From contig JAUREJ010000001.1 in the NCBI GenBank assembly GCA_030827475.1, forward strand, positions 40,139-104,138: a stretch of 64,000 nucleotides of DNA, written 5' to 3'. Positions 1-64,000 of the stretch are shown one piece after another. This DNA is from Candidatus Poseidonia sp. (GTDB lineage: Archaea > Thermoplasmatota > Poseidoniia > Poseidoniales > Poseidoniaceae). Under the pieces are notes generated by a model. It was not told the DNA's origin. It saw nothing but the letters and a program-made list of their open reading frames with translations, and searched no databases. Each line of letters starts with the position of its first letter. The stretch's first letter is position 1. The position numbers and the translations under genes were made by a program.

Positions 1-1390
1 CGAGTTGTTTCTTCTGCTTGAGTGCTCGCAGTACATCGTCCATGGCAGCCCGCTCTCGTTCAAGCGTTCGGACCACACCGTCGGCCAGCCCAATGGCCTG
101 GCTCGCGTTTCCTTCGTCCAACGCGTGTTGGGCTTGAGCAAGGCGCTCATCAAACAGTCCCTTGTCCAAACCATCGGCTTGTTTGAGGTGCCTTTTTGCT
201 TCTTTGATGGCGTCCACAGCCCGGTCAAGTGCCCCTTCACCTGCTTCCAATTGAGCGGGGATGGTTACAGCGAATTCAAATGCGTCTTTGGGTTGTTCTT
301 GCTGAAGTTTGGCTTTGGCTCGGTCGAGCATTTCGCGCAGATCCTCAATCGCTTGCCCTTTTTTGCCGTCAAGGCCTCGAGTCGCTTCTGCAATGGCCTG
401 CTCGGCACGGGTCCACCAGGTGAGAATCTCCGTTGCACGTTTCTTCGCCTGCCGAAATAGCAACTCACCCTCCCGCAACGAACCCAGTTGGACCTCCCGC
501 TCACCCATGTCGTACGCCTTCTGTGGACGACGGGCGACCGGAGCGACCGCAGCAGCTTCCTGAACGGTTTTCAAAGCGTCCAAACGGATGATCTCAACGT
601 CATCTGCCAAGGACAACGCCCGGTCCATGTCTTCCTCGCTCTCATCGAGCAGTCGCATGCCGTATTCGGGGTCGAGATGTCCTTCTTCCTTGGCCGTCGT
701 GATCAGACTTGCCGCTTGGGCGACCGCTGCTCCTTGGGCCTTCAATTCCAAGAGGCGATTTTCAAGCTGGTCAAGCCGCTTTCGAAACGCCTTTCGCTCT
801 GTTTTCTGTTCATCACCGACCGTCCAAGCGTAGACGGTGTCCCCAACGGCCAAGAGGCAAACCGCCAGAGCACCTCCCCCTGCCACCGAATTCAATTGCA
901 CCGATTGCGTCAGAGCGAGGACACAAGCGGAAGCGGTTCCGATCCCAGTCAGAACGGCTCGGTACCGGAGCACGCCGAAATGGCCACGCATCGTGGTGGA
1001 GGCAGTGCGCCGACAGACCGCTCCAACGACGAGCAACAGCCCGCTACCAACCAGAGTAAGTCGGTCACTAAGGTCGATGCCAAGGGCCCCCAAGACGGCG
1101 AGAACCGGCCATGAAATCGAGGTTACTGAGCCTACACGGGTTCGAGCGGCGGGGTCGTCTAGCGTCAAATCCTGGACGAAGATGCCCCAAATGACGAGAA
1201 GCAGAGGTGCACCAAGATCCGACAGGACGATGCCCTCACCAGCGATGAGTGCTTTGACCGTCGGCCACGCCAACCAAACGGCGCAAACGAGCAAGGTCAG
1301 GGCCGTGAACAACGTCATGTTTTCCACGCGTTTGACGCGGGCGGCACGTTCGGCTTCAATGGCCGCATCTGCATCCGCCCATGAGACCAT
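1..1390 (-). CDS. Membrane protein with N-terminal TM helices and C-terminal coiled coil, partial (runs off left edge)
   Basis: Manual reverse translation from ATG at 1390 gives an uninterrupted frame to base 1 (MVSWADADAAIEAERAARVKRVENMTLFTALTLLVCAVWLAWPTV...ALDEGNASQAIGLADGVVRTLERERAAMDDVLRALKQKKQL). Hydrophobic segments are followed by a long charged helical region. Not in the ORF track because no stop lies inside the window. Confidence 0.85.
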   Translation of the reverse strand, partial: MVSWADADAAIEAERAARVKRVENMTLFTALTLLVCAVWLAWPTVKALIAGEGIVLSDLGAPLLLVIWGIFVQDLTLDDPAARTRVGSVTSISWPVLAVLGALGIDLSDRLTLVGSGLLLVVGAVCRRTASTTMRGHFGVLRYRAVLTGIGTASACVLALTQSVQLNSVAGGGALAVCLLAVGDTVYAWTVGDEQKTERKAFRKRLDQLENRLLELKAQGAAVAQAASLITTAKEEGHLDPEYGMRLLDESEEDMDRALSLADDVEIIRLDALKTVQEAAAVAPVARRPQKAYDMGEREVQLGSLREGELLFRQAKKRATEILTWWTRAEQAIAEATRGLDGKKGQAIEDLREMLDRAKAKLQQEQPKDAFEFAVTIPAQLEAGEGALDRAVDAIKEAKRHLKQADGLDKGLFDERLAQAQHALDEGNASQAIGLADGVVRTLERERAAMDDVLRALKQKKQL

Positions 1391-1515
1391 GTTCCTACCT
1401 CAGCAGATGACCGTCATAATCACTCCGTCCTCCTGATGTGGCTTCGGTTGAAGAAACAGAGGAGCGGGAATGTTCAAGGGTGTCTTTCGCATGTAGAAGA
1501 GAGAGAGGAAGCACC

Positions 1516-2457
1516 ATGCCCGGCTTAATCACCATGGATGACCTGACCAACGACGAAATCCTTCAGGTTCTGAACGATGCAGAACGCCTCCTCCCTGTCG
1601 CCCGAGGAGAACTTTACTTGCCTTTGCTTCAAGGAAAAATTCTCGGAAACCTCTTCTTCGAACCCAGCACCCGAACCCGGATGTCTTTTGAAACGGCCAT
1701 GAAGCGGCTGGGCGGCGATGTTGTGAACCTCGGCGACGTCAACACCTCCTCAGTGGTCAAAGGTGAAACACTCTTTGACACCGTCCAGATGGTGGACGGG
1801 TACACGGACATCATCGCCATGCGCCATCCCCGCCAAGGCGCCGCCCAATACGCACAAGACGCCGCCCGGGTACCGATTTTGAACGGTGGTGACGGCGCTG
1901 GACATCACCCCACGCAAACGATGCTCGACCTTTTCACCATCCGTCAGGCCCACGGTCGTCTCGAAGGGTTGAATGTGGTGCTGGCAGGCGATCTGCGTTA
2001 CGGCCGCACGGTGCATTCGTTGAGCCACGCCCTCACGCGCTTTGGATGCACGCTCACCTTTGCAAGCCCCGAGTTGTTGAAGATGCCCGCTGAAATCGTT
2101 TCCGACCTGAGGGCTCATGGCGCGAACGTCGTTGAAACGGACGACCTGCTCGGGTCGCTCCCTGGAGCAGATGTGGTCTACATGACACGGATTCAGAAGG
2201 AACGCTTCGCAGATGAGGATGAGTACGCAAAGGTGGCCGGGGCGTACAAACTCCACGCATCCAACTTGGAACACGTCAAGGAAGGCATGATCATCATGCA
2301 CCCGCTTCCAAGAGTCGACGAAATCCACCCTTCGGTTGATGATACCCGCCATGCACGGTACTTTGAACAGGCTTTCAACGGGGTGGTCGCCCGCATGGCG
2401 CTGCTTTGCCGACTCTTGAACGTGGATGTCCCCGCAAACATCGGAGGTGAGGCTTGA
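1516..2457 (+). CDS. pyrB: Aspartate carbamoyltransferase catalytic subunit
   Basis: FFEPSTRTRMSFETAMKRLGGDVVNL, GGDGAGHHPTQTMLDLFTI and HPLPRVDEI motifs; start set at MPGLITMDDL after a purine-rich stretch. Confidence 0.97.
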   Translation: MPGLITMDDLTNDEILQVLNDAERLLPVARGELYLPLLQGKILGNLFFEPSTRTRMSFETAMKRLGGDVVNLGDVNTSSVVKGETLFDTVQMVDGYTDIIAMRHPRQGAAQYAQDAARVPILNGGDGAGHHPTQTMLDLFTIRQAHGRLEGLNVVLAGDLRYGRTVHSLSHALTRFGCTLTFASPELLKMPAEIVSDLRAHGANVVETDDLLGSLPGADVVYMTRIQKERFADEDEYAKVAGAYKLHASNLEHVKEGMIIMHPLPRVDEIHPSVDDTRHARYFEQAFNGVVARMALLCRLLNVDVPANIGGEA

Positions 2458-2933
2458 TGTCGCAGGAGCACAACATGCGCCGTGTCACGGCCATTCGCAA
2501 CGGCACCGTCATCGACCATATTCCCGCAGGTCACGCTATGCGTGTCCTCGAAATGCTCGGTATCGACCGGACCAGCTCCGTGCCGGTGTCCATGGTCATG
2601 AACGTCCCCTCGAAGAAGATGGGAACCAAGGACATCATTAAGGTTGAAGACAGAGAATTGAACCAAGACGAACTCAGCCGGTTGGCTTTGGTCGCTCCCG
2701 ATGCCCACGTGGCCATCATCCGAGCCTACAGCGTGGCAGAAAAAATGACGATTGAGCTCGGCAACGAAGTCAAGAATGTCGTCCGATGCACCTTCTCCAA
2801 CTGCATCACCACCAACCCACGGGAACCGTTACCCCACCGATTGAAGGTGCTCTCGACCGAGCCGCTCGAACTTCGCTGCCATTATTGCGGACGCCCGCAA
2901 GACCTTGAGGCCCTCGTCCGCAATCTGATCTAG
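2457..2933 (+). CDS. pyrI: Aspartate carbamoyltransferase regulatory subunit
   Basis: Immediately after pyrB with TGATG overlap; C-terminal zinc site CTFSNC...CHYCG. Confidence 0.96.
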   Translation: MSQEHNMRRVTAIRNGTVIDHIPAGHAMRVLEMLGIDRTSSVPVSMVMNVPSKKMGTKDIIKVEDRELNQDELSRLALVAPDAHVAIIRAYSVAEKMTIELGNEVKNVVRCTFSNCITTNPREPLPHRLKVLSTEPLELRCHYCGRPQDLEALVRNLI

Positions 2934-3940
2934 TCGATCTTCACACCCAAGAGGTCCCGCATATCGCAGGCCTTGCATTGGTTTCCCGAGCTCGGACTGC
3001 CGCAACGGGGACAAGGCGCTGGAGGGGACGGACGGGAGTCGCCTCCACCCAATTCGACGACCTCGTCTCGCAACGATTTGATGTGGTCGGCCATGCGCAC
3101 CAAACCGTGTCTCGTACCGGGTACATCGGCCTCCATGTGAGCGACCATTTCACGGTGACGCCATCGCAGGGCGCCCCGTGCATTGGGGCATTCCTCGTGG
3201 TGCAACGGAAGTTCTCGATGGAGAGCGTAGAGGTGAACCTCTTGTTCAGGAACCCAACGAAGCGGAACGATGCGGGGCGCAAGCCCGTCAACCGGCGTCA
3301 TCGTATGAGGGGCAAGGCGCAACGTTCGTTCGATGTCCGCATTGGCCAAGTTCATCAACACGGTCTGTGCCATGTCGTCCAGGTTGTGACCCAAGGCGAT
3401 CACATCAGCACCCACCTTGGTAGCGAGGTGGTTGATGCCTTGCCTCCTGAACACGCCGCAATAGGAACACGCCATTCGGGGGGCGTCGTTGTCTTTTTCC
3501 ACAACCATCGGTAGGCGTTGAACCACCTCATCCATTTCAAGAAAGGAAAGTTCGGGGTAGGTCACCACGTGGTGTTCAACACCAAGACGCTCACACAACG
3601 AACCCGCACAGACGATCGAGGGCGGCCGATAACCTTCGATGCCCTCGTCGACCGTCCCGGCAACGATGGTGACGTCCGGCCGTTTCCCCAGCAGGTCAAC
3701 GAGCACATCGAGGAGCACCGCCGAGTCTTTTCCACCCGAAACAGCGACCAGAACGGTGGTGTGCTTGCCTTTCTCAAGCGGGAGTTGAAGCCGCAGTTCC
3801 TTGCTGATCTTTTTGCGAACGGACTTCGCAAGGTGCTTTCCACAAAGAATTCGACCCGAATAGGCTTGTTCAACCACGGCCGGTTTGTCGCACGAATCAC
3901 AACGAGGGACGGTGAACGGAAGGGAGACCTCGCCCTGCAT
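2930..3940 (-). CDS. tRNA 2-thiolation protein, Ncs6/TtuA/TtcA family PP-loop ATPase
   Basis: SGGKDSAVLLDVL PP-loop; N- and C-terminal CxxC zinc motifs (CDSCDKP, CPRCGSPSSGNQCKAC); ACSYCG..RRQGIN and GHNLDDMAQT motifs. Confidence 0.9.
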   Translation of the reverse strand: MQGEVSLPFTVPRCDSCDKPAVVEQAYSGRILCGKHLAKSVRKKISKELRLQLPLEKGKHTTVLVAVSGGKDSAVLLDVLVDLLGKRPDVTIVAGTVDEGIEGYRPPSIVCAGSLCERLGVEHHVVTYPELSFLEMDEVVQRLPMVVEKDNDAPRMACSYCGVFRRQGINHLATKVGADVIALGHNLDDMAQTVLMNLANADIERTLRLAPHTMTPVDGLAPRIVPLRWVPEQEVHLYALHRELPLHHEECPNARGALRWRHREMVAHMEADVPGTRHGLVRMADHIKSLRDEVVELGGGDSRPSPPAPCPRCGSPSSGNQCKACDMRDLLGVKID

Positions 3941-4017
3941 GGTTCACGCTCGCAAGGCGTCTCGTTTCAAATGAGCGGCCGGGAGAGGGTTTTTCACGAG
4001 TTTTTTTCTTAAAATAA

Positions 4018-4047
4018 ATCAATTGAAGATTTGATTTTTCAATTGAT
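4018..4047. repeat. 10-bp perfect inverted repeat ATCAATTGAA/TTCAATTGAT, 10-bp loop
   Basis: Read directly from the AT-rich intergenic region. Confidence 0.85.
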
Positions 4048-4110
4048 AAATTGTAATTCGCCTTCCCGGTTGATTTCCTCGGTTCAAGCCGAGAGGAACG
4101 CCCTCTCTTC

Positions 4111-4132
4111 CAGAAAATTGCAGAAAATTGCA
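4111..4132. repeat. Short tandem repeat CAGAAAATTG x2 (+CA)
   Basis: cagaaaattgcagaaaattgca read directly. Confidence 0.9.
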
Positions 4133-4271
4133 CCACTGCGCCCCTTCAAGAAGACAGGTGAAACCGGATTTTCAGTTGGAAAATCGCGAAAGGTCCACAA
4201 AACAGCCTCTGCGGTGGTTTGAGCGCAAAACTTCTTGAAGGCTACAGCGCTGTCACGTTGTTTGAGCAACC

Positions 4272-4613
4272 ATGCTGCAGCGTTTGTTGGCGGAGTTCCT
4301 TCACCACGAAGGGGTGGAGCAGGCCCTCGTCTTTGACGACCGAGGGCGCATGCTTTCAAGCGTAGCCAAGCAAGGTGTTCTGCCCGCCACCGAACAAGCA
4401 GTCGATCTGACCGTGCTCGCTCTGGCCGCCACCCAACACACGAACTTTGGTGAACTCCACGAAGTTTGGCTTGAAGGTGACCAAACCACACTGATCGATG
4501 TCATCACACCGTACCGGATTTTGATGCTCCAAGGAAAGCAAAGCAAAGTTGCCCGATGGCGACACGCCGTTGACCACATGCGAAAACAACTCGCAACCAC
4601 ACCCGAATTTTAG
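4272..4613 (+). CDS. Small Roadblock/LC7-like domain protein
   Basis: 113 aa; LLAEFLHHEGVEQALVFDDRGRMLSS...GELHEVWLEGDQTTLIDVITPYRILML follows the Roadblock/LC7 pattern; abuts the next gene. Confidence 0.6.
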   Translation: MLQRLLAEFLHHEGVEQALVFDDRGRMLSSVAKQGVLPATEQAVDLTVLALAATQHTNFGELHEVWLEGDQTTLIDVITPYRILMLQGKQSKVARWRHAVDHMRKQLATTPEF

Positions 4614-7600
4614 GTGAATACCATGTTTGAGTTACCCCAAGGAAGGCCCGTAAACGAAACCATCACCCTTGTCGAGGGTGAGCTTCAACCCTTTGCACAC
4701 GGTGCAATTTCATCCTATGTCGGGCGAAGAAAAACCCCGGTGGGCCATCGCTTGGTCCGCGGAGGTCGCATCGTTGGATGGGTGATCGAAGACGCCGAAA
4801 AGGGCGTCATGCTGGGTGGACACGAAGCGAAAGCGGCCATGGAAGCCATGGAAGCGGAACAAAATGTCCGCCATCTGGCCACGTCCTACAGCCTCAACGG
4901 GCTCGGAAGTGTTGCTGAGATTCTCCCTGAAGCTTTTGAACACCAAGCCGACCGGCAAGGCCTGAAATCCGCCGCCAACACGGTGGAGCGTCTGCTGGCT
5001 CGAGACCTTTCCAAGGTGATTCGTGAACTCGCAGCCCATACGACGGTGCGAGGTGCCATGGCCATTGACTCGGGGATGCTCATCGACCACGCAGGCGATT
5101 TGCCCGGCCAGGGCGAAGAAGAAGTCTTGGCGAGTGAACTTCATGAATTGCTTTCCAAGATGCGCCCTGACCGTTTGACCGCTGACCTCGGCATGAAAGG
5201 TCCCGGCCATTGGACGTTGCACAGCGGTGATGGAGCCCTGCTCCTTGCAGCAAGCGGTGAAATCTCCATTGCTGTTTGGACCGAAAAAGACGCGAATCAT
5301 GCCCGACTGTTGTCATCGGCTTCCATCGCCCTTGAAGGCGAGTTGGTCGCTGCAGGCGCTCACGGCAGTCAACTGCCCGAGGGCTTCACCCTCCGAGAGG
5401 GACGTGGTGGACCCGATGCGGTCATCTCCATGCTCAAAGCCGCCCTTGATGAAGAGGTAACGGGTCATCTTCAATCTGGCTCATCGAGCAAAGCCGTCTC
5501 GCTCATCGTCGTACGCGGCGTCCCCGTTGCCCTCTGGGCGCCATCGTGTGACAGCATGGAAGAAGCAGTGATGGGTTTGACCGAATCAAAGCGCAAGGTG
5601 AAACTCATTCGCTTTCCTGCCGGGACCATCGTCTCCTCGAAATCCGGGACCTTTGAAGCCTTCACCCTCGAGTCCTTCTCCGAATTGCTCTCAACGGTTC
5701 GAACACGGTCCGAGGCTCGACAGGCATCCCTCAAGGCCCTTCTGGACGACCTGCTCGGCTTTGAGTCCGGCTTGGAGGCCTTGAAGAAGGCTCGGAACGC
5801 TCTGAAATTCAAATCCGACGGGGCTGACATTGCCGAACCCTTGCCGGTCATGGCGGAGCAAGCCGTCGCGGCCGTCGATGCAGGTCTGCGACGACGGCTT
5901 GAGAAAGCTGAACAGACCGTTGACGAACTCAACAAAGTCAAGGCGGTTCTCGAAACACAGGTCAAAGCCACCGAAAAGAAGCGAGAAGCTGCCCAAATCC
6001 TTGCACGTGAAGCGAGCGAAAGTCGCCAAGAGAACACCGTTGCTTTGGAGGATGCCCATGCGAAACTCAACGCCCTTCAAGTCGATCTCGCTCAAGCCCG
6101 CAGCCAGGCTGAGGAGGCCGAGTCGCGTTCCGAACGCTTGTTGCGGCGCGTGAACGAACTTGAGCATCAGGTCAGTGAGCGGGCAGCAGAACTGGCGAAG
6201 GCGGTGGGGGATGCAGCCAGCAGCGAGGCGTTGCACGTCATGATCGAATCGCTTTCGCTGAAAGAAGCAGAATTGCAAGCCAACTTGAGTGAAGGTTCTG
6301 AGCGCTTAGCCACCATCCGTCAACAAAGCGATGACGAGGAGCGACGACTCCGCGTTCTCTCCGAGCAAGTCAACACCGTTCGTGAACGACATGCAAGAAC
6401 CCAAGCCGACCTTCAAGACCTTCAGGAGCAGGTCCACCTCAACAAGGTGGAACTCGAAGCCGTACGAACCGAGGAGAAGCACGCTCGCCAGCGCATCGAT
6501 GAAGACCGAACACGGCGTTCTGAAGACGAGGCTCGCAGGGCGAACATTCAGGCCGAGTTACGGGAATTAATGGATGAGCGACGAACATTGCTTCGTGAGC
6601 TCGGCGATTTAGGGGCCCGTCGCGGCCATAGCGAGGCCGAACTTGCTGTTCTCGTGGACAAGGCCTCGGCATTGGCCGACGCCCACGAGGAGGCTTTGGC
6701 CGATATCCAAGAGGCAGAACGGCTGAGGGCTCGTTTGGCAGAGGAACCGCTGGCGCAGGCTCTTCTTGACGACAACAACACCTTTGAGGGCCTTGGCCCT
6801 GTGCTCGAACGCTTGGAGCATGCTCGAAGTTTGGGCTACTCCGTCACCTTGCTTGATCGGGCGGTCGAACGAGCTCTCCAGGTGATTCAATCCACCGTGG
6901 ATCACGTTGCTGCGACGCCACGGCATTTGCTCTCCTCCGAGGTCATGACGCTGCTTGAGCGACAGGTTCCTCAAACCGCAGGGGCTGTACGGGGGCTGGC
7001 ACGTTGGTCGGTTCAACAACGCTTGGAACATCAACTCGGAGATACCGTCAACCATGTGGTGCTTGACCTTGAACACCTCTTGGAGGATTTCGACCGCTCC
7101 ATCACGATGCTGCGACGGATACGCAATGTGTTGGAGCAGGTCGAGCGCTTGGGAGCGCCCTCCCACGAAGTCCATGCGCTTCTCGCCAATTGTCAGCGGC
7201 CCGAAGCGCTCCCGAGTTTGGCCCAAGGCACCCGCCGCTTGATTCAGGTGGCTCTTGACGACATCTATCTCGAAGCGGACCAGCGCGATGCTGGTGAGGC
7301 CATTGGTCTGGAAGAAACCGCTCGCGTTCTCGAAGAGCTCATCACGCAACTCGATGCATCGGGATTGACCGACGGTCGGCCCCGAGGCATGATGTGGGAA
7401 TTCCAGCGGGACGGATATCTTCCGTTTGAGCGAGAGAACCTTCCGGTTGAGCAGCGTATCCCGGTGAGCGACGAAATGAAGGGCGACTTGGAACCGAGTC
7501 TCCTCAACGCCGAGGTCGTCGCATCGCTTGAACAGGAAAACGCGTCACCTGTTGATGAAGAAGGATGGAGTGAACTACCACCGCCGCAAGATGGGGCGGT

Positions 7601-7802
7601 CGTGAGCAACGCCTCAAGCATCGAGAAAACGACCGTCTTTGAGGGGTCATTGGAAGATGAGCGGGCCGCTTTGGAAGCCGAGTTGGCCCGCCTTGATGCG
7701 GAACGACATCACCGTGCAAGCGCCTCGCCTGCCCCCACTGCCGTGCCCGCTGATGCAGCACTGGCTGCATTGGAATCAAAACTGGCGAACCTTGACTTCT
7801 AA
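4614..7802 (+). CDS. Large coiled-coil protein with N-terminal Roadblock-like region
   Basis: 1062 aa; about 400 aa globular N-terminus, then a long E/R/A/L heptad-like region. GTG start directly after upstream TAG, or ATG at 4623. Confidence 0.85.
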   Translation: MNTMFELPQGRPVNETITLVEGELQPFAHGAISSYVGRRKTPVGHRLVRGGRIVGWVIEDAEKGVMLGGHEAKAAMEAMEAEQNVRHLATSYSLNGLGSVAEILPEAFEHQADRQGLKSAANTVERLLARDLSKVIRELAAHTTVRGAMAIDSGMLIDHAGDLPGQGEEEVLASELHELLSKMRPDRLTADLGMKGPGHWTLHSGDGALLLAASGEISIAVWTEKDANHARLLSSASIALEGELVAAGAHGSQLPEGFTLREGRGGPDAVISMLKAALDEEVTGHLQSGSSSKAVSLIVVRGVPVALWAPSCDSMEEAVMGLTESKRKVKLIRFPAGTIVSSKSGTFEAFTLESFSELLSTVRTRSEARQASLKALLDDLLGFESGLEALKKARNALKFKSDGADIAEPLPVMAEQAVAAVDAGLRRRLEKAEQTVDELNKVKAVLETQVKATEKKREAAQILAREASESRQENTVALEDAHAKLNALQVDLAQARSQAEEAESRSERLLRRVNELEHQVSERAAELAKAVGDAASSEALHVMIESLSLKEAELQANLSEGSERLATIRQQSDDEERRLRVLSEQVNTVRERHARTQADLQDLQEQVHLNKVELEAVRTEEKHARQRIDEDRTRRSEDEARRANIQAELRELMDERRTLLRELGDLGARRGHSEAELAVLVDKASALADAHEEALADIQEAERLRARLAEEPLAQALLDDNNTFEGLGPVLERLEHARSLGYSVTLLDRAVERALQVIQSTVDHVAATPRHLLSSEVMTLLERQVPQTAGAVRGLARWSVQQRLEHQLGDTVNHVVLDLEHLLEDFDRSITMLRRIRNVLEQVERLGAPSHEVHALLANCQRPEALPSLAQGTRRLIQVALDDIYLEADQRDAGEAIGLEETARVLEELITQLDASGLTDGRPRGMMWEFQRDGYLPFERENLPVEQRIPVSDEMKGDLEPSLLNAEVVASLEQENASPVDEEGWSELPPPQDGAVVSNASSIEKTTVFEGSLEDERAALEAELARLDAERHHRASASPAPTAVPADAALAALESKLANLDF

Positions 7803-7813
7803 GCGTGGTGTAC

Positions 7814-8062
7814 ATGTCCGAGATCACGACGCTGGCGGGACGTGATGAGACTGGAGGACGACCTTATCCTCTGTGGATTGAACGAGGAATCTTCGCTTTG
7901 ATGGTTGGGGCCTTTATGGCCTTTGCAGGACGCATCACCGATTGGGTTGATCATCCGATTGCAGGTCCGTTCGCCGGTTATGTTGTCTATCCGTTTACCC
8001 TGTTGGCGCTTGCGGAGATGATGGGGCGCATCGTGCAACATCGGCACGGGTCAAAGTTGTGA
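7814..8062 (+). CDS. Small membrane protein
   Basis: About 82 aa with two hydrophobic segments; follows the coiled-coil gene closely. Confidence 0.65.
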   Translation: MSEITTLAGRDETGGRPYPLWIERGIFALMVGAFMAFAGRITDWVDHPIAGPFAGYVVYPFTLLALAEMMGRIVQHRHGSKL

Positions 8063-9268
8063 GAACTCCTTCGATGATTGGTCCGCTGGAAGGCGGTTGG
8101 TTCTGGCTTGTACGAAACCGATCACACGCTGCCAGGGAATAAAGAAGCGGAGCACCGCCATCATGCTGAGGAACAGCAACGCTGAGATGACCAAGCCGTA
8201 GGTCAGCGTCAATTCAATGGATTCAGAAACTTGGCCCGCCCATTGACTCCCGGTCGTATCGGAAACCACAGTGAGCAACACCTTGTGGAAGCCAAGCGCC
8301 ACCATCGTCGCCAAGCCGGTGAGACCGAGGAAAAGGAAGGTGTGGCGCAGATGCGTGTTGAGGACGTTGTCCATTTGACGAACGTATTCGGGGTCTCGTT
8401 TGCAGGACTCTGGTAGACGGAACGCATACTCAAGGTTGCGAATAACGCCGTAACTCGCTTCCTGGAACACCATGATGAGAACGGCGATAAGGATGAGATT
8501 GAACTGTTCTTGCGTGACGAGTTTCAAACCGAACAGACCGATGGTGGGGTTGGAGGTTTGGCTCTCGAGGACGGCCAACGTTCCACCGTACGCGCCCAGT
8601 TGGCTCTTGATGAGCGGGAAGGTAAGAATGGCGTGAACGCCAAGGAAGAGCAGCGTGAAGCCGATTGACCACGCAATTGACCGACGTGAGAGCCCCCAAA
8701 TACCTCGGGTGCCCATGATGACGGGGAGCAAGTAAACGAAGAGGATCAACAGGGACATGATCATCAACAGCGGCCACTGAAGGGTTTCCAGTTCAGCATC
8801 CGTGGGGAGGCGGAGATCGAATGAAAACAGCATGCCTGCGAACCAAGAAAACATCAGCCGACCGACAAGCAGCACGATGAGGCCGACGATGAAACCAAGT
8901 TTGATGCGTTGCTGAACTTTAGGCGTCTGGAAGGCGATAAAAGCCATGGTTCCGCCCAAACCTAAACCGAGCACAAGAGGCACAAAGAAGCGTCCCATAC
9001 CGTCTCGTCCTTCACCCGTCAGCCAATCACCGAGCGGCAGTTGGTCGGCGATCAAGAGTTCGATGGTGTCAAACAGCATGGTGTGATCAATGGAGCCAAC
9101 AACGTATGTTGAAACAACTTCGAGATACATCGCCACCAGGGCTACCGTGGCGAGAATTTGCAAGGCCAAAATCTGCCATTGCTTTCGAAGGTTCTTCAGG
9201 TGAAGTGTCCGTGGCTTCGCCGTTGCTTCCAGGTAGACATCGGACTGAAGGCCAACCTCACCTGCCAT
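8051..9268 (-). CDS. Polytopic membrane protein
   Basis: 405 aa, many hydrophobic helices; tightly linked to the DUF58 and DUF4350 genes. Confidence 0.85.
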   Translation of the reverse strand: MAGEVGLQSDVYLEATAKPRTLHLKNLRKQWQILALQILATVALVAMYLEVVSTYVVGSIDHTMLFDTIELLIADQLPLGDWLTGEGRDGMGRFFVPLVLGLGLGGTMAFIAFQTPKVQQRIKLGFIVGLIVLLVGRLMFSWFAGMLFSFDLRLPTDAELETLQWPLLMIMSLLILFVYLLPVIMGTRGIWGLSRRSIAWSIGFTLLFLGVHAILTFPLIKSQLGAYGGTLAVLESQTSNPTIGLFGLKLVTQEQFNLILIAVLIMVFQEASYGVIRNLEYAFRLPESCKRDPEYVRQMDNVLNTHLRHTFLFLGLTGLATMVALGFHKVLLTVVSDTTGSQWAGQVSESIELTLTYGLVISALLFLSMMAVLRFFIPWQRVIGFVQARTNRLPADQSSKEFSQL

Positions 9269-9269
9269 C

Positions 9270-10532
9270 TCAATACCCCCTCACTTGCATCAAGGCCTGA
9301 GACAAATCCATGTCCGGCATCCAATCAATGACCTGAGCACCAGAGCCCGCCAGTGTGGTCAAGCGGTTCTGACGCTCTAACTTCAGCACCTCATAGGACA
9401 TGCGCGGAATGCGACTCACGAGGCGTTCAAAGTCAACGCTTGAAGGGGAAAGAACGGTCACTTCGTGACCTCGTCCAACCAAGTCGCGCACGGCAGCGGG
9501 GACCGTCCCGTCGCCTTCGCACGAGGAAATGATGAACACCGGACTTCCTCGGCTGAACCGGCCGCTCAACGAGTTGGTGACCGCTTGAAGGGGCATCGAG
9601 CCGTTTGGCGTAACTCCGGCAAGGGCGCTGAGGATCTTGAAGTACTGCTTATCACCAGTGTCTGGGGGCAGGTACGCGAGTTTTTCGTCGTAAATCGCCA
9701 ACGCCACCGAATCACGACGCTTGAGGAAAAACGCTGCGAGGCTCGCTGCTGAGACCGTTCCCATTTCAAGCGGGTTCTTGAGAACGGTTCCGATGCGAGC
9801 GAGGTCTCGGCTGTCGAGAATGAGGTACAGGTCGGTCACCGCATCACGGCATTTCTCGTTGACCATCAGCTCCCCCGTCCGAGCGAAGGCCTTCCAATTG
9901 ATGTTCTTGAACGGGTCACCGGGCACATATTCCCGGAGGGAGTAGAATTCTGAGCCTTGACCCGGCGTTCGCAGGGTGGTCGCTCCCGTGTACATCTTTG
10001 GCGTTCGACTGCGTAAAAAGGCCTCCTCGATGTCCTTGATTTGGGGGAAGATGACGATGTCGCTGTGGTGGTCAACATACATCTCTTCCACACCCAAATT
10101 GAAGGTGTTCCGCGCCCGAAGCGATACGGGGCCGATGGAGTAGTGACCTCGCAACGGGCAACGGAGCACGTATCGGATTCGAGCACTCTCGCCAGGTCGG
10201 AGGTTGAGTTGCATCTGGTTCAACCCGCTTCGGAGCTTCATCTCGTGAGGGATGTTGTCGTAGATGTCAAGCATTTGCGTCTTCCGATTGCTGCGGTTAG
10301 TGACCAGCAATTCAACGTACAAATCGTCCCCCTTGTACAGGTTATCCGCAGAGAGGGTGCGTTGGACTTCAACGTCGCCGTGCCCGGAAATCCACGAGTT
10401 GACGACGATGAACGCCACGAGCGTCAGACCAAGAATCATCATCTGTTGGTTCGAGATCATCATCCCGATGAGCACGAGGGCGATGCCCCCGGTGAAGGTG
10501 AAGGCTGCTTTGCGGGTCCACATGTTCTTCAC
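9270..10532 (-). CDS. DUF58 domain protein
   Basis: GSEFYSLREYVPGDPFKNINWKAFARTGELMVNE is the DUF58 signature; two N-terminal TM helices. Confidence 0.95.
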   Translation of the reverse strand: MKNMWTRKAAFTFTGGIALVLIGMMISNQQMMILGLTLVAFIVVNSWISGHGDVEVQRTLSADNLYKGDDLYVELLVTNRSNRKTQMLDIYDNIPHEMKLRSGLNQMQLNLRPGESARIRYVLRCPLRGHYSIGPVSLRARNTFNLGVEEMYVDHHSDIVIFPQIKDIEEAFLRSRTPKMYTGATTLRTPGQGSEFYSLREYVPGDPFKNINWKAFARTGELMVNEKCRDAVTDLYLILDSRDLARIGTVLKNPLEMGTVSAASLAAFFLKRRDSVALAIYDEKLAYLPPDTGDKQYFKILSALAGVTPNGSMPLQAVTNSLSGRFSRGSPVFIISSCEGDGTVPAAVRDLVGRGHEVTVLSPSSVDFERLVSRIPRMSYEVLKLERQNRLTTLAGSGAQVIDWMPDMDLSQALMQVRGY

Positions 10533-10533
10533 C

Positions 10534-12180
10534 TCACTGGCGACCCCACGCCTTGATGCGTTTGACCAACGCTACGGTTTGTTCAAGCGTGTAGCGATTG
10601 CTGGATTCAATCGCAAACTTGGCGAGCACGGGGTCGTTGATCATCGACACGAGTTCGGTGGCTTGCATGGCTTGGAACTCTTCTCGGTTCAGACCGTTCT
10701 GATTGCGCACTTTGGAAAGGAAGACCTGTCGGATTTTCTCAACTTTGGAATAATATGCGTAGCGGTTCGCATCGCCAAACCCGTAGTAGATGATGCTGAA
10801 CACGTGGCGCCAAGGTTCCGGATCCCGTTTCTTGATGAGAACGGCTTCGAAGGTGATGAACAAGATGAGGAAGAGCAGCAACATGGCCAAACCTTCGCCC
10901 GTGAAATAGACGAGAAGGAAGTAAACGGTGTTGTACGAGTCTGCTGCAAGCGCGCTCTGTGGGTGGCGAGACTCGTCAAAGACCACCATGGCGTTGGCAG
11001 CCGGTTGACCTGCCTCATCAATCCGCTCGCTCATCAGGGATTCAGCGATGTAATCTAACGCCCATTTTCGATTGTCGTTGCTGGGCATCAGCGTGTCGGT
11101 TTTGCCGTATTTCCCAGCATTGAACCCTTCGTAGTCGTAAATGGCGTTGATGAGGGCTGAACCGTCGGCGACGAAGACGATGCGCCCGCCATCGGACGGG
11201 CTGCAACTGGCTCGAGCGCAGACTTCGATGCTGAGGTTGAATTGGCCCCATCGGTCGGGTGTCTCGGGCGTAATTTCGTTGCCAACCCAAATCTCACCGT
11301 CTCCGTTCACGTCAACCGTCGCTTCGTTGCTGGTGATGGCTCGAATCGCCACCTCGGAGAGCGGGCCGCGGACACCGGGAATCACCTCAAGGCCGGTGAT
11401 GTTGTTCAGGAGCATTTGGTAGGTGCCGTTGTACTCAATTTCACCGCTTGGCGTGAGGTGTTGGGCGCACAGACCGGCTTCAGCTGCATTGGCGAAAGGT
11501 TGGCCGTCCAATTTAGAGCAAGGATGTTCGCCCGGGTTGCCGACATCAGCCCATCGTTCGTGTTGAGACAAGGTAGCAGGGTCAAGTTGAGTGCCGTTCA
11601 TGCCACAGGGGTTGCTTTGAACGCACATCCAAATGTAGTTGTAATCCAATTCAGCGACATAAGTCGTGTCATAGACCTGTTGTCCCGAATAACGAATACC
11701 AAAGGCTTCAGCGACGGTGTTGGCATAGCCGTAATCCTCGAACACCATGGCCGTACCTCCGGCCTCAACGAACTCAACGATCGCGTCGATCTCTGAGGGA
11801 GAATATCCGCTGCTCGAAGCGATGGTGATGAAGCCGTCTTCGTCAAACTGAGGCAGCGTCAGGGTGTCTCGTTCAACACCGGCGAGGATGTAGGTCGTGT
11901 TCCTTGGGTCCTCAATGTCCGCCAAAAGGAGGGGGCTGCTCACCAGCGAGCGGGTTTCAATGCCCATCGCTTTAATGTCCTCTCGAAAAGCGGACATGTC
12001 GTTCCAATCGTCATCGTAAGCCGAGAGTTGATTCGTGGCGCTGATGTTGACGAAATTCAAGAGAATCGTCATCAAAAGAATCAGCATGACCACCCAGAAC
12101 GATGCTTGGAGCGCAAGGCGCCGAGCGTTGAACGTTGCTGGAAGGCCAAACATTGGAATCACGAGGGAGAGGTTTCCCAC
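10534..12180 (-). CDS. DUF4350-like membrane protein
   Basis: N- and C-terminal TM segments; GYSPSEIDAIVEFVEAGGTAMVFEDYGYANTVAEAFGI; upstream partner of DUF58. Confidence 0.75.
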   Translation of the reverse strand: MGNLSLVIPMFGLPATFNARRLALQASFWVVMLILLMTILLNFVNISATNQLSAYDDDWNDMSAFREDIKAMGIETRSLVSSPLLLADIEDPRNTTYILAGVERDTLTLPQFDEDGFITIASSSGYSPSEIDAIVEFVEAGGTAMVFEDYGYANTVAEAFGIRYSGQQVYDTTYVAELDYNYIWMCVQSNPCGMNGTQLDPATLSQHERWADVGNPGEHPCSKLDGQPFANAAEAGLCAQHLTPSGEIEYNGTYQMLLNNITGLEVIPGVRGPLSEVAIRAITSNEATVDVNGDGEIWVGNEITPETPDRWGQFNLSIEVCARASCSPSDGGRIVFVADGSALINAIYDYEGFNAGKYGKTDTLMPSNDNRKWALDYIAESLMSERIDEAGQPAANAMVVFDESRHPQSALAADSYNTVYFLLVYFTGEGLAMLLLFLILFITFEAVLIKKRDPEPWRHVFSIIYYGFGDANRYAYYSKVEKIRQVFLSKVRNQNGLNREEFQAMQATELVSMINDPVLAKFAIESSNRYTLEQTVALVKRIKAWGRQ

Positions 12181-12256
12181 CTTTCCACGCCATCCGCTGA
12201 CTTTAGAAGGTTGTCCAGAGCGGTGGAGAAAATGCTCATCACAACCGACGCCCTGC

Positions 12257-12496
12257 TCAACGGTTCAGATGAATGTTTGAGGCGATTCGGGCGACGGAGG
12301 ATGCTGGAATATGGACGGAGTTTCCTTGGTGCTCAAACGGCAACGATGCAGCGCTCAGACCCTCTTCCACCTCAACGATCAACTCGCTGATGGTGCCCGT
12401 GTTCATGTCGAACTGAAGGTCCCGGAGCGTCCCAAGGACCGCACCCGTGCGGTCAAGGACCTGTCGTCCGAGCATTTCGCGTCCAAAAACGGCCAT
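12257..12496 (-). CDS. PRC-barrel domain protein
   Basis: MLGRQVLDRTGAVLGTLRDLQFDMNTGTISELIVEV, VHIPASSVARIA. Confidence 0.85.
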   Translation of the reverse strand: MAVFGREMLGRQVLDRTGAVLGTLRDLQFDMNTGTISELIVEVEEGLSAASLPFEHQGNSVHIPASSVARIASNIHLNR

Positions 12497-12561
12497 TGTT
12501 TCACTCCTTGAGCACCGGGTAGGGTGGGAATCCCATCAATGCGTCGGTGCTGAAGGCACCG

Positions 12562-14790
12562 TCACATGGTTTCCATGCCGCGACTAAAGTCACGATTTCG
12601 CTTGATGTTGGTCAGGCCAGAGGTGAGGCGGGTCTCCATTTTCTGGTAATACTCGAGCATGTCGGGTGTGACCGTTGGGCGAACGCGGGAAATGGCTTCT
12701 TCAAAGTGGTTCTTCATGACCTTTTTCTTGCCAGCGCGCATGCAAATCAGCGCCGCTTCTCGGCACACCGCTTCGATGTCGGCGCCGGTGAAGCCGTCCA
12801 TACCGTTGAGGAGGTCCTTGAAGGAGAATTTGCCGAGCGGCATGCCTTCGGAGTGAATGGCGAAGATGGCTTCCCGGGCGGCTGCATCGGGCGGGGGAAC
12901 GTGCAGCACCCGCTCAAAGCGGCCGCTTCGTAGCAAGGCAGGGTCGATCATCTCGGGGCGGTTGGTCGCTGCAACGATGATGACGCCGTCAAGTGATTCG
13001 ACACCGTCCATGCTGGCGAGCAGTTGATTAACGACCCGATTGCTGACGTCAGAGCCTTCAGAGGAACTACCGCCGCTGCGCATGGAGGCGATCGACTCAA
13101 ACTCGTCCAGGAAGATGATGGAAGGCGCAGATTGCTTGGCTTTCTTGAAGATCTCGCGAATGGCTCGTTCCGATTCGCCGACCCACTTCGAAATCAATTC
13201 GGGACCTTTGATGCTGATGAAGTTCGCTTGGGCTTCGTTGGCAATCGCCTTTGCAAGCAAGGTCTTCCCCGTTCCGGGAGCGCCAAAGAGGACGATGCCT
13301 CGAGGCGGCTTGATTCCGAAGTGTTCGAACAATTCGGGCTTGGTGAGGGGCCATTCCACCGATTCCTTGAGGCGGTCCTTGACTTCGTTCAATCCGCCGA
13401 CCTCCTCCCATGAAACCTCGGGCACCTCGACGTAGATTTCACGAAGCGCCGAGGGTTCAATGTCTCGGATGGCTTCCTTGAAGTCGTCCATGCAGACCTC
13501 CATCTTCTCCAAGACTTCTGGCGGGAGGGTTTCCTCCTCAAGATCAATCTCGGGGAGGTAGCGGCGCAAGGCGCGCATGGCTGCTTCTCGCACCAGGGCA
13601 GCCAAATCTGCGCCAACAAAGCCGTAGGTGTTGTCGAGGACCCAACCCACATCAAAGTCATCAGCGATGGGCATCTGGCGTGTGTGAACGTCCATGATCT
13701 CGTGGCGCCCTTCACGATCGGGCACGCCAATCTCGATTTCACGGTCAAAGCGGCCCGGCCTTCGCAGAGCGGGGTCGAGCGCATCCCGGCGGTTGGTTGC
13801 ACCAATGACCACGACATTGTCCCGGCCTTGCATGCCGTCCATCAAGGTCAGCATTTGGGCAACGACACGACGCTCAACTTCGCCGGTCACCTCTTCTCGC
13901 TTAGGGCAAATGGAATCGATTTCATCGATGAAGACGATACCCGGTGCGTTGTCGGCAGCCTCGTCGAAGATTTCTCGAAGTTGTTTCTCGGACTCCCCGT
14001 AGTATTTTGAGATGATTTCCGGGCCGTTGATGCTTTTGAAGTGGGCGTTGACCTCCGTTGCAACGGCTTTTGCAATCATGGTCTTTCCCGTGCCGGGTGG
14101 GCCGTGAAGGAGAACACCTTTGGGGGGGTCAATGCCGAGTCGCCTGAACAATTCGGGGTGCTTGAGTGGAAGTTCGATCATCTCTCTGACCTTCTGGAGT
14201 TGCTGGCCTATTCCGCCGACGTCTTCGTAGGTGATGCCCTCCGATTGACTCATGTCCTCTTCGGCAACGGCTTCGTCCTTGATGACGATCTCGGTGTCGG
14301 TGTTGACCACGACAATGCCCTTGGGGACGGTTGCCATCACTGCGAAGGGCAAGGCTTCGGTGAACAGCGTCATGCCGGGGATGAAAATTCGGTCGCCCGC
14401 CATGACCGGGCGCTTGGCGAGCCCTCGCTTGGCGAAGCCTTCGATACCTGGCCCGAACTTGACCTTCTGTTTGCTGGCCATCACCGGGGAAATGGTGAGT
14501 TTGGTGCAGGGCTTCGCCTCCACTTTTCGAACGGTGACTCGGTCTCCGAGACTGACGCCTGCATTCTTACGGATGATGCCGTCGACGCGAATGATGTCCA
14601 TTTTGGCATCCTCCGGGCGACTGCGCCAATAGATGGCTGCTGTGGACCGTTCTTCACCGCTGATTTCAACAAAATCACCGGGTTTCAGGTCCAGCCCCAT
14701 CTCGGATGAAATCCGAGCTCTGCCGAAACCGACGTCGGAAGGAATGGCTTTGGAAACGCGTAGTTCAATGGTTTCGTCTTTGGTGGCCAT
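12562..14790 (-). CDS. Cdc48/VCP-family AAA ATPase
   Basis: N-terminal Cdc48 domain and two AAA modules (GPPGTGKTMIAKAVA, GAPGTGKTLLAKAIA; Walker B FIDEID/FLDEFE). Confidence 0.97.
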   Translation of the reverse strand: MATKDETIELRVSKAIPSDVGFGRARISSEMGLDLKPGDFVEISGEERSTAAIYWRSRPEDAKMDIIRVDGIIRKNAGVSLGDRVTVRKVEAKPCTKLTISPVMASKQKVKFGPGIEGFAKRGLAKRPVMAGDRIFIPGMTLFTEALPFAVMATVPKGIVVVNTDTEIVIKDEAVAEEDMSQSEGITYEDVGGIGQQLQKVREMIELPLKHPELFRRLGIDPPKGVLLHGPPGTGKTMIAKAVATEVNAHFKSINGPEIISKYYGESEKQLREIFDEAADNAPGIVFIDEIDSICPKREEVTGEVERRVVAQMLTLMDGMQGRDNVVVIGATNRRDALDPALRRPGRFDREIEIGVPDREGRHEIMDVHTRQMPIADDFDVGWVLDNTYGFVGADLAALVREAAMRALRRYLPEIDLEEETLPPEVLEKMEVCMDDFKEAIRDIEPSALREIYVEVPEVSWEEVGGLNEVKDRLKESVEWPLTKPELFEHFGIKPPRGIVLFGAPGTGKTLLAKAIANEAQANFISIKGPELISKWVGESERAIREIFKKAKQSAPSIIFLDEFESIASMRSGGSSSEGSDVSNRVVNQLLASMDGVESLDGVIIVAATNRPEMIDPALLRSGRFERVLHVPPPDAAAREAIFAIHSEGMPLGKFSFKDLLNGMDGFTGADIEAVCREAALICMRAGKKKVMKNHFEEAISRVRPTVTPDMLEYYQKMETRLTSGLTNIKRNRDFSRGMETM

Positions 14791-14827
14791 GCTCTTCTCC
14801 CCTCTCCCCGAAATGTGTTCTTGACGG

Positions 14828-14834
14828 TATATAA
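14828..14834 (-). promoter_or_regulatory. Candidate TATA box for the cdc48-like gene
   Basis: Minus strand GTTTAGTTATATACC about 40 nt upstream of the ATG at 14790. Confidence 0.5.
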
Positions 14835-14983
14835 CTAAACTTGAGCCAATTCATGACGGGTCGCAGGATGAGTTCCGCACACCCCTCTTTAAACCCGAGG
14901 AATACGATTCAAAGGGGTTGGGCGCCACTGCCCCAAAGTTCCTCCGCCATCACATTCAAGAGACGAGCGAGGGTGCAAGGACC

Positions 14984-16612
14984 ATGGTTCACATTCTTGA
15001 AACCGGCCTTGAATTCATCGACAACCAAAATCCAAACGGGAAACCCTCGGTCCGGGGCTACAACATCATCAACGGCCAGTTGACCTCAGCGAGCGATAAC
15101 GCCACCTTTGCCTCCACCAACCCCGCTCTGTTGGCCGATTGCCTCGGTGAGTTTCCGCTCTCAACCCGAGAGGACGTCCGGGCCGCCCTCGATGCCGCCC
15201 ACGCTGCATTCCCTGCTTGGGCAGCGACACCAGCCCCCACACGTGGCCAAATCATCGGCAACATGGGACGCCTGCTCATGGAACACAAAGACGCTCTCGT
15301 CGCTCTTGAAACCCGGGAAATTGGGAAAACCATCAAAGAATCCGGCGGGGAAATTCAAGAGGCCATCGATACATGTTTGTTCTTCCAGTCCGAGGGACGA
15401 AGGCTTTACGGACAAACCGTCAATTCGGAATTGCCGGACAAGGAATTGTTCACCTATCGCCGCCCGCTTGGGGTGTGCGGTATCATCAATGCGTGCAACT
15501 TCCCCTCTGCCGTCCCGTTTTGGAAGATGATTCCCGCCATCATGTGCGGCAACACCTGCGTTTGGAAAAGCCCGCAAGATGCCCCCTTGTTGTCCTTCGC
15601 TCTCGCTCGCATCATGCACCAAGCCGGCCTTCCCGACGGGGTCATCAATCTGGTCCACGGAAAGGGAAGCGGAGCCGGACAGTATCTTGTGGATGCTGTT
15701 GACGAGGGCTTGGTCAACAAAATCTCGTTTACAGGGTCGACCGAGGTCGGCAAAATGATCGGTGAAGTTTGCGGTCGCAACCTCGTTTCCTGTTCGCTGG
15801 AACTCGGTGGAAAGAACCCGCTGGTCGTGATGCCCTCGGCCGATCTCGACAATGCTGTCGCCGGCGCTTACTGGGGTGCATTCGGGACCGCAGGCCAACG
15901 CTGCACCAGCCTGGGCAACCTCATCGTCCACCGTGACATTTACGACGCTTTCATGGAGAAATTCATGGAGAAGGTCAAAACGACCCGCATCGGAAACTCA
16001 TTGGTCCATCAAGACGTGCTCTACGGCCCCATGCTCTCGGAGAAATACGCCAAGGATTTCGAATCCGGTCTGGAAATGGCGAAGGCCAGCGGTGCCACCC
16101 ATGCCTGGGGCAAGGGGCGCATCACCGCCAACAACGCCCCCGAAAACTTCGTGGGCGATGCGAGCGAAGGCGTGTTCATGTGGCCGCACGTGTTCACCGA
16201 TGTCACCGAAGACATGACCTGCTTCCATGAGGAAATCTTTGGCCCGGTCGTCACCGTGGTCAAGGCCGATGATTTTGACCATGCCTTGCACCTTGCCAAC
16301 GCCAGCCCCTACGGGCTTTCCTCGGCCATTTACACGAACGACCGCCTCGAAGCCTACCGCTACAAAACCGGCATCAAAGCCGGCATGACGGGCATCAACA
16401 ACTCCACCACCGGTGCGGAAGCTCACCTCCCCTTCGGCGGCGTAAAAGGCTCGGGCAACGGGACTCGGGAATCGGGGATTTGGGTGCTTGAAGCATACTC
16501 CTACTGGCACGCCGTGAACGACGAGTTGTCGGGCAAATTGCAACTTGCCCAAATGGACGTGGATGAAATCGACACGGTGGAGGCCGAGGTCAATTGGTCT
16601 GAATTGGCCTGA
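14984..16612 (+). CDS. Aldehyde dehydrogenase family protein
   Basis: FTGSTEVGKMI, LELGGKNPLVV, GTAGQRCTSLGNLIVH, HEEIFGPVVTVV, PFGGVKGSGNGTRESG. Confidence 0.95.
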   Translation: MVHILETGLEFIDNQNPNGKPSVRGYNIINGQLTSASDNATFASTNPALLADCLGEFPLSTREDVRAALDAAHAAFPAWAATPAPTRGQIIGNMGRLLMEHKDALVALETREIGKTIKESGGEIQEAIDTCLFFQSEGRRLYGQTVNSELPDKELFTYRRPLGVCGIINACNFPSAVPFWKMIPAIMCGNTCVWKSPQDAPLLSFALARIMHQAGLPDGVINLVHGKGSGAGQYLVDAVDEGLVNKISFTGSTEVGKMIGEVCGRNLVSCSLELGGKNPLVVMPSADLDNAVAGAYWGAFGTAGQRCTSLGNLIVHRDIYDAFMEKFMEKVKTTRIGNSLVHQDVLYGPMLSEKYAKDFESGLEMAKASGATHAWGKGRITANNAPENFVGDASEGVFMWPHVFTDVTEDMTCFHEEIFGPVVTVVKADDFDHALHLANASPYGLSSAIYTNDRLEAYRYKTGIKAGMTGINNSTTGAEAHLPFGGVKGSGNGTRESGIWVLEAYSYWHAVNDELSGKLQLAQMDVDEIDTVEAEVNWSELA

Positions 16613-16698
16613 ATTTCTTTCACTTTCGGCTCACGGCTCAATGGTGAACCTCAAAGACCCTGCGCTTCTCCCGTCAACCATTCCCTTCGGGGACTCAG

Positions 16699-17547
16699 GT
16701 GAAAAGCATGGGCGAAGGCATCAAACTCCCGGTCATCAACGGCTTGGGACGCACGAACCGAATTGACAATTGGTGGAGTCAACCGCTCGCCATGGGGGTG
16801 GCGCTGACGGCGGCCTTGCTCTACACCTTTTGGCGCCTCTTCCTCTTCGGTACGGAAGCAGCGGACGGCACATCGCTGATCTCCTACAAGCTTCACGGCA
16901 GCACCGTCATGTCGCCCATCTTCTCTCCCAACGTCCTCGAATGGGACCTGTTCGGGTTGAACACCTGGAACCACCCCGAATGGGTGAATGCAGCTATTTT
17001 GGTGCTGTGGATTCCTTTCGGATTCCGAGGCACATGCTACTACATGCGCCGCGTTTACTACCGAACGTTCTTTGCCAGCCCCACCGCTTGCTGGGTGGAC
17101 GAGCCCGACATCAACAAGGCTATCGGATACAAGGGCGAAAAGCGCCTGTTCATCTTCAACAACCTTCACCGTTACTTCCTCTACGCCGCCATGGTGATTT
17201 TGGTCATCAAGTGGTGGGACGTGACCCACACCATGCACTTTACTTCCACGACCCACGACGGCTACGGCGTGTCCATCGGCACCTTCGTGATGGCCATTGA
17301 AGCGTTCCTGCTCACGATGTACGTCACCTCATGTCACGCCCTTCGACACTTGGCAGGGGGCATGCTCGATCGTTGGACCACCGGAATCAGCCGCATCCGT
17401 GGCCAACTCTTTGGAAAAATCAGCGTGCTCAACCGTTCCCACGGCTTCTGGTTTTGGACGTCGTTGGCCTTTGTCTTTTTGGGAGACCTCTGGGTCTTGG
17501 CCGTTGCGGAAGGCCGAATCAGCGATGCGGTGCTGTTTGTGATTTGA
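16699..17547 (+). CDS. sdhC: Succinate dehydrogenase membrane anchor/cytochrome b subunit
   Basis: About five hydrophobic helices with His residues; directly upstream of sdhA and sdhB. Confidence 0.75.
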   Translation: MKSMGEGIKLPVINGLGRTNRIDNWWSQPLAMGVALTAALLYTFWRLFLFGTEAADGTSLISYKLHGSTVMSPIFSPNVLEWDLFGLNTWNHPEWVNAAILVLWIPFGFRGTCYYMRRVYYRTFFASPTACWVDEPDINKAIGYKGEKRLFIFNNLHRYFLYAAMVILVIKWWDVTHTMHFTSTTHDGYGVSIGTFVMAIEAFLLTMYVTSCHALRHLAGGMLDRWTTGISRIRGQLFGKISVLNRSHGFWFWTSLAFVFLGDLWVLAVAEGRISDAVLFVI

Positions 17548-17553
17548 GGTGAG

Positions 17554-19410
17554 ATGATGGGAGAAAACGTCACGAAACACAACTACGATGTCATTGTCAT
17601 CGGGGCCGGCGGCGCTGGCCTCCGAGCGGCCATTGAGGCGGCACGCAGTGGAGCGAAAACCGCCATCATCACCAAGTCGTTGCTCGGCAAAGCCCACACG
17701 GTCATGGCCGAAGGCGGCTGTGCCGCAGCCTTGCAGAACGCCGATCCACGAGACGGATGGAAGGTTCATTTCCACGACACGATGAAGGGAAGCAAATGGC
17801 TTGCCAACTGGCGCATGGCTGAACTCCATGCCAAAGAAGCCCCCGACCGCGTCCGAGAACTCGAACAGTGGGGCGCCGTCTTCGACCGGACACCGAAGAA
17901 CCTCATCAACCAGCGGAATTTCGGCGGTCACACCTTCCCTCGGTTGGCTCACGTTGGTGACGCCACCGGTCTCGAAATCATCCGTACGCTCCAGGAACGA
18001 GGCATCCATGAAGGCATTGACATCTACATGGAATACACCGTGAGAACGTTGCTCAAGGAAGGGGACCGTGTCACCGGTTGCGTGGCCTACACTCGCGTTG
18101 ATGGTGAGTTCCACGCCTTCTCTGCCAAATCCGTGGTGCTCGCCACCGGCGGCATCACTCGGTGCTGGTCCGTTTGTTCCGGTTCGTGGGAATACACCGG
18201 TGACGGTCATGCCCTCGCCCTGTGGGCGGGAGCGGAATTACGAGACATGGAATTCGTCCAATTCCACCCGACCGGGATGGTTTGGCCTCCATCGGTTCGA
18301 GGCATCCTCGTCACCGAAGGTGTCCGAGGTGAAGGCGGTCGGCTCACCAACAGTGAAGGCAGCCGTTTCATGTTTGACTACGTGCCTGAAATGTTTGCCG
18401 GTGACCACGCCGCCACCATTGAAGAGGCGGACCAATGGGTCGAAGAGGTCGTGAGTGGTAAACTCGCCACCGTTCGCCGACCCCCCGAATTGCTGACTCG
18501 GGATGTGGTGGCAAAAGCCATCAACGCCGAGGTGAAAGCGGGCCGAGGATCGCCTCATGGAGGTGCTTTCCTCGACATCTCCCACCGTGGAGAAGAAGCG
18601 ATTTTGAAGAAACTCCCCTCCATGCACCACCAGTTCAAGGAACTGGCAGGGGTGGACATCAGCAAGGAACCCATGGAAGTTGGACCAACGGCGCACTACG
18701 TCATGGGCGGCGTCCGTGTGGATGCTGAATCCCAGGAAACAACCGTTCCCGGACTCTTCGCATGCGGCGAAGTCGCCTCAGGACTGCACGGGGCAAACCG
18801 ACTTGGTGGAAACTCACTGTCCGATCTCATCGTGTTTGGAAAGCGAGCCGGCGAATTCGCAGCCTTGCGTGCGAAGGACTTGGCTCAACCTGCCATCAAT
18901 GACGGTCAAGTGGAGGCAGCCATCGCCGACATGCTTGCACCTCTCCAACGAGAAGGGGGCGAAAACCCCGGTCGCATCTACGACGAGATGCGGGACATGA
19001 TGCAAGCCAAGGTCGGCATCATCCGAACAAAGACCGAACTTGAGGAAGCTCTTGACGATATCAAGGCGTTCAAGGAACGTGCGATGGCGTGCTCCTCGGG
19101 CACCTCTCGGAAGTACAACTCGGGCTGGCATCAAGCACTTGACCTGATCAACATGGCCGATGTCTCGCACGCCGCCACGCTCGCAGCCATCACCCGCGAA
19201 GAGAGCCGAGGCGGTCACACACGGGACGACTTCCCCACGCCCGAAGACGACTATTGGGGGAAGACATTGAACATCATCTGGATGGAAAACGGCGAGATGA
19301 AAATCCGCCAAGAGCCCGTGGAAGCGATGCGAGATGACCTCCAAGATACCCTCAAGGAAGTGAAAGCGATGATCGCAGAGCGAGCCGCAGAAGCGGGAGG
19401 TGGGAATTGA
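17554..19410 (+). CDS. sdhA: Succinate dehydrogenase/fumarate reductase flavoprotein subunit
   Basis: VIGAGGAGLRAAIEAARSG, HTVMAEGGCAAAL, RNFGGHTFPR, EFVQFHPTG, GLFACGEVASGLHGANRLGGNSL. Confidence 0.97.
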   Translation: MMGENVTKHNYDVIVIGAGGAGLRAAIEAARSGAKTAIITKSLLGKAHTVMAEGGCAAALQNADPRDGWKVHFHDTMKGSKWLANWRMAELHAKEAPDRVRELEQWGAVFDRTPKNLINQRNFGGHTFPRLAHVGDATGLEIIRTLQERGIHEGIDIYMEYTVRTLLKEGDRVTGCVAYTRVDGEFHAFSAKSVVLATGGITRCWSVCSGSWEYTGDGHALALWAGAELRDMEFVQFHPTGMVWPPSVRGILVTEGVRGEGGRLTNSEGSRFMFDYVPEMFAGDHAATIEEADQWVEEVVSGKLATVRRPPELLTRDVVAKAINAEVKAGRGSPHGGAFLDISHRGEEAILKKLPSMHHQFKELAGVDISKEPMEVGPTAHYVMGGVRVDAESQETTVPGLFACGEVASGLHGANRLGGNSLSDLIVFGKRAGEFAALRAKDLAQPAINDGQVEAAIADMLAPLQREGGENPGRIYDEMRDMMQAKVGIIRTKTELEEALDDIKAFKERAMACSSGTSRKYNSGWHQALDLINMADVSHAATLAAITREESRGGHTRDDFPTPEDDYWGKTLNIIWMENGEMKIRQEPVEAMRDDLQDTLKEVKAMIAERAAEAGGGN

Positions 19411-20177
19411 TGTCCTTGAAAGGTACCAAGCAATCGTTTAACATTCTACGGGGCGAAGGCGAAGAAGCCAAGCTCACGGCTTACGAATTGGAACTTGATG
19501 AAGGCATGGTGGTATTGGACTGCGTTCATCGCATCCAGCACGAGCAAGAACCCGACATGGCGGTACGGTGGAACTGCAAAGCTGGCAAGTGCGGCTCGTG
19601 TTCCGCTGAAATCAACGGACGACCCCGCTTGATGTGCATGACCCGGATGAGCGACGTGGTTGCCGAAACACCTGCAGGCCAGCCCATTGAAATTCGACCG
19701 ATGAAGACCTTCCCGCATGTGAAGGACCTCGTCACCGATGTCAGTTGGAACTACGAGGTCGCCCAACGCATCAAACCCATCAACGGCCCGGAACACAAGG
19801 ATTGGGAATTCAACCAAATGGAAGCCGACCGCGTTCAACACTTCCGGGAGTGCATCGAATGTTTCCTCTGCGTCAACACCTGCCACGTTTTGCGAGACCA
19901 CGAACTCTTCGATGATTTCGCCGGGCCACGAAACCTGGTTCGCCTGGCACAGTACGAGATGCACCCGCTCGATACCGAAGACCGGGTTCCTGAAATCAAG
20001 AAAGAATTTGGCGTGGAATACTGCAACATCACGCGATGTTGCACTGAAGTTTGCCCCGCTGGTATCCAAATCACCGACGATGCCATCATTCAACTCAAGG
20101 AGCGCGTGGTTGACCGGTATTACGACCCGCTGCAGCGCATTTGGCGCACCCTGACGCGGAAAAAGGTCCGCTACTGA
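19407..20177 (+). CDS. sdhB: Succinate dehydrogenase iron-sulfur subunit
   Basis: NCKAGKCGSCSAEINGRPRLMC, CIECFLCVNTCHV and CNITRCCTEVCPAGI cluster motifs; 4-nt overlap with sdhA. Confidence 0.96.
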   Translation: MMSLKGTKQSFNILRGEGEEAKLTAYELELDEGMVVLDCVHRIQHEQEPDMAVRWNCKAGKCGSCSAEINGRPRLMCMTRMSDVVAETPAGQPIEIRPMKTFPHVKDLVTDVSWNYEVAQRIKPINGPEHKDWEFNQMEADRVQHFRECIECFLCVNTCHVLRDHELFDDFAGPRNLVRLAQYEMHPLDTEDRVPEIKKEFGVEYCNITRCCTEVCPAGIQITDDAIIQLKERVVDRYYDPLQRIWRTLTRKKVRY

Positions 20178-20189
20178 CAGCGCTGGAGA

Positions 20190-21083
20190 TCAGGTTTGAG
20201 CCTGCAGCCACGTTCTCATCCACGCTTCGCCCCGAGCATCGTCATCAAGGGTCGGATGCGCAACGGGGCGGACGATGATGAGCATGTCCAGTTGCCCACC
20301 CCAAGAAGCGACGCTCGCCGTCACCACCTCACCGACCTTGGTGCCGCTCGGGTCCAAGCCAATGGCCGTCGTTTTGATGTCAAAGTGACGAAACGCCACC
20401 GATTGCACATCGGTGCTCGTCAGGCGAACATCAACCGTGCCCGGGGCAGGAACCGCTTCAAGAAAAACGTCGTTGGGGTCCAGGTTGAACGGCAACGCAT
20501 CGTCGATGAGTTCGATGGCTTGGTGCATACGAGAGGTCTCAAGATTGAACGCTGAAGCAAGGGTCAGTGCAGACCACTCCGCCCCCCAAACCCCTTGCTG
20601 ATGGGGAAGGCGAAGGCTGAGAGATTGCAACACAACCACATCCGACGTCACCCAGGTGTATTGATGGCTTGCCGGATACACTGGAGCATGCGGATTCTCG
20701 TCAAAGAACGGTTGGCCCCATGCCTCGGGGGACGTTGGCGATGCGACGGGGAGCAAGGCGCTCGCACCAAAACAAAGCAGCGATACGCCGATGACCAGAG
20801 CCCGTTCCTTGCGGTGCTCGGACCAAGCCACACGAGCCGCTGGACTTGCGAAGGAAAGCGCCAACATGCAAGGAAGAACAAGGAGCAAACCGCCCGGCAC
20901 CAACCAAAGCAGAGGCGGTAAGAGAAGAAAGAGGCGGAGCCCGTCAATGCCAACTGGGCCGTACCACATCTCCTCGGTTCCTTCGCCTTTCCGACGGTAA
21001 AGAAGGAGAAGAGCAGCACCGGCACCCAAGACCGGAGCCAAGGCTTGCGTCGCACCCTGCCAGAGCATCGTGTTCGCCGACAA
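20190..21083 (-). CDS. Membrane protein of unknown function
   Basis: 297 aa; hydrophobic N-terminal half, soluble C-terminal half; divergent to ABC genes. Confidence 0.7.
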   Translation of the reverse strand: MSANTMLWQGATQALAPVLGAGAALLLLYRRKGEGTEEMWYGPVGIDGLRLFLLLPPLLWLVPGGLLLVLPCMLALSFASPAARVAWSEHRKERALVIGVSLLCFGASALLPVASPTSPEAWGQPFFDENPHAPVYPASHQYTWVTSDVVVLQSLSLRLPHQQGVWGAEWSALTLASAFNLETSRMHQAIELIDDALPFNLDPNDVFLEAVPAPGTVDVRLTSTDVQSVAFRHFDIKTTAIGLDPSGTKVGEVVTASVASWGGQLDMLIIVRPVAHPTLDDDARGEAWMRTWLQAQT

Positions 21084-21148
21084 ACGAACACCTGTTCGTC
21101 ATAGAGGTTCGCCTCTCACCAAGGTTGATGCGAGGGGTTCGCCTACGA

Positions 21149-22183
21149 ATGCCCATGGCGGACCCGTTGCTCGTGTTCACAGATGTCGAGCACCGTCACC
21201 GCCTCCCCGCTCCGAAACCGTGGAAACCTTGGGCAACACGACCCGGAGCAGGGGTCCACTGCGTCAATTTATCGCTCTACTCGGGATGCGTGTTGGGGCT
21301 GATCGGGCCAAACGGAGCGGGGAAAACCACCCTGCTTCGCATGATGGCCGGCGTGCTTCCCCTTCAGGGTGGAACCGTGACGGGGCACATCAAGACGAGC
21401 ACATCAGGGGAGGTGGTGGATTTACGAACGTGGGCGGGTCACATGCCCGAGCAGGTCCGTTGGCAGGGTCGCTCAACGGTCACCGAAACCTTGCACCAAC
21501 TCAGCGAAATGCGAGGTCAAAGTTCCCAACGCCTCGACCAATTGCTGACGCTCGTTGGCCTGCACGACCGCGCAGACGAACCCCTCGACAACTTGAGCCA
21601 AGGCATGCGTCAACGCCTTTCCATCGCAGCAGCCCTTCTCGGTTCGCCACGTGTGTTGTTGTTGGATGAACCGTTCAACGGCTTGGATCCCGTTGCAGCG
21701 GAGGCGTTTGCAGGCTTGGTTCGACGTCTTGCTGAAAAAGGCGTGAGCGTGGTGATTTCGTCCCACATGGTCACCCAGCTCGAGGGTCTCATCGACCGAA
21801 TTGCACTGATGCACCGCGGTCAATTGTTGGATGAAGGTCCGCTTGAGGAAGTTGAAAGACGGCTTGATTTGGAAGGAAGGTATCAACTCCGAGGCAAAGG
21901 CGATTTGCGTTCCACCAAGGTGCTTGAGGAACTTGGAAACGACGTGCTGTCATGGGAACAAGACGATGAAACATGGACGGTGATTTTGCGAGGTGACCAT
22001 CACAACGCCCTGAAAATTGGCCTTGACTCAGGCCTTGAAGTCATGTCTTGGGCTCCTTTAAGACCCAACCTCGTTGAATGGCTCTGTGCTGCAACCGGGA
22101 TGAGTTTTGACGACATCAGCCTCGAAGTTTCGTCTTCAGCGATGCTTCCCCTTCAAACAATGGAGGTGAACGAAGATGAGTGA
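21149..22183 (+). CDS. ABC transporter ATP-binding protein
   Basis: GLIGPNGAGKTTLLRMMAG Walker A, NLSQGMRQRLSIAAAL signature, VLLLDEPFNGLDP Walker B. Start trimmed from the ORF-track start; ATG 21155 also possible. Confidence 0.93.
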   Translation: MPMADPLLVFTDVEHRHRLPAPKPWKPWATRPGAGVHCVNLSLYSGCVLGLIGPNGAGKTTLLRMMAGVLPLQGGTVTGHIKTSTSGEVVDLRTWAGHMPEQVRWQGRSTVTETLHQLSEMRGQSSQRLDQLLTLVGLHDRADEPLDNLSQGMRQRLSIAAALLGSPRVLLLDEPFNGLDPVAAEAFAGLVRRLAEKGVSVVISSHMVTQLEGLIDRIALMHRGQLLDEGPLEEVERRLDLEGRYQLRGKGDLRSTKVLEELGNDVLSWEQDDETWTVILRGDHHNALKIGLDSGLEVMSWAPLRPNLVEWLCAATGMSFDDISLEVSSSAMLPLQTMEVNEDE

Positions 22184-23006
22184 CCTTCGCAGGGTGTTGA
22201 GGGTCGCCCGACGTATCCGGATCGACCGGCTGGCGAACATTCGATTGAAAGTGATGCTGCCGATTTTACTCCTTTTCCTGCCGGGATTGGCATGGGGTTT
22301 TTCAGACCCGAACATCGTCTTGCCGGGCGGTCACCAACCGGACACCGCCATGGAAGTGCTCTTCTACGCCTCCCTCGGGGTGGTTTTCGGAGCAACCATG
22401 TGCGCCGTCTTGATGGCGTTTGACGGTGTGAGTAAAGACCGAGCCAGCGGGATGCTTGAGGTCCAGTTGGCTCAACCCATGCCTCGGGCCCATCAAGCAG
22501 CGGCCCTCATCATCGGCCATGCCCAAGCCATTCTCTTGCCAGTTTATGCGCTGCTTTTGATCACGGTCGTGGTCGTCAATCACCGAATGGACGCATGGCC
22601 GTCCTTGACCGAGATGCTCGTCTACGCTGTATCAACCGGCCTCATCGTCCTGTGGTACACCCTCTTTGCCCTCCTCGCTTCGACGACAGCAAGGGAACAA
22701 GGAACGGCCGTCGCCTTTGGCGTCGGCGTTTGGTTCTTCTTTACTTTCCTTTGGGCACTGATCACCTCAATGGTCGCCTACGCTTCGGGTGTATCGGTTG
22801 GGGAAGCGAACGACCCGGCGTGGGTCGCTCTGGAAGGGATGTTGGATTTGCTTTCACCCAACGGCGTCTATCACCACCTCTTGGAAACCCAACTCCCAAC
22901 GGTGGATAGGGGCGTAGCGGCTTGGCAGTCATGGCTTGCTGCCTTGCTATGGACGGTGCTGCCCTGGTGGGCCCTCCACCGCAGGATGGAACGGCTTGTC
23001 CCTTGA
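22176..23006 (+). CDS. ABC-2 type transporter permease
   Basis: Six hydrophobic segments; overlaps the ATPase gene end; FDGVSKDRASGMLEVQLAQPM typical of ABC-2 permeases. Confidence 0.85.
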   Translation: MSDLRRVLRVARRIRIDRLANIRLKVMLPILLLFLPGLAWGFSDPNIVLPGGHQPDTAMEVLFYASLGVVFGATMCAVLMAFDGVSKDRASGMLEVQLAQPMPRAHQAAALIIGHAQAILLPVYALLLITVVVVNHRMDAWPSLTEMLVYAVSTGLIVLWYTLFALLASTTAREQGTAVAFGVGVWFFFTFLWALITSMVAYASGVSVGEANDPAWVALEGMLDLLSPNGVYHHLLETQLPTVDRGVAAWQSWLAALLWTVLPWWALHRRMERLVP

Positions 23007-23025
23007 CGGCAACAGGCAATTGTTC

Positions 23026-25005
23026 ATGAAGGCGAAAGGTCAGCCAGCACACATGGCTCGCCCGCAGCAACTGACCGTCCTCGCCTCGCTCTGCCTCGTC
23101 CTGGTGATGCTCTCGGTGGTTTTCAGCCCGCTGACCTCATCGCTTGATTCAACCTCAACCGTCGCTCCAACCGAGGGACGACAGGACGGTCTTGACGTGG
23201 ATTGCAGCGGCTACTCCTTTGAAGATCTCTTCGAATACGACTTTGCACTCTTTGAACTTGACATCTTGGACGACTGGGCCACCGGTGACTTGTACGCGAA
23301 TGCGTGGGTAAACGGCTCGAACTCACCCATCGTCCGCGACAACCTGGACGGCTTGTTCGAGGGCTTGCCGGGTGGCGATAACGATTGGATCAGCACGGAC
23401 GAGCGAGACGCCGTCCGCAGCATCGGGCCAAAGTGCATTGCGGACATGGAGACGCGCCTCGGTATGCGAGAGGGCATCCCCCATTCGGGCGGTGTTGATT
23501 GGAACGATTTCGAATTCGTTGAGGACGGTATCGGTTTGGACGAGGTCAACTTGGTTCCTGAAAACCATCCCGACGCTCGTTCATGCACCAACTTCGGTGC
23601 GGCAGCCGATTGCAAAGAAGTTCCAACTTCAACCACCGACGACATGGAAATCGCCCTCGAAGTGGCGGATGGCAAATCCAACAATGTTCGGTGGGACCAA
23701 TTGCCCAACAGCGGCGTTTCAAACTTCACCCTCGCCATGAACATCACCAACATGAGCAATGCTGCCCTCCGGGTGACCTTCCCTGTGCTTCAAGGGCTGC
23801 GCATGTATGATTTCCGTGTAACGGACAATGCACCCGACAGCGGTCAAACCTGCGACCACATCAACCCACCTTCGTCCACCTACCTGGGCGACGGTTCGCT
23901 TCAGGTGACCCAGCTCGTCGCCTTTGACCGAACACAGTGGGACCTTCAGTGCAACATGTTCATGGATTTCACAACCGAGGAACCGGCGACCAACGACGTC
24001 CCCGCTTGGACAGCCACGGTACCTTCCAACGGAACGAAGATACCAACTTCCGGTGAAGGAACTTGGCCGTTTGCCACCGCTGCGGTCGGCAACGCCTGGG
24101 CGACCGATGAGAACGGTTGGGCTCTGCAGTGCACCTTTGACGAAGCAGGTTGGAGCGTCACGAACAACGTGTTGGGCGACTTTTTCGTCACCCAGCCCGC
24201 AAGCTCAACGATGGTAACAGCCACCTGCCACGCCGTTGACCCCTTGGGCGCAACCGATGAAAACGATTCTCGCACATGGGTCTTTGGAACGCTGTTCACC
24301 TCAACGGCAACCCTGAGCGAAGACGGCAGTAGCGTGGTGATGAGCGTTACCTCCGCTGGACTCGTTGATGAATTCATCTTCTCAGCTCGTGCGCTGCAAG
24401 GCGAGGCGATGGGCGCCCCCGGCGAGACCGTCACCGTCAGCGGCACGATGGCGACCGAAGTCAGCGTTTCTCTTGACAACATCCGCCCTGGCGCCTTTGG
24501 ATTCAAAACCGAGGCGCAGGCCACGAGCATGCTCGCCTTTTCCTCTGAATATGACCTCGGCTTGGTGAAGCCCAACACGCCGCCAGTGGTGCAAATAGCC
24601 ACAAATTTCAACGGGGAAAACGCAACTTGGGACGAAGGGCAACTGCAATTCTCCATGAACGGTTTGGTTTCGGACCCTGATCTCGAAGCGGTCACCATGC
24701 GATTGACGATTTGCGGAAGCGATTACCAAGGTTTCACCATCGACGGCATCAACTGGAACGTTGATGTTTCCACCGCCGTTTGCATGGCGTATGGCCTCAC
24801 AGATTACGATGTGGTGATCACCGCAACGGACGAATCTGGGGGCACGACCCAAGTGATGGTCGGGATCAACTCGCCCGTGGTCGACGATACGCCGGTCGCT
24901 CCCGCTCCGAGTGAACCTGAAACCGCTCTGCCTGCTGCAAGCCTGCTCTCGGTGCTCGGGGTCCTCGGTGCCGCCGTGCTGGTCCGCCGCAAACCCGATG
25001 CTTAA
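23026..25005 (+). CDS. Secreted/surface-anchored protein with C-terminal TM anchor
   Basis: Signal-like LTVLASLCLVLVMLSVVFS; Ig-like ectodomain; C-terminal LPAASLLSVLGVLGAAVLVRRKPDA. Confidence 0.8.
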   Translation: MKAKGQPAHMARPQQLTVLASLCLVLVMLSVVFSPLTSSLDSTSTVAPTEGRQDGLDVDCSGYSFEDLFEYDFALFELDILDDWATGDLYANAWVNGSNSPIVRDNLDGLFEGLPGGDNDWISTDERDAVRSIGPKCIADMETRLGMREGIPHSGGVDWNDFEFVEDGIGLDEVNLVPENHPDARSCTNFGAAADCKEVPTSTTDDMEIALEVADGKSNNVRWDQLPNSGVSNFTLAMNITNMSNAALRVTFPVLQGLRMYDFRVTDNAPDSGQTCDHINPPSSTYLGDGSLQVTQLVAFDRTQWDLQCNMFMDFTTEEPATNDVPAWTATVPSNGTKIPTSGEGTWPFATAAVGNAWATDENGWALQCTFDEAGWSVTNNVLGDFFVTQPASSTMVTATCHAVDPLGATDENDSRTWVFGTLFTSTATLSEDGSSVVMSVTSAGLVDEFIFSARALQGEAMGAPGETVTVSGTMATEVSVSLDNIRPGAFGFKTEAQATSMLAFSSEYDLGLVKPNTPPVVQIATNFNGENATWDEGQLQFSMNGLVSDPDLEAVTMRLTICGSDYQGFTIDGINWNVDVSTAVCMAYGLTDYDVVITATDESGGTTQVMVGINSPVVDDTPVAPAPSEPETALPAASLLSVLGVLGAAVLVRRKPDA

Positions 25006-25053
25006 ACCGACACAACCAAAAGGCAATGGTAGCAGGAATCAGCAGGCCTCACC

Positions 25054-26292
25054 ATGTTTTCAGGTACCGTTGAATCAAAAAGCCACGAAGGGGGCTTGCT
25101 GGTTCACTTTGAGGGCTCTTCTCCTTCGTTGAACGCCATCATGGTTCGCAGCGACGATGGCACCTACATCGGCAAGGTGGACGGGGTGCTCGGAAGCACG
25201 GAACACGCTTTGGCTCATATCGCTCACATTGACCGTTCGCTTGACATGGAGGAACTCATTGGCGTCCAGGTGACGGTCCGGGCAAAAAAACAGCGGGAAG
25301 ACCGTTCACGAAACGAAGGACGTTTTAGCGACCGAAACCGAAACGACCGAAGTTCGGGCGGTCGTTGGGAGCGAAACGATGGAGGTTCCGACCACCAGCG
25401 GCACAACGGAAGGTCCAGCGACCGAAACCATCGCAGCGGGCGTTCAGACCAACAACCATTCAACGATGATTGGGATTGCCCCAAATGCAACAACTCGAAC
25501 TTCGCTCGGCGGACGGAGTGCAATCGCTGTCAGGCGACTCGCCCTCAAGGCGACGGGAGACAGCAAGGTGGATTCCAACGCCGAGACGACCGCCGAGACG
25601 ACCGAAGAGGCGGATTCCAACGCCGCGATGACCGCCGAGACGGACGGTCCCAAGGGGGTAACAACAACTCGAACGACTGGACATGCCCTGCATGCAACAA
25701 CTCAAATTTCTCGTTCAGAAACACCTGCAACCGGTGCGAAGCAGCTCGCCCTGCGGGCGGTGTCGATAGAGGGGGTCGCAACGACCGAGGCGGTTACCAA
25801 CGTCGAAATGACCGTCGTGAAGGGGGATATCGCAACAACCAACGAAACGACCAATCCAGAGACGGGCGTCAGCAGAACGGCAATTTCAACACCAACGATT
25901 GGACCTGTGCTGCATGCAACAACTCAAATTTCTCGTTTAGAAACGCCTGCAACCGATGTGAGGCACCTCGCCCTGGAGGCGGTGGTGGCGGCGGTCGCAG
26001 CGACGGAAGAAGCCGAGGTCGCAGCGACGGAGACCGACGAGACTTCCGTAGAAACGATCGAGATGGTGGCTTCCAACGCCGAGACGACCGTTCCAACGGT
26101 GGTGATGACCGGCCACAGCGAAGAAACGACCGAGGTGGTGGCTTCCAACGCCGAGACGACCGACGCTCGTCTTCCGACGGGGCTTACCGGCGGTCAAGGG
26201 GAAAACGCTCTGGCCACACACACAACCAACCTCCCCGTGACTTCCGGGACGGCGCCCCACCACGGAGATATGAGCGAAAAACAGACGAATGA
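25054..26292 (+). CDS. Gar1-like protein fused to three RanBP2-type zinc fingers in an Arg/Asp/Gly-rich tail
   Basis: N-terminus GTVESKSHEGGLLVHFEGSSPSLNAIMV...YIGKVDGVLG...LIGVQVTVRAKK fits the archaeal Gar1 pattern (PSLN; IGKVxxVxG). Three copies match WxCx2Cx3Nx6Cx2C: WDCPKCNNSNFARRTECNRC, WTCPACNNSNFSFRNTCNRC, WTCAACNNSNFSFRNACNRC. Confidence 0.85.
   Translation: MFSGTVESKSHEGGLLVHFEGSSPSLNAIMVRSDDGTYIGKVDGVLGSTEHALAHIAHIDRSLDMEELIGVQVTVRAKKQREDRSRNEGRFSDRNRNDRSSGGRWERNDGGSDHQRHNGRSSDRNHRSGRSDQQPFNDDWDCPKCNNSNFARRTECNRCQATRPQGDGRQQGGFQRRDDRRDDRRGGFQRRDDRRDGRSQGGNNNSNDWTCPACNNSNFSFRNTCNRCEAARPAGGVDRGGRNDRGGYQRRNDRREGGYRNNQRNDQSRDGRQQNGNFNTNDWTCAACNNSNFSFRNACNRCEAPRPGGGGGGGRSDGRSRGRSDGDRRDFRRNDRDGGFQRRDDRSNGGDDRPQRRNDRGGGFQRRDDRRSSSDGAYRRSRGKRSGHTHNQPPRDFRDGAPPRRYERKTDE
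25689..25752 (+). repeat. Copy 1 of near-identical ~64-bp repeat encoding zinc finger 2
   Basis: ctgcatgcaacaactcaaatttctcgttcagaaacacctgcaaccggtgcgaagcagctcgccct. Confidence 0.9.
25911..25974 (+). repeat. Copy 2 of near-identical ~64-bp repeat encoding zinc finger 3
   Basis: tgcatgcaacaactcaaatttctcgtttagaaacgcctgcaaccgatgtgaggcacctcgccct. Confidence 0.9.
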
Positions 26293-26301
26293 GGCGGTAC
26301 C

Positions 26302-27330
26302 ATGACTGCGGAGTCGCATTACCTCAACGCTCTCGAGGCTTTGGAAAACGGCGACCGTGTTCAAGCAAAAGCCGAGGCAAAAAAAGCAACACAACTCGAT
26401 GAAGACCACCTTGAAGCGTGGTCGGTCTACGTTGAGGCTTGCCTACCACCAGGTGGCGTCTCCCCGACGATGAACGAGGCAGCAAGCGCCCTCTCCGGAA
26501 CCAAACGCATCGTCGCTGCAGACCCCAGTCGTCTTGACATGTGGATGCGTGGGGGGCGTCTGCTCGCTGATGATTTAGGAATGCTTCACGACGCACTTCA
26601 TTGGTGGCAGCGATGCCGAGACCATCTCCCCGATGAGGTGACGCCGGTGGTTGAAATGGCTTCCATTCTCGCCGATATGGGAGAATACGCTCTGGCTCAA
26701 GAGCGCCTGCAAGCCATCCTCAACGACAACATGGATGTCGGCATCACCCAATTTCGAAAAATTAACGGCCTGCTCCAGCTGGTCAAAACGGCTGCAACTC
26801 AGGACCGAACCGAAATCTTCCGCCCCTACGAGAAGCATCACGACGGATGGGCCGCTATTCGGCTCAAAATGCGGAAACCACCGCTTTCGGAGTCCTTCAT
26901 TTTCCTCGTTACGGCCGTTCCCGTGCTTCTTTTGCTCGTTCTCCTCTTGGGCCGTTACAGCGCACCGACTTGGTCGGCCGTCTGTTTGAACACGCTCGTC
27001 ATTCTGATCGTCATCATGGTGCTCATGCGAAACGCCAAGCGTTGGTTCCAAGTGTTCAACCGACCCGCATTTAATCTGTTAAGGGCCATGAATTTCGAGG
27101 CCGCCACGGGCTTTGTGGTGATGGACGAAGACATCCGAACATCGGTGCTTTACATGTACATCATGCAAAGAAAACCTCGTTCGTGGCAGGAACGCATGCT
27201 CAAAATCATTGACAAAGGGAAGCCTCTGCCCAACAATTGGCGACTTCGCATGCCCGATTTCACCTCGCATCTTGACGGGGACGACGGTGAAACAGCAAGC
27301 CACGAAACCTTCTGGTCAGAAGAAGAGTGA
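26302..27330 (+). CDS. TPR-like protein with C-terminal TM region
   Basis: YLNALEALENGDRVQAKAEAKKATQLDEDHLEAW and later TPR-like helices; two hydrophobic helices near residues 195-240. Confidence 0.75.
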   Translation: MTAESHYLNALEALENGDRVQAKAEAKKATQLDEDHLEAWSVYVEACLPPGGVSPTMNEAASALSGTKRIVAADPSRLDMWMRGGRLLADDLGMLHDALHWWQRCRDHLPDEVTPVVEMASILADMGEYALAQERLQAILNDNMDVGITQFRKINGLLQLVKTAATQDRTEIFRPYEKHHDGWAAIRLKMRKPPLSESFIFLVTAVPVLLLLVLLLGRYSAPTWSAVCLNTLVILIVIMVLMRNAKRWFQVFNRPAFNLLRAMNFEAATGFVVMDEDIRTSVLYMYIMQRKPRSWQERMLKIIDKGKPLPNNWRLRMPDFTSHLDGDDGETASHETFWSEEE

Positions 27331-27498
27331 ACCGTTGTTCTTGGGTCCTTTCCAACATCGATGGGCCTTCCCCAATGAACGGGAGCCATCTGTTGAAACT
27401 GATGGTACAAGGCGGTCAGAGGCAGAGGAAGGATACGCTGGGTCTTCAGACCCCGCCCCTTTGCTGCGAGGCAGACGCTCGCTGCGTCGCGCAAACAT

Positions 27499-27536
27499 CC
27501 AAGGTTCTCCTCCGGTGACCATCCACCGAGGCTTGG
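27499..27536. other. Two-tier inverted repeat in convergent intergenic region
   Basis: CCAAG-gttctcctc-CGGTG-accatc-CACCG-agg-CTTGG; further hairpins at 27440-27453 and 27466-27490. Confidence 0.5.
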
Positions 27537-27626
27537 TGCGAAGCAACGTCGTCTGGCAACCTTACAACATGGGCACGCTACGCGGTCGCCCGGGGGCGTT
27601 CAGGGTCAAACCCTTCTCGACCGGTC

Positions 27627-30600
27627 CTATTGCAGGGATTGCGCGTACTGAATCGCATATTGCTGCGCATAAGCCGCTGCCGTTGCAGCATCGTAACCCT
27701 GCCCCACAAACTGGTTGTAGTATTGCTCGTAAACCGCTTGATCGTAACCAGCGGCTGGTTGTGCTGCGGCTGGTTGTGCTGCGGCTGGTTGTGCTGCGGC
27801 TTGGCCGACGTACTGTGCGGCGAACGCACGAGCCGTTTCTTCGGGGTAACCCTGTGCAATCAGTTGCTGGACGTATTGTTCGGTCGGATCAAGGGCGTCA
27901 GCGCCGAAGGCACCTTCCATGCCGGAGAAGACGTCTTCCTTTTCACCGCCCTTTCGCATGAACATCACCGATCCACCGATAATCACGAGCAGGAGGACGA
28001 TGCCCCCGATGAGAATCATCGGGTCAAGGCCGGATTCCGTTGCGTCTCCACCATCGTTCGTCTTGGTGTTGTCCTTCCATTCGCCGGTGACGGGGTCGTA
28101 TTCCCACGCACCGCTCCACTGGCAGTCGCCGTTTTCATCGAGGATGAACTCGCCTCCGGCAGCTTCCGCTTCTGGGTTTGGTTCAAGGCCTTGACAAGCA
28201 GGCAAATTCAACTCGATCCACTTGATTGTCACCCAGCGTTCGTTGGGGGAGGATCCTTCGTAGTACTTGATGTACACACGCTGTGTTGTGGACTTGTTCG
28301 TATAGAAGCCTTCAATGTTCAGTGTGATCTCAAAGCGGTCGTTGTCGCCCATGGCGTCGCTCTTCCCGTACAATCCTCGGGTGCTCATGTTAAACTTCAT
28401 GACCGGGGAAGCGGAGAAATCCTCCTCAAAGAAGGCTGCTTCCACATACACTTCACTCGTTTCTGCACCGGAGAGGACCGTTCCAGCGATGGTGATGGTG
28501 TCCTGGTCGTACTTGGACTCGTTCACTGCGGTGTCCCACTGAATCACGGGTTCCTCATCTCCGAAGCCCTCGGGAACAACCACGAAGTACATCCGGTGTT
28601 TTTCCGAGAACTTACCGGCGCTGTCGTAAACGACCAATTCCATACGGATTTGGTTCTTGGTGGTGCCCGTTGAATCCACAGTCACGTTCTGGAACTTGTA
28701 CGACCACAAGCCGCCGCTCGCAGCACTTTGGGTGAAGGTGTGCCCGTCGAGATCGAAGGTGTCGTCGCCGTAGGGAGCGTCGAACAGAACCTTCCACTCA
28801 TAGGTCTCAATGCCGTTGCCGTCAAGTGCATCAGCGTCGGAGGAATTGCTGGCGTCAAAGTGGATGACCAATTCTGCATCCTCGCCTTCACCCTGTAAGG
28901 TGATTTGGTAAACGTCCCATTCGGCGTTCGACACCGTCTTCGTGCCGGTGAACTCAACGTTTTCTTCGTAATCCGTACGGATGTCAATCGTGGCGTCGGC
29001 CTCAGGACGGAACTCATCGGCGTAGACATCGTTGGTCTCAACGGTCACGTCGATGATACGAGCATGGCCAGCATCGTCATGGAGCATCAGCGTGATGTCC
29101 CACTGTTCACCTTGAGCACAGCCGGTCTGAGAAGCCAAATCCGCCTTACAGAAGGTCATGCTTGGTGCTGCATCGGTGCTGTGACCGGTCACACCGTTAG
29201 CGAGACTGGAGCCGTCCCAGTTGGTCGGACCGTCGATGATCCAATCCGTGTGGAGGGTTTCGGTGGTCGTCGTGGTGAAACCGAACTCAAGCGTAGCATC
29301 GCTCTTCATGTAGCGCAATGCGTAGTTACCGGTACTCGGGTCAATGCTGGGCACTTCACCGTTGATGGTGAGGTCAAGCCCGTTGCCCAAGGTGCCGAAA
29401 CCGTCAGGGTACGGCGTGACTTGGTGCTGAAGCAGGTTGCCCAGCAGCGGGAAGGTCGTGCTGTCAGCGCGCTCAGAGTGCGTAGCGACGTCGATGGTGG
29501 AGATGATCATGCCGCCGGAGAAGTAACTACACACTCCAAGAACCGTGTCTTGGATGTCTTCTGAAGAACGGATGAGACGCTGGAAGTAACCGCCGTCTTC
29601 CATGTAACCGTCGCAGGTCTCAGGGACATTGTTGGTGCTCACGGATTTCGTGTTCAAGACGGCCTGTGCGACACCGGAACTCGCATCAAAGCCCTGGAAG
29701 GCGTTGACATCGATGTTGTCCATGATGGGGTGGTACGGGTCGGCCAAGTCCATGGTCGAGTACGTCACCTGAGTCTCTGCCGTGTCTCGGCTTTGGACGT
29801 CCAAGCCAAAGGGCAGACGACCGGAGAGGCCTTGGTCAAGTCCGTAGATTTGGCTTCCAAGTGGGCCGAGGTGAGCCTGAACCGTGCCTCCAGCGGACAT
29901 GAAGTTCTCGAGAACCGTTCGTCGGGCGGGTTCGCCAAGATACTGGTAGTATCCGTCACCGCCAAATTGCGTGTCCTTGGCGACGAGTTGTTCCTGCCAA
30001 GGGAGGACGATCTTGTCGTAGTGGGTGAACCATCCTGCGTCAAAGTAGGTGCTCCAGTCGTTGATTTCGTACTGGGTGTAGGTCATGTTGAGAATGGCCA
30101 GGTCTTCTTTGATGGCCGAGGTGCGCGAAGAGGTGTCCGAAAGGATAGCGACGTCAACGCGATCGGCGAAGGAAGCGTGGAAGTAGCGAACGTTGCCCGT
30201 TTCACTGCCGTCGGAAAGACGGCCGTAGAAGCTGATGTTGTAGGTGTGTCCGTCAAGCCAGCCATTCCAGGGAGTGAAGGTCACGTCGGTGCGCTCTTGG
30301 CTTTGAAGGGACACCGCTGGTCCAGAGTCAACCAAGTGGGCTTGGCTGCCATCGGCCATGTCGGTGACTTCCATGTAGAAGATGTAGTCACCTCCCAGCA
30401 CACCGTTTGTCGCCTGGATGTCCCACGAGTGGGTCAAGGCGGCGTCAATGGGCAAGACGCACTCCAGCGTTTGGTCAGAGTGGCAGGTCAAGGTGTTCGG
30501 TTTCCCGATGGAGATGTCAACGGATTCCACGTTGAAGATCACGCGCTCAATGTTATTTGCTGTGGACAATTCGTTGTCGTTAAACCAAGGCTTTCCGACC

Positions 30601-33600
30601 GTGGTGTTATCGAAGACCGTCTTGATGTCCAATCGATAGACACCTGAGACGAACTCGTGGCTGGCGATGGTGGTCAAGGCTGCTTCCTCGGCGTCAACGT
30701 TCGTTCGAGAAGTGGAGTAGGTGGCGTCCTGGACGAAGGTGTATTCTTGGAGTGAGATGTTGTTGAAGCCAACACCCTTGAATCCATCGTTGATGCCGTT
30801 GCGTCCGTCATCGTCGGATTGGAATTCAAAGTGAACATCAACCATCGAGCCTTGCAGAGACATGCATTCTGCGCGCCACTGCGTGGAGTCGGAGGACGAG
30901 CGGTTGAGGACGTACAGGTGCGTGAGGTCAATGCTCGTGGTCTTGACCAATTCTTCAGAGTTGAAGAAGACGTTGTAGTTGCCCGAGCCGTCGGTGTTGG
31001 CAGGATCGCCAATAAATTGCAATTCGGTTCGGTCAATGGATTCGGTGGCGTTCACGATACCGTTGCCGTCGTCGTCGTTCTGGCAGGTTCCATCTTCGTT
31101 GTAGTCGTTCCATTGGGCGTAGACAAGACCGGTGTAGTTTGTGCCGTCTTTGTCGTAATCAACGGTCATGACAGCGTAGTCGCTGGGGTCAATGTTCCCG
31201 TTCTGGTCGATGGTGTAGAAGGTGTCAGCGTAGTACTCAAAGTTCAGGGAGACGAAGTCACCGCCCATGTTCGTCAGGTCGATGTTGGGGATGGTGAGGG
31301 TCTCGTTTGCCCAAGCGTCGTCGTATCCGTTGGTGCCGGTGTCACAGGGGTGGCCGAACCAGTAGGCGTTGTTGTTGAAGATCTTGGTCGAACACGAGTT
31401 TTCGTTGTAAATAGCACCCTTTGGTTGCTGGTTTTCTTCGTATCGGTAACCCTGCGTACCACCCTCAAAACTCTCCACGCAGATGGCGGAAGGCGTTCCG
31501 CAGTACACATCGGAGGGCGTAGCGGAGTACACCGTCGCTTCAATGTCAAAGTCAACGGGGGTGTTGCCGAAATTGTTGGTGGTCACGCCGATATCAAAGA
31601 TGCCCTCGGCGTAAAGGCCGCCGGGCTTGAAGAACTCAATCGATTCAACCGTCGGGTCGTAGAGATTGAACGGTGTCACATAACCAACGGCGTCGTCGTT
31701 GATGGCCTGTTGGTCCCAAGCATTGTTGGAGATGGTTGCGGAAATTCGGTAGGTGGTGTCGTTCAGCAGGTTTGCCGTGATTGAGGTGGTGTATTCCTGG
31801 CCGGGCTGAAGGTTACTCAGCGGGCCGATGGTGGTGGTTTGGGTTTGAGGGTTGGGCAAGAAGGCCGTGTTTTGCTTCCAGATGGTCAAGTTGTCCACAG
31901 CAAATCCGTCACGTCCGCTCCAACGACTCTCGTTGTCGTTGGCGGTTGAACCCTCAAAGCCGGTTCGGAAGCGGAAGCGGATGTCAACGGTCTGGTCGGC
32001 CCATGGCGAGAGGTCAAACGCACCAAGATCCTCCTCGGTGAAGTTGTCCCAGCCGTAGTAGGTGCCGGGGGAGAAGAGACCGTAGTAGACGATGTTCTCT
32101 GGAGCAGCCCCCCAAGAGTTGATCTTGAACATGCGGTCGTTGTCAAACCCGCCCCACATCGATGCGCCCGAGGCACATGCGCCCTGCACGGCGGCGAGTT
32201 GCGGACAGCCGATGAGGCTCCAGCCTGTTTCGTCGCTTCCGACCTCGATGATGGCAAGATCGTCCCAGACATCGCCGACAATAAAGCCGGTTCCGTCGGA
32301 GTTTCCGAGGGCACCAAGTCCCAGATGACGGAAGAGTTCGACGCTCATGAAGGCGCGGTCGGCACCCGTGAGGTCAACATCGGTGAGCACCATGGCATCG
32401 TCCCAGTTTTTGCCGTAACCCGTCCAAGTATCACCGCTGCCGTTGGTCTTGGTTTCACCGGCCCACATGAAGTCGGTTGGGTTGATGTAATTGGCTGAAA
32501 CATTTGGGTCGTTGTTTCCGGTCGAAGCCCCCACGGATTGGTTGGTTTGGAGGTGCCACTTGGTGAGGCCGTCAACGTATTCTTCGTAGGCCCATGAACA
32601 GCCGGTTCCGCAACCGGTCTTCACTTCGGGAGAATCCCAGTCGTTGGCGTACACCGTGGTGTTCGTGGAATTGGCTTCGTCTACGATTTTCAAAACGACG
32701 TCAAGGTCGGCCGTTTGTCCGTTGAGCGTGTCCATTCCGGTGTTGGTGACCGTCACGTTGACGGTACGGGTTCCTTCACCGACGACACCAAAGAATCGGT
32801 CGGTGGGGCTGATCTCCAAATCCGTCACGGCCAAATCTTTGTTGTCCATTTCGACCACGGTGAGGGTGTCGTATTGACCCGCCCAGCCGAAGTTGTCTCG
32901 CCATCCGCCAAAGGCGTAGTTCGTGTGGCCCACGACCAAATCTGGAGCTGACGACGGACCGCCTTGGAGCTGTCCAATCGCCACGGCTGACGGGCGTCGG
33001 CCGGCTGGATAAGAAAGCGGACTCACGTGGTTTCCGTTGCCGTCGGAAAGGGTCACCTGAACGGTGGTTGGGAAAGAGAGGAAGAAGCTCGAGGTGCTTC
33101 CACCAGCGGAGTCGGTGGTGTTGAGTTGGTAAGCAATGGTGGGGTTCACGAAGTCGGGTTCGCCGTCGCCGTTGAGATCTTCAACCTCAATGGCCCACGA
33201 AATGTAGGGGCCGAAATAGGCCATCTTGGCATTTCCAAAGGCCCCCTGAGCCGTAGTTTGCTTGTACGACACGTTTTCGAGGTTGCCGTCCATCACAGCG
33301 ATGGTGTCGATGTAGCCGCTTGAGCCAACATCGGCAATGGCGAAATCCTCGGTGGAGGGGACGCCCATGTTGACCACGTGCGTGTTGGCTTGGTTGGTTC
33401 CGTAGGCGTACGTTGCTGGGTAGTTTTGGGTGAGACAGTCGAATTCAATGATCGTGATGTTGTCGTCGTTACCGGGGTTGGTGACTTGGCCGGTGGCATA
33501 ATCCAGACCTTCGCTTCGCAGAAGGAAGATATCGTCGTCGGTTGTTGATGCAGCCCCGTTGCACCCAAAGGCAGGGTTGGTCTCTCCCCAATCACCGACT

Positions 33601-34301
33601 TCGATGCTTCGGTAGGTGTTTTGTTGTGCCGAGCCAAGGTTCGTGACGAAACCTTGCGTGGAGGAGGAGATGGGTCCCTTGTAGGTCACCACTCGCTGGG
33701 TGGTAATATCAGCGAGCAAATCAAGGACATACACGTCGTCGTCTCCGTCTTGGTCTGCATCGCCGACAGCGAGGTCCCAGACCCAAAAGTGAGTGAATCG
33801 TGCTCCGATGGACCAGTCACGGTTTGAACATCCACCGTTCTCGAGGATCGTGACGTTGCCAGGTTCGCCAGCGGGTTGCCCTTGGTCGTTGGTTTTGAAG
33901 GGGTTATTTTTCTGGTAGATGACGATGTCAACCGCATTGTCGCCGGTGAATTCACCAACTTCCACGAATTCAACGTTGGCAAACTCATCCCAGTCTGCGT
34001 TGCGGCTTTGGTTGCCTGCCACCCAAATGTCTTGACGGTCGTTGAAATTGCCCAGGCCGTCGTTGTACAGGATGGTCATGGTGTGGGTTCCGTCGGTAGC
34101 AACAGCCATGTCGTTGTGCCCATCGCAATCAAAATCGCCGATAGCGACGTCCATGGGGTCGCGGTTGGTGGTGTATGTTCGTGCGACGGAGGCACTTGCG
34201 GTGGTTGCGAGCGCAGCCGTGGTGCTGAGCACCATCAAGACGGTGAGGAAAAGACTGCGCATTCGGGCTTTAGAGAGGTCGTTTTGGGCAAGCATAGACA
34301 T
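27627..34301 (-). CDS. Giant secreted, membrane-anchored protein with FG-GAP/VCBS-like repeats and cytoplasmic tail
   Basis: About 2224 aa; signal peptide after MSMLAQNDLSKARMRSLFLTVLMVLSTTAALATTASA; AIGDFDCDGHNDMAVA, DADQDGDDDVYVLD, DLNGDGEPDFVNP repeats; CARDB-like segments; TM MILIGGIVLLLVIIGGSVMFM; A/Q/Y-rich tail. Confidence 0.88.
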   Translation of the reverse strand: MSMLAQNDLSKARMRSLFLTVLMVLSTTAALATTASASVARTYTTNRDPMDVAIGDFDCDGHNDMAVATDGTHTMTILYNDGLGNFNDRQDIWVAGNQSRNADWDEFANVEFVEVGEFTGDNAVDIVIYQKNNPFKTNDQGQPAGEPGNVTILENGGCSNRDWSIGARFTHFWVWDLAVGDADQDGDDDVYVLDLLADITTQRVVTYKGPISSSTQGFVTNLGSAQQNTYRSIEVGDWGETNPAFGCNGAASTTDDDIFLLRSEGLDYATGQVTNPGNDDNITIIEFDCLTQNYPATYAYGTNQANTHVVNMGVPSTEDFAIADVGSSGYIDTIAVMDGNLENVSYKQTTAQGAFGNAKMAYFGPYISWAIEVEDLNGDGEPDFVNPTIAYQLNTTDSAGGSTSSFFLSFPTTVQVTLSDGNGNHVSPLSYPAGRRPSAVAIGQLQGGPSSAPDLVVGHTNYAFGGWRDNFGWAGQYDTLTVVEMDNKDLAVTDLEISPTDRFFGVVGEGTRTVNVTVTNTGMDTLNGQTADLDVVLKIVDEANSTNTTVYANDWDSPEVKTGCGTGCSWAYEEYVDGLTKWHLQTNQSVGASTGNNDPNVSANYINPTDFMWAGETKTNGSGDTWTGYGKNWDDAMVLTDVDLTGADRAFMSVELFRHLGLGALGNSDGTGFIVGDVWDDLAIIEVGSDETGWSLIGCPQLAAVQGACASGASMWGGFDNDRMFKINSWGAAPENIVYYGLFSPGTYYGWDNFTEEDLGAFDLSPWADQTVDIRFRFRTGFEGSTANDNESRWSGRDGFAVDNLTIWKQNTAFLPNPQTQTTTIGPLSNLQPGQEYTTSITANLLNDTTYRISATISNNAWDQQAINDDAVGYVTPFNLYDPTVESIEFFKPGGLYAEGIFDIGVTTNNFGNTPVDFDIEATVYSATPSDVYCGTPSAICVESFEGGTQGYRYEENQQPKGAIYNENSCSTKIFNNNAYWFGHPCDTGTNGYDDAWANETLTIPNIDLTNMGGDFVSLNFEYYADTFYTIDQNGNIDPSDYAVMTVDYDKDGTNYTGLVYAQWNDYNEDGTCQNDDDGNGIVNATESIDRTELQFIGDPANTDGSGNYNVFFNSEELVKTTSIDLTHLYVLNRSSSDSTQWRAECMSLQGSMVDVHFEFQSDDDGRNGINDGFKGVGFNNISLQEYTFVQDATYSTSRTNVDAEEAALTTIASHEFVSGVYRLDIKTVFDNTTVGKPWFNDNELSTANNIERVIFNVESVDISIGKPNTLTCHSDQTLECVLPIDAALTHSWDIQATNGVLGGDYIFYMEVTDMADGSQAHLVDSGPAVSLQSQERTDVTFTPWNGWLDGHTYNISFYGRLSDGSETGNVRYFHASFADRVDVAILSDTSSRTSAIKEDLAILNMTYTQYEINDWSTYFDAGWFTHYDKIVLPWQEQLVAKDTQFGGDGYYQYLGEPARRTVLENFMSAGGTVQAHLGPLGSQIYGLDQGLSGRLPFGLDVQSRDTAETQVTYSTMDLADPYHPIMDNIDVNAFQGFDASSGVAQAVLNTKSVSTNNVPETCDGYMEDGGYFQRLIRSSEDIQDTVLGVCSYFSGGMIISTIDVATHSERADSTTFPLLGNLLQHQVTPYPDGFGTLGNGLDLTINGEVPSIDPSTGNYALRYMKSDATLEFGFTTTTTETLHTDWIIDGPTNWDGSSLANGVTGHSTDAAPSMTFCKADLASQTGCAQGEQWDITLMLHDDAGHARIIDVTVETNDVYADEFRPEADATIDIRTDYEENVEFTGTKTVSNAEWDVYQITLQGEGEDAELVIHFDASNSSDADALDGNGIETYEWKVLFDAPYGDDTFDLDGHTFTQSAASGGLWSYKFQNVTVDSTGTTKNQIRMELVVYDSAGKFSEKHRMYFVVVPEGFGDEEPVIQWDTAVNESKYDQDTITIAGTVLSGAETSEVYVEAAFFEEDFSASPVMKFNMSTRGLYGKSDAMGDNDRFEITLNIEGFYTNKSTTQRVYIKYYEGSSPNERWVTIKWIELNLPACQGLEPNPEAEAAGGEFILDENGDCQWSGAWEYDPVTGEWKDNTKTNDGGDATESGLDPMILIGGIVLLLVIIGGSVMFMRKGGEKEDVFSGMEGAFGADALDPTEQYVQQLIAQGYPEETARAFAAQYVGQAAAQPAAAQPAAAQPAAGYDQAVYEQYYNQFVGQGYDAATAAAYAQQYAIQYAQSLQ
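27751..27795 (-). repeat. 15-bp tandem repeat x3 (gcggctggttgtgct) encoding AQPAA
   Basis: Exact repeats read directly, within the C-terminal tail of the giant protein. Confidence 0.95.
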
Positions 34302-34327
34302 CACTTGTCTCGGCGAGGCCTTGTTGC

Positions 34328-34335
34328 AATATAAT
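34328..34335 (-). promoter_or_regulatory. Candidate TATA box for the giant surface-protein gene
   Basis: Minus strand GCATTATATTGC about 27-34 nt upstream of the ATG at 34301. Confidence 0.5.
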
Positions 34336-34423
34336 GCCTTTGCAAAGCAGTTCATGATTTGGCATCCAGCGTCCCGTTTTTTGTAAAAAGGGAGGCGTTT
34401 TTCGCCCAAATTGAACCCCAGGT

Positions 34424-35122
34424 TCAGAATCGTCCAACGAGCCATTTTGGAGCAGGGCCCCATCCAACGGCATCGCCGCCATGGATTTTCACAAGCTTCC
34501 CAGCAGCAAAAAGGGACTGAAGCCAGACCTCAAGCGATGTGCCCTCCCGGCCACCCAGTTTACTGCTGGCGATTTCTTCGATATCTTCGGTGCTGAGCCC
34601 GCTCATTCCGTGGTCGCGAACCACAAGTTGGAGAAGTTCCCTCAACCAGGCCTCAGCAAGCGGATCAACGCTGGTTGCGCTTGAGACGGGTTGTGGGGGT
34701 TCGATATCTTCGAGCATGGCCATGAGTTCAACCGCATCAGGTCGTTCAGCTGGTTCAAGCCCGACCTCCGCCAGTTTGACTTTCAAATCCAGTTCCCCGA
34801 TGGGGCGGCGGACGACAGGAATTCGTCCGGGGTCCGGCTCTGGACCCATATCAAGCGGTTTGGAAGATTCTGGGGCATCGTCCTCTTGGGGCCCCGGCTC
34901 CTCTTTCTGGCGCTTCCGGGTCACGCTCGAGAGGTTGGTTGCCTTGACTTCAGTTCCTACAGGCATGGTCCATCCAACGCCGGAGAGACCGAGTTCGGAG
35001 ATGTGCTCTTCAACCCAAGATGCCTCGCCTTCGATGACAACGTTGAGGTCATGGTCGTCCGAGCGGAATCGGTAACGTACCTTTCCACGGAACTCCGCCA
35101 TCAGTCTCTCGGCAGAACACAT
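34424..35122 (-). CDS. Hypothetical protein
   Basis: About 232 aa (MCSAERLMAEFRGKVRYRF...); start trimmed to avoid aconitase overlap; helical C-terminus. Confidence 0.7.
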   Translation of the reverse strand: MCSAERLMAEFRGKVRYRFRSDDHDLNVVIEGEASWVEEHISELGLSGVGWTMPVGTEVKATNLSSVTRKRQKEEPGPQEDDAPESSKPLDMGPEPDPGRIPVVRRPIGELDLKVKLAEVGLEPAERPDAVELMAMLEDIEPPQPVSSATSVDPLAEAWLRELLQLVVRDHGMSGLSTEDIEEIASSKLGGREGTSLEVWLQSLFAAGKLVKIHGGDAVGWGPAPKWLVGRF

Positions 35123-35141
35123 GGACTTGAATCTGCTGGCA

Positions 35142-37811
35142 TCATGCAACGGGCTTGGCAAGTTCACGGAGAACGGTGTGGAGAATGCCTCCGTTTCGAT
35201 AGTATTCAACCTCGACCGGCGTGTCCAACCTGACTTGAGCCTCAAAGGTGGTCTCCGTTCCGTCGGGTGCGGTTGCGGCCACGGTTACCCACTCAAGCGG
35301 CTTGACCCCGTCGGAGAGCGGGATGCTGAAGGATTCGCTTCCGGACAGGCCAAGCGTTTCATGAGTTGTGCCCTCCTTGAACGTTAAGGGCAGCACGCCC
35401 ATGCCGACGAGGTTGGAGCGGTGAATGCGTTCAAACGAGGTCGCGATGACGGCTTTCACACCCAAGAGATAGGTGCCTTTCGCGGCCCAGTCCCGCGACG
35501 ATCCCGTGCCGTATTGGCTTCCTGCGAGAACGATCTTCGGTGCTTTGATTTGGGCTGCATCGTATACGGACATCACCTCGCCGGACTCGTGGTTCAGGGC
35601 AAAACCACCCTCCGTTCCCGGCGCCATTTGATTTCGAATACGGACGTTGGCGAACGTTCCTCGCATCATGATTTCGTGATTCCCACGACGACTCCCAAAG
35701 GAGTTGAAGTCACCGGGCTGGACGCCCCGCTCGGTAAGCCATCCACCCGCAGGCCCGTCGGCAGGGAAAGACCCAGCAGGCGAGATGTGGTCGGTGGTGA
35801 TGGAATCGCCGAGTTTCAACAAGACTTTAGCGCCCTCAATGGCTTGGATGGGAGCGGGTTGGGCAGACAATCCCGAAAAGAAAGTAGGCAAGCGGATGTA
35901 GGTGGAGGCTTCGTCCCAAGGATATAGCGGAGAGGCTTCTGCAGGGATGCTGTTCCATCGAGGTTCATTCATGGCGTCTGCGTAACGTTGCCGGAACATG
36001 TCAGGCGTGATCACTTGCATGGCCTCATGAAGCTCCTCATCCGTTGGCCACACATCGGCGAGCATGACGGGCTGGCCTTCGCTGTCATGGCCCAAAGGCT
36101 CTGAGGTCAAATCCATGTCGAGATTGCCGGCGATGGCGTAAGCGACCACCAGAGGAGGGCTCGCCAAGTACGATGCCTTGACTTTCCCGTGGACGCGACC
36201 CTCAAAGTTCCGATTGCCTGAGAGAACGGAGCCGACGATGAGCCCAGCTTCGTCGATGGCGGCTTCAATCGGTGCATCAAGAGGGCCCGAGTTCCCGATG
36301 CACGTTGTGCAGCCGTAACCAACCGTATGGAAGCCCATGGCGTTCAAGTCATCTTGCAGACCCGTGGCTTCGTAGTATTCCGTCACCACACGGCTGCCCG
36401 GAGCGAGGGAGGTGCGCACCCAAGGTTTGACCTTGAGACCACGCTGGCGGGCCTTTCGAGCCAGCAAACCTGCGGTAAGCATCACGCCGGGATTGGAGGT
36501 GTTTGTGCAGGAGGTGATGGCAGCGATGACCACATCGCCGTGATTGAGATCAAACATTTCCCCGTTCATTTCGACGATGGCGCCTTTGGAAAGGTCCTCC
36601 TTGGCGAGCCCGTGGCCATGGTGGCCGAGTTCGTGCGTGAGGCTCTCAACAAAATGGGATTTCATGTTGTGAAGGTCAACGCGGTCTTGCGGTCGCTTCG
36701 GACCTGCAAGGGCGGGAACGACCTCGTCGAGATTCAACTCAAGGACAGTGGTGTAGGCTTTTTCTTCCGCTCCTTCAGCGTACCAAAGTCCCTGGGCTTT
36801 GGCGTAGGCCTCGACACCGGCAATCGCCCCTTCGTCACGCCCTGTGAGCCTGAGGTATTCAACGGTGCGTTCATCGACGGGGAAGAATCCACACGTGGCG
36901 CCATACTCCGGCGCCATGTTGGCGATGGTGGCACGGTCAGCAAGGGACAACGCCTTCATCCCGGGTCCGAAGAATTCAACGAATTTTCCGACCACACCGT
37001 GATGCCGCAGCATCTCAACGATGCGCAAAGTCATGTCCGTGGCCGTAACGCTGGGGTTGAGGGCCCCTGTCAAGCGGACACCAACAACATCAGGGGCCAG
37101 CATGTAGATGGGTTGACCGAGCATGACCGCTTCGGCCTCAATTCCACCAACCCCCCAGCCGAGCACGCCCAACCCGTTGACCATCGTCGTGTGGGAATCG
37201 GTTCCGACCAGCGTGTCGGCGAGCCAGACGCCTTCTTCTTGACGCGCCACGGTGGCCAAAAATTCGAGGTTCACTTGGTGGACGATGCCGCGTGAAGGAG
37301 GGACGGCTTGGAAGTTTGCAAGCGATTGTTGGCCCCACTTGAGGAAAGTGTAGCGCTCCATGTTGCGATGGTATTCAATATCGAGGTTCATGTCGAGCGC
37401 ATCGCTGTGGGCTCCTGAAATGTCGACTTGAACGGAGTGGTCAATGACCAGATCGACGGGCACTTGGGGGTTGACCTTCTTAGGGTCGCCACCCATTTCC
37501 ACCATTGCGTCCCTCAAAGCGGCCAAGTCAACCACGGCAGGCACACCGGTGAAGTCTTGCAAAATCACGCGAGACGGGCGGAAAGGAATCTCGGTGCGCT
37601 CGCCGTCGGGTGTCCACGCAGCAATCCGTTTGATGTCGTCTTCGGTGATCAGAAAGCCGTCGTTGCCCCGAAGCGCACCCTCAAGCAAAATCCGAACGGA
37701 GTATGGGAGGTGGTCGATGTGTATGCCGGCGGCATCCAGAGCATCAAGCGCAAAATAGTCGCCACCAACATCGAGGGTTCGTCGGGCTTGAAAGGGGTCC
37801 AGCGTCGCCAT
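35142..37811 (-). CDS. acnA: Aconitate hydratase (AcnA/IRP-type)
   Basis: [76 protein letters not shown]. Confidence 0.97.
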
Positions 37812-37889
37812 GATTCGTGGGAAAACCCACCCGTCTATGAAGAAAACCCCCTTGCCGTTTCACCCCAACCGGGCGAAGTCGCTTCACCT

Positions 37890-38900
37890 TCACCAGAATT
37901 GGTACCAAGGCGTTGTTTCTGAGCCCACGAAGGTGGCCTTCACCAGCTTGACGTCCTGCACCGGCTTGTCGTTGGCGCCGGTATCGGTGTGGGAGATCGC
38001 GGTGACGAGGTCGCAGCCTTCGGTCACCTTACCGAACACCGTGTGGACACCGTCAAGCCAGTTTGGACCGTTTCCGTTGTTGCTGTCTTCTGGAATCAGG
38101 AAGAATTGGCTGCCACCGGTGTTGGGGGCGCTGGTTTTCGCCATGGAGATGGTGCACACTTCGTGAAGCAGGCCGTTGCCGGCTTCGTCCGGAACGGTGT
38201 AGAGGGTCTGGTCGCAATCCGCCTCTGCTGCACTGTTCCCGTTGCAGTAGCCAAACCACTTGGCTGCATGGCCGCCGGTCCCGTCTCCTTTGGTGAAATC
38301 GCCGCCTTGTATCATGAAGTCATCGATGACCCGGTGAAAGATGGTGTCGTCGTAACGACCCTGTTCAACGAGGAGTTTGAAGTTCTCAACGTGAACGGGG
38401 GCGTCGTCAGGATACAGTTCAATGGTGATGACGCCCGTTGAACCGCTGCCCCACGACATCTCAAGTTGCACGATGTCGGTGGTCGTGTCGGTTTGGTTGG
38501 CGAGGTTGATGCCAGCGAGCACCAAAACGCCAGCGAGGAAGATGGCGACGATACCGGCGGGCGTTGGCGTGCCATCGTTGAGCAAACGAGGGAAGTTGGT
38601 CTCGCTGATGCGCTTGTCCTGCATCTCGTTGAGCAGGTCGTTGTAGAGGCTGCCCGCCTTTTTGTCCCGAGGGTTCTTTTTGGTCGCTTCGCGAAGCAAG
38701 GAGGCGGCCTTTCTGTACGTGCCTCGGTTGTGTCCGTTCTTTGCTTCAACCCATGTGGCATGACCGGCCAAGCGTAGCGTGGTGGCCTCCGAACCATCGG
38801 GGTCGGTCTCTCGAAGAATCTTGAGCGCCGCATCGCCTTTTCCTTTGGCGATGGCCTTCTCGGCTTTGTCCCAAGCCGTTGACAATTTGTCGTCCGCCAT
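37890..38900 (-). CDS. Membrane-anchored peptidyl-prolyl cis-trans isomerase (cyclophilin)
   Basis: IELYPDDAPVHVENFKLLVEQGRYDDTIFHRVIDDFMIQGGD, SMAKTSAPNTGGSQFFLI; TM before the catalytic domain and helical N-terminus. Confidence 0.93.
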   Translation of the reverse strand: MADDKLSTAWDKAEKAIAKGKGDAALKILRETDPDGSEATTLRLAGHATWVEAKNGHNRGTYRKAASLLREATKKNPRDKKAGSLYNDLLNEMQDKRISETNFPRLLNDGTPTPAGIVAIFLAGVLVLAGINLANQTDTTTDIVQLEMSWGSGSTGVITIELYPDDAPVHVENFKLLVEQGRYDDTIFHRVIDDFMIQGGDFTKGDGTGGHAAKWFGYCNGNSAAEADCDQTLYTVPDEAGNGLLHEVCTISMAKTSAPNTGGSQFFLIPEDSNNGNGPNWLDGVHTVFGKVTEGCDLVTAISHTDTGANDKPVQDVKLVKATFVGSETTPWYQFW

Positions 38901-39065
38901 GAAAAGCCCAAGCAAAGTTTGGTTTTGAGCCCTGCCCTTCCAACCTCAGCCGGAGGCACCAGCAGAACGAAGTGGAGTGAATGGGGGGGCAACATGTTGA
39001 AAGGGTGCATGCGAACCCCAACCGGTAAGGACGCACCTACCGTTCCTGAAAAGAGGATGTTTTGT

Positions 39066-40856
39066 ATGGGCACCATCATCAACGACTTCACCATCAACAT
39101 CGCTACTGCGAACGGAACGGGGTCGCAATCCGCCAACCTCATTCTCTTGCAATCGCTCTTTGAAATGGGCGTCCCCGTGAGCGGGAAGAACCTCTTTCCG
39201 TCCAACATTTCTGGCCTCCCAACATGGTACATCGTTCGCCTCTCGGACAAAGGCTACCAAGCACCCGGCGACCGAACCCACATCCAAGTTCTCGTCAATC
39301 CAGCAACATGGGACGAGGACCTCGCAGCCCTTGAGCCGGGTTCCGTCGTCATCTGGAACAGCGACACGAAAGGGATGACCGTGGAACGAGACGATGTTGT
39401 GTCCTACCCGGTTCCAATGAGCACCTTGGCCCGGAAGATCAACCCCAAAATCGCAAAACTCGTCACCAACATCATCTACGTGGGTGTTCTTGCTGAATTG
39501 CTCGGCATCGACCAAACCTGTTTGGAGGCGGCGGTCTCCAAGCAGTTCAAAGGCAAGGCATCGGCTGTTGAACTCAACATCACGGCGCTCGGTCTTGGAA
39601 GGGAACACTGCAGGGAGGAGTTGACCAAGGAGGACCCCTATGCGGTCGAGGCAAGGGAAGTCAAGAAGCCTCAGTTTTTCATCGAAGGCAATGAAGCAGC
39701 CGCTCTTGGCGCTCATTACGGCGGTGTGCAACTTTTGGCTTGGTACCCCATCACGCCCTCCTCTTCGCTTGCTGAAGGCATCATCAACTACATTCCACGC
39801 CTGCGAACCGACGATGATGGAAAGGCCACGATGGCCGTCATCCAAGCCGAGGACGAACTCGCTGCTGCCGGCATGGTGCTCGGTGCAGGTTGGGCCGGCG
39901 GACGAGGCATGACCGCAACCTCCGGTCCGGGCATCTCCCTGATGCAGGAATTCATCGGGTTGGCGTATTTCGCCGAAGTCCCCTCGGTCTTTTGGGATGT
40001 GACTCGGGTCGGGCCCTCAACGGGGCTACCAACCCGAACCCAACAATCCGACATCGCCATGCTCTACGAGGGCAGTCACGGCGACACCCAACACATCGTG
40101 CTCATTCCAGGAACGGTTGAAGAGTGCTTTGAATTCGGCTGGCGTGCATTTGACTACGCTGAGCGCTTCCAAACGCCCGTTTTCGGCATGAGCGACCTCG
40201 ATTTGGGGATGAACCGCTGGGCGTGCGGCGGCTTCACCTATCCGGACGTTCCCATGGACCGCGGAAAAGTTGTTCGTGAACAAGACGTGTTTGATGCCTT
40301 CGAAACCTTCGGACGCTACCTTGATGTGGACGGCGATGGCATTCCATACCGCACCCTTCCGGGTTCAGGCATGGCCCCGATTCTCTATCGAGGTACCGGT
40401 CACAACCCCATGGGCGTGTATTCGGAAAAGCCAGAGGACTACTACAACCTCATGCAACGCCTGCGAATGAAGATTGACGGCGCTCGTGACGCCCTCCCCG
40501 CACCGGTATTGCGTGAGGAGGCTGAATGCGAAGTGGGCATCGTCTTCTTGGGAAGCATGGAAAATTCCATCCAAGAAATCGACGACATCCTCGAAGAAAC
40601 CGGCTTGAAGGTCAGCCAGTGCCGTGTTCGTGCTCTGCCCTTCCATTCAGAAGTTGAATCCTTCATTCGCCGTCATGAAACCGTCATCGTTCTTGAGATC
40701 AACCGAGATGGACAACTCTACGGCATTCTGCGCCGAGAGCTCCCCAACGATTTGGTCACCAAGGTTCATTCCGTAGCGTACTCCGACGGTATGCCACCTC
40801 GCGCTCGCATCTACGCCGAACGCATCAAGGCAACCCTTGAGGAGGTGAAACAATGA
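39066..40856 (+). CDS. korA: 2-oxoacid:ferredoxin oxidoreductase, gamma-alpha fused subunit
   Basis: GTGSQSANLILLQSLFEMG gamma-type N-terminus; GNEAAALGAHYGGVQLLAWYPITPSSSLAEG alpha motif; ATGA overlap with beta subunit. Confidence 0.92.
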   Translation: MGTIINDFTINIATANGTGSQSANLILLQSLFEMGVPVSGKNLFPSNISGLPTWYIVRLSDKGYQAPGDRTHIQVLVNPATWDEDLAALEPGSVVIWNSDTKGMTVERDDVVSYPVPMSTLARKINPKIAKLVTNIIYVGVLAELLGIDQTCLEAAVSKQFKGKASAVELNITALGLGREHCREELTKEDPYAVEAREVKKPQFFIEGNEAAALGAHYGGVQLLAWYPITPSSSLAEGIINYIPRLRTDDDGKATMAVIQAEDELAAAGMVLGAGWAGGRGMTATSGPGISLMQEFIGLAYFAEVPSVFWDVTRVGPSTGLPTRTQQSDIAMLYEGSHGDTQHIVLIPGTVEECFEFGWRAFDYAERFQTPVFGMSDLDLGMNRWACGGFTYPDVPMDRGKVVREQDVFDAFETFGRYLDVDGDGIPYRTLPGSGMAPILYRGTGHNPMGVYSEKPEDYYNLMQRLRMKIDGARDALPAPVLREEAECEVGIVFLGSMENSIQEIDDILEETGLKVSQCRVRALPFHSEVESFIRRHETVIVLEINRDGQLYGILRRELPNDLVTKVHSVAYSDGMPPRARIYAERIKATLEEVKQ

Positions 40857-41899
40857 GCGAAGAGCCTGCACGAGCCATCAAGCTCAACGTCATCAACGAA
40901 CCAAAGGACAGTTACACCGGCGGTCCATCCTCGCTCTGCCCTGGCTGCGGCCACGACCAGATTTCAACCGTCATCATCAACGCTGCTTGGGAGAACGGCA
41001 TCGAGCCTCACCGCATCGCAAAGATGTCGGGCATCGGGTGTTCTTCGAAAACACCGGCATACTACCTCGGGCAATCGCACGGTTTCAACACCGTCCACGG
41101 CCGAATGCCCTCCGTCACCACCGGGGCCTACGCTGTGAACAAGGACCTCCTCTACCTCGGAGTTTCCGGTGATGGTGATTCAGCATCCATCGGCATCGGC
41201 CAATTGATTCACGCCATCCGCCGAAACGTGGACATGGTCTACATCATCGAAAACAACGGCGTGTACGGGTTGACCAAGGGCCAGTATTCGGCGACCGCTG
41301 ACATCGGCTCGAAGAAAAAGAAGGGCCCTACAAACGAAACCCAGCCCATCGATCTCTGTGCGTTGGCCATCAACTTGGGATGCACCTTTGTCGCCCGCTC
41401 TTTCTCGGGTTCAAAGAAACAACTCACCTCGTTGATCAAAGCGGCGATGTCGCACAAAGGCTTCGCCCTGATCGACGTCATTTCACCGTGCGTGACCTTC
41501 AACAACAACGATGAATCCATGCGTTCTTACAGTTATGTCAAGGAAAACGAGGTCACCTTGCACATGGCAGATTACATCCCCCACTTCAACCCGGTCGAAG
41601 AAATCGAAGTTCCTGAAGGTCACTTCAAGGACATCACGCTGCACGACGGGTCTACGATTCGTCTCGAAACCATCTCGGAAGAACACGACCCGGGCGATGC
41701 CATGGCGGCCCTCAGCGCACTCCACGCTGCAGAGTCCGACGGGAAGCACGTGACCGGGTTGCTCTATTTCGACGCTTCAAAGCCATCGCTCGTCGAAGAC
41801 CTGGGGTTGGTGGACGAGGCTCTGCTCGACGTTCCCGATGAGGTTTTGCGTCCGAATCAAGCCTCTCTTGACGCCTTGAATGCCGAATTTTTGTCCTGA
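40853..41899 (+). CDS. korB: 2-oxoacid:ferredoxin oxidoreductase beta subunit
   Basis: LCPGCGHDQISTVI, GIGCSSKTPAYY, VSGDGDSASIGIGQLIHAIRRNVDM, ENNGVYGLTKGQYSAT. Confidence 0.95.
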   Translation: MSEEPARAIKLNVINEPKDSYTGGPSSLCPGCGHDQISTVIINAAWENGIEPHRIAKMSGIGCSSKTPAYYLGQSHGFNTVHGRMPSVTTGAYAVNKDLLYLGVSGDGDSASIGIGQLIHAIRRNVDMVYIIENNGVYGLTKGQYSATADIGSKKKKGPTNETQPIDLCALAINLGCTFVARSFSGSKKQLTSLIKAAMSHKGFALIDVISPCVTFNNNDESMRSYSYVKENEVTLHMADYIPHFNPVEEIEVPEGHFKDITLHDGSTIRLETISEEHDPGDAMAALSALHAAESDGKHVTGLLYFDASKPSLVEDLGLVDEALLDVPDEVLRPNQASLDALNAEFLS

Positions 41900-41917
41900 T
41901 GGGGGGGTTCTTACCAT

Positions 41918-41930
41918 CCCCTTATAGGGG
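41918..41930. promoter_or_regulatory. Symmetric CCCCT-TAT-AGGGG element overlapping a TATA-like core
   Basis: Perfect inverted repeat about 22-34 nt upstream of ATG 41952. Confidence 0.45.
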
Positions 41931-41951
41931 AGCAGGTCAAGAAGGAAAGGT

Positions 41952-42842
41952 ATGGTTGAACCCGTGACCACAGTAACCAGCGTTGGTCTCGGCTCCGCAG
42001 GTTTGTACATTTTCGGGCGTTATTGGAAACGACGGAACACCCGGCTAAGAGCTCTTGCACTCGCTGAAAAATACAGCACCAAGACACGCATTGGCGCCCA
42101 TCAAGGTCGAATGCGTCTGCTGGTCAATTTGCCGCAGGTAGGAGAAGTACCGACAAACGAGCAAACTGCGTGGCGAGAGCGTGAAGAGCGACGGAACCGG
42201 AACATCATGGAACTTGATCTCATCCACCCCGTTTCCGAAATCGACGCACCTGGGGACGAGGAGGACCAAGCGCCAAACGACGAGGAACGCCTTTTGGAAC
42301 TGGACGCGCGTTCATCTTGGATCGAATCCAACGAACCGCCGATGAATCAACACGCTGCCTTGGTCGCAGAAGAACAACTCGGCAGCGGTGTCGTCGTTGC
42401 AGAAAATAGCGATGAAGAACTCGAGGTGAACATCGACGAGCGCCTTGAGCGTGAAGGCGGGTCATCAGGGGTGGTTCAAATCTCGCTGGCATGGGACGAT
42501 TACAACGATTTGGACTTGCACGTGTTTTGTCCATCGGGTGAGCGCATCTACTTCAACAACAAAAAAAGCGATTGCGGCGGTGATTTGGATGTTGATATGA
42601 ACGTTCGACCGGTCTCGAACACGCCGGTGGAAAACGTCGTTTGGAAGGAACAAGCCCCGTTGGGTCCATACAAAATCGGCGTCCACTTCTACAAACATCA
42701 CAAAAAGGGACGAACGAAGCGAACCTGCTCCTACCGTCTTCGCGTCGTCACGCACGGACGCAGCAGGGAATACATTGGGAAAATCAAGTACGGCGAGGCC
42801 ATGCAAATGGTCACGTCTTTCTCCCTAGAAGAGGCTCCCTAA
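41952..42842 (+). CDS. Protein with C-terminal DUF2135/YfaP-like beta domain
   Basis: ISLAWDDYNDLDLHVFCPSGERIYFNNKKSDCGGDLDVDMNVRPVSNTPVENVVWKEQAPLGPYKIGVHFYKHH; possible N-terminal membrane segment. Confidence 0.7.
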   Translation: MVEPVTTVTSVGLGSAGLYIFGRYWKRRNTRLRALALAEKYSTKTRIGAHQGRMRLLVNLPQVGEVPTNEQTAWREREERRNRNIMELDLIHPVSEIDAPGDEEDQAPNDEERLLELDARSSWIESNEPPMNQHAALVAEEQLGSGVVVAENSDEELEVNIDERLEREGGSSGVVQISLAWDDYNDLDLHVFCPSGERIYFNNKKSDCGGDLDVDMNVRPVSNTPVENVVWKEQAPLGPYKIGVHFYKHHKKGRTKRTCSYRLRVVTHGRSREYIGKIKYGEAMQMVTSFSLEEAP

Positions 42843-43588
42843 TCGAGATGGTTTGAAGCCACCCAAAGGGCGGCTCCGAGGGGCCCGGCATCGTTCGCCA
42901 GCGTGGCCCTCACGAGTCCGGCCCGGGTGGTCAACAGAGGGGTGAGGGTGGACCAGTGTTCGGTGATCCCTCCGCTGACTACAACGAGGTCGGGACGAAT
43001 TCGGCCCTCGAGGAAAGAAAGTCCCTCCTGAAAGCGTTCTGACCACGCCTGAAGCGTGAGGTTTTCGGCTTGACGAACTTGCCCGGACAGATGCTCTTCG
43101 AGCACCCCCTCACGGGAGGGATGAGGCAGCCGTCCGTATTCTAAATTGGGCACCAAAACCCCGTTCTGATGGACGGTGGTTCCAAGCCCCGTACCCACCG
43201 TGAGGGTCAACACGCAAGCATGATCGCCGTGGCTTGCACCAAAGCGTCGCTCACCCTCGGCGGCAGCGTCGGCGTCGTTCAGCATGGAAAACTGACCGCC
43301 GTGAAAAGGCGAAAGAGCCGCTTCCACATCCACCTCGCACCAAGCCCTTCCGAGGTTGGGGGCCGTTTGGATGAGGTTGTTCACAACCGCACCCGGAAAT
43401 CCAAGACCGATTGGCCCGTTCCAACCCAGGCCCTCCAGCGCTTCACCGATCTGAAGAAGCACATCGTCAGGGTGAAGGGAAGCACGGTGTTGAAAGGACA
43501 GAAGAGGACCTGTCCGCTGTCCCGTAGCGATGTCGTACACCCCGACGCGGAACCCGCTTCCGCCGAGGTCAATCCCCACCGCTTTCAC
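42839..43588 (-). CDS. ROK-family kinase, polyphosphate glucokinase-like
   Basis: GIDLGGSGFRVGV, GLGFPGAV, NDADAAAEGERRFGA, LTLTVGTGLGTTVHQNGVLVPNLEYGRL, NDAGPLGAAL; GTG start just after the upstream stop. Confidence 0.85.
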   Translation of the reverse strand: MKAVGIDLGGSGFRVGVYDIATGQRTGPLLSFQHRASLHPDDVLLQIGEALEGLGWNGPIGLGFPGAVVNNLIQTAPNLGRAWCEVDVEAALSPFHGGQFSMLNDADAAAEGERRFGASHGDHACVLTLTVGTGLGTTVHQNGVLVPNLEYGRLPHPSREGVLEEHLSGQVRQAENLTLQAWSERFQEGLSFLEGRIRPDLVVVSGGITEHWSTLTPLLTTRAGLVRATLANDAGPLGAALWVASNHLD

Positions 43589-43592
43589 GGCA

Positions 43593-44300
43593 TCACCTCT
43601 TGGCGGCGATTGCCTGCAAAATGGCCTCCACCAGCGGAGGAAAGGTCTCACCGTGATGATGGGGGGAGACGACGTCGGCTGCTGCCTGTACCTCCTCGAA
43701 CGCCCCCCCAACCGCAACGGACCAACCCGCCGAGGCGAACATGGAAAGATCGTTGGGTGCATCGCCCACAGCCAAGGCATCGCTAAGCACCCACCCCATG
43801 CGTCCGAACAACGCCTCCAGCCCTTGCCCTTTGCTCAAACAGGGGTCCATGAGGTGGATGGCAAAACCGGTCCGGACAACGCTCAAATCAACCCATGCGC
43901 TGGTTGCAAGCTCGCTTTCAATGGCATGAAGGTCTTCGTCTGGGTGCAAACACCACTCGCTTTCTCTCCACGTATTGGTGGCGATGCCCGAGCTGTCAAG
44001 TCCCGGTATTCGCGAAGCCAGCCATTCCGCTGCTTCTTTGGCTGACCGGCCAGATGCTCGAATCACCGGCTCGTTCCATTCGGGGTGCCAGAGAACCCCG
44101 CCGTTTTCGCAACACATCGGTCCGCTCAAACCGATGAAGCGCCACAGCCCGTAGGCCACCGGGCGCACGTTTCCGGTAGCGAGAACCACCGGCACCCCGT
44201 GCGCTTCAAGGGAACGCAAGGCCTCGACTGCGGCGAGGGAGAGGACCTTGTTGCCGTCGGTTACGGTTCCGTCAATGTCGATGACGACCACCTTGGGCAT
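43593..44300 (-). CDS. HAD-family phosphatase, archaeal phosphoglycolate phosphatase-like
   Basis: VVVIDIDGTVTDGNKVLS, VVLATGNVRPVAYGL, CENGGV, AVGDAPNDLSMFASAGWSVAVGGAFEEVQAAADVV. Confidence 0.88.
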   Translation of the reverse strand: MPKVVVIDIDGTVTDGNKVLSLAAVEALRSLEAHGVPVVLATGNVRPVAYGLWRFIGLSGPMCCENGGVLWHPEWNEPVIRASGRSAKEAAEWLASRIPGLDSSGIATNTWRESEWCLHPDEDLHAIESELATSAWVDLSVVRTGFAIHLMDPCLSKGQGLEALFGRMGWVLSDALAVGDAPNDLSMFASAGWSVAVGGAFEEVQAAADVVSPHHHGETFPPLVEAILQAIAAKR

Positions 44301-44423
44301 CCATCCATCGGGGAGCCACTGCATAACGCGGGTGAGTTGACGGACGAGGATGAACATTCGCCTTCAGGTGATTTGAACCGATAAAGTGCGAGGATTGATG
44401 AACACCCAACATCACCCCGAGGC

Positions 44424-47111
44424 ATGGGAAGGGGCAATGAGGACGAGTTCTTCCTCTCCCTTGAAGACGATGTCATCGTTGACATTCCTGCACACGAGCC
44501 ATCCCCTGCACTCGCCCCTGTGGTCCTCAATGAAGAGGATCCCCTCGAGGTCTTCGTGGCAGAACGAGTGGACACCACCGTCCTCACCGAACCCACCGGC
44601 ACCTACAACGTCAGTTGGCCGTTGTTGGGCATGGATTGCCCCGATTGTGCCTCCAAAGCCATGGGGGCTTTGCGGCACATGAAACAGGTCACAACATCCA
44701 ACGTATCGGCCACATCGGCCGAAGTGAGTTTGGAAGTAAATCTCGAAGAAGGTCCCCTCTCCGAGGTTTCTTCGGTGCTTCGCTCCCTCGGTCATGCGCC
44801 CGATGTGGAGCATCACGAACTCGTGGGTGTTCGCGCCAAAGCCGTGGCCGAACGAAACGGGGTACCTCTTGCACAGTTGGAGCGGGTCGTTCGGAGGCAG
44901 CCCGGCATTCTCGATGCTGAAGTTTCGGACGACGACCGTATTCTCGTTCAGTTGGTCGCCAGTTCAGAGCAAGACCTGATTGAGGCACGAAACCGAGCAC
45001 TGGAGCACATGATTGGATCAAAGCCGTCCTTCGCTGCTGCGACCTCGAATCGACTCCGTCCCGACCAATGGCGGCTTATCGGAGGCGGTATCGCCCTTCC
45101 CGTGCTTGCGCTGGTGATGCTCGCCGAACTGCTCGGATACCACGGTTGGTTGATTCCGGTTTTGGCTTTGCCCGGCGTTTTGATCGGTGGACTTCAAATG
45201 TTCAAAGAGGCGATCGCCTCGCTTCGAAACCTGCAAATGGGCTTCCAAGTCTTGACCAGTCTTGCCGTCCTTGGTGCTGGAATCTTGGGGATGTGGGAAG
45301 AAGCCCTCATCGTCACCATTCTGGTTGCTTTCACCGCCCACCTTGAAGGCGACGCCCTGCTCAAAGCGCGAGAGGCGATGCAAGGCGGACTTGACCGCCT
45401 GCCCCGAACTGCGAGGAAAATCAACGACCCTCAAGCGAAATGCCTTACCCCCGAGATGACGATTTCTACGCCCGGAGCGGGCATCAAACTCCCCATGGCC
45501 GGTGGCCTCCTGATGGCCTCGCCGGTGCAAACTGGACCCGAAACCGAAACCGTTCCCATCGATTTAATTCGCCCGGGGGACCGAATCGAAATCCGTAGCG
45601 GAGAACTCATCCCCGCCGATGGGCGCATCCTCGAAGGGAAAGGTGCCCTCAACAAAGCCCCCCTCACCGGTGAATCTGTACCCGTGGATGTTCAGCCCGG
45701 CGATGTCATCGAAGCGGGTTTGGTGTTGGCCAGAGGCCCGGTGATTTGCGAGGTTTTGGCCGTTGGCGATGCAACCCGGCTCTCCGGCCTCATCGACGCG
45801 GTTCACGCCTTCCGAGAGGCGCCGCCTCGCCTTCACAGCGGCATTGAAAAATTCACGGCGGTTTGGGTTCCGATGGTGCTTTTCGGAGCGTTTGCCGTGT
45901 GGTATTTCATGTTCCCCGACAATTGGAAAATCATTCTCCTTCTCTGGGTGGTTTCGTGCCCCTGCGCTCTTCTTTTAGCCACCCCTGTCCCTCACGCAGC
46001 GGCCCTGTCGAACGCAGCACAGCGCGGTGTTATCGTTCGAGGAGGTGACGCTCTCGAGCGCATGGCCCGCGTGAATCATGTTCTCTTGGACAAAACCGGC
46101 ACCTTGACATCTGGACGGCCAACGGTGGGCGAAGTCGTTCTTGGGAAAAACCGCCGAATGGAGGCTGCGCTCAAGCTGATGATGGGGCTTGAGGCCCGTT
46201 CCTCTCACCCATACGCCTTGGCCGTGATGGACCACTGTGCTGATCACAACCTCACCGCCTCGAGCATCACCAACCTCCAAGACGTCGATGCAGGGATTCA
46301 AGGCACCCACGCTGGAAGTCATGTGGCGTTTCTCCGCCCAGACAAAGCCGCCTCAATGGGCATCGAGGTGGAAAAGAAACTTCAGGACGCGTTTTCACAC
46401 GCCACCAAAGAAGGTCACGGCGCCAGCCTTTTGGCCAAAGACGGGCAAGCGGTGGCGCTTGTCACCTTCATCCACGACGACACACGAGACGGCTCTGCTG
46501 CGCTCATTCAATCCCTCAATCAACGCTCCATCAACGTCGAAATCTTGTCGGGTGACCACCAAAACGCGGTCTCAGAATTCGCTCGCTCGGTGGGCTTGGC
46601 AGAGAGCGCCGCCCACGGAGGTCTGAGTCCTGAAGACAAGGTCAAGTGGGTTAAAGCACGCTCTTCATCGCACGTCACGATGATGGTCGGGGACGGGTTC
46701 AACGATGCTGCAGCCCTTGCCGTTGCAGACGTTGGGGTTGCTGTTGGGACGGGGGAAACGGTCAACTTGGAAGCGGCCGACATCTTGATTCCTGGCGACG
46801 ACCCGAGAATGCTCACCGAAATGATCGACCTTGCAAGGCAGGCTCAGCGAACCTTGATGCAAAATCTGTTTTTCTCCGTGGCGATCACCGTCACGCTCGT
46901 CATCGCCGTCATCCAGCAATGGTACGACCAACTTTGGGTCGGCGTCCTGATTCATGAAGCATCGGTCATCTTGGTGATTCTGAACGGAGCAAGATTGGCG
47001 CAAAACGGTCAAGCAATCTCGCTTTTGAAAGAAACCCTTCGCACGATGGTCAGTGACACAAGAACCGCATTTGCTTCGTTCCGTGCACGATATTTACCGA
47101 CCAAGGCGTGA
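44424..47111 (+). CDS. Heavy-metal translocating P-type ATPase
   Basis: N-terminal GMDCPDC metal-binding motif; SCPCALLLATPVPHAAALS; DKTGTLTSGRPTVGEV; MVGDGFNDAAALAVADVGVAVG. Confidence 0.96.
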   Translation: MGRGNEDEFFLSLEDDVIVDIPAHEPSPALAPVVLNEEDPLEVFVAERVDTTVLTEPTGTYNVSWPLLGMDCPDCASKAMGALRHMKQVTTSNVSATSAEVSLEVNLEEGPLSEVSSVLRSLGHAPDVEHHELVGVRAKAVAERNGVPLAQLERVVRRQPGILDAEVSDDDRILVQLVASSEQDLIEARNRALEHMIGSKPSFAAATSNRLRPDQWRLIGGGIALPVLALVMLAELLGYHGWLIPVLALPGVLIGGLQMFKEAIASLRNLQMGFQVLTSLAVLGAGILGMWEEALIVTILVAFTAHLEGDALLKAREAMQGGLDRLPRTARKINDPQAKCLTPEMTISTPGAGIKLPMAGGLLMASPVQTGPETETVPIDLIRPGDRIEIRSGELIPADGRILEGKGALNKAPLTGESVPVDVQPGDVIEAGLVLARGPVICEVLAVGDATRLSGLIDAVHAFREAPPRLHSGIEKFTAVWVPMVLFGAFAVWYFMFPDNWKIILLLWVVSCPCALLLATPVPHAAALSNAAQRGVIVRGGDALERMARVNHVLLDKTGTLTSGRPTVGEVVLGKNRRMEAALKLMMGLEARSSHPYALAVMDHCADHNLTASSITNLQDVDAGIQGTHAGSHVAFLRPDKAASMGIEVEKKLQDAFSHATKEGHGASLLAKDGQAVALVTFIHDDTRDGSAALIQSLNQRSINVEILSGDHQNAVSEFARSVGLAESAAHGGLSPEDKVKWVKARSSSHVTMMVGDGFNDAAALAVADVGVAVGTGETVNLEAADILIPGDDPRMLTEMIDLARQAQRTLMQNLFFSVAITVTLVIAVIQQWYDQLWVGVLIHEASVILVILNGARLAQNGQAISLLKETLRTMVSDTRTAFASFRARYLPTKA

Positions 47112-47178
47112 GCCTCCACAATTCGGACAAAGGGACATCTTCAAACCCTAAGCACCCCTCATCAACATTGGTGGGCGA

Positions 47179-47682
47179 ATGGGACGAGTACGAGGCGACC
47201 CCATCACCACGGCACTCGCCCACCCGACGCGACGCAAAGCCTACATCGCCTTGTCGGGTACCGAGGAAATGAGCACCGTTCAACTTCAAGAGGCGGTGGG
47301 TGTCGACCGGTACAACCTCTACCACCATCTGAAGAAACTCGCTTCGCTCGAGCTCGTTGAAAACCACCGTGATGAAGGGCGAGCCCGATGGTGGTGCGTC
47401 AACAAGCGGGTTGATTTGCCCGAACTGCTCAACGTCACCACGCATCACCCTGCTCCAGGACCCGCTCCACAAGCCACTTCGCCTAGCGTGACGGCAACCC
47501 TTGCAACCTTGGCGGTTGACGAGCAGGGACGAGATGTGATCGTGTTGAACCTCGAAGGTTCACGGGACCAGGTCAGCGCCAAGCAACTCATCGTACGCCT
47601 TTCCGAGGAGTTTGGACTCACGCTCGCCGTGCCTTGGAATTTCATTCCCGAACAACTTGTCCTCTATTCCAAAAAGAAGTGA
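47179..47682 (+). CDS. ArsR-like winged-helix transcriptional regulator
   Basis: ALAHPTRRKAYIALSGTEEMSTVQLQEAVGVDRYNLYHHLKKLASLELVENHRDEGRARWW. Confidence 0.8.
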   Translation: MGRVRGDPITTALAHPTRRKAYIALSGTEEMSTVQLQEAVGVDRYNLYHHLKKLASLELVENHRDEGRARWWCVNKRVDLPELLNVTTHHPAPGPAPQATSPSVTATLATLAVDEQGRDVIVLNLEGSRDQVSAKQLIVRLSEEFGLTLAVPWNFIPEQLVLYSKKK

Positions 47683-47688
47683 TGCCCG

Positions 47689-48081
47689 ATGACGGAAGAG
47701 TTGTCTGTGGAGTCAAAGGTTGCGCCGCCGGTGCTGTCCTGTCCCAAATGTCAGGGCATGCTCCCGTTGGGCCTGGGCGAATTGACCTGCCAACTTTGCG
47801 AGGCTCGGGTTCGCGTTGATCACCCTGTCACGCGCCGCAAATGGAAGGAGGAGAAGCTCTCCTGTCCGTCATGTTCGAAGGTTTTGGTCGCTGGGGTGGA
47901 CGAACGTCCCGCTCAACTCAAGTGCGGCATGTGTGAATGCTTTTTCACGCTCGAAGCCCAAACGCCTCGAGTGGAACTGTCCTGCCCGGGGTGCGAGCGC
48001 AACCTTCGCATGAAGCGCCGACCCGGAAAAAGGGACATCACCTGTCCGGCTTGCGAAACCGAATTCGTGGTTCGGTTTTGA
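47689..48081 (+). CDS. Multi-zinc-ribbon protein
   Basis: 130 aa with repeated CxxC pairs: CPKC/CQLC, CPSC/CGMC, CPGC/CPAC. Confidence 0.8.
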   Translation: MTEELSVESKVAPPVLSCPKCQGMLPLGLGELTCQLCEARVRVDHPVTRRKWKEEKLSCPSCSKVLVAGVDERPAQLKCGMCECFFTLEAQTPRVELSCPGCERNLRMKRRPGKRDITCPACETEFVVRF

Positions 48082-48188
48082 CCCGTTCCGAGGCTCAGAG
48101 AAGGGTGAAAAAGCGCCCGATTCGGCCGATTGTTCGTCGCGCTCCTTATCTATGAAGAGAAGCCCATGAAGAAGTGGATGGGATTCCG

Positions 48189-50831
48189 ATGAGCACGAGC
48201 GAAAGCCATGACGGTGATGGTCCAAATGCCCCCCGGGAGGGTATGGACATCGGCGACAGGGTGACCTTGGCATCCCTACGCTCTCAGTTCACCTCAGCCG
48301 GCACGACGACGCTTGATGAGGCCGTTGGAACACAAGCCCGATTCCGACAGGAAGAGCGACTCCGAGCCGATTTGAGGCGGGAACGCCGGCTCCGTCAGCA
48401 GGCCATCACCGAAAGAGTGAACGCCATGAAAGCAAACATCGCCAAGGATTTGGCGACGCAGCACGAACTTACGCTCGATGCGCTTGAACGAGATTTGCGC
48501 ACCGCCATGGAAGCAGAACTCGAAACCATGGAACGAGACGCCCTCGCTCAGGAGGAGGACCGGGTTCGCCACGAACTGGACCTTCGACTACAACGCCAGG
48601 TGAGTACGCTTCACGAACAACATGGCGTTGAGCAACACCGTCGGATCGAAGAACGAAAGGAGGAAATCAAAGCCTCCATCGAGACCCAACTTCACGAGGA
48701 ATACGAACGTCGTCTCACCATTCAGCAAGAACGCTTGCGGCTGGAGTACAATCGTGAACTCCAGGAACGGCTCCGGAGCATTGAAGCAAACCTCGAGCAG
48801 GAGATGGAGCAGCGATTTGAGGAAATGGAGCGTCATGAAATTTCTCGCCTTGAGGAAGGCCACCAAGCCTTGTTGGCCGAGCGCGAGGAACAACTTCGCC
48901 GAGGCATCCGCACCCGTCTTGAACAGCAACTGCGTCAGCGACTCAAGCAACGGGAAGCACGCTTGAAGGTGGAGTTTGAACGTCGTAGCCTTCGCCTTGA
49001 AGAGGACATCGCTCAGCAGTTGCAAGAGGAAATCGAATCTCAATTGCGACGCGAAACCGACCACATGGAAGACCGTATGCGGGAAGATGTGGAACTGGCC
49101 ATCGCCAAGCGAAGGGATGAACTCCGGATTCAAATTGAACAGCAACTCAACGAACAACAGGCCGATCGGCTTGCCGAACGAAAAGGACGCTTGAAGGCGC
49201 GTTACGACCTAACGTTCAACAAGGCCATCGACGACATCTCGCGAAGTCTGCAGGCGGAAATCGAAACCGAGCTTGAGCACCGGATGGAACATGATTTCAA
49301 CGCGTACCGTCATGCCAGGGAAGCCGAGATGCAGAACCGCCTTTCCCGCTACCGCTACGAACGTGAGGCCGAATTGCGAGAGCAACTCGAAGCCCAATAT
49401 TCAGCCAACAAAGCCGATTGGAGTGAACGCCTTGACCTCGAGTTCCAATCCCGCGAGGCCGCTGCCCGGAAAGCCATCATGTCGGAGGTTGATGCTCAAC
49501 TTCGAAACGAACGCCTCACGCACGAAACCGACCTCGATCTGCTCAAGGAAGAAACAACCCTTGAACTCGAAGTGGAGATGGAAGAACGCCTCCAAGAATT
49601 CAAAACTCGCAAGGAAAACGAGGTGGCGACTCAACTGGAGCGCCAACTCGACAAGCGAGAAGAGATCATGCGCAACAAGGCGCTCATCGATGTGCGCAAA
49701 CGAGAGGCCCAGATTCGGGCGGAAATCGAAGCCCAACTTGGCCTGAAGCGTGCTGAAATCCGTGACCGGTTGAAAGGGCTCGCCGAAAAAATGGAATCCT
49801 TCAAGGAAATGGCCGAGGAAAAGATGCGCGAGGCCGTCACCTCACAGATTCAAGGCGAAATCGAGGCCGACGAAGGCGAATTGCGGGCACGAGAACAGGA
49901 GTATTCGACCCTTCAATCCACCGACACCCGAGCCGAAAAGCGTCAGAAGTGGATGCAGTCCATCTCCGGTCAAACCCCCGCAGCCTTTGGTGCAGGCGCC
50001 ATGGACCCGACAGCACTTGGTGCACGGCCAGATGGGCTCGGAGCAGCTGCTGGTCGCCCACTACGTGGCTTGATGGGGCAACAAGCGCAAGAGGAACCGC
50101 GCCTCGGACTCGGCGGTATGCGAGCCCCGATGACCACAGCAAAGCCCCTCATCGGCCAAACAGTCGCGCCCCCAATGCGAAACGTTCGACAACCTCTGGC
50201 CCAACCGGTTTTGCCGGAACCCGTTCGGACCGTTCGGCAACCCATCGGTGCCCCAGGATTGGTCCCTCAAGAAGACCAAGCGATGGAGGAAGCTGTTGAA
50301 GAAGAGCTCCCTGTGGAGGAAGAAACGAGCGACCTGTCGGCCTCGGCGCCCCTTGATTCCGAAACCCTCGAAGCACAAGTCTTTGACGAAGCGGAACTCG
50401 TTGAAACCGAGATCCAAGCCTCCGAAGAAGGTGCAGAAGATCTGGCCGAAGTCGTCCAAGAGACGATCCTCGAAACCGAAACGGAGGATCTCGACCTTGA
50501 GATGGAAGAACTCGCCTCCGAAGCCGTGCTTGAAGAAATGGACGCTGAACCAAGCGAGACAGAAACGAAAGCGATGGCACGACCCGCAGCCTTGCTCAAG
50601 CCCATTCGAGGCGTCATGAAGCCGCTTGTTGAGGAGGAAGTCCGAACCGCCGTCTTGACACCTGTCGGCCACATGCTCATGCCCGCCACGGAACGTGGCT
50701 CGCCGCCGCCAGCGACGGCAGGTCGGCCAGCCACGGCCACCTTGCGGCCCGTCCGAGGAAAACTCACGCCCGTGACCAAGCCGGCAGCCAAAGTGCTCAA
50801 GCCGGAAAACGAAGGCGACGAGGACGAGTGA
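48189..50831 (+). CDS. Large Arg/Glu-rich coiled-coil protein with low-complexity C-terminus
   Basis: About 880 aa; near-continuous charged helix from about residue 40 to 590, then P/R motifs and an acidic stretch. Confidence 0.88.
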   Translation: MSTSESHDGDGPNAPREGMDIGDRVTLASLRSQFTSAGTTTLDEAVGTQARFRQEERLRADLRRERRLRQQAITERVNAMKANIAKDLATQHELTLDALERDLRTAMEAELETMERDALAQEEDRVRHELDLRLQRQVSTLHEQHGVEQHRRIEERKEEIKASIETQLHEEYERRLTIQQERLRLEYNRELQERLRSIEANLEQEMEQRFEEMERHEISRLEEGHQALLAEREEQLRRGIRTRLEQQLRQRLKQREARLKVEFERRSLRLEEDIAQQLQEEIESQLRRETDHMEDRMREDVELAIAKRRDELRIQIEQQLNEQQADRLAERKGRLKARYDLTFNKAIDDISRSLQAEIETELEHRMEHDFNAYRHAREAEMQNRLSRYRYEREAELREQLEAQYSANKADWSERLDLEFQSREAAARKAIMSEVDAQLRNERLTHETDLDLLKEETTLELEVEMEERLQEFKTRKENEVATQLERQLDKREEIMRNKALIDVRKREAQIRAEIEAQLGLKRAEIRDRLKGLAEKMESFKEMAEEKMREAVTSQIQGEIEADEGELRAREQEYSTLQSTDTRAEKRQKWMQSISGQTPAAFGAGAMDPTALGARPDGLGAAAGRPLRGLMGQQAQEEPRLGLGGMRAPMTTAKPLIGQTVAPPMRNVRQPLAQPVLPEPVRTVRQPIGAPGLVPQEDQAMEEAVEEELPVEEETSDLSASAPLDSETLEAQVFDEAELVETEIQASEEGAEDLAEVVQETILETETEDLDLEMEELASEAVLEEMDAEPSETETKAMARPAALLKPIRGVMKPLVEEEVRTAVLTPVGHMLMPATERGSPPPATAGRPATATLRPVRGKLTPVTKPAAKVLKPENEGDEDE

Positions 50832-50881
50832 CATCACAGGAAAGCGTCTTCTTCATATCTACCGAAGACCTCGCTGGACCC

Positions 50882-53326
50882 ATGAACCGTCTTCTCACGT
50901 TGTCGGTTGTTTTTCTGCTCACAGCGCAAGTCACGGTGGCCGTTTCAGCAACACCGGACATCTCAACCCTTACGGATGCGGGTCAAACCGATGAATTGGG
51001 CGCCCCTATGGTGCTCTGGACGAAGTTGAACGACGGGAGTATTCTCACGGTCACCGACCAAGGAAACGTCAGCAAGAACACCTTGAGCAACAACGGCACC
51101 CTTTCCCTTCAGTGGTCGGTCTTGCTCGATGTAGATGCCAACAAGGCTCGGATTGACGGCGCTCAAGAACTTGTCACCGTCGCCCACCAAACCGGCGTTA
51201 TCGTGGTCCAGATGACCACCCAATCCGTGTACCGTAACCTCTCAACACCTGACCCCGTCAACGACGCCGTCTACGACCAAGAGGGATACCTCTGGCTCAT
51301 GTACTCTGCCGGAAAACGTCGTGCTGACCGTTACGACGCCGTCGGTTTCACGGGCATCAGCAGCACCACCGTGCAGGCGGGCATTTCCGCTTTTGAAATC
51401 CTGCACGACGGTCGCATCGCCATCGCTTCCTACGACAAGAAAATCTACGTCCATGCCACTGACGGAACGCTCACCAACACCCTCACGGAACCGAGCGCCA
51501 TCGTCTCGACCCTGTTCTCGGTCGACAACGAGACCATGCTCGCAGGGACGACCGGCGGTACGGCCTACAAGTACAGCACGGAATCATGGAACGTTGCGAC
51601 CCAATCCCTTGGGCACACCAAGCAAACCACCTACCTCGCCTACGCCAACGCTTACTACATCGTTGGAGCAAAGCAAGGGAAGGTCACTTTCCTCGATGAA
51701 ACCAACTTCAGCGTCGTTGAAAATTTTGAAGCATCCGGCGAAATCGTGGGCCTTTCGATGGCTTTCAACGGTCCCTTTTACGCTGCTGGAAACACGCTCA
51801 GCAGCACCAAAATCACGTATTTTGACCTCGACTCCGACGGGGACCTTGTCAACGACCGGAACGATCCATTTCCCAACGACGCAACGCAAAATGCCGACGC
51901 CGACGGGGACGGGTACGGAGACAACCCTGACGGCAACCAGCCGGACGCCTTCCCAAACGACGAAACACAGTGGAAAGACACCGACGAGGACGGGTACGGA
52001 GACAACGTCGCAGGCAACAACCCCGATGTGTTTCCCAACAACCCAGATCAATGGTCCGATGCTGACGGCGACGGATACGGAGACAACAGCAACGGCCAAG
52101 ACGGGGATGTGTTTCCTTCAGAATCCAGCCAATGGTCCGATACAGACCGCGACGGCTACGGCGACAATCCAGACGGGTACAAGCCCGATGCTTGCCCAAC
52201 CGTGAACGCCTTCTCCACCGCCGACCGGTACGGCTGCCCCGACAGCGACCTCGACGGTTATTCCAACCCGGATGAAAACTGGTCCGTTGAGGACGGAGCG
52301 GATGCATTGCCCTCGAACCCGAGCCAATGGTTGGACGGGGATGGAGATGGGTACGGAGACGCTGCTGACGGCGAAGAACCGGACGCCTGCCCTTGGGAAT
52401 TTGGAACTTCACGAAAAGCCGTGAGCATTGACGCCAACGCTACCATGGGTTACGTAGCCGTGCCCTCCTTTGGCTGCAAAGATGATGACGGCGACGGATG
52501 GGTCGATCGAACCGAATCGCCGCTGATGGACATTGACCCCGACGAACATTTTGATGGCGACGGGGACGGCGTCGGCTCAAACGAAGATTATGACGATACC
52601 CGTCCGTTTATTCAAACCGAACAAGACCATTGTTTGAACGATAAGAACGACACCTCCGAAGGCTGTCTCGGTTGGAACAACCCCGCCTACCAAGCCTACC
52701 TCAAGACCCTTGATGAAGGAGAGACCGTCTTGGGTTTCTTCGCTTGGAACACCTCCTTGCAAGACGCCCCACAGGGCGATACGCCCTTGAACGTGGATGG
52801 CGAAGTTTTGAGTCAAGTGGTGACGGTCGGTTTGGTCGCCTTCATCGGACTCACGGCGGTGATTTTGGTCGTCGCTTACCTCATCAACAAGCGAAAAATT
52901 ACAACCACCTCGAAGGAATACGGTGGAATCAACCCAGCCCTCTCCTCCAACGCCTCAAAAGAAGCCCTCGAGGGGCGAGGTGGGTTATCAGCCGCCGGCG
53001 GCGTCATCTCCGACGCCTCATGGGACGACGATGTCGCCCAACTCAACTTTGATGAAAACGAAGCGGACGGTTTCGCCGACATGGACCTCAAGTCGACAGT
53101 CGAGGTGACGAACACCGCGAGCATAACTTATGAGGAAGAGAGCATGGAAGCCATCGCAGGCTTGCCCACACCCGCTCAATCAACGGAGGCGAAAGAAGAA
53201 TCTCCATCTCAAGCCATGCCTGCCGAAGCACCTCCGCTGCCCGAAGGCGGCTTGCCTGACGGTTGGACGATGGATCAGTGGCGCTGGTACGGGCACGAAT
53301 GGTTGGCCAAGTACGGGAAAAATTAG
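50882..53326 (+). CDS. Secreted, membrane-anchored protein with thrombospondin type-3-like Ca-binding repeats
   Basis: Signal peptide MNRLLTLSVVFLLTAQVTVAVSA; repeats DADGDGYGDNPDGNQPDAFPNDETQWKDTDEDGYGDN; TM VVTVGLVAFIGLTAVILVVAYLI; tail GLPDGWTMDQWRWYGHEWLAKYGKN. Confidence 0.9.
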   Translation: MNRLLTLSVVFLLTAQVTVAVSATPDISTLTDAGQTDELGAPMVLWTKLNDGSILTVTDQGNVSKNTLSNNGTLSLQWSVLLDVDANKARIDGAQELVTVAHQTGVIVVQMTTQSVYRNLSTPDPVNDAVYDQEGYLWLMYSAGKRRADRYDAVGFTGISSTTVQAGISAFEILHDGRIAIASYDKKIYVHATDGTLTNTLTEPSAIVSTLFSVDNETMLAGTTGGTAYKYSTESWNVATQSLGHTKQTTYLAYANAYYIVGAKQGKVTFLDETNFSVVENFEASGEIVGLSMAFNGPFYAAGNTLSSTKITYFDLDSDGDLVNDRNDPFPNDATQNADADGDGYGDNPDGNQPDAFPNDETQWKDTDEDGYGDNVAGNNPDVFPNNPDQWSDADGDGYGDNSNGQDGDVFPSESSQWSDTDRDGYGDNPDGYKPDACPTVNAFSTADRYGCPDSDLDGYSNPDENWSVEDGADALPSNPSQWLDGDGDGYGDAADGEEPDACPWEFGTSRKAVSIDANATMGYVAVPSFGCKDDDGDGWVDRTESPLMDIDPDEHFDGDGDGVGSNEDYDDTRPFIQTEQDHCLNDKNDTSEGCLGWNNPAYQAYLKTLDEGETVLGFFAWNTSLQDAPQGDTPLNVDGEVLSQVVTVGLVAFIGLTAVILVVAYLINKRKITTTSKEYGGINPALSSNASKEALEGRGGLSAAGGVISDASWDDDVAQLNFDENEADGFADMDLKSTVEVTNTASITYEEESMEAIAGLPTPAQSTEAKEESPSQAMPAEAPPLPEGGLPDGWTMDQWRWYGHEWLAKYGKN

Positions 53327-53577
53327 ACCCAAACGATTGGAAGGCTTGCCTTGAGCGCTCCAAGCTCCACGCCGCTGTAGAGCGGTTGACCGTCGACTTT
53401 GCAGGTGTTCATGACCAACCAAAGAAAACTGTTCCAAGCGGTGGCATCGGCGAACAATTCGACCTTGCCTTGGATGGCCGCCAACAGGAGCACGGCCTGC
53501 TCGGTTTCATCGCTGCACAAGGCCTTGACCAGGTCCTTGGCGTTCAAACGGTAACCGGGTGGTCGCCACGACATCAT
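53323..53577 (-). CDS. Hypothetical small protein
   Basis: 84 aa; interlocked stop with the convergent gene; downstream of the RHH gene. Confidence 0.5.
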   Translation of the reverse strand: MMSWRPPGYRLNAKDLVKALCSDETEQAVLLLAAIQGKVELFADATAWNSFLWLVMNTCKVDGQPLYSGVELGALKASLPIVWV

Positions 53578-53583
53578 GGGGCA

Positions 53584-53826
53584 TCAAACCTGGAAGGGGG
53601 AGAGATTCAAGCGTTCCGCAAGGTGTTCTACATCCACGTCGACGGCCAGCTTCATTCGTTCACGCAGCGTGTCGATTTCACCCTTCATTTTGAGCATCTT
53701 GTGCGTGCGTACCATTTCGGCCAACAGGTCGTTCACGGACTTGTGCCCGCTTGTTGTTCGCAAGGTGTTCAATTGCCTGCGAATCTCGTAACTCACGCTC
53801 ACGGAGGTCATTCCTTCTGCGGTCAT
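53584..53826 (-). CDS. Ribbon-helix-helix-like small protein
   Basis: MTSVSVSYEIRRQLNTLRTTSGHKSVNDLLAEMVRTHKM resembles RHH/CopG-type N-termini. Confidence 0.6.
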   Translation of the reverse strand: MTAEGMTSVSVSYEIRRQLNTLRTTSGHKSVNDLLAEMVRTHKMLKMKGEIDTLRERMKLAVDVDVEHLAERLNLSPFQV

Positions 53827-53884
53827 GGTTCTACCCGGTCAGCGTTTGAATTGGGCCCATACTTAACCCATGCGAACAGAAGGG

Positions 53885-53897
53885 GCTCTCGTAGAGC
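53885..53897. repeat. Perfect inverted repeat GCTCT-CGT-AGAGC
   Basis: Between parA-like and RHH genes. Confidence 0.8.
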
Positions 53898-53911
53898 GGT
53901 TTTGGAAGGTG

Positions 53912-53919
53912 AAAAAAAA
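53912..53919 (-). terminator. Candidate archaeal oligo-T terminator of the parA-like gene
   Basis: Eight consecutive T on the minus strand starting about 14 nt past the parA stop. Confidence 0.5.
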
Positions 53920-53932
53920 GGCCAAGCGGTGT

Positions 53933-54892
53933 TCAGCGAATGTTGCGTTCCATGCGCAAACGAGACTCTTCGGTAACACCGAACTCCCTGCGAATCTCCT
54001 GAACACGCTGATGCACTTCCTTCGCCAGAGTCCAATATTCAAGACTGCCCGCACCTGCACCTGAATTTGTGGGCTTGTTGAGAAGGACCGTGGGTGCTCC
54101 GCTCCAAGGTGCTTCGGCTACCTTGGCCAATCGTCGGACGGTGGTGTTGAACAATTTGTTCGGCATTTTCTTGTTGACTTGATCGCACACGTAGGTGCTC
54201 AACTTCGAACGCCCGTCGACCATGGTCATGACGATCCCGAAGATTTTCAAATTCCGGTTGATGCGTCGCTGAATCATCTTGATGGAGTTCATCAGCATGC
54301 TGAAGCCTTCCAAGGCGTAGTATTCTGCTTGGACGGGCACCATCACCCAATTTGCAGCACACATGGCATTGATGGACAACAAACCCAACGAAGGGGGCGT
54401 ATCGATGATGATGTAGTCAAATTCATCGACAATGGGCATCAGCGCTTCTTGGAGTCGGGTTTCACGCCCGATTTTATGGCTGAGTTCAATCTCAGCACCC
54501 GAGAGGTGGATATCGCTAGGAAGAATCCAGAGGTGGCCTGCGTCAATGGATTCGGGAACTTTCTTGCCTCCGTTCCGATTGCTCCAAGCGTCCTGCATGG
54601 CCTTCGTGATCTCCTCGGGAGGGATGAGGTACTCCTCCATCAACGGAAGGTCTTCACCGGTATCGTTTGTGAGCAAATCGTACACGGTTTTTTTGATTTT
54701 TTTCTTCTCAAGACCGAACGATGTGGCGCAGTTTCCTTGCGGGTCCAAGTCCACCAGCAACACCTTTGCGGGGGGCAGCCCTTGTCGGCGCGAACCTTTC
54801 GCAAGGGCAGCGGCCATGTTGACGGCCGTTGTCGTCTTCGCACAACCGCCCTTTTGATTGGCAACGGCGATGACCATCTTGTATGGATTCAT
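53933..54892 (-). CDS. ParA/Soj-family ATPase
   Basis: ANQKGGCAKTTTAVNMAAALA deviant Walker A; LLVDLDPQGNCATSFG; YIIIDTPPSLGLLSINAM. Confidence 0.95.
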   Translation of the reverse strand: MNPYKMVIAVANQKGGCAKTTTAVNMAAALAKGSRRQGLPPAKVLLVDLDPQGNCATSFGLEKKKIKKTVYDLLTNDTGEDLPLMEEYLIPPEEITKAMQDAWSNRNGGKKVPESIDAGHLWILPSDIHLSGAEIELSHKIGRETRLQEALMPIVDEFDYIIIDTPPSLGLLSINAMCAANWVMVPVQAEYYALEGFSMLMNSIKMIQRRINRNLKIFGIVMTMVDGRSKLSTYVCDQVNKKMPNKLFNTTVRRLAKVAEAPWSGAPTVLLNKPTNSGAGAGSLEYWTLAKEVHQRVQEIRREFGVTEESRLRMERNIR

Positions 54893-54962
54893 CTTGGTTC
54901 ACCCCCTGCATACAGCCCACGGAGGACCTCCCCTTTCAATGCGAGCCTTGGGGGCCATGACA

Positions 54963-55964
54963 TCAGGCGGGTTGAATCACAGGAACGGGAACTTCAGAGA
55001 GGATTTTCCGGACGATGTGCATGCCCGTGATGCCTCGAATCTTGGCTTCGGGCTTCATGTTGATGCGGTGGGAGATGATCTGCAAGGCGATGCCTTTGAT
55101 GTCGTCTGGAATCACGTAATTTCGACCGGCGACGGCGGCGGCGGCTCGGCCGGTCTTGAACAAAGCCTGGCTGGCACGAGGCGATGCCCCGTTGATGACG
55201 CGGTGATCTTCCCGGGTTCGCTGAACGATTTCGATGATGTAGGAAAGAATCGCAGGATCGACATGAACCGTCTCAAGCGCTTTTTGCATGGCGACGACTT
55301 TCTTAGGAGAGGTGACTTGTTCCACGATGTGTTCATCTTGGCCCCGCAACTTTCGACGGGCCAAGATGGCCTTCTCCTCAGCACGGTCGGGATAGCCCAT
55401 GCTCATTTTCATCAGGAAACGGTCCATTTGTGCTTCGGGGAGCGGGTACGTTCCTTCCTGTTCGATAGGGTTCTGCGTGGCCAAAACGACGAAGGGAGCC
55501 GGAAGTTTGTGCGTGATACCTTCAATGGTCACCTGCTTTTCTTCCATGGCCTCAAGCAGAGCGGCTTGGGTCTTGGGCGGGGCACGGTTGATCTCGTCAG
55601 CGAGCAAAATGTTGGAGAACAACGGACCTGCACGGAGCTTGAACTCCCCTGACTTTTGGTCGTACATGTAGGTCCCCATGATGTCTGAAGGCAGAAGGTC
55701 TGGGGTGAATTGGACGCGCTTGAATTTGCAGCCCAAGGCCCGAGCGAAGGTGTTGGCAAGGAGGGTTTTCGCCAAACCAGGGAAATCCTCAAGCAACATG
55801 TTTCCGTTCGAGAGAATCCCGACCGTCACGCGGCGAAGGTTCTCGTTCTTCCCGATGATGACTTTGCTCACCTCGTTCATGAGGCTGTTGGAGATTGCAG
55901 AAACGGTCGCAATCAAATCTTGGGTGCGGGCACCCCCTGCTCCACCTTGCATGCTTGCTTCCAT
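54963..55964 (-). CDS. MoxR-family AAA ATPase
   Basis: GNMLLEDFPGLAKTLLANTFARALG; RVQFTPDLLPSDIMGT; LLADEINRAPPKTQAALLEAMEEKQVT; ATQNPIEQEGTYPLPEAQMDRFLMK. Confidence 0.96.
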   Translation of the reverse strand: MEASMQGGAGGARTQDLIATVSAISNSLMNEVSKVIIGKNENLRRVTVGILSNGNMLLEDFPGLAKTLLANTFARALGCKFKRVQFTPDLLPSDIMGTYMYDQKSGEFKLRAGPLFSNILLADEINRAPPKTQAALLEAMEEKQVTIEGITHKLPAPFVVLATQNPIEQEGTYPLPEAQMDRFLMKMSMGYPDRAEEKAILARRKLRGQDEHIVEQVTSPKKVVAMQKALETVHVDPAILSYIIEIVQRTREDHRVINGASPRASQALFKTGRAAAAVAGRNYVIPDDIKGIALQIISHRINMKPEAKIRGITGMHIVRKILSEVPVPVIQPA

Positions 55965-56066
55965 GACAAACCCTCGTTCTTAAATCAAGACTTTTTCCTT
56001 TCTTATATCAATGTGCGCGCTTCATCCTTCATGAAATGCTCAAGGAAAAGGAACTGTGGGCCTCGA

Positions 56067-58004
56067 TTATCGGCCCCAAAAATGGTTTTCTTTTCGGTGG
56101 AGAGCAACGATATCGTCGAGAATTTCTTCCTCGATCGGTGAAAGGTCGAGTTTTCTTAGACGCTTGACATGTCGCTCAGGAACATCGACATAGAATTCGT
56201 CCAGTTCTTCGATGTGGCGTCCGACCGTTGGGCCTTGGACCGCCACCGCCACCTCGTCGCCCTGCATGGCTTCCTTGACGTCTTCAGACGCCCGAGTTCG
56301 AAGGCTCTTGATCTGCCCAACCGGCGTCCCGTCCAGTTTCATCAGGCGTTGGCCAACATGGACCCGCCCGCCGAGGACGCGCATGCCAACGATGGCAGGG
56401 CCTTTTGCTCTGAACGTGTGGTCTTTGAGGTAGAGAACGCGCCCGGGGTAGACCAACGATTCACGCTGCTCCTCTTCGATGGCCGCTTTGGTTTCCTCCT
56501 GCCATGCCTCAAAGGCATCCATGATGTGGTAGATGATGGGCCCGGAGATGAATTTCACCTCGGCGTCATCGTCATCCAAGCGTTCAGCAACATCGGTGGT
56601 GATGGCCTTGGTGGAAAAACCAAGGATGACTTTCTGGAGTGGATCCGTGGCCGTACTCGCCATCAAGAGGTCCTTTTTGTTCACGGGTCCGACGGTGGCT
56701 TGCCGGACGGGAATGTTGCGCTGATGCAACTCAAAGGCCAGCGCCTCCAGTCCCCCGACCGTATCGGCCTTGATCACCACGCCGTTCCGGTCTTCTTCTG
56801 CTCCACGGCACGCCCCTTGAGCGGTGTGCTGAAGGAATGCGGACCGAGCAAAGATCTCGTTGCATGACGAACACATCACGGGCATGCTGTTGAAAATATC
56901 CCTCCATTCTTCGCGGATGGATTCCTCGGCAGCAGCGGCCTCTTCGGGGGTGTTGGCAAGGTGCAACGTTGTTCCGGCAATGGTTTGCTCGAGGTTGGGT
57001 GCGACGACCTTGACCCCACATGCTGCCTCAACATTGGTGAAGTTGACCCAACGCTTCCCGGCGTCACGCATTTCGGCCATGCCTTGCGGACGCTTGAGCC
57101 CCTTGATGTGGGTCGTAAACGGACCGTCTTGACCGGCGAGCATGACGGTGTCGCCCACTTTGAGTTCGCCACGGTACAGAATAACGTCAACGGTTTTCCC
57201 CATACCAACTTCATCCCGCATCTCGAGAACCGTTCCTTGAGCCGAACCGAGGGTGTCGGTCAACCGGTCTTCGAGGAAGCGTTCTGCAAGACCGACGGTG
57301 ACGGCAAGAAGGTCCTGAAGACCCTCGCCATGCTTGGCCGACATGGGGACCAGCGCTACGTTTTGACGAAAGTCACGGATTCGGTCGTAGCGTTCGAGGT
57401 TGAACCCGTGCTCGGAAAACTGGCCGATGATTTTCCAATAGCGGTCCTCAAACAAAGCACGCACGTCTTCCCGCTGCTCGCGAAACGATTCAACGAACGA
57501 GCGCCCTCGCTCGCACCGCCAGCCGTGAAGCCGGTCGACCTTGTTTCCAGCGATGACAAAGGGCGTGCGGGTTTCTTTGAGGATGTTCAACGACTCAACG
57601 GTTTGCGGCTGCAAGCCCTCCATGATGTCAATGACAAGAACGGCGATATCTGCCACCGAACCGCCTCGATTTCGCAGCGATGCGAAGGAATGGTGACCGG
57701 GCGTATCAATAAACAACAGACCTGGCGATTTGAATTGCTTCCCACCCATCATGGCCGCACAGGTTTCGTTGAGTACATCCGCTGGCACCTCGGTGGCGCC
57801 GATATGTTGGGTGATGCCACCGGCTTCTCGGTCCATGACACTGGCTTGACGTTGGCTCCCAATGGAGCGAACCATATCGAGAAGACTCGTTTTTCCATGG
57901 TCAACGTGCCCGAGCACGGAGACGATGGGTTGCCGGTTGTGGCCCCGCGCAACAACCTCTTCGCTGTCTTCATCAGCAGCCGGGAGGGGGTCTTCTTCGG
58001 ACAT
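56067..58004 (-). CDS. infB: Translation initiation factor aIF5B (IF-2 family)
   Basis: VSVLGHVDHGKTSLLD, IDTPGHHSF, AGNKVDRL, archaeal IF5B C-terminal region (VRVLGGRVHVGQRL). Confidence 0.95.
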   Translation of the reverse strand: MSEEDPLPAADEDSEEVVARGHNRQPIVSVLGHVDHGKTSLLDMVRSIGSQRQASVMDREAGGITQHIGATEVPADVLNETCAAMMGGKQFKSPGLLFIDTPGHHSFASLRNRGGSVADIAVLVIDIMEGLQPQTVESLNILKETRTPFVIAGNKVDRLHGWRCERGRSFVESFREQREDVRALFEDRYWKIIGQFSEHGFNLERYDRIRDFRQNVALVPMSAKHGEGLQDLLAVTVGLAERFLEDRLTDTLGSAQGTVLEMRDEVGMGKTVDVILYRGELKVGDTVMLAGQDGPFTTHIKGLKRPQGMAEMRDAGKRWVNFTNVEAACGVKVVAPNLEQTIAGTTLHLANTPEEAAAAEESIREEWRDIFNSMPVMCSSCNEIFARSAFLQHTAQGACRGAEEDRNGVVIKADTVGGLEALAFELHQRNIPVRQATVGPVNKKDLLMASTATDPLQKVILGFSTKAITTDVAERLDDDDAEVKFISGPIIYHIMDAFEAWQEETKAAIEEEQRESLVYPGRVLYLKDHTFRAKGPAIVGMRVLGGRVHVGQRLMKLDGTPVGQIKSLRTRASEDVKEAMQGDEVAVAVQGPTVGRHIEELDEFYVDVPERHVKRLRKLDLSPIEEEILDDIVALHRKENHFWGR

Positions 58005-58036
58005 GGTTTCACCTCAAGGTCGAGGTGGCGAAGATT

Positions 58037-58483
58037 TCACTCGTACACCCACGCGCCCAAGGTGTTTTCCCAGGACATCAAGCCCTCTGGGAACCAGAGG
58101 CCGAGTTCAAATTCTGCAGTTTCGGGTGCGTCCGAGCCGTGAATCATGTTGAATCCCATGTCCATGCCGAAATCGCCACGGATGGTACCGGGTTCTGCCT
58201 GACGTCCGTTGGTTGCGCCGATGAGTTTTCGGGCAACTGAAATCGCTTCAACACCCTCCCAAGCCATGCAAACGACGGGCCCGGAGGTGACGAATTTGAT
58301 CAAGCCGGGGAAGAAGGGTCGTTCCTTGTGAACATCGTAGTGTGCTCGGGCGATTTCTTCGCTGGGCACCATGGATTTGAGGCCAACCAGTTTCAAGCCT
58401 TTTCGCTCAAAACGGCCAAGAATTTCGCTTACAAGTCCTCGTTGGACGCCATCAGGTTTAATCATCACGTAGGTCGTTTCCAT
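58037..58483 (-). CDS. ndk: Nucleoside diphosphate kinase
   Basis: [59 protein letters not shown]. Confidence 0.97.
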
Positions 58484-58552
58484 GGTGTTCACCACGTTGA
58501 CCCAAAAGTGACCCGTTTAAGGGGGTTGCTATGTGTTTGGCGTGAACCGAAT

Positions 58553-58744
58553 TCACTGAATGCCGCCCTTCACGTAATGACGGGTCCACTTGACCTTGCG
58601 TGCATTTCGCTTGAGCTGGAGCTGGTTCTTGCGAGCCTTGCTGTTCTTGAACCACAAGACGCTGCCGTCTTTTCGCACGAACATCATGCCGGTACCGGGT
58701 TCAATTTCTTCGCCTGTGAAGTTGCAAATACGTCGTTCTGGCAT
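58553..58744 (-). CDS. rpl24e: Ribosomal protein L24e
   Basis: RRICNFTGEEIEPGTGMMFVRKDGSVLWFKNSKARKNQLQLKRNARKVKWT. Confidence 0.95.
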   Translation of the reverse strand: MPERRICNFTGEEIEPGTGMMFVRKDGSVLWFKNSKARKNQLQLKRNARKVKWTRHYVKGGIQ

Positions 58745-58750
58745 AAGGCA

Positions 58751-58975
58751 TCACCGTGCGTTGAGTTTGCGGGCTTCTCGACCCGTGTCCTTGAGCATCA
58801 AAATATCACCGACTCGAACGGGACCGACCACGTTTCGGCTGATGATTCGACCAACGTCACGGGGGTTAGGAGCGTCGTTGACACGGACCTTGACCTGTGT
58901 GGCCTCGCCCGTCATTCCGGTTCGCCCGACGATTTCGACCACTTCTGCTGGCCATCCACCAAGTTCTTCGCTCAT
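58751..58975 (-). CDS. rps28e: Ribosomal protein S28e
   Basis: [60 protein letters not shown]. Confidence 0.95.
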
Positions 58976-58992
58976 TGTTCATCAACTCGGAT

Positions 58993-59364
58993 TCACTTCT
59001 TGAGGCCCTTGATGGCCTCAACAACATCGTGGAATTTCTCTTGAGCGCCTTTGGTGATTTCCATCACGGCCACCGAAGCAGCGGAGGTGCCTTTTGGAAG
59101 ACCTGCGCCTTGGGCGAGGAACTCTTGGCTCGGCACATAGCCGTAGGGGATGTCTTTCTCTTCACAGATCAAGGGGATGTGAGCGAGAAGTTCGGGAGGG
59201 TTCACGTCTTCAGCGAGAATGATGAACTGAGCCGTACCGCGCTCGGCGGCCTTGGTCACTTCGTTGCTGCCTTTCTTGACTCGACCGTTCTTGTTCAGGT
59301 CAAGCATGGCATAAATCTCGTTCACGACGTCTTCTGGGGTTTCAAATTGCACATGTACACTCAT
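58993..59364 (-). CDS. rpl7ae: Ribosomal protein L7Ae
   Basis: GRVKKGSNEVTKAAERGTAQFIILAEDVNPPELLAHIPLICEEKDIPYGYV; start MSVHVQFETP after GGAAGGAGAG. Confidence 0.96.
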   Translation of the reverse strand: MSVHVQFETPEDVVNEIYAMLDLNKNGRVKKGSNEVTKAAERGTAQFIILAEDVNPPELLAHIPLICEEKDIPYGYVPSQEFLAQGAGLPKGTSAASVAVMEITKGAQEKFHDVVEAIKGLKK

Positions 59365-59414
59365 TGGAATCTCTCCTTCCTCATGATAGGGGCAGGCAAC
59401 CGCAGGACCACGCG

Positions 59415-59423
59415 CATATAAAC
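59415..59423 (-). promoter_or_regulatory. Candidate TATA box upstream of the rpl7ae operon
   Basis: Minus strand GTTTATATG about 50 nt upstream of the rpl7ae ATG. Confidence 0.45.
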
Positions 59424-59498
59424 GCAACGGAACGGTTTCAGCACCAGCTCCTCTGCGATTCAGCAGACAGATGCTATGCAGTCGTCGTTTTCTCCGCC

Positions 59499-60440
59499 TT
59501 ATAGTGAGAGTTGTTCCAGGACGTGGTGAACACCTCGAGCCAACGCCGGACCCCCCGAAATGACGTCACGTGCATTGGCCAGCGAGCCCGTTGCATGGAC
59601 ACCATCAACGTAACGAAGGAGACGAGCGATGGCCCCGCCGGTAAACAAGCCGTGACAACATGCAGCATGGACTTCGACTGCGCCTTGACTTCGGAGCGCG
59701 TCGGCTGCTCTGCAGATGGTGCCACCCGTTGCGATCATGTCGTCGACGATTGCCACCGACTTCCCAGCGACGTCCAAATCCTTGGCTTGGTGAACGATGG
59801 TGTGGGCATCGATCCGCGTCTTTTCTAAATACGAAAATTCGCAACCAATTTGTTGAGCAACCTGGGATGCCCGCTCAATGGCTCCTTTGTCAGGAGAGAG
59901 GATGAAGTCGGGATTGACGGTTTCCTTCAGATGGCGGGCCAGCTCGGGCATGGCTGAAGTGAACGCCACTGGAACGGACAGGTGCTCGAGCACGGCGGGC
60001 GCATGCAAGTCGAGAACCACCAGCGCATCGCAACGGGAAGTCAACATTTCCGCGATTGCACGGGCAGAAACCGACTCCCCCGGTTTGAAACGCTTGTCTT
60101 GCCGGGAATAACCAAAATATGGGACGGCCAAAATAACGCCCTTTCCGGTGTCAGGTAGGGTCTTGGGGCCGATGTTCCGCAAATTTTGCAAATCACCTTT
60201 TCGGACGTCCCGAATGGCATCCAGCATGAGAAGGGTTTCAACGATGCCCGAATCGGGAAAGGTGTTGGAAACCAAGACCACGGGTTCCGAGCGGATTGCT
60301 TCAATGACTTCGCTTGGAATGCGAATATAGCCCTCCGTATCCGGGAAACGTCGGGTTTCGAGGTCGTGGTGCGCCCAACCAAGCGTCTCGGCAAGTTGTT
60401 TGGCCAGTGGCCCCGAATTGCTTCCGGATACAACGACCAT
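59499..60440 (-). CDS. prs: Ribose-phosphate pyrophosphokinase
   Basis: GYSRQDKRFKPGESVSARAIAEML; VVLDLHAP; SVAIVDDMIATGGTICRAADAL. Start MVVVSGSN preferred (preceded by AAGGGGA). Confidence 0.93.
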   Translation of the reverse strand: MVVVSGSNSGPLAKQLAETLGWAHHDLETRRFPDTEGYIRIPSEVIEAIRSEPVVLVSNTFPDSGIVETLLMLDAIRDVRKGDLQNLRNIGPKTLPDTGKGVILAVPYFGYSRQDKRFKPGESVSARAIAEMLTSRCDALVVLDLHAPAVLEHLSVPVAFTSAMPELARHLKETVNPDFILSPDKGAIERASQVAQQIGCEFSYLEKTRIDAHTIVHQAKDLDVAGKSVAIVDDMIATGGTICRAADALRSQGAVEVHAACCHGLFTGGAIARLLRYVDGVHATGSLANARDVISGGPALARGVHHVLEQLSL

Positions 60441-60510
60441 GCCATCCCCTTGGCCGAGGCTGGTGGCTGGACCTTCATGTTCTTTGCGAGCCGCTTGAGA
60501 CACGAATGGT

Positions 60511-60583
60511 GCGCGAGGCAGGACTTGAACCTGCGACCTCCCGGTTATCAGCCGGGTGCTCTAACCGACTAAGCCACCCGCGC
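60511..60583 (-). tRNA. tRNA-Ile (anticodon GAT)
   Basis: GCGCGGGTGGCTTAGTCGGTTAGAGCACCCGGCTGATAACCGGGAGGTCGCAGGTTCAAGTCCTGCCTCGCGCA folds as a cloverleaf; anticodon loop CTGATAA; 7-bp acceptor stem with one G-T pair. Confidence 0.95.
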
Positions 60584-60657
60584 AAGGGTAAACCGGCCGA
60601 CAAAACCCCCCGTCATAAGCATGACGGAGTTTGCGACACGTCACCGGGGTGACGCAC

Positions 60658-61242
60658 TCACTCTTCTTCCATGCAGTTCACGGTGATGTACGAGGGCAAC
60701 TGCAAGACCTTCTCAAAGGTTCGAGACAGCACAACTTCGTCCAGTCGCTCACGGGTCCGCGCCAACGCACTGATGGGAATTCGAATTTCGGATTCGACCC
60801 CAAACTGTGATTGAATGCGCATTCGGGTCGAGACAACGACGCCCTTGTAGGTCCGCTTCACTCGGAAAAGGCCGGTGATGACACCGATTTCCTCGCCTTG
60901 GTTGTCCAGGACTGCGCGATCCAACATTTCGTCGGGCGCGTACAACTTTTCATCAATGCGAACGGTGTTACGCCAGCGGCGTTGCAGTTCTCGCATGGAT
61001 TTCGACAACTTGACGGTGCCGTCGCCTTGGATGCTGTGCACGAGTTCTTTGGGCAGCGGCGCCAGTTCGGCGGGCTTGCGCATGAATTCGTCAGCGACGT
61101 CTGGTACCACTTGAATTCGCATGGATTTCACACGCGCTTCGTTTGGGTGGTGCCGTTCGCCCACAATCGTCCCTACTTTCGTTCCGTTGACATACACGTC
61201 GCGCTGAAGCAACTCTTGGATGTCATAATCTGTGTTTTTCAT
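60658..61242 (-). CDS. PRC-barrel-like protein
   Basis: LLQRDVYVNGTKVGTIVGERHH and MLDRAVLDNQGEEIGVITGLF, two PRC-like segments. Confidence 0.65.
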   Translation of the reverse strand: MKNTDYDIQELLQRDVYVNGTKVGTIVGERHHPNEARVKSMRIQVVPDVADEFMRKPAELAPLPKELVHSIQGDGTVKLSKSMRELQRRWRNTVRIDEKLYAPDEMLDRAVLDNQGEEIGVITGLFRVKRTYKGVVVSTRMRIQSQFGVESEIRIPISALARTRERLDEVVLSRTFEKVLQLPSYITVNCMEEE

Positions 61243-61298
61243 TTCCCATCTCTCCTTGCCGTTTTGATTCGGCTTATCGACAGGTCTTCCTCGGCACC

Positions 61299-61308
61299 TA
61301 ATATATTC
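61299..61308 (-). promoter_or_regulatory. Candidate TATA box for the PRC-barrel-like gene
   Basis: Minus strand GAATATATTA upstream of the ATG at 61242. Confidence 0.4.
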
Positions 61309-61632
61309 TTCGCCAATAAAAATATCATTTCCAATTACATTTGACGCATAATTGTATGCTCAACTAATTGAATTATAGAAAATAATTTGTTTTTCAATGT
61401 CGCATAATGCAGAAATTTTCAATACAAATAACCAGCATTATACATCCAGTAAAAAAAGGATAACCAATTGAAACAAAGCGAAACATGATCGCTCGAGGCT
61501 TGTGATGTGGGTTTCATCTTCAGTTTCAATTTTCTTCTTTTTCCAATTGCAGAATCAACTTCTCGAGGTTTTTTCAGGCGCTCGTTTAGGTCAAGCAAAA
61601 CACCATGAGGGGGCGGCTGTGCTCTTGACAGC

Positions 61633-62403
61633 ATGGGCATTCATGCAGCCGTGGTTGATCCGTTCAACCCTCTCATGAGCGCCGTCATTGAACGAGGGAT
61701 GCTCTCAGGCCATCGATTCCATGTCCCCAGAACCATGGAGGAAACCGCCCACGACCGGTTTGAAACGTCGTTGAAGGCGTGCCCAGACGGTCTTCAACCG
61801 TGGTCCGACCTCCCCCCTGATGCGGTTTGGCTTTTGGATGAGCGCGACCATGATGCCCCCGAGGGAGCGGCGATTGTCCGTTTTTATCTGGACCCTGACA
61901 CGCCGAAGAGCGGTAAGAGCGGATGTGAGGTGACGATCCATGACTGTCTGCCACCAGCACGATCATCGAAAAGATGGGCCATGTTTGACGGATGGGTCAA
62001 AGGGACCGAACTGCAGAAGGCGGGTGGGTTTTGGTGCAGTCTGCACGACGTCGCTGCTGCGATTGTTCGAGCATTACCGTTTTTGAAAGCCGCCGAGGGC
62101 GAATTTGATATCGCCGGGCGCAGGTATTGGACGGCGGACGATACGCATCGAGAGTTCATGGCTCTGGCCCAGCGTTCAACAGCAGGAAAAAGTGGCGATT
62201 TCAGGTTGGACCACCTCGCTCAACCTGACGACCTCCCGGTGGCTGCCGTTGATGTCCGCACCGTTTCACCAGGGCCCGAGCGACCACCAATCGGTGCGTT
62301 TCACCGTTTCTTGGAGAAGCACACCGGCGAAGGATGGCGCCCGATCATGCCGCTACGTCAAAGCCTGATGCTCGTCTTGGCGGAACTTCTGGAAGAGAAC
62401 TAA
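61633..62403 (+). CDS. Hypothetical protein
   Basis: 256 aa; interlocked stop with convergent dys; faint resemblance to an epimerase C-terminus (SLHDVAAAIVRALPFLKAAEGEFDIAGRRYWTADDT), not conclusive. Confidence 0.65.
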   Translation: MGIHAAVVDPFNPLMSAVIERGMLSGHRFHVPRTMEETAHDRFETSLKACPDGLQPWSDLPPDAVWLLDERDHDAPEGAAIVRFYLDPDTPKSGKSGCEVTIHDCLPPARSSKRWAMFDGWVKGTELQKAGGFWCSLHDVAAAIVRALPFLKAAEGEFDIAGRRYWTADDTHREFMALAQRSTAGKSGDFRLDHLAQPDDLPVAAVDVRTVSPGPERPPIGAFHRFLEKHTGEGWRPIMPLRQSLMLVLAELLEEN

Positions 62404-63461
62404 GCTGCATTGCTGAAAAGATCGGCACCGAGCAGGGGCAAAAGCAGACTTGCATCGCCTTCGACGCAAACATGAGGTGCTTCAGGCCTCATCTTACCCC
62501 ACGAGATGGCTTCTCGCAAACGAGCCCCCGAAAGACTGCCATCGTGCTCGGGTGCCGTGGTGATGTAAACCGCGCTGTCCAGCCCTCCCCGATATTGGTT
62601 CCACCAAATGACGTGATGCTTTGAGATGCCACCGCCGACCATCAAGGCGTTGGACGTACCGACGTCCCAGGTCAAATCGCTCATCACCTGTTCATCGGCA
62701 AGCGTGTCAAGGTGGAAATCGCGATGCTTCTGACGGAACATGAAGAGCTGCGCCCCGATGGAGCCGTCGGTGATACCGGGAATGCAGACCGGAATCTTGT
62801 GCTTTGCTGCCCAGTAAATCAGGGTGTCAGGGGTGCCAATCCGCCGCCCCAATTCCCAAACAAGATGGATGGACCCAAAGCCGAGCCAAGCATCTGCGCC
62901 CGTTTTGTCGGTTGATGCGAGTCGATCCTTGTAGATGTCCTCAAGCACCGGCATGAGGACCGCTTCGAGGATTTCCCCGTACGAAGCGTTCGGCACGATC
63001 ACGTTGCCTAGACGCATCAATGCATGCTCGCCAAGTTCGACATCGTCCAAGTCGAATGACCCGTGGTAGTAGTTCTTGTACGCCCGGGCGATGTCGTGGT
63101 CAAGCGTTCCGCAGGTGGTGGAAACGACGTTGAACATGCGGCGTTTGAGCGCTTCAACAAAGAAACCTCGTGTCCCCGTTGCGCAAAGGCAGGCCGGGAA
63201 CGACAACCAGTTGGCGACTTGAGTGACATCGCCGTCCACGTTTTGGATGGCGGCGTTCATGTCGGCGAGGATGCTCCGTGCCTCGGCAAATTTGGTCGCA
63301 GTAAAACCTCCAGCTCTGCTCATTTGGTCAATGAGGGCCCGAGGCGAAGTGGCTTTCGAGAAGTCGTAATCCACCACAGGCTCATCAAAGGCATTCGGGT
63401 CCACCGCCATGCCCCAACCTCGGGGCCTTGCTTCATGAAGATGTGCCTGCAGAGGCTTCAA
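62400..63461 (-). CDS. dys: Deoxyhypusine synthase family protein
   Basis: CGTLDHDIARAYKNYYHGSF; IPVCIPGITDGSIGAQLF; GGGISKHHVIWWNQYRGGLDSAVYITTAPEHDGSLSGARLREAISWGK. Confidence 0.93.
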   Translation of the reverse strand: MKPLQAHLHEARPRGWGMAVDPNAFDEPVVDYDFSKATSPRALIDQMSRAGGFTATKFAEARSILADMNAAIQNVDGDVTQVANWLSFPACLCATGTRGFFVEALKRRMFNVVSTTCGTLDHDIARAYKNYYHGSFDLDDVELGEHALMRLGNVIVPNASYGEILEAVLMPVLEDIYKDRLASTDKTGADAWLGFGSIHLVWELGRRIGTPDTLIYWAAKHKIPVCIPGITDGSIGAQLFMFRQKHRDFHLDTLADEQVMSDLTWDVGTSNALMVGGGISKHHVIWWNQYRGGLDSAVYITTAPEHDGSLSGARLREAISWGKMRPEAPHVCVEGDASLLLPLLGADLFSNAA

Positions 63462-64000
63462 TCGTTCCAGCGTTCCAATTCATGCAAACGGTCCCTCAAA
63501 CGAGCGGCTTGCTCGAAATCAAGATCTTTCGCGGCTTCTTGCATCGCTTGGCGGAGTTCTTCCATCAGCGCGCTCCGCTCTTCAGGCGATAACGTGCTCT
63601 CGAGGTCGTCGGGTTCATCATATGTCAATTGGGATTTTGAATCTTCAATTGGTTTCTTCTCGCTTGATGCCCAGGCTCCCGCCCCCAAATGGAGTCGTTG
63701 GGCCCAATCGCCGTCTCGACGACCGCCTTTCTTTGCGATGAGGCGGCGTTTTCCATCCCCGGTTGTGGTCGTTCCTGAAATCAACGCATCCTCGGTCTCG
63801 CCCATGACCGGCAAGGCCTTGACGATGGTTGTGGGGACGATGCCCAAAGCCTCGTTATTGGCTTGCTGGCGTTGACGACGCTCGAGGGTCTGACGGATGG
63901 CCGCTTCCATGGCCGGTGAAAAGCCATCGGCGTAAAGCAAGACTTTGCCGTGTTCATTCCGTGCGGCACGTCCCATCGTTTGCAGGAGACTTCGTTCGTT
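63458..64000 (-). CDS. uvrB: Excinuclease ABC subunit B, C-terminal part (runs off right edge)
   Basis: Frame stays open to the window end (NERSLLQTMGRAARNEHGKVLLYADGFSPAMEAAIRQTLERRQRQ); C-terminal UVR motif ELRQAMQEAAKDLDFEQAARLRDRLHEL. Confidence 0.92.
   Translation of the reverse strand, partial: NERSLLQTMGRAARNEHGKVLLYADGFSPAMEAAIRQTLERRQRQQANNEALGIVPTTIVKALPVMGETEDALISGTTTTGDGKRRLIAKKGGRRDGDWAQRLHLGAGAWASSEKKPIEDSKSQLTYDEPDDLESTLSPEERSALMEELRQAMQEAAKDLDFEQAARLRDRLHELERWND

Follow-up and report, generated by a model that had tools for sequence, protein, structure and literature searches.

Gar1 binds the catalytic domain and the thumb loop of Cbf5 within the H/ACA ribonucleoprotein (RNP), and speeds both catalysis and product release (PMC7991803, PMC4551948). 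Archaeal Gar1 proteins have been described as devoid of GAR regions, and the RGG domains of Gar1 have been treated as specific to eukaryotes (PMC7991803, PMC8096250). In yeast, removal of the RGG domains alters turnover, probably via contact with the substrate RNA, and the role of the tail was called elusive (PMC8096250). RanBP2-type zinc fingers are known from a different set of RNA-binding proteins; the contact residues and GGU affinity have been reported for the fingers of ZRANB2, FUS and EWS, those reading GGU in ZRANB2 and FUS being D4, N14, an aromatic residue at position 17, R or W at position 19, R20 and N24, and two linked fingers bind (GGU)2 at 0.2–1 micromolar (PMC6384913). The ZRANB1-B finger, which does not bind RNA, has Lys-Ser at positions 19–20 (PMC6384913).

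The window analysed here, a 64-kb stretch of DNA from Candidatus Poseidonia sp., carries an open reading frame (ORF) that combines both kinds of domain (Table 1). It starts with ATG and encodes 412 aa plus a stop. A mildly acidic barrel (pI 5.6 for residues 1–80) is followed by a very basic C-terminal tail (pI 11.1 for residues 81–412) of 332 aa, about four times as long as the barrel. The tail consists of 23% R, 14% G, 13% D, and 11% N, and contains 4 RGG and 5 RRDD repeats along with repeats of FQRRDD, so that RDD-type repeats are at least as frequent as RGG. Within the 412-aa ORF there is no N-terminal extension and no GAR region preceding the barrel, as the eukaryotic type would have. The first-pass annotation, made from the sequence alone, had described this ORF as a Gar1-like N-terminus with three fingers set in a low-complexity tail rich in RGG and RDD; the ORF is as it was described, the composition and repeat counts of the tail agree, and the reading as a whole, a Gar1 with a RanBP2-fingered tail, is supported by the predicted fold, the sole copy, and an order-wide survey.

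Table 1. Features of the gar1 locus and its surroundings; positions refer to the window.
Feature	Position	Strand	Evidence or remark
659-aa protein, syntenic partner upstream of gar1	23026..25005	+	homologue in 33 of the loci compared
gar1 gene with finger-bearing tail, 412 aa	25054..26292	+	ORF call; pI 10.5
Gar1 beta-barrel domain, residues 1-80	25054..25293	+	hhalign, AlphaFold/Foldseek, dN/dS
R/G/D/N-rich, presumably disordered tail, residues 81-412	25294..26289	+	composition, repeat counts, similar tails of relatives
RanBP2-type finger 1, residues 139-166, ZRANB2-like (R19 R20)	25468..25551	+	Pfam 46.2 bits
RanBP2-type finger 2, residues 208-235, FUS-like (aromatic 19, R20)	25675..25758	+	Pfam 34.6 bits
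RanBP2-type finger 3, residues 282-309, FUS-like	25897..25980	+	Pfam 35.9 bits
TPR-like protein downstream of gar1, 9-base gap	26302..27330	+	homologue in 30 of the loci compared
L7Ae, H/ACA and C/D particle and ribosomal protein	58996-59364	-	Pfam E 4e-21

With the archaeal Gar1 proteins (PF04410; structures 2ey4 and 2hvy) the protein shares the barrel, its presence as a sole copy, and the company of Cbf5, Nop10, and L7Ae in the genome; the known ones, however, are short and without GAR tails (PMC7991803), whereas the Poseidoniales protein has an R-rich tail with three fingers. The GAR-tailed Gar1 of eukaryotes resembles it in joining a barrel to an arginine/glycine-rich extension, but has GAR regions on both sides, while the Poseidoniales protein has a C-terminal tail only, in which RDD and RGG repeats are combined with RanBP2 fingers. 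To our knowledge, eukaryotic Gar1 carries no zinc fingers.

The Gar1 family, PF04410, is the sole Pfam match of the isolated N-terminal domain, with a score below the cut-off (E 0.033, 14.4 bits vs 29.3), and the NCBIfam Gar1 match is likewise sub-threshold (E 0.027). An orthologue from genome G188 clears the PF04410 cut-off with 30.3 bits. Of 32 orthologous N-termini, 31 have Gar1 as a match, with hardly any other family among the hits; the Gar1 pattern that had been noticed at the N-terminus is therefore real. A canonical Gar1 profile, composed of 34 Thermoplasmatota Gar1 sequences with Poseidoniales excluded, aligned by hhalign with the orthologue profile over 76 columns (E 1.2e-9, probability 96%). 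The AlphaFold model of residues 1–86 (pLDDT 87, pTM 0.76) bears out the proposed structural match as well: the best PDB matches in Foldseek are the Pyrococcus furiosus Gar1 structures 2ey4 and 2hvy (TM by target 0.82–0.87, rmsd 1.4–1.9), and every one of the first 12 is a Gar1 or Naf1 structure, with eukaryotic Gar1 and Naf1 ranking after Pyrococcus. On the joint evidence of the orthologue matches, the profile-profile alignment, and the predicted fold, the N-terminal ~80 aa are a Gar1 domain. The sub-cut-off PF04410 score is a matter of single-sequence sensitivity, as both the fold and the profile comparisons point to Gar1. The canonical FGPVxxPY motif is eroded in this genus, where it reads GKVDGVLGSTEHALAHI (pattern GSTxxxLAHI), and GPV or GPI is kept at this position in several relatives from family f2. 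This erosion counts against the Gar1 reading, as it bears on the Cbf5 contact surface, whose residue-level conservation is presumed. A direct sequence search of the PDB did not find Gar1 either with the N-terminus alone or with it as a profile; the best match of the N-terminus, a leucyl-tRNA ligase at E 0.1, is due to chance.

Naf1, an assembly factor, shares the Gar1 barrel, and a Naf1 structure (2v3m) also matches the model; moreover, Naf1 has long flanks. It is nevertheless highly improbable that the protein is of the Naf1 type instead of Gar1, since archaeal Gar1 structures rank above Naf1 in Foldseek and no other protein of the Gar1/Naf1 family was found to fill the Gar1 role. The genome assembly to which the window belongs comprises 1.82 Mb in 100 contigs and is 87% complete, and a PF04410 search of it gave no further member. 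The canonical profile was run against this genome and 15 further genomes of Poseidoniales, one of which is a single contig; in none of the 16 did it find the separate canonical gar1 that the first-pass annotation had thought worth looking for. In family f2 the profile of the canonical short Gar1 hits this long ORF itself (E 8e-6 to 2e-4), and among the ORFs hit are two with fingers, 291 and 307 aa in length. A weak match of the profile to 25 residues within a 438-aa frame elsewhere in the own genome (G000:C38, E 0.10) was judged to be due to chance. Five bins (G010, G017, G023, G254, and G272) contain tailed Gar1 in two or three copies that differ in sequence, which may reflect strain mixture or true paralogues.

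The genome encodes one Cbf5, with DKCLD, TruB, and PUA domains, a GGTLDP motif, and an SAVK thumb loop, as well as one Nop10, and L7Ae is encoded in the window itself. An Rfam scan of the 64-kb window revealed one tRNA only and no H/ACA guide RNA. The Gar1 fold, the sole copy, and the co-occurrence with Cbf5, Nop10, and L7Ae suggest that the barrel would dock on the catalytic domain of Cbf5 and handle the thumb loop as in other Gar1 proteins.

Across all six frames, the window has three copies of the strict pattern WxCx2Cx3Nx6Cx2C, each in the gar1 ORF (from residues 139, 208, and 282), and none of 200 codon-shuffled windows has any. All three exact fingers reported earlier are thus recovered, and the Pfam RanBP family PF00641 matches the protein in three stretches (E 6.7e-26), each of which alone exceeds the cut-off of 27 bits. 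The best PDB match of finger 1 is ZNF265/ZRANB2 (1n0z, E 1.9e-6), with FUS (6g99) at E 8.1e-6, and that of finger 2 is FUS (6g99, E 4.7e-7); the RNA-binding fingers of RBM10 and TAF15 are also among the best, and those of MDM2 and Nup153 stand lower in the list for finger 1. Finger 3 is nearly a duplicate of finger 2 at the protein level (dN 0.06, dS 0.65). The set of GGU-contact residues (D4, N14, W/F17, R/aromatic 19, R20, and N24) is complete in all three. Among 155 canonical fingers, a set that excludes the variant C-x4-C fingers and whose members are not independent, given the relatedness of the sequences and the duplication of fingers within single genes, D4, N16, F/Y17, and R20 are each present in 155/155, N14 and N24 each in 149/155, and F, W, or R at position 19 in 147/155, while other surface positions show 0.9–2.8 bits of variation. 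This conservation is not circular, since the search pattern fixed only W5 and the cysteines.

The fingers thereby have the same RNA-contact residues as ZRANB2 and the FET proteins (FUS, EWS, and TAF15), and likewise lie within arginine-rich low-complexity sequence; they differ from the FET type in being C-x2-C fingers, in occurring in one to four copies, and in being joined to a Gar1 barrel. FET proteins have one RRM and a single C-x4-C finger. The RanBP2 fold is a protein-binding module too, and the presence of MDM2 and Nup153 in the PDB list could be taken to mean that the fingers bind ubiquitin-like or particle-associated partners, as NZF-type RanBP2 fingers do, and not RNA. This is very unlikely, as the PDB list is headed by fingers that bind RNA, those of FUS, ZRANB2, RBM10, and TAF15, and as the Lys-Ser of ZRANB1-B is replaced here by a mostly aromatic or Arg residue followed by an invariant Arg. 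By analogy with these RNA-binding fingers, each finger would bind single-stranded RNA with a GGU or GG motif, and we infer that the tail gives the H/ACA particle an extra, GG-preferring hold on single-stranded RNA.

The full-length protein was matched in 55 of 59 related genomes, and RanBP fingers were found in 114 of 146 Poseidoniales genomes; the strong matches whose sequence was read lie in the Gar1 frame. In family f1 each of the genera read (g1–g5, g15–g17, g19, and g20) has at least one finger. In family f2 canonical fingers are present in g7, g9, g10, g11, g13, and g14, g21 has only a variant finger (C-x4-C, with Lys at position 20), and the finger of g6 is degenerate. Fingers are absent from g8 and g12, genera with small genomes from each of which two genomes were read; their tails remain R/G-rich. 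Across Poseidoniales the number of fingers ranges from one to four. A second type of finger, PGDWxCPKCKNHNYASKxxCNRSSC, with C-x4-C in its second half and Lys in place of Arg20, was observed in the Gar1 tail of f2 relatives (L135, L137, L138, L114, and L134), alone or alongside canonical fingers. The predicted GGU reading is not universal in the order, given the fingerless g8 and g12, the degenerate finger of g6, and Lys20 in several f2 genera.

Elsewhere in the Thermoplasmatota sampled, the sister order included, Gar1 comprises 71–104 aa and is fingerless, in agreement with the description of archaeal Gar1 as normally short and without GAR domains (PMC7991803), which the first-pass annotation had also given. 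In the genomes of the phylum that were searched, the only RanBP finger above the cut-off outside Poseidoniales belongs to one unrelated protein. A candidate for a fingered Gar1, L217 (G300:C2), was rejected as an unrelated proline-rich protein of Thermoplasmatota; it has an N-terminal hydrophobic segment, a proline-rich middle part, and a single C-terminal RanBP2-type finger. The survey of the tail among the Gar1 homologues of the phylum shows that finger-tailed Gar1 is an order-wide trait of Poseidoniales (marine group II). Because both families have the trait and the outgroups are without it, its gain is placed in the ancestor of Poseidoniales, with later losses, a placement that follows from distribution and not from a tree. 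Low-complexity repeats are easily misassembled in metagenome bins, but the chance that the fusion arose from misassembly or a wrong frame is negligible: dozens of assemblies made independently show the same fusion, as does a genome that consists of one contig, and both the barrel and the fingers are under purifying selection in this frame, dN being far below dS for each finger.

The distribution also bears on what the protein does. A tail four times as long as the barrel, FUS-like fingers amid R-rich sequence, and a divergent barrel motif would fit a protein derived from Gar1 that now acts mainly as a FUS-like general RNA-binding or condensate protein, its part in pseudouridylation being secondary or lost. 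We regard this as unlikely, since the N-terminal part is under strong constraint (dN/dS 0.02–0.10 against four relatives) with an intact fold, and it is the sole Gar1 in a genome that retains Nop10 and a Cbf5 with its thumb loop. The survival of finger-less orthologues speaks for the barrel as the essential part; the fingers, lost from two or more genera whose genomes are small, look accessory and not essential to the particle.

Judged by sequence, modelled structure, and analogy, the protein is probably a genuine Gar1, and the only one, of the H/ACA RNP, with a tail that adds sequence-preferring binding of single-stranded RNA. Carried on flexible basic linkers, the fingers could keep substrates such as pre-rRNA or tRNA close to the enzyme independently of the guide, and such tethering may aid capture or slow the escape of the product. 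The tail may thereby tune pseudouridylation; a role in substrate choice or in condensates is speculation. It is a possible but rather doubtful extension that Poseidoniales H/ACA particles pick or retain substrates partly via Gar1 fingers reading GGU or GG, a targeting layer independent of guide RNA that would have arisen separately from the GAR tails of eukaryotes and might support a nucleolus-like RNA condensate.

The architecture itself is a real one, belongs to a widespread archaeal protein, and has no match in the open-access papers searched, among which nothing relevant was found on archaeal Gar1 with RanBP fingers or on pseudouridine in Poseidoniales. Tailed Gar1, regarded as a eukaryotic feature, thus has a more elaborate archaeal counterpart; Poseidoniales break the eukaryote-only rule and add predicted sequence-preferring fingers. 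Fingers of the FUS type within R-rich low-complexity sequence are now placed in an archaeal housekeeping RNP, and either convergence with the FET proteins or domain transfer from eukaryotes is possible. As related genera differ in the retention of fingers, they form natural pairs for asking what the tail of Gar1 does.

In the window gar1 is the middle gene of a three-gene block (23026–27330, plus strand) that is conserved across Poseidoniales. The 659-aa protein encoded upstream matched no Pfam family, and the downstream protein matches TPR_19 just below the cut-off (E 4.5e-5). In the sister order the neighbour of gar1 is a TFIIB gene, and genes for succinate dehydrogenase stand ~3 kb further on; the same succinate dehydrogenase genes lie at 16708–20174 here, ~5 kb upstream of gar1, and this shared proximity lends weak positional support to the orthology of the gar1 genes. 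A gene on the minus strand (27627–34463) converges on the block and encodes a 2278-aa protein, by its look probably secreted or surface-anchored, homologues of which are found beside gar1 in 25 compared loci. Farther downstream, a cyclophilin-type prolyl isomerase (37893–38900, minus strand) has a weak TPR match towards its N-terminus.
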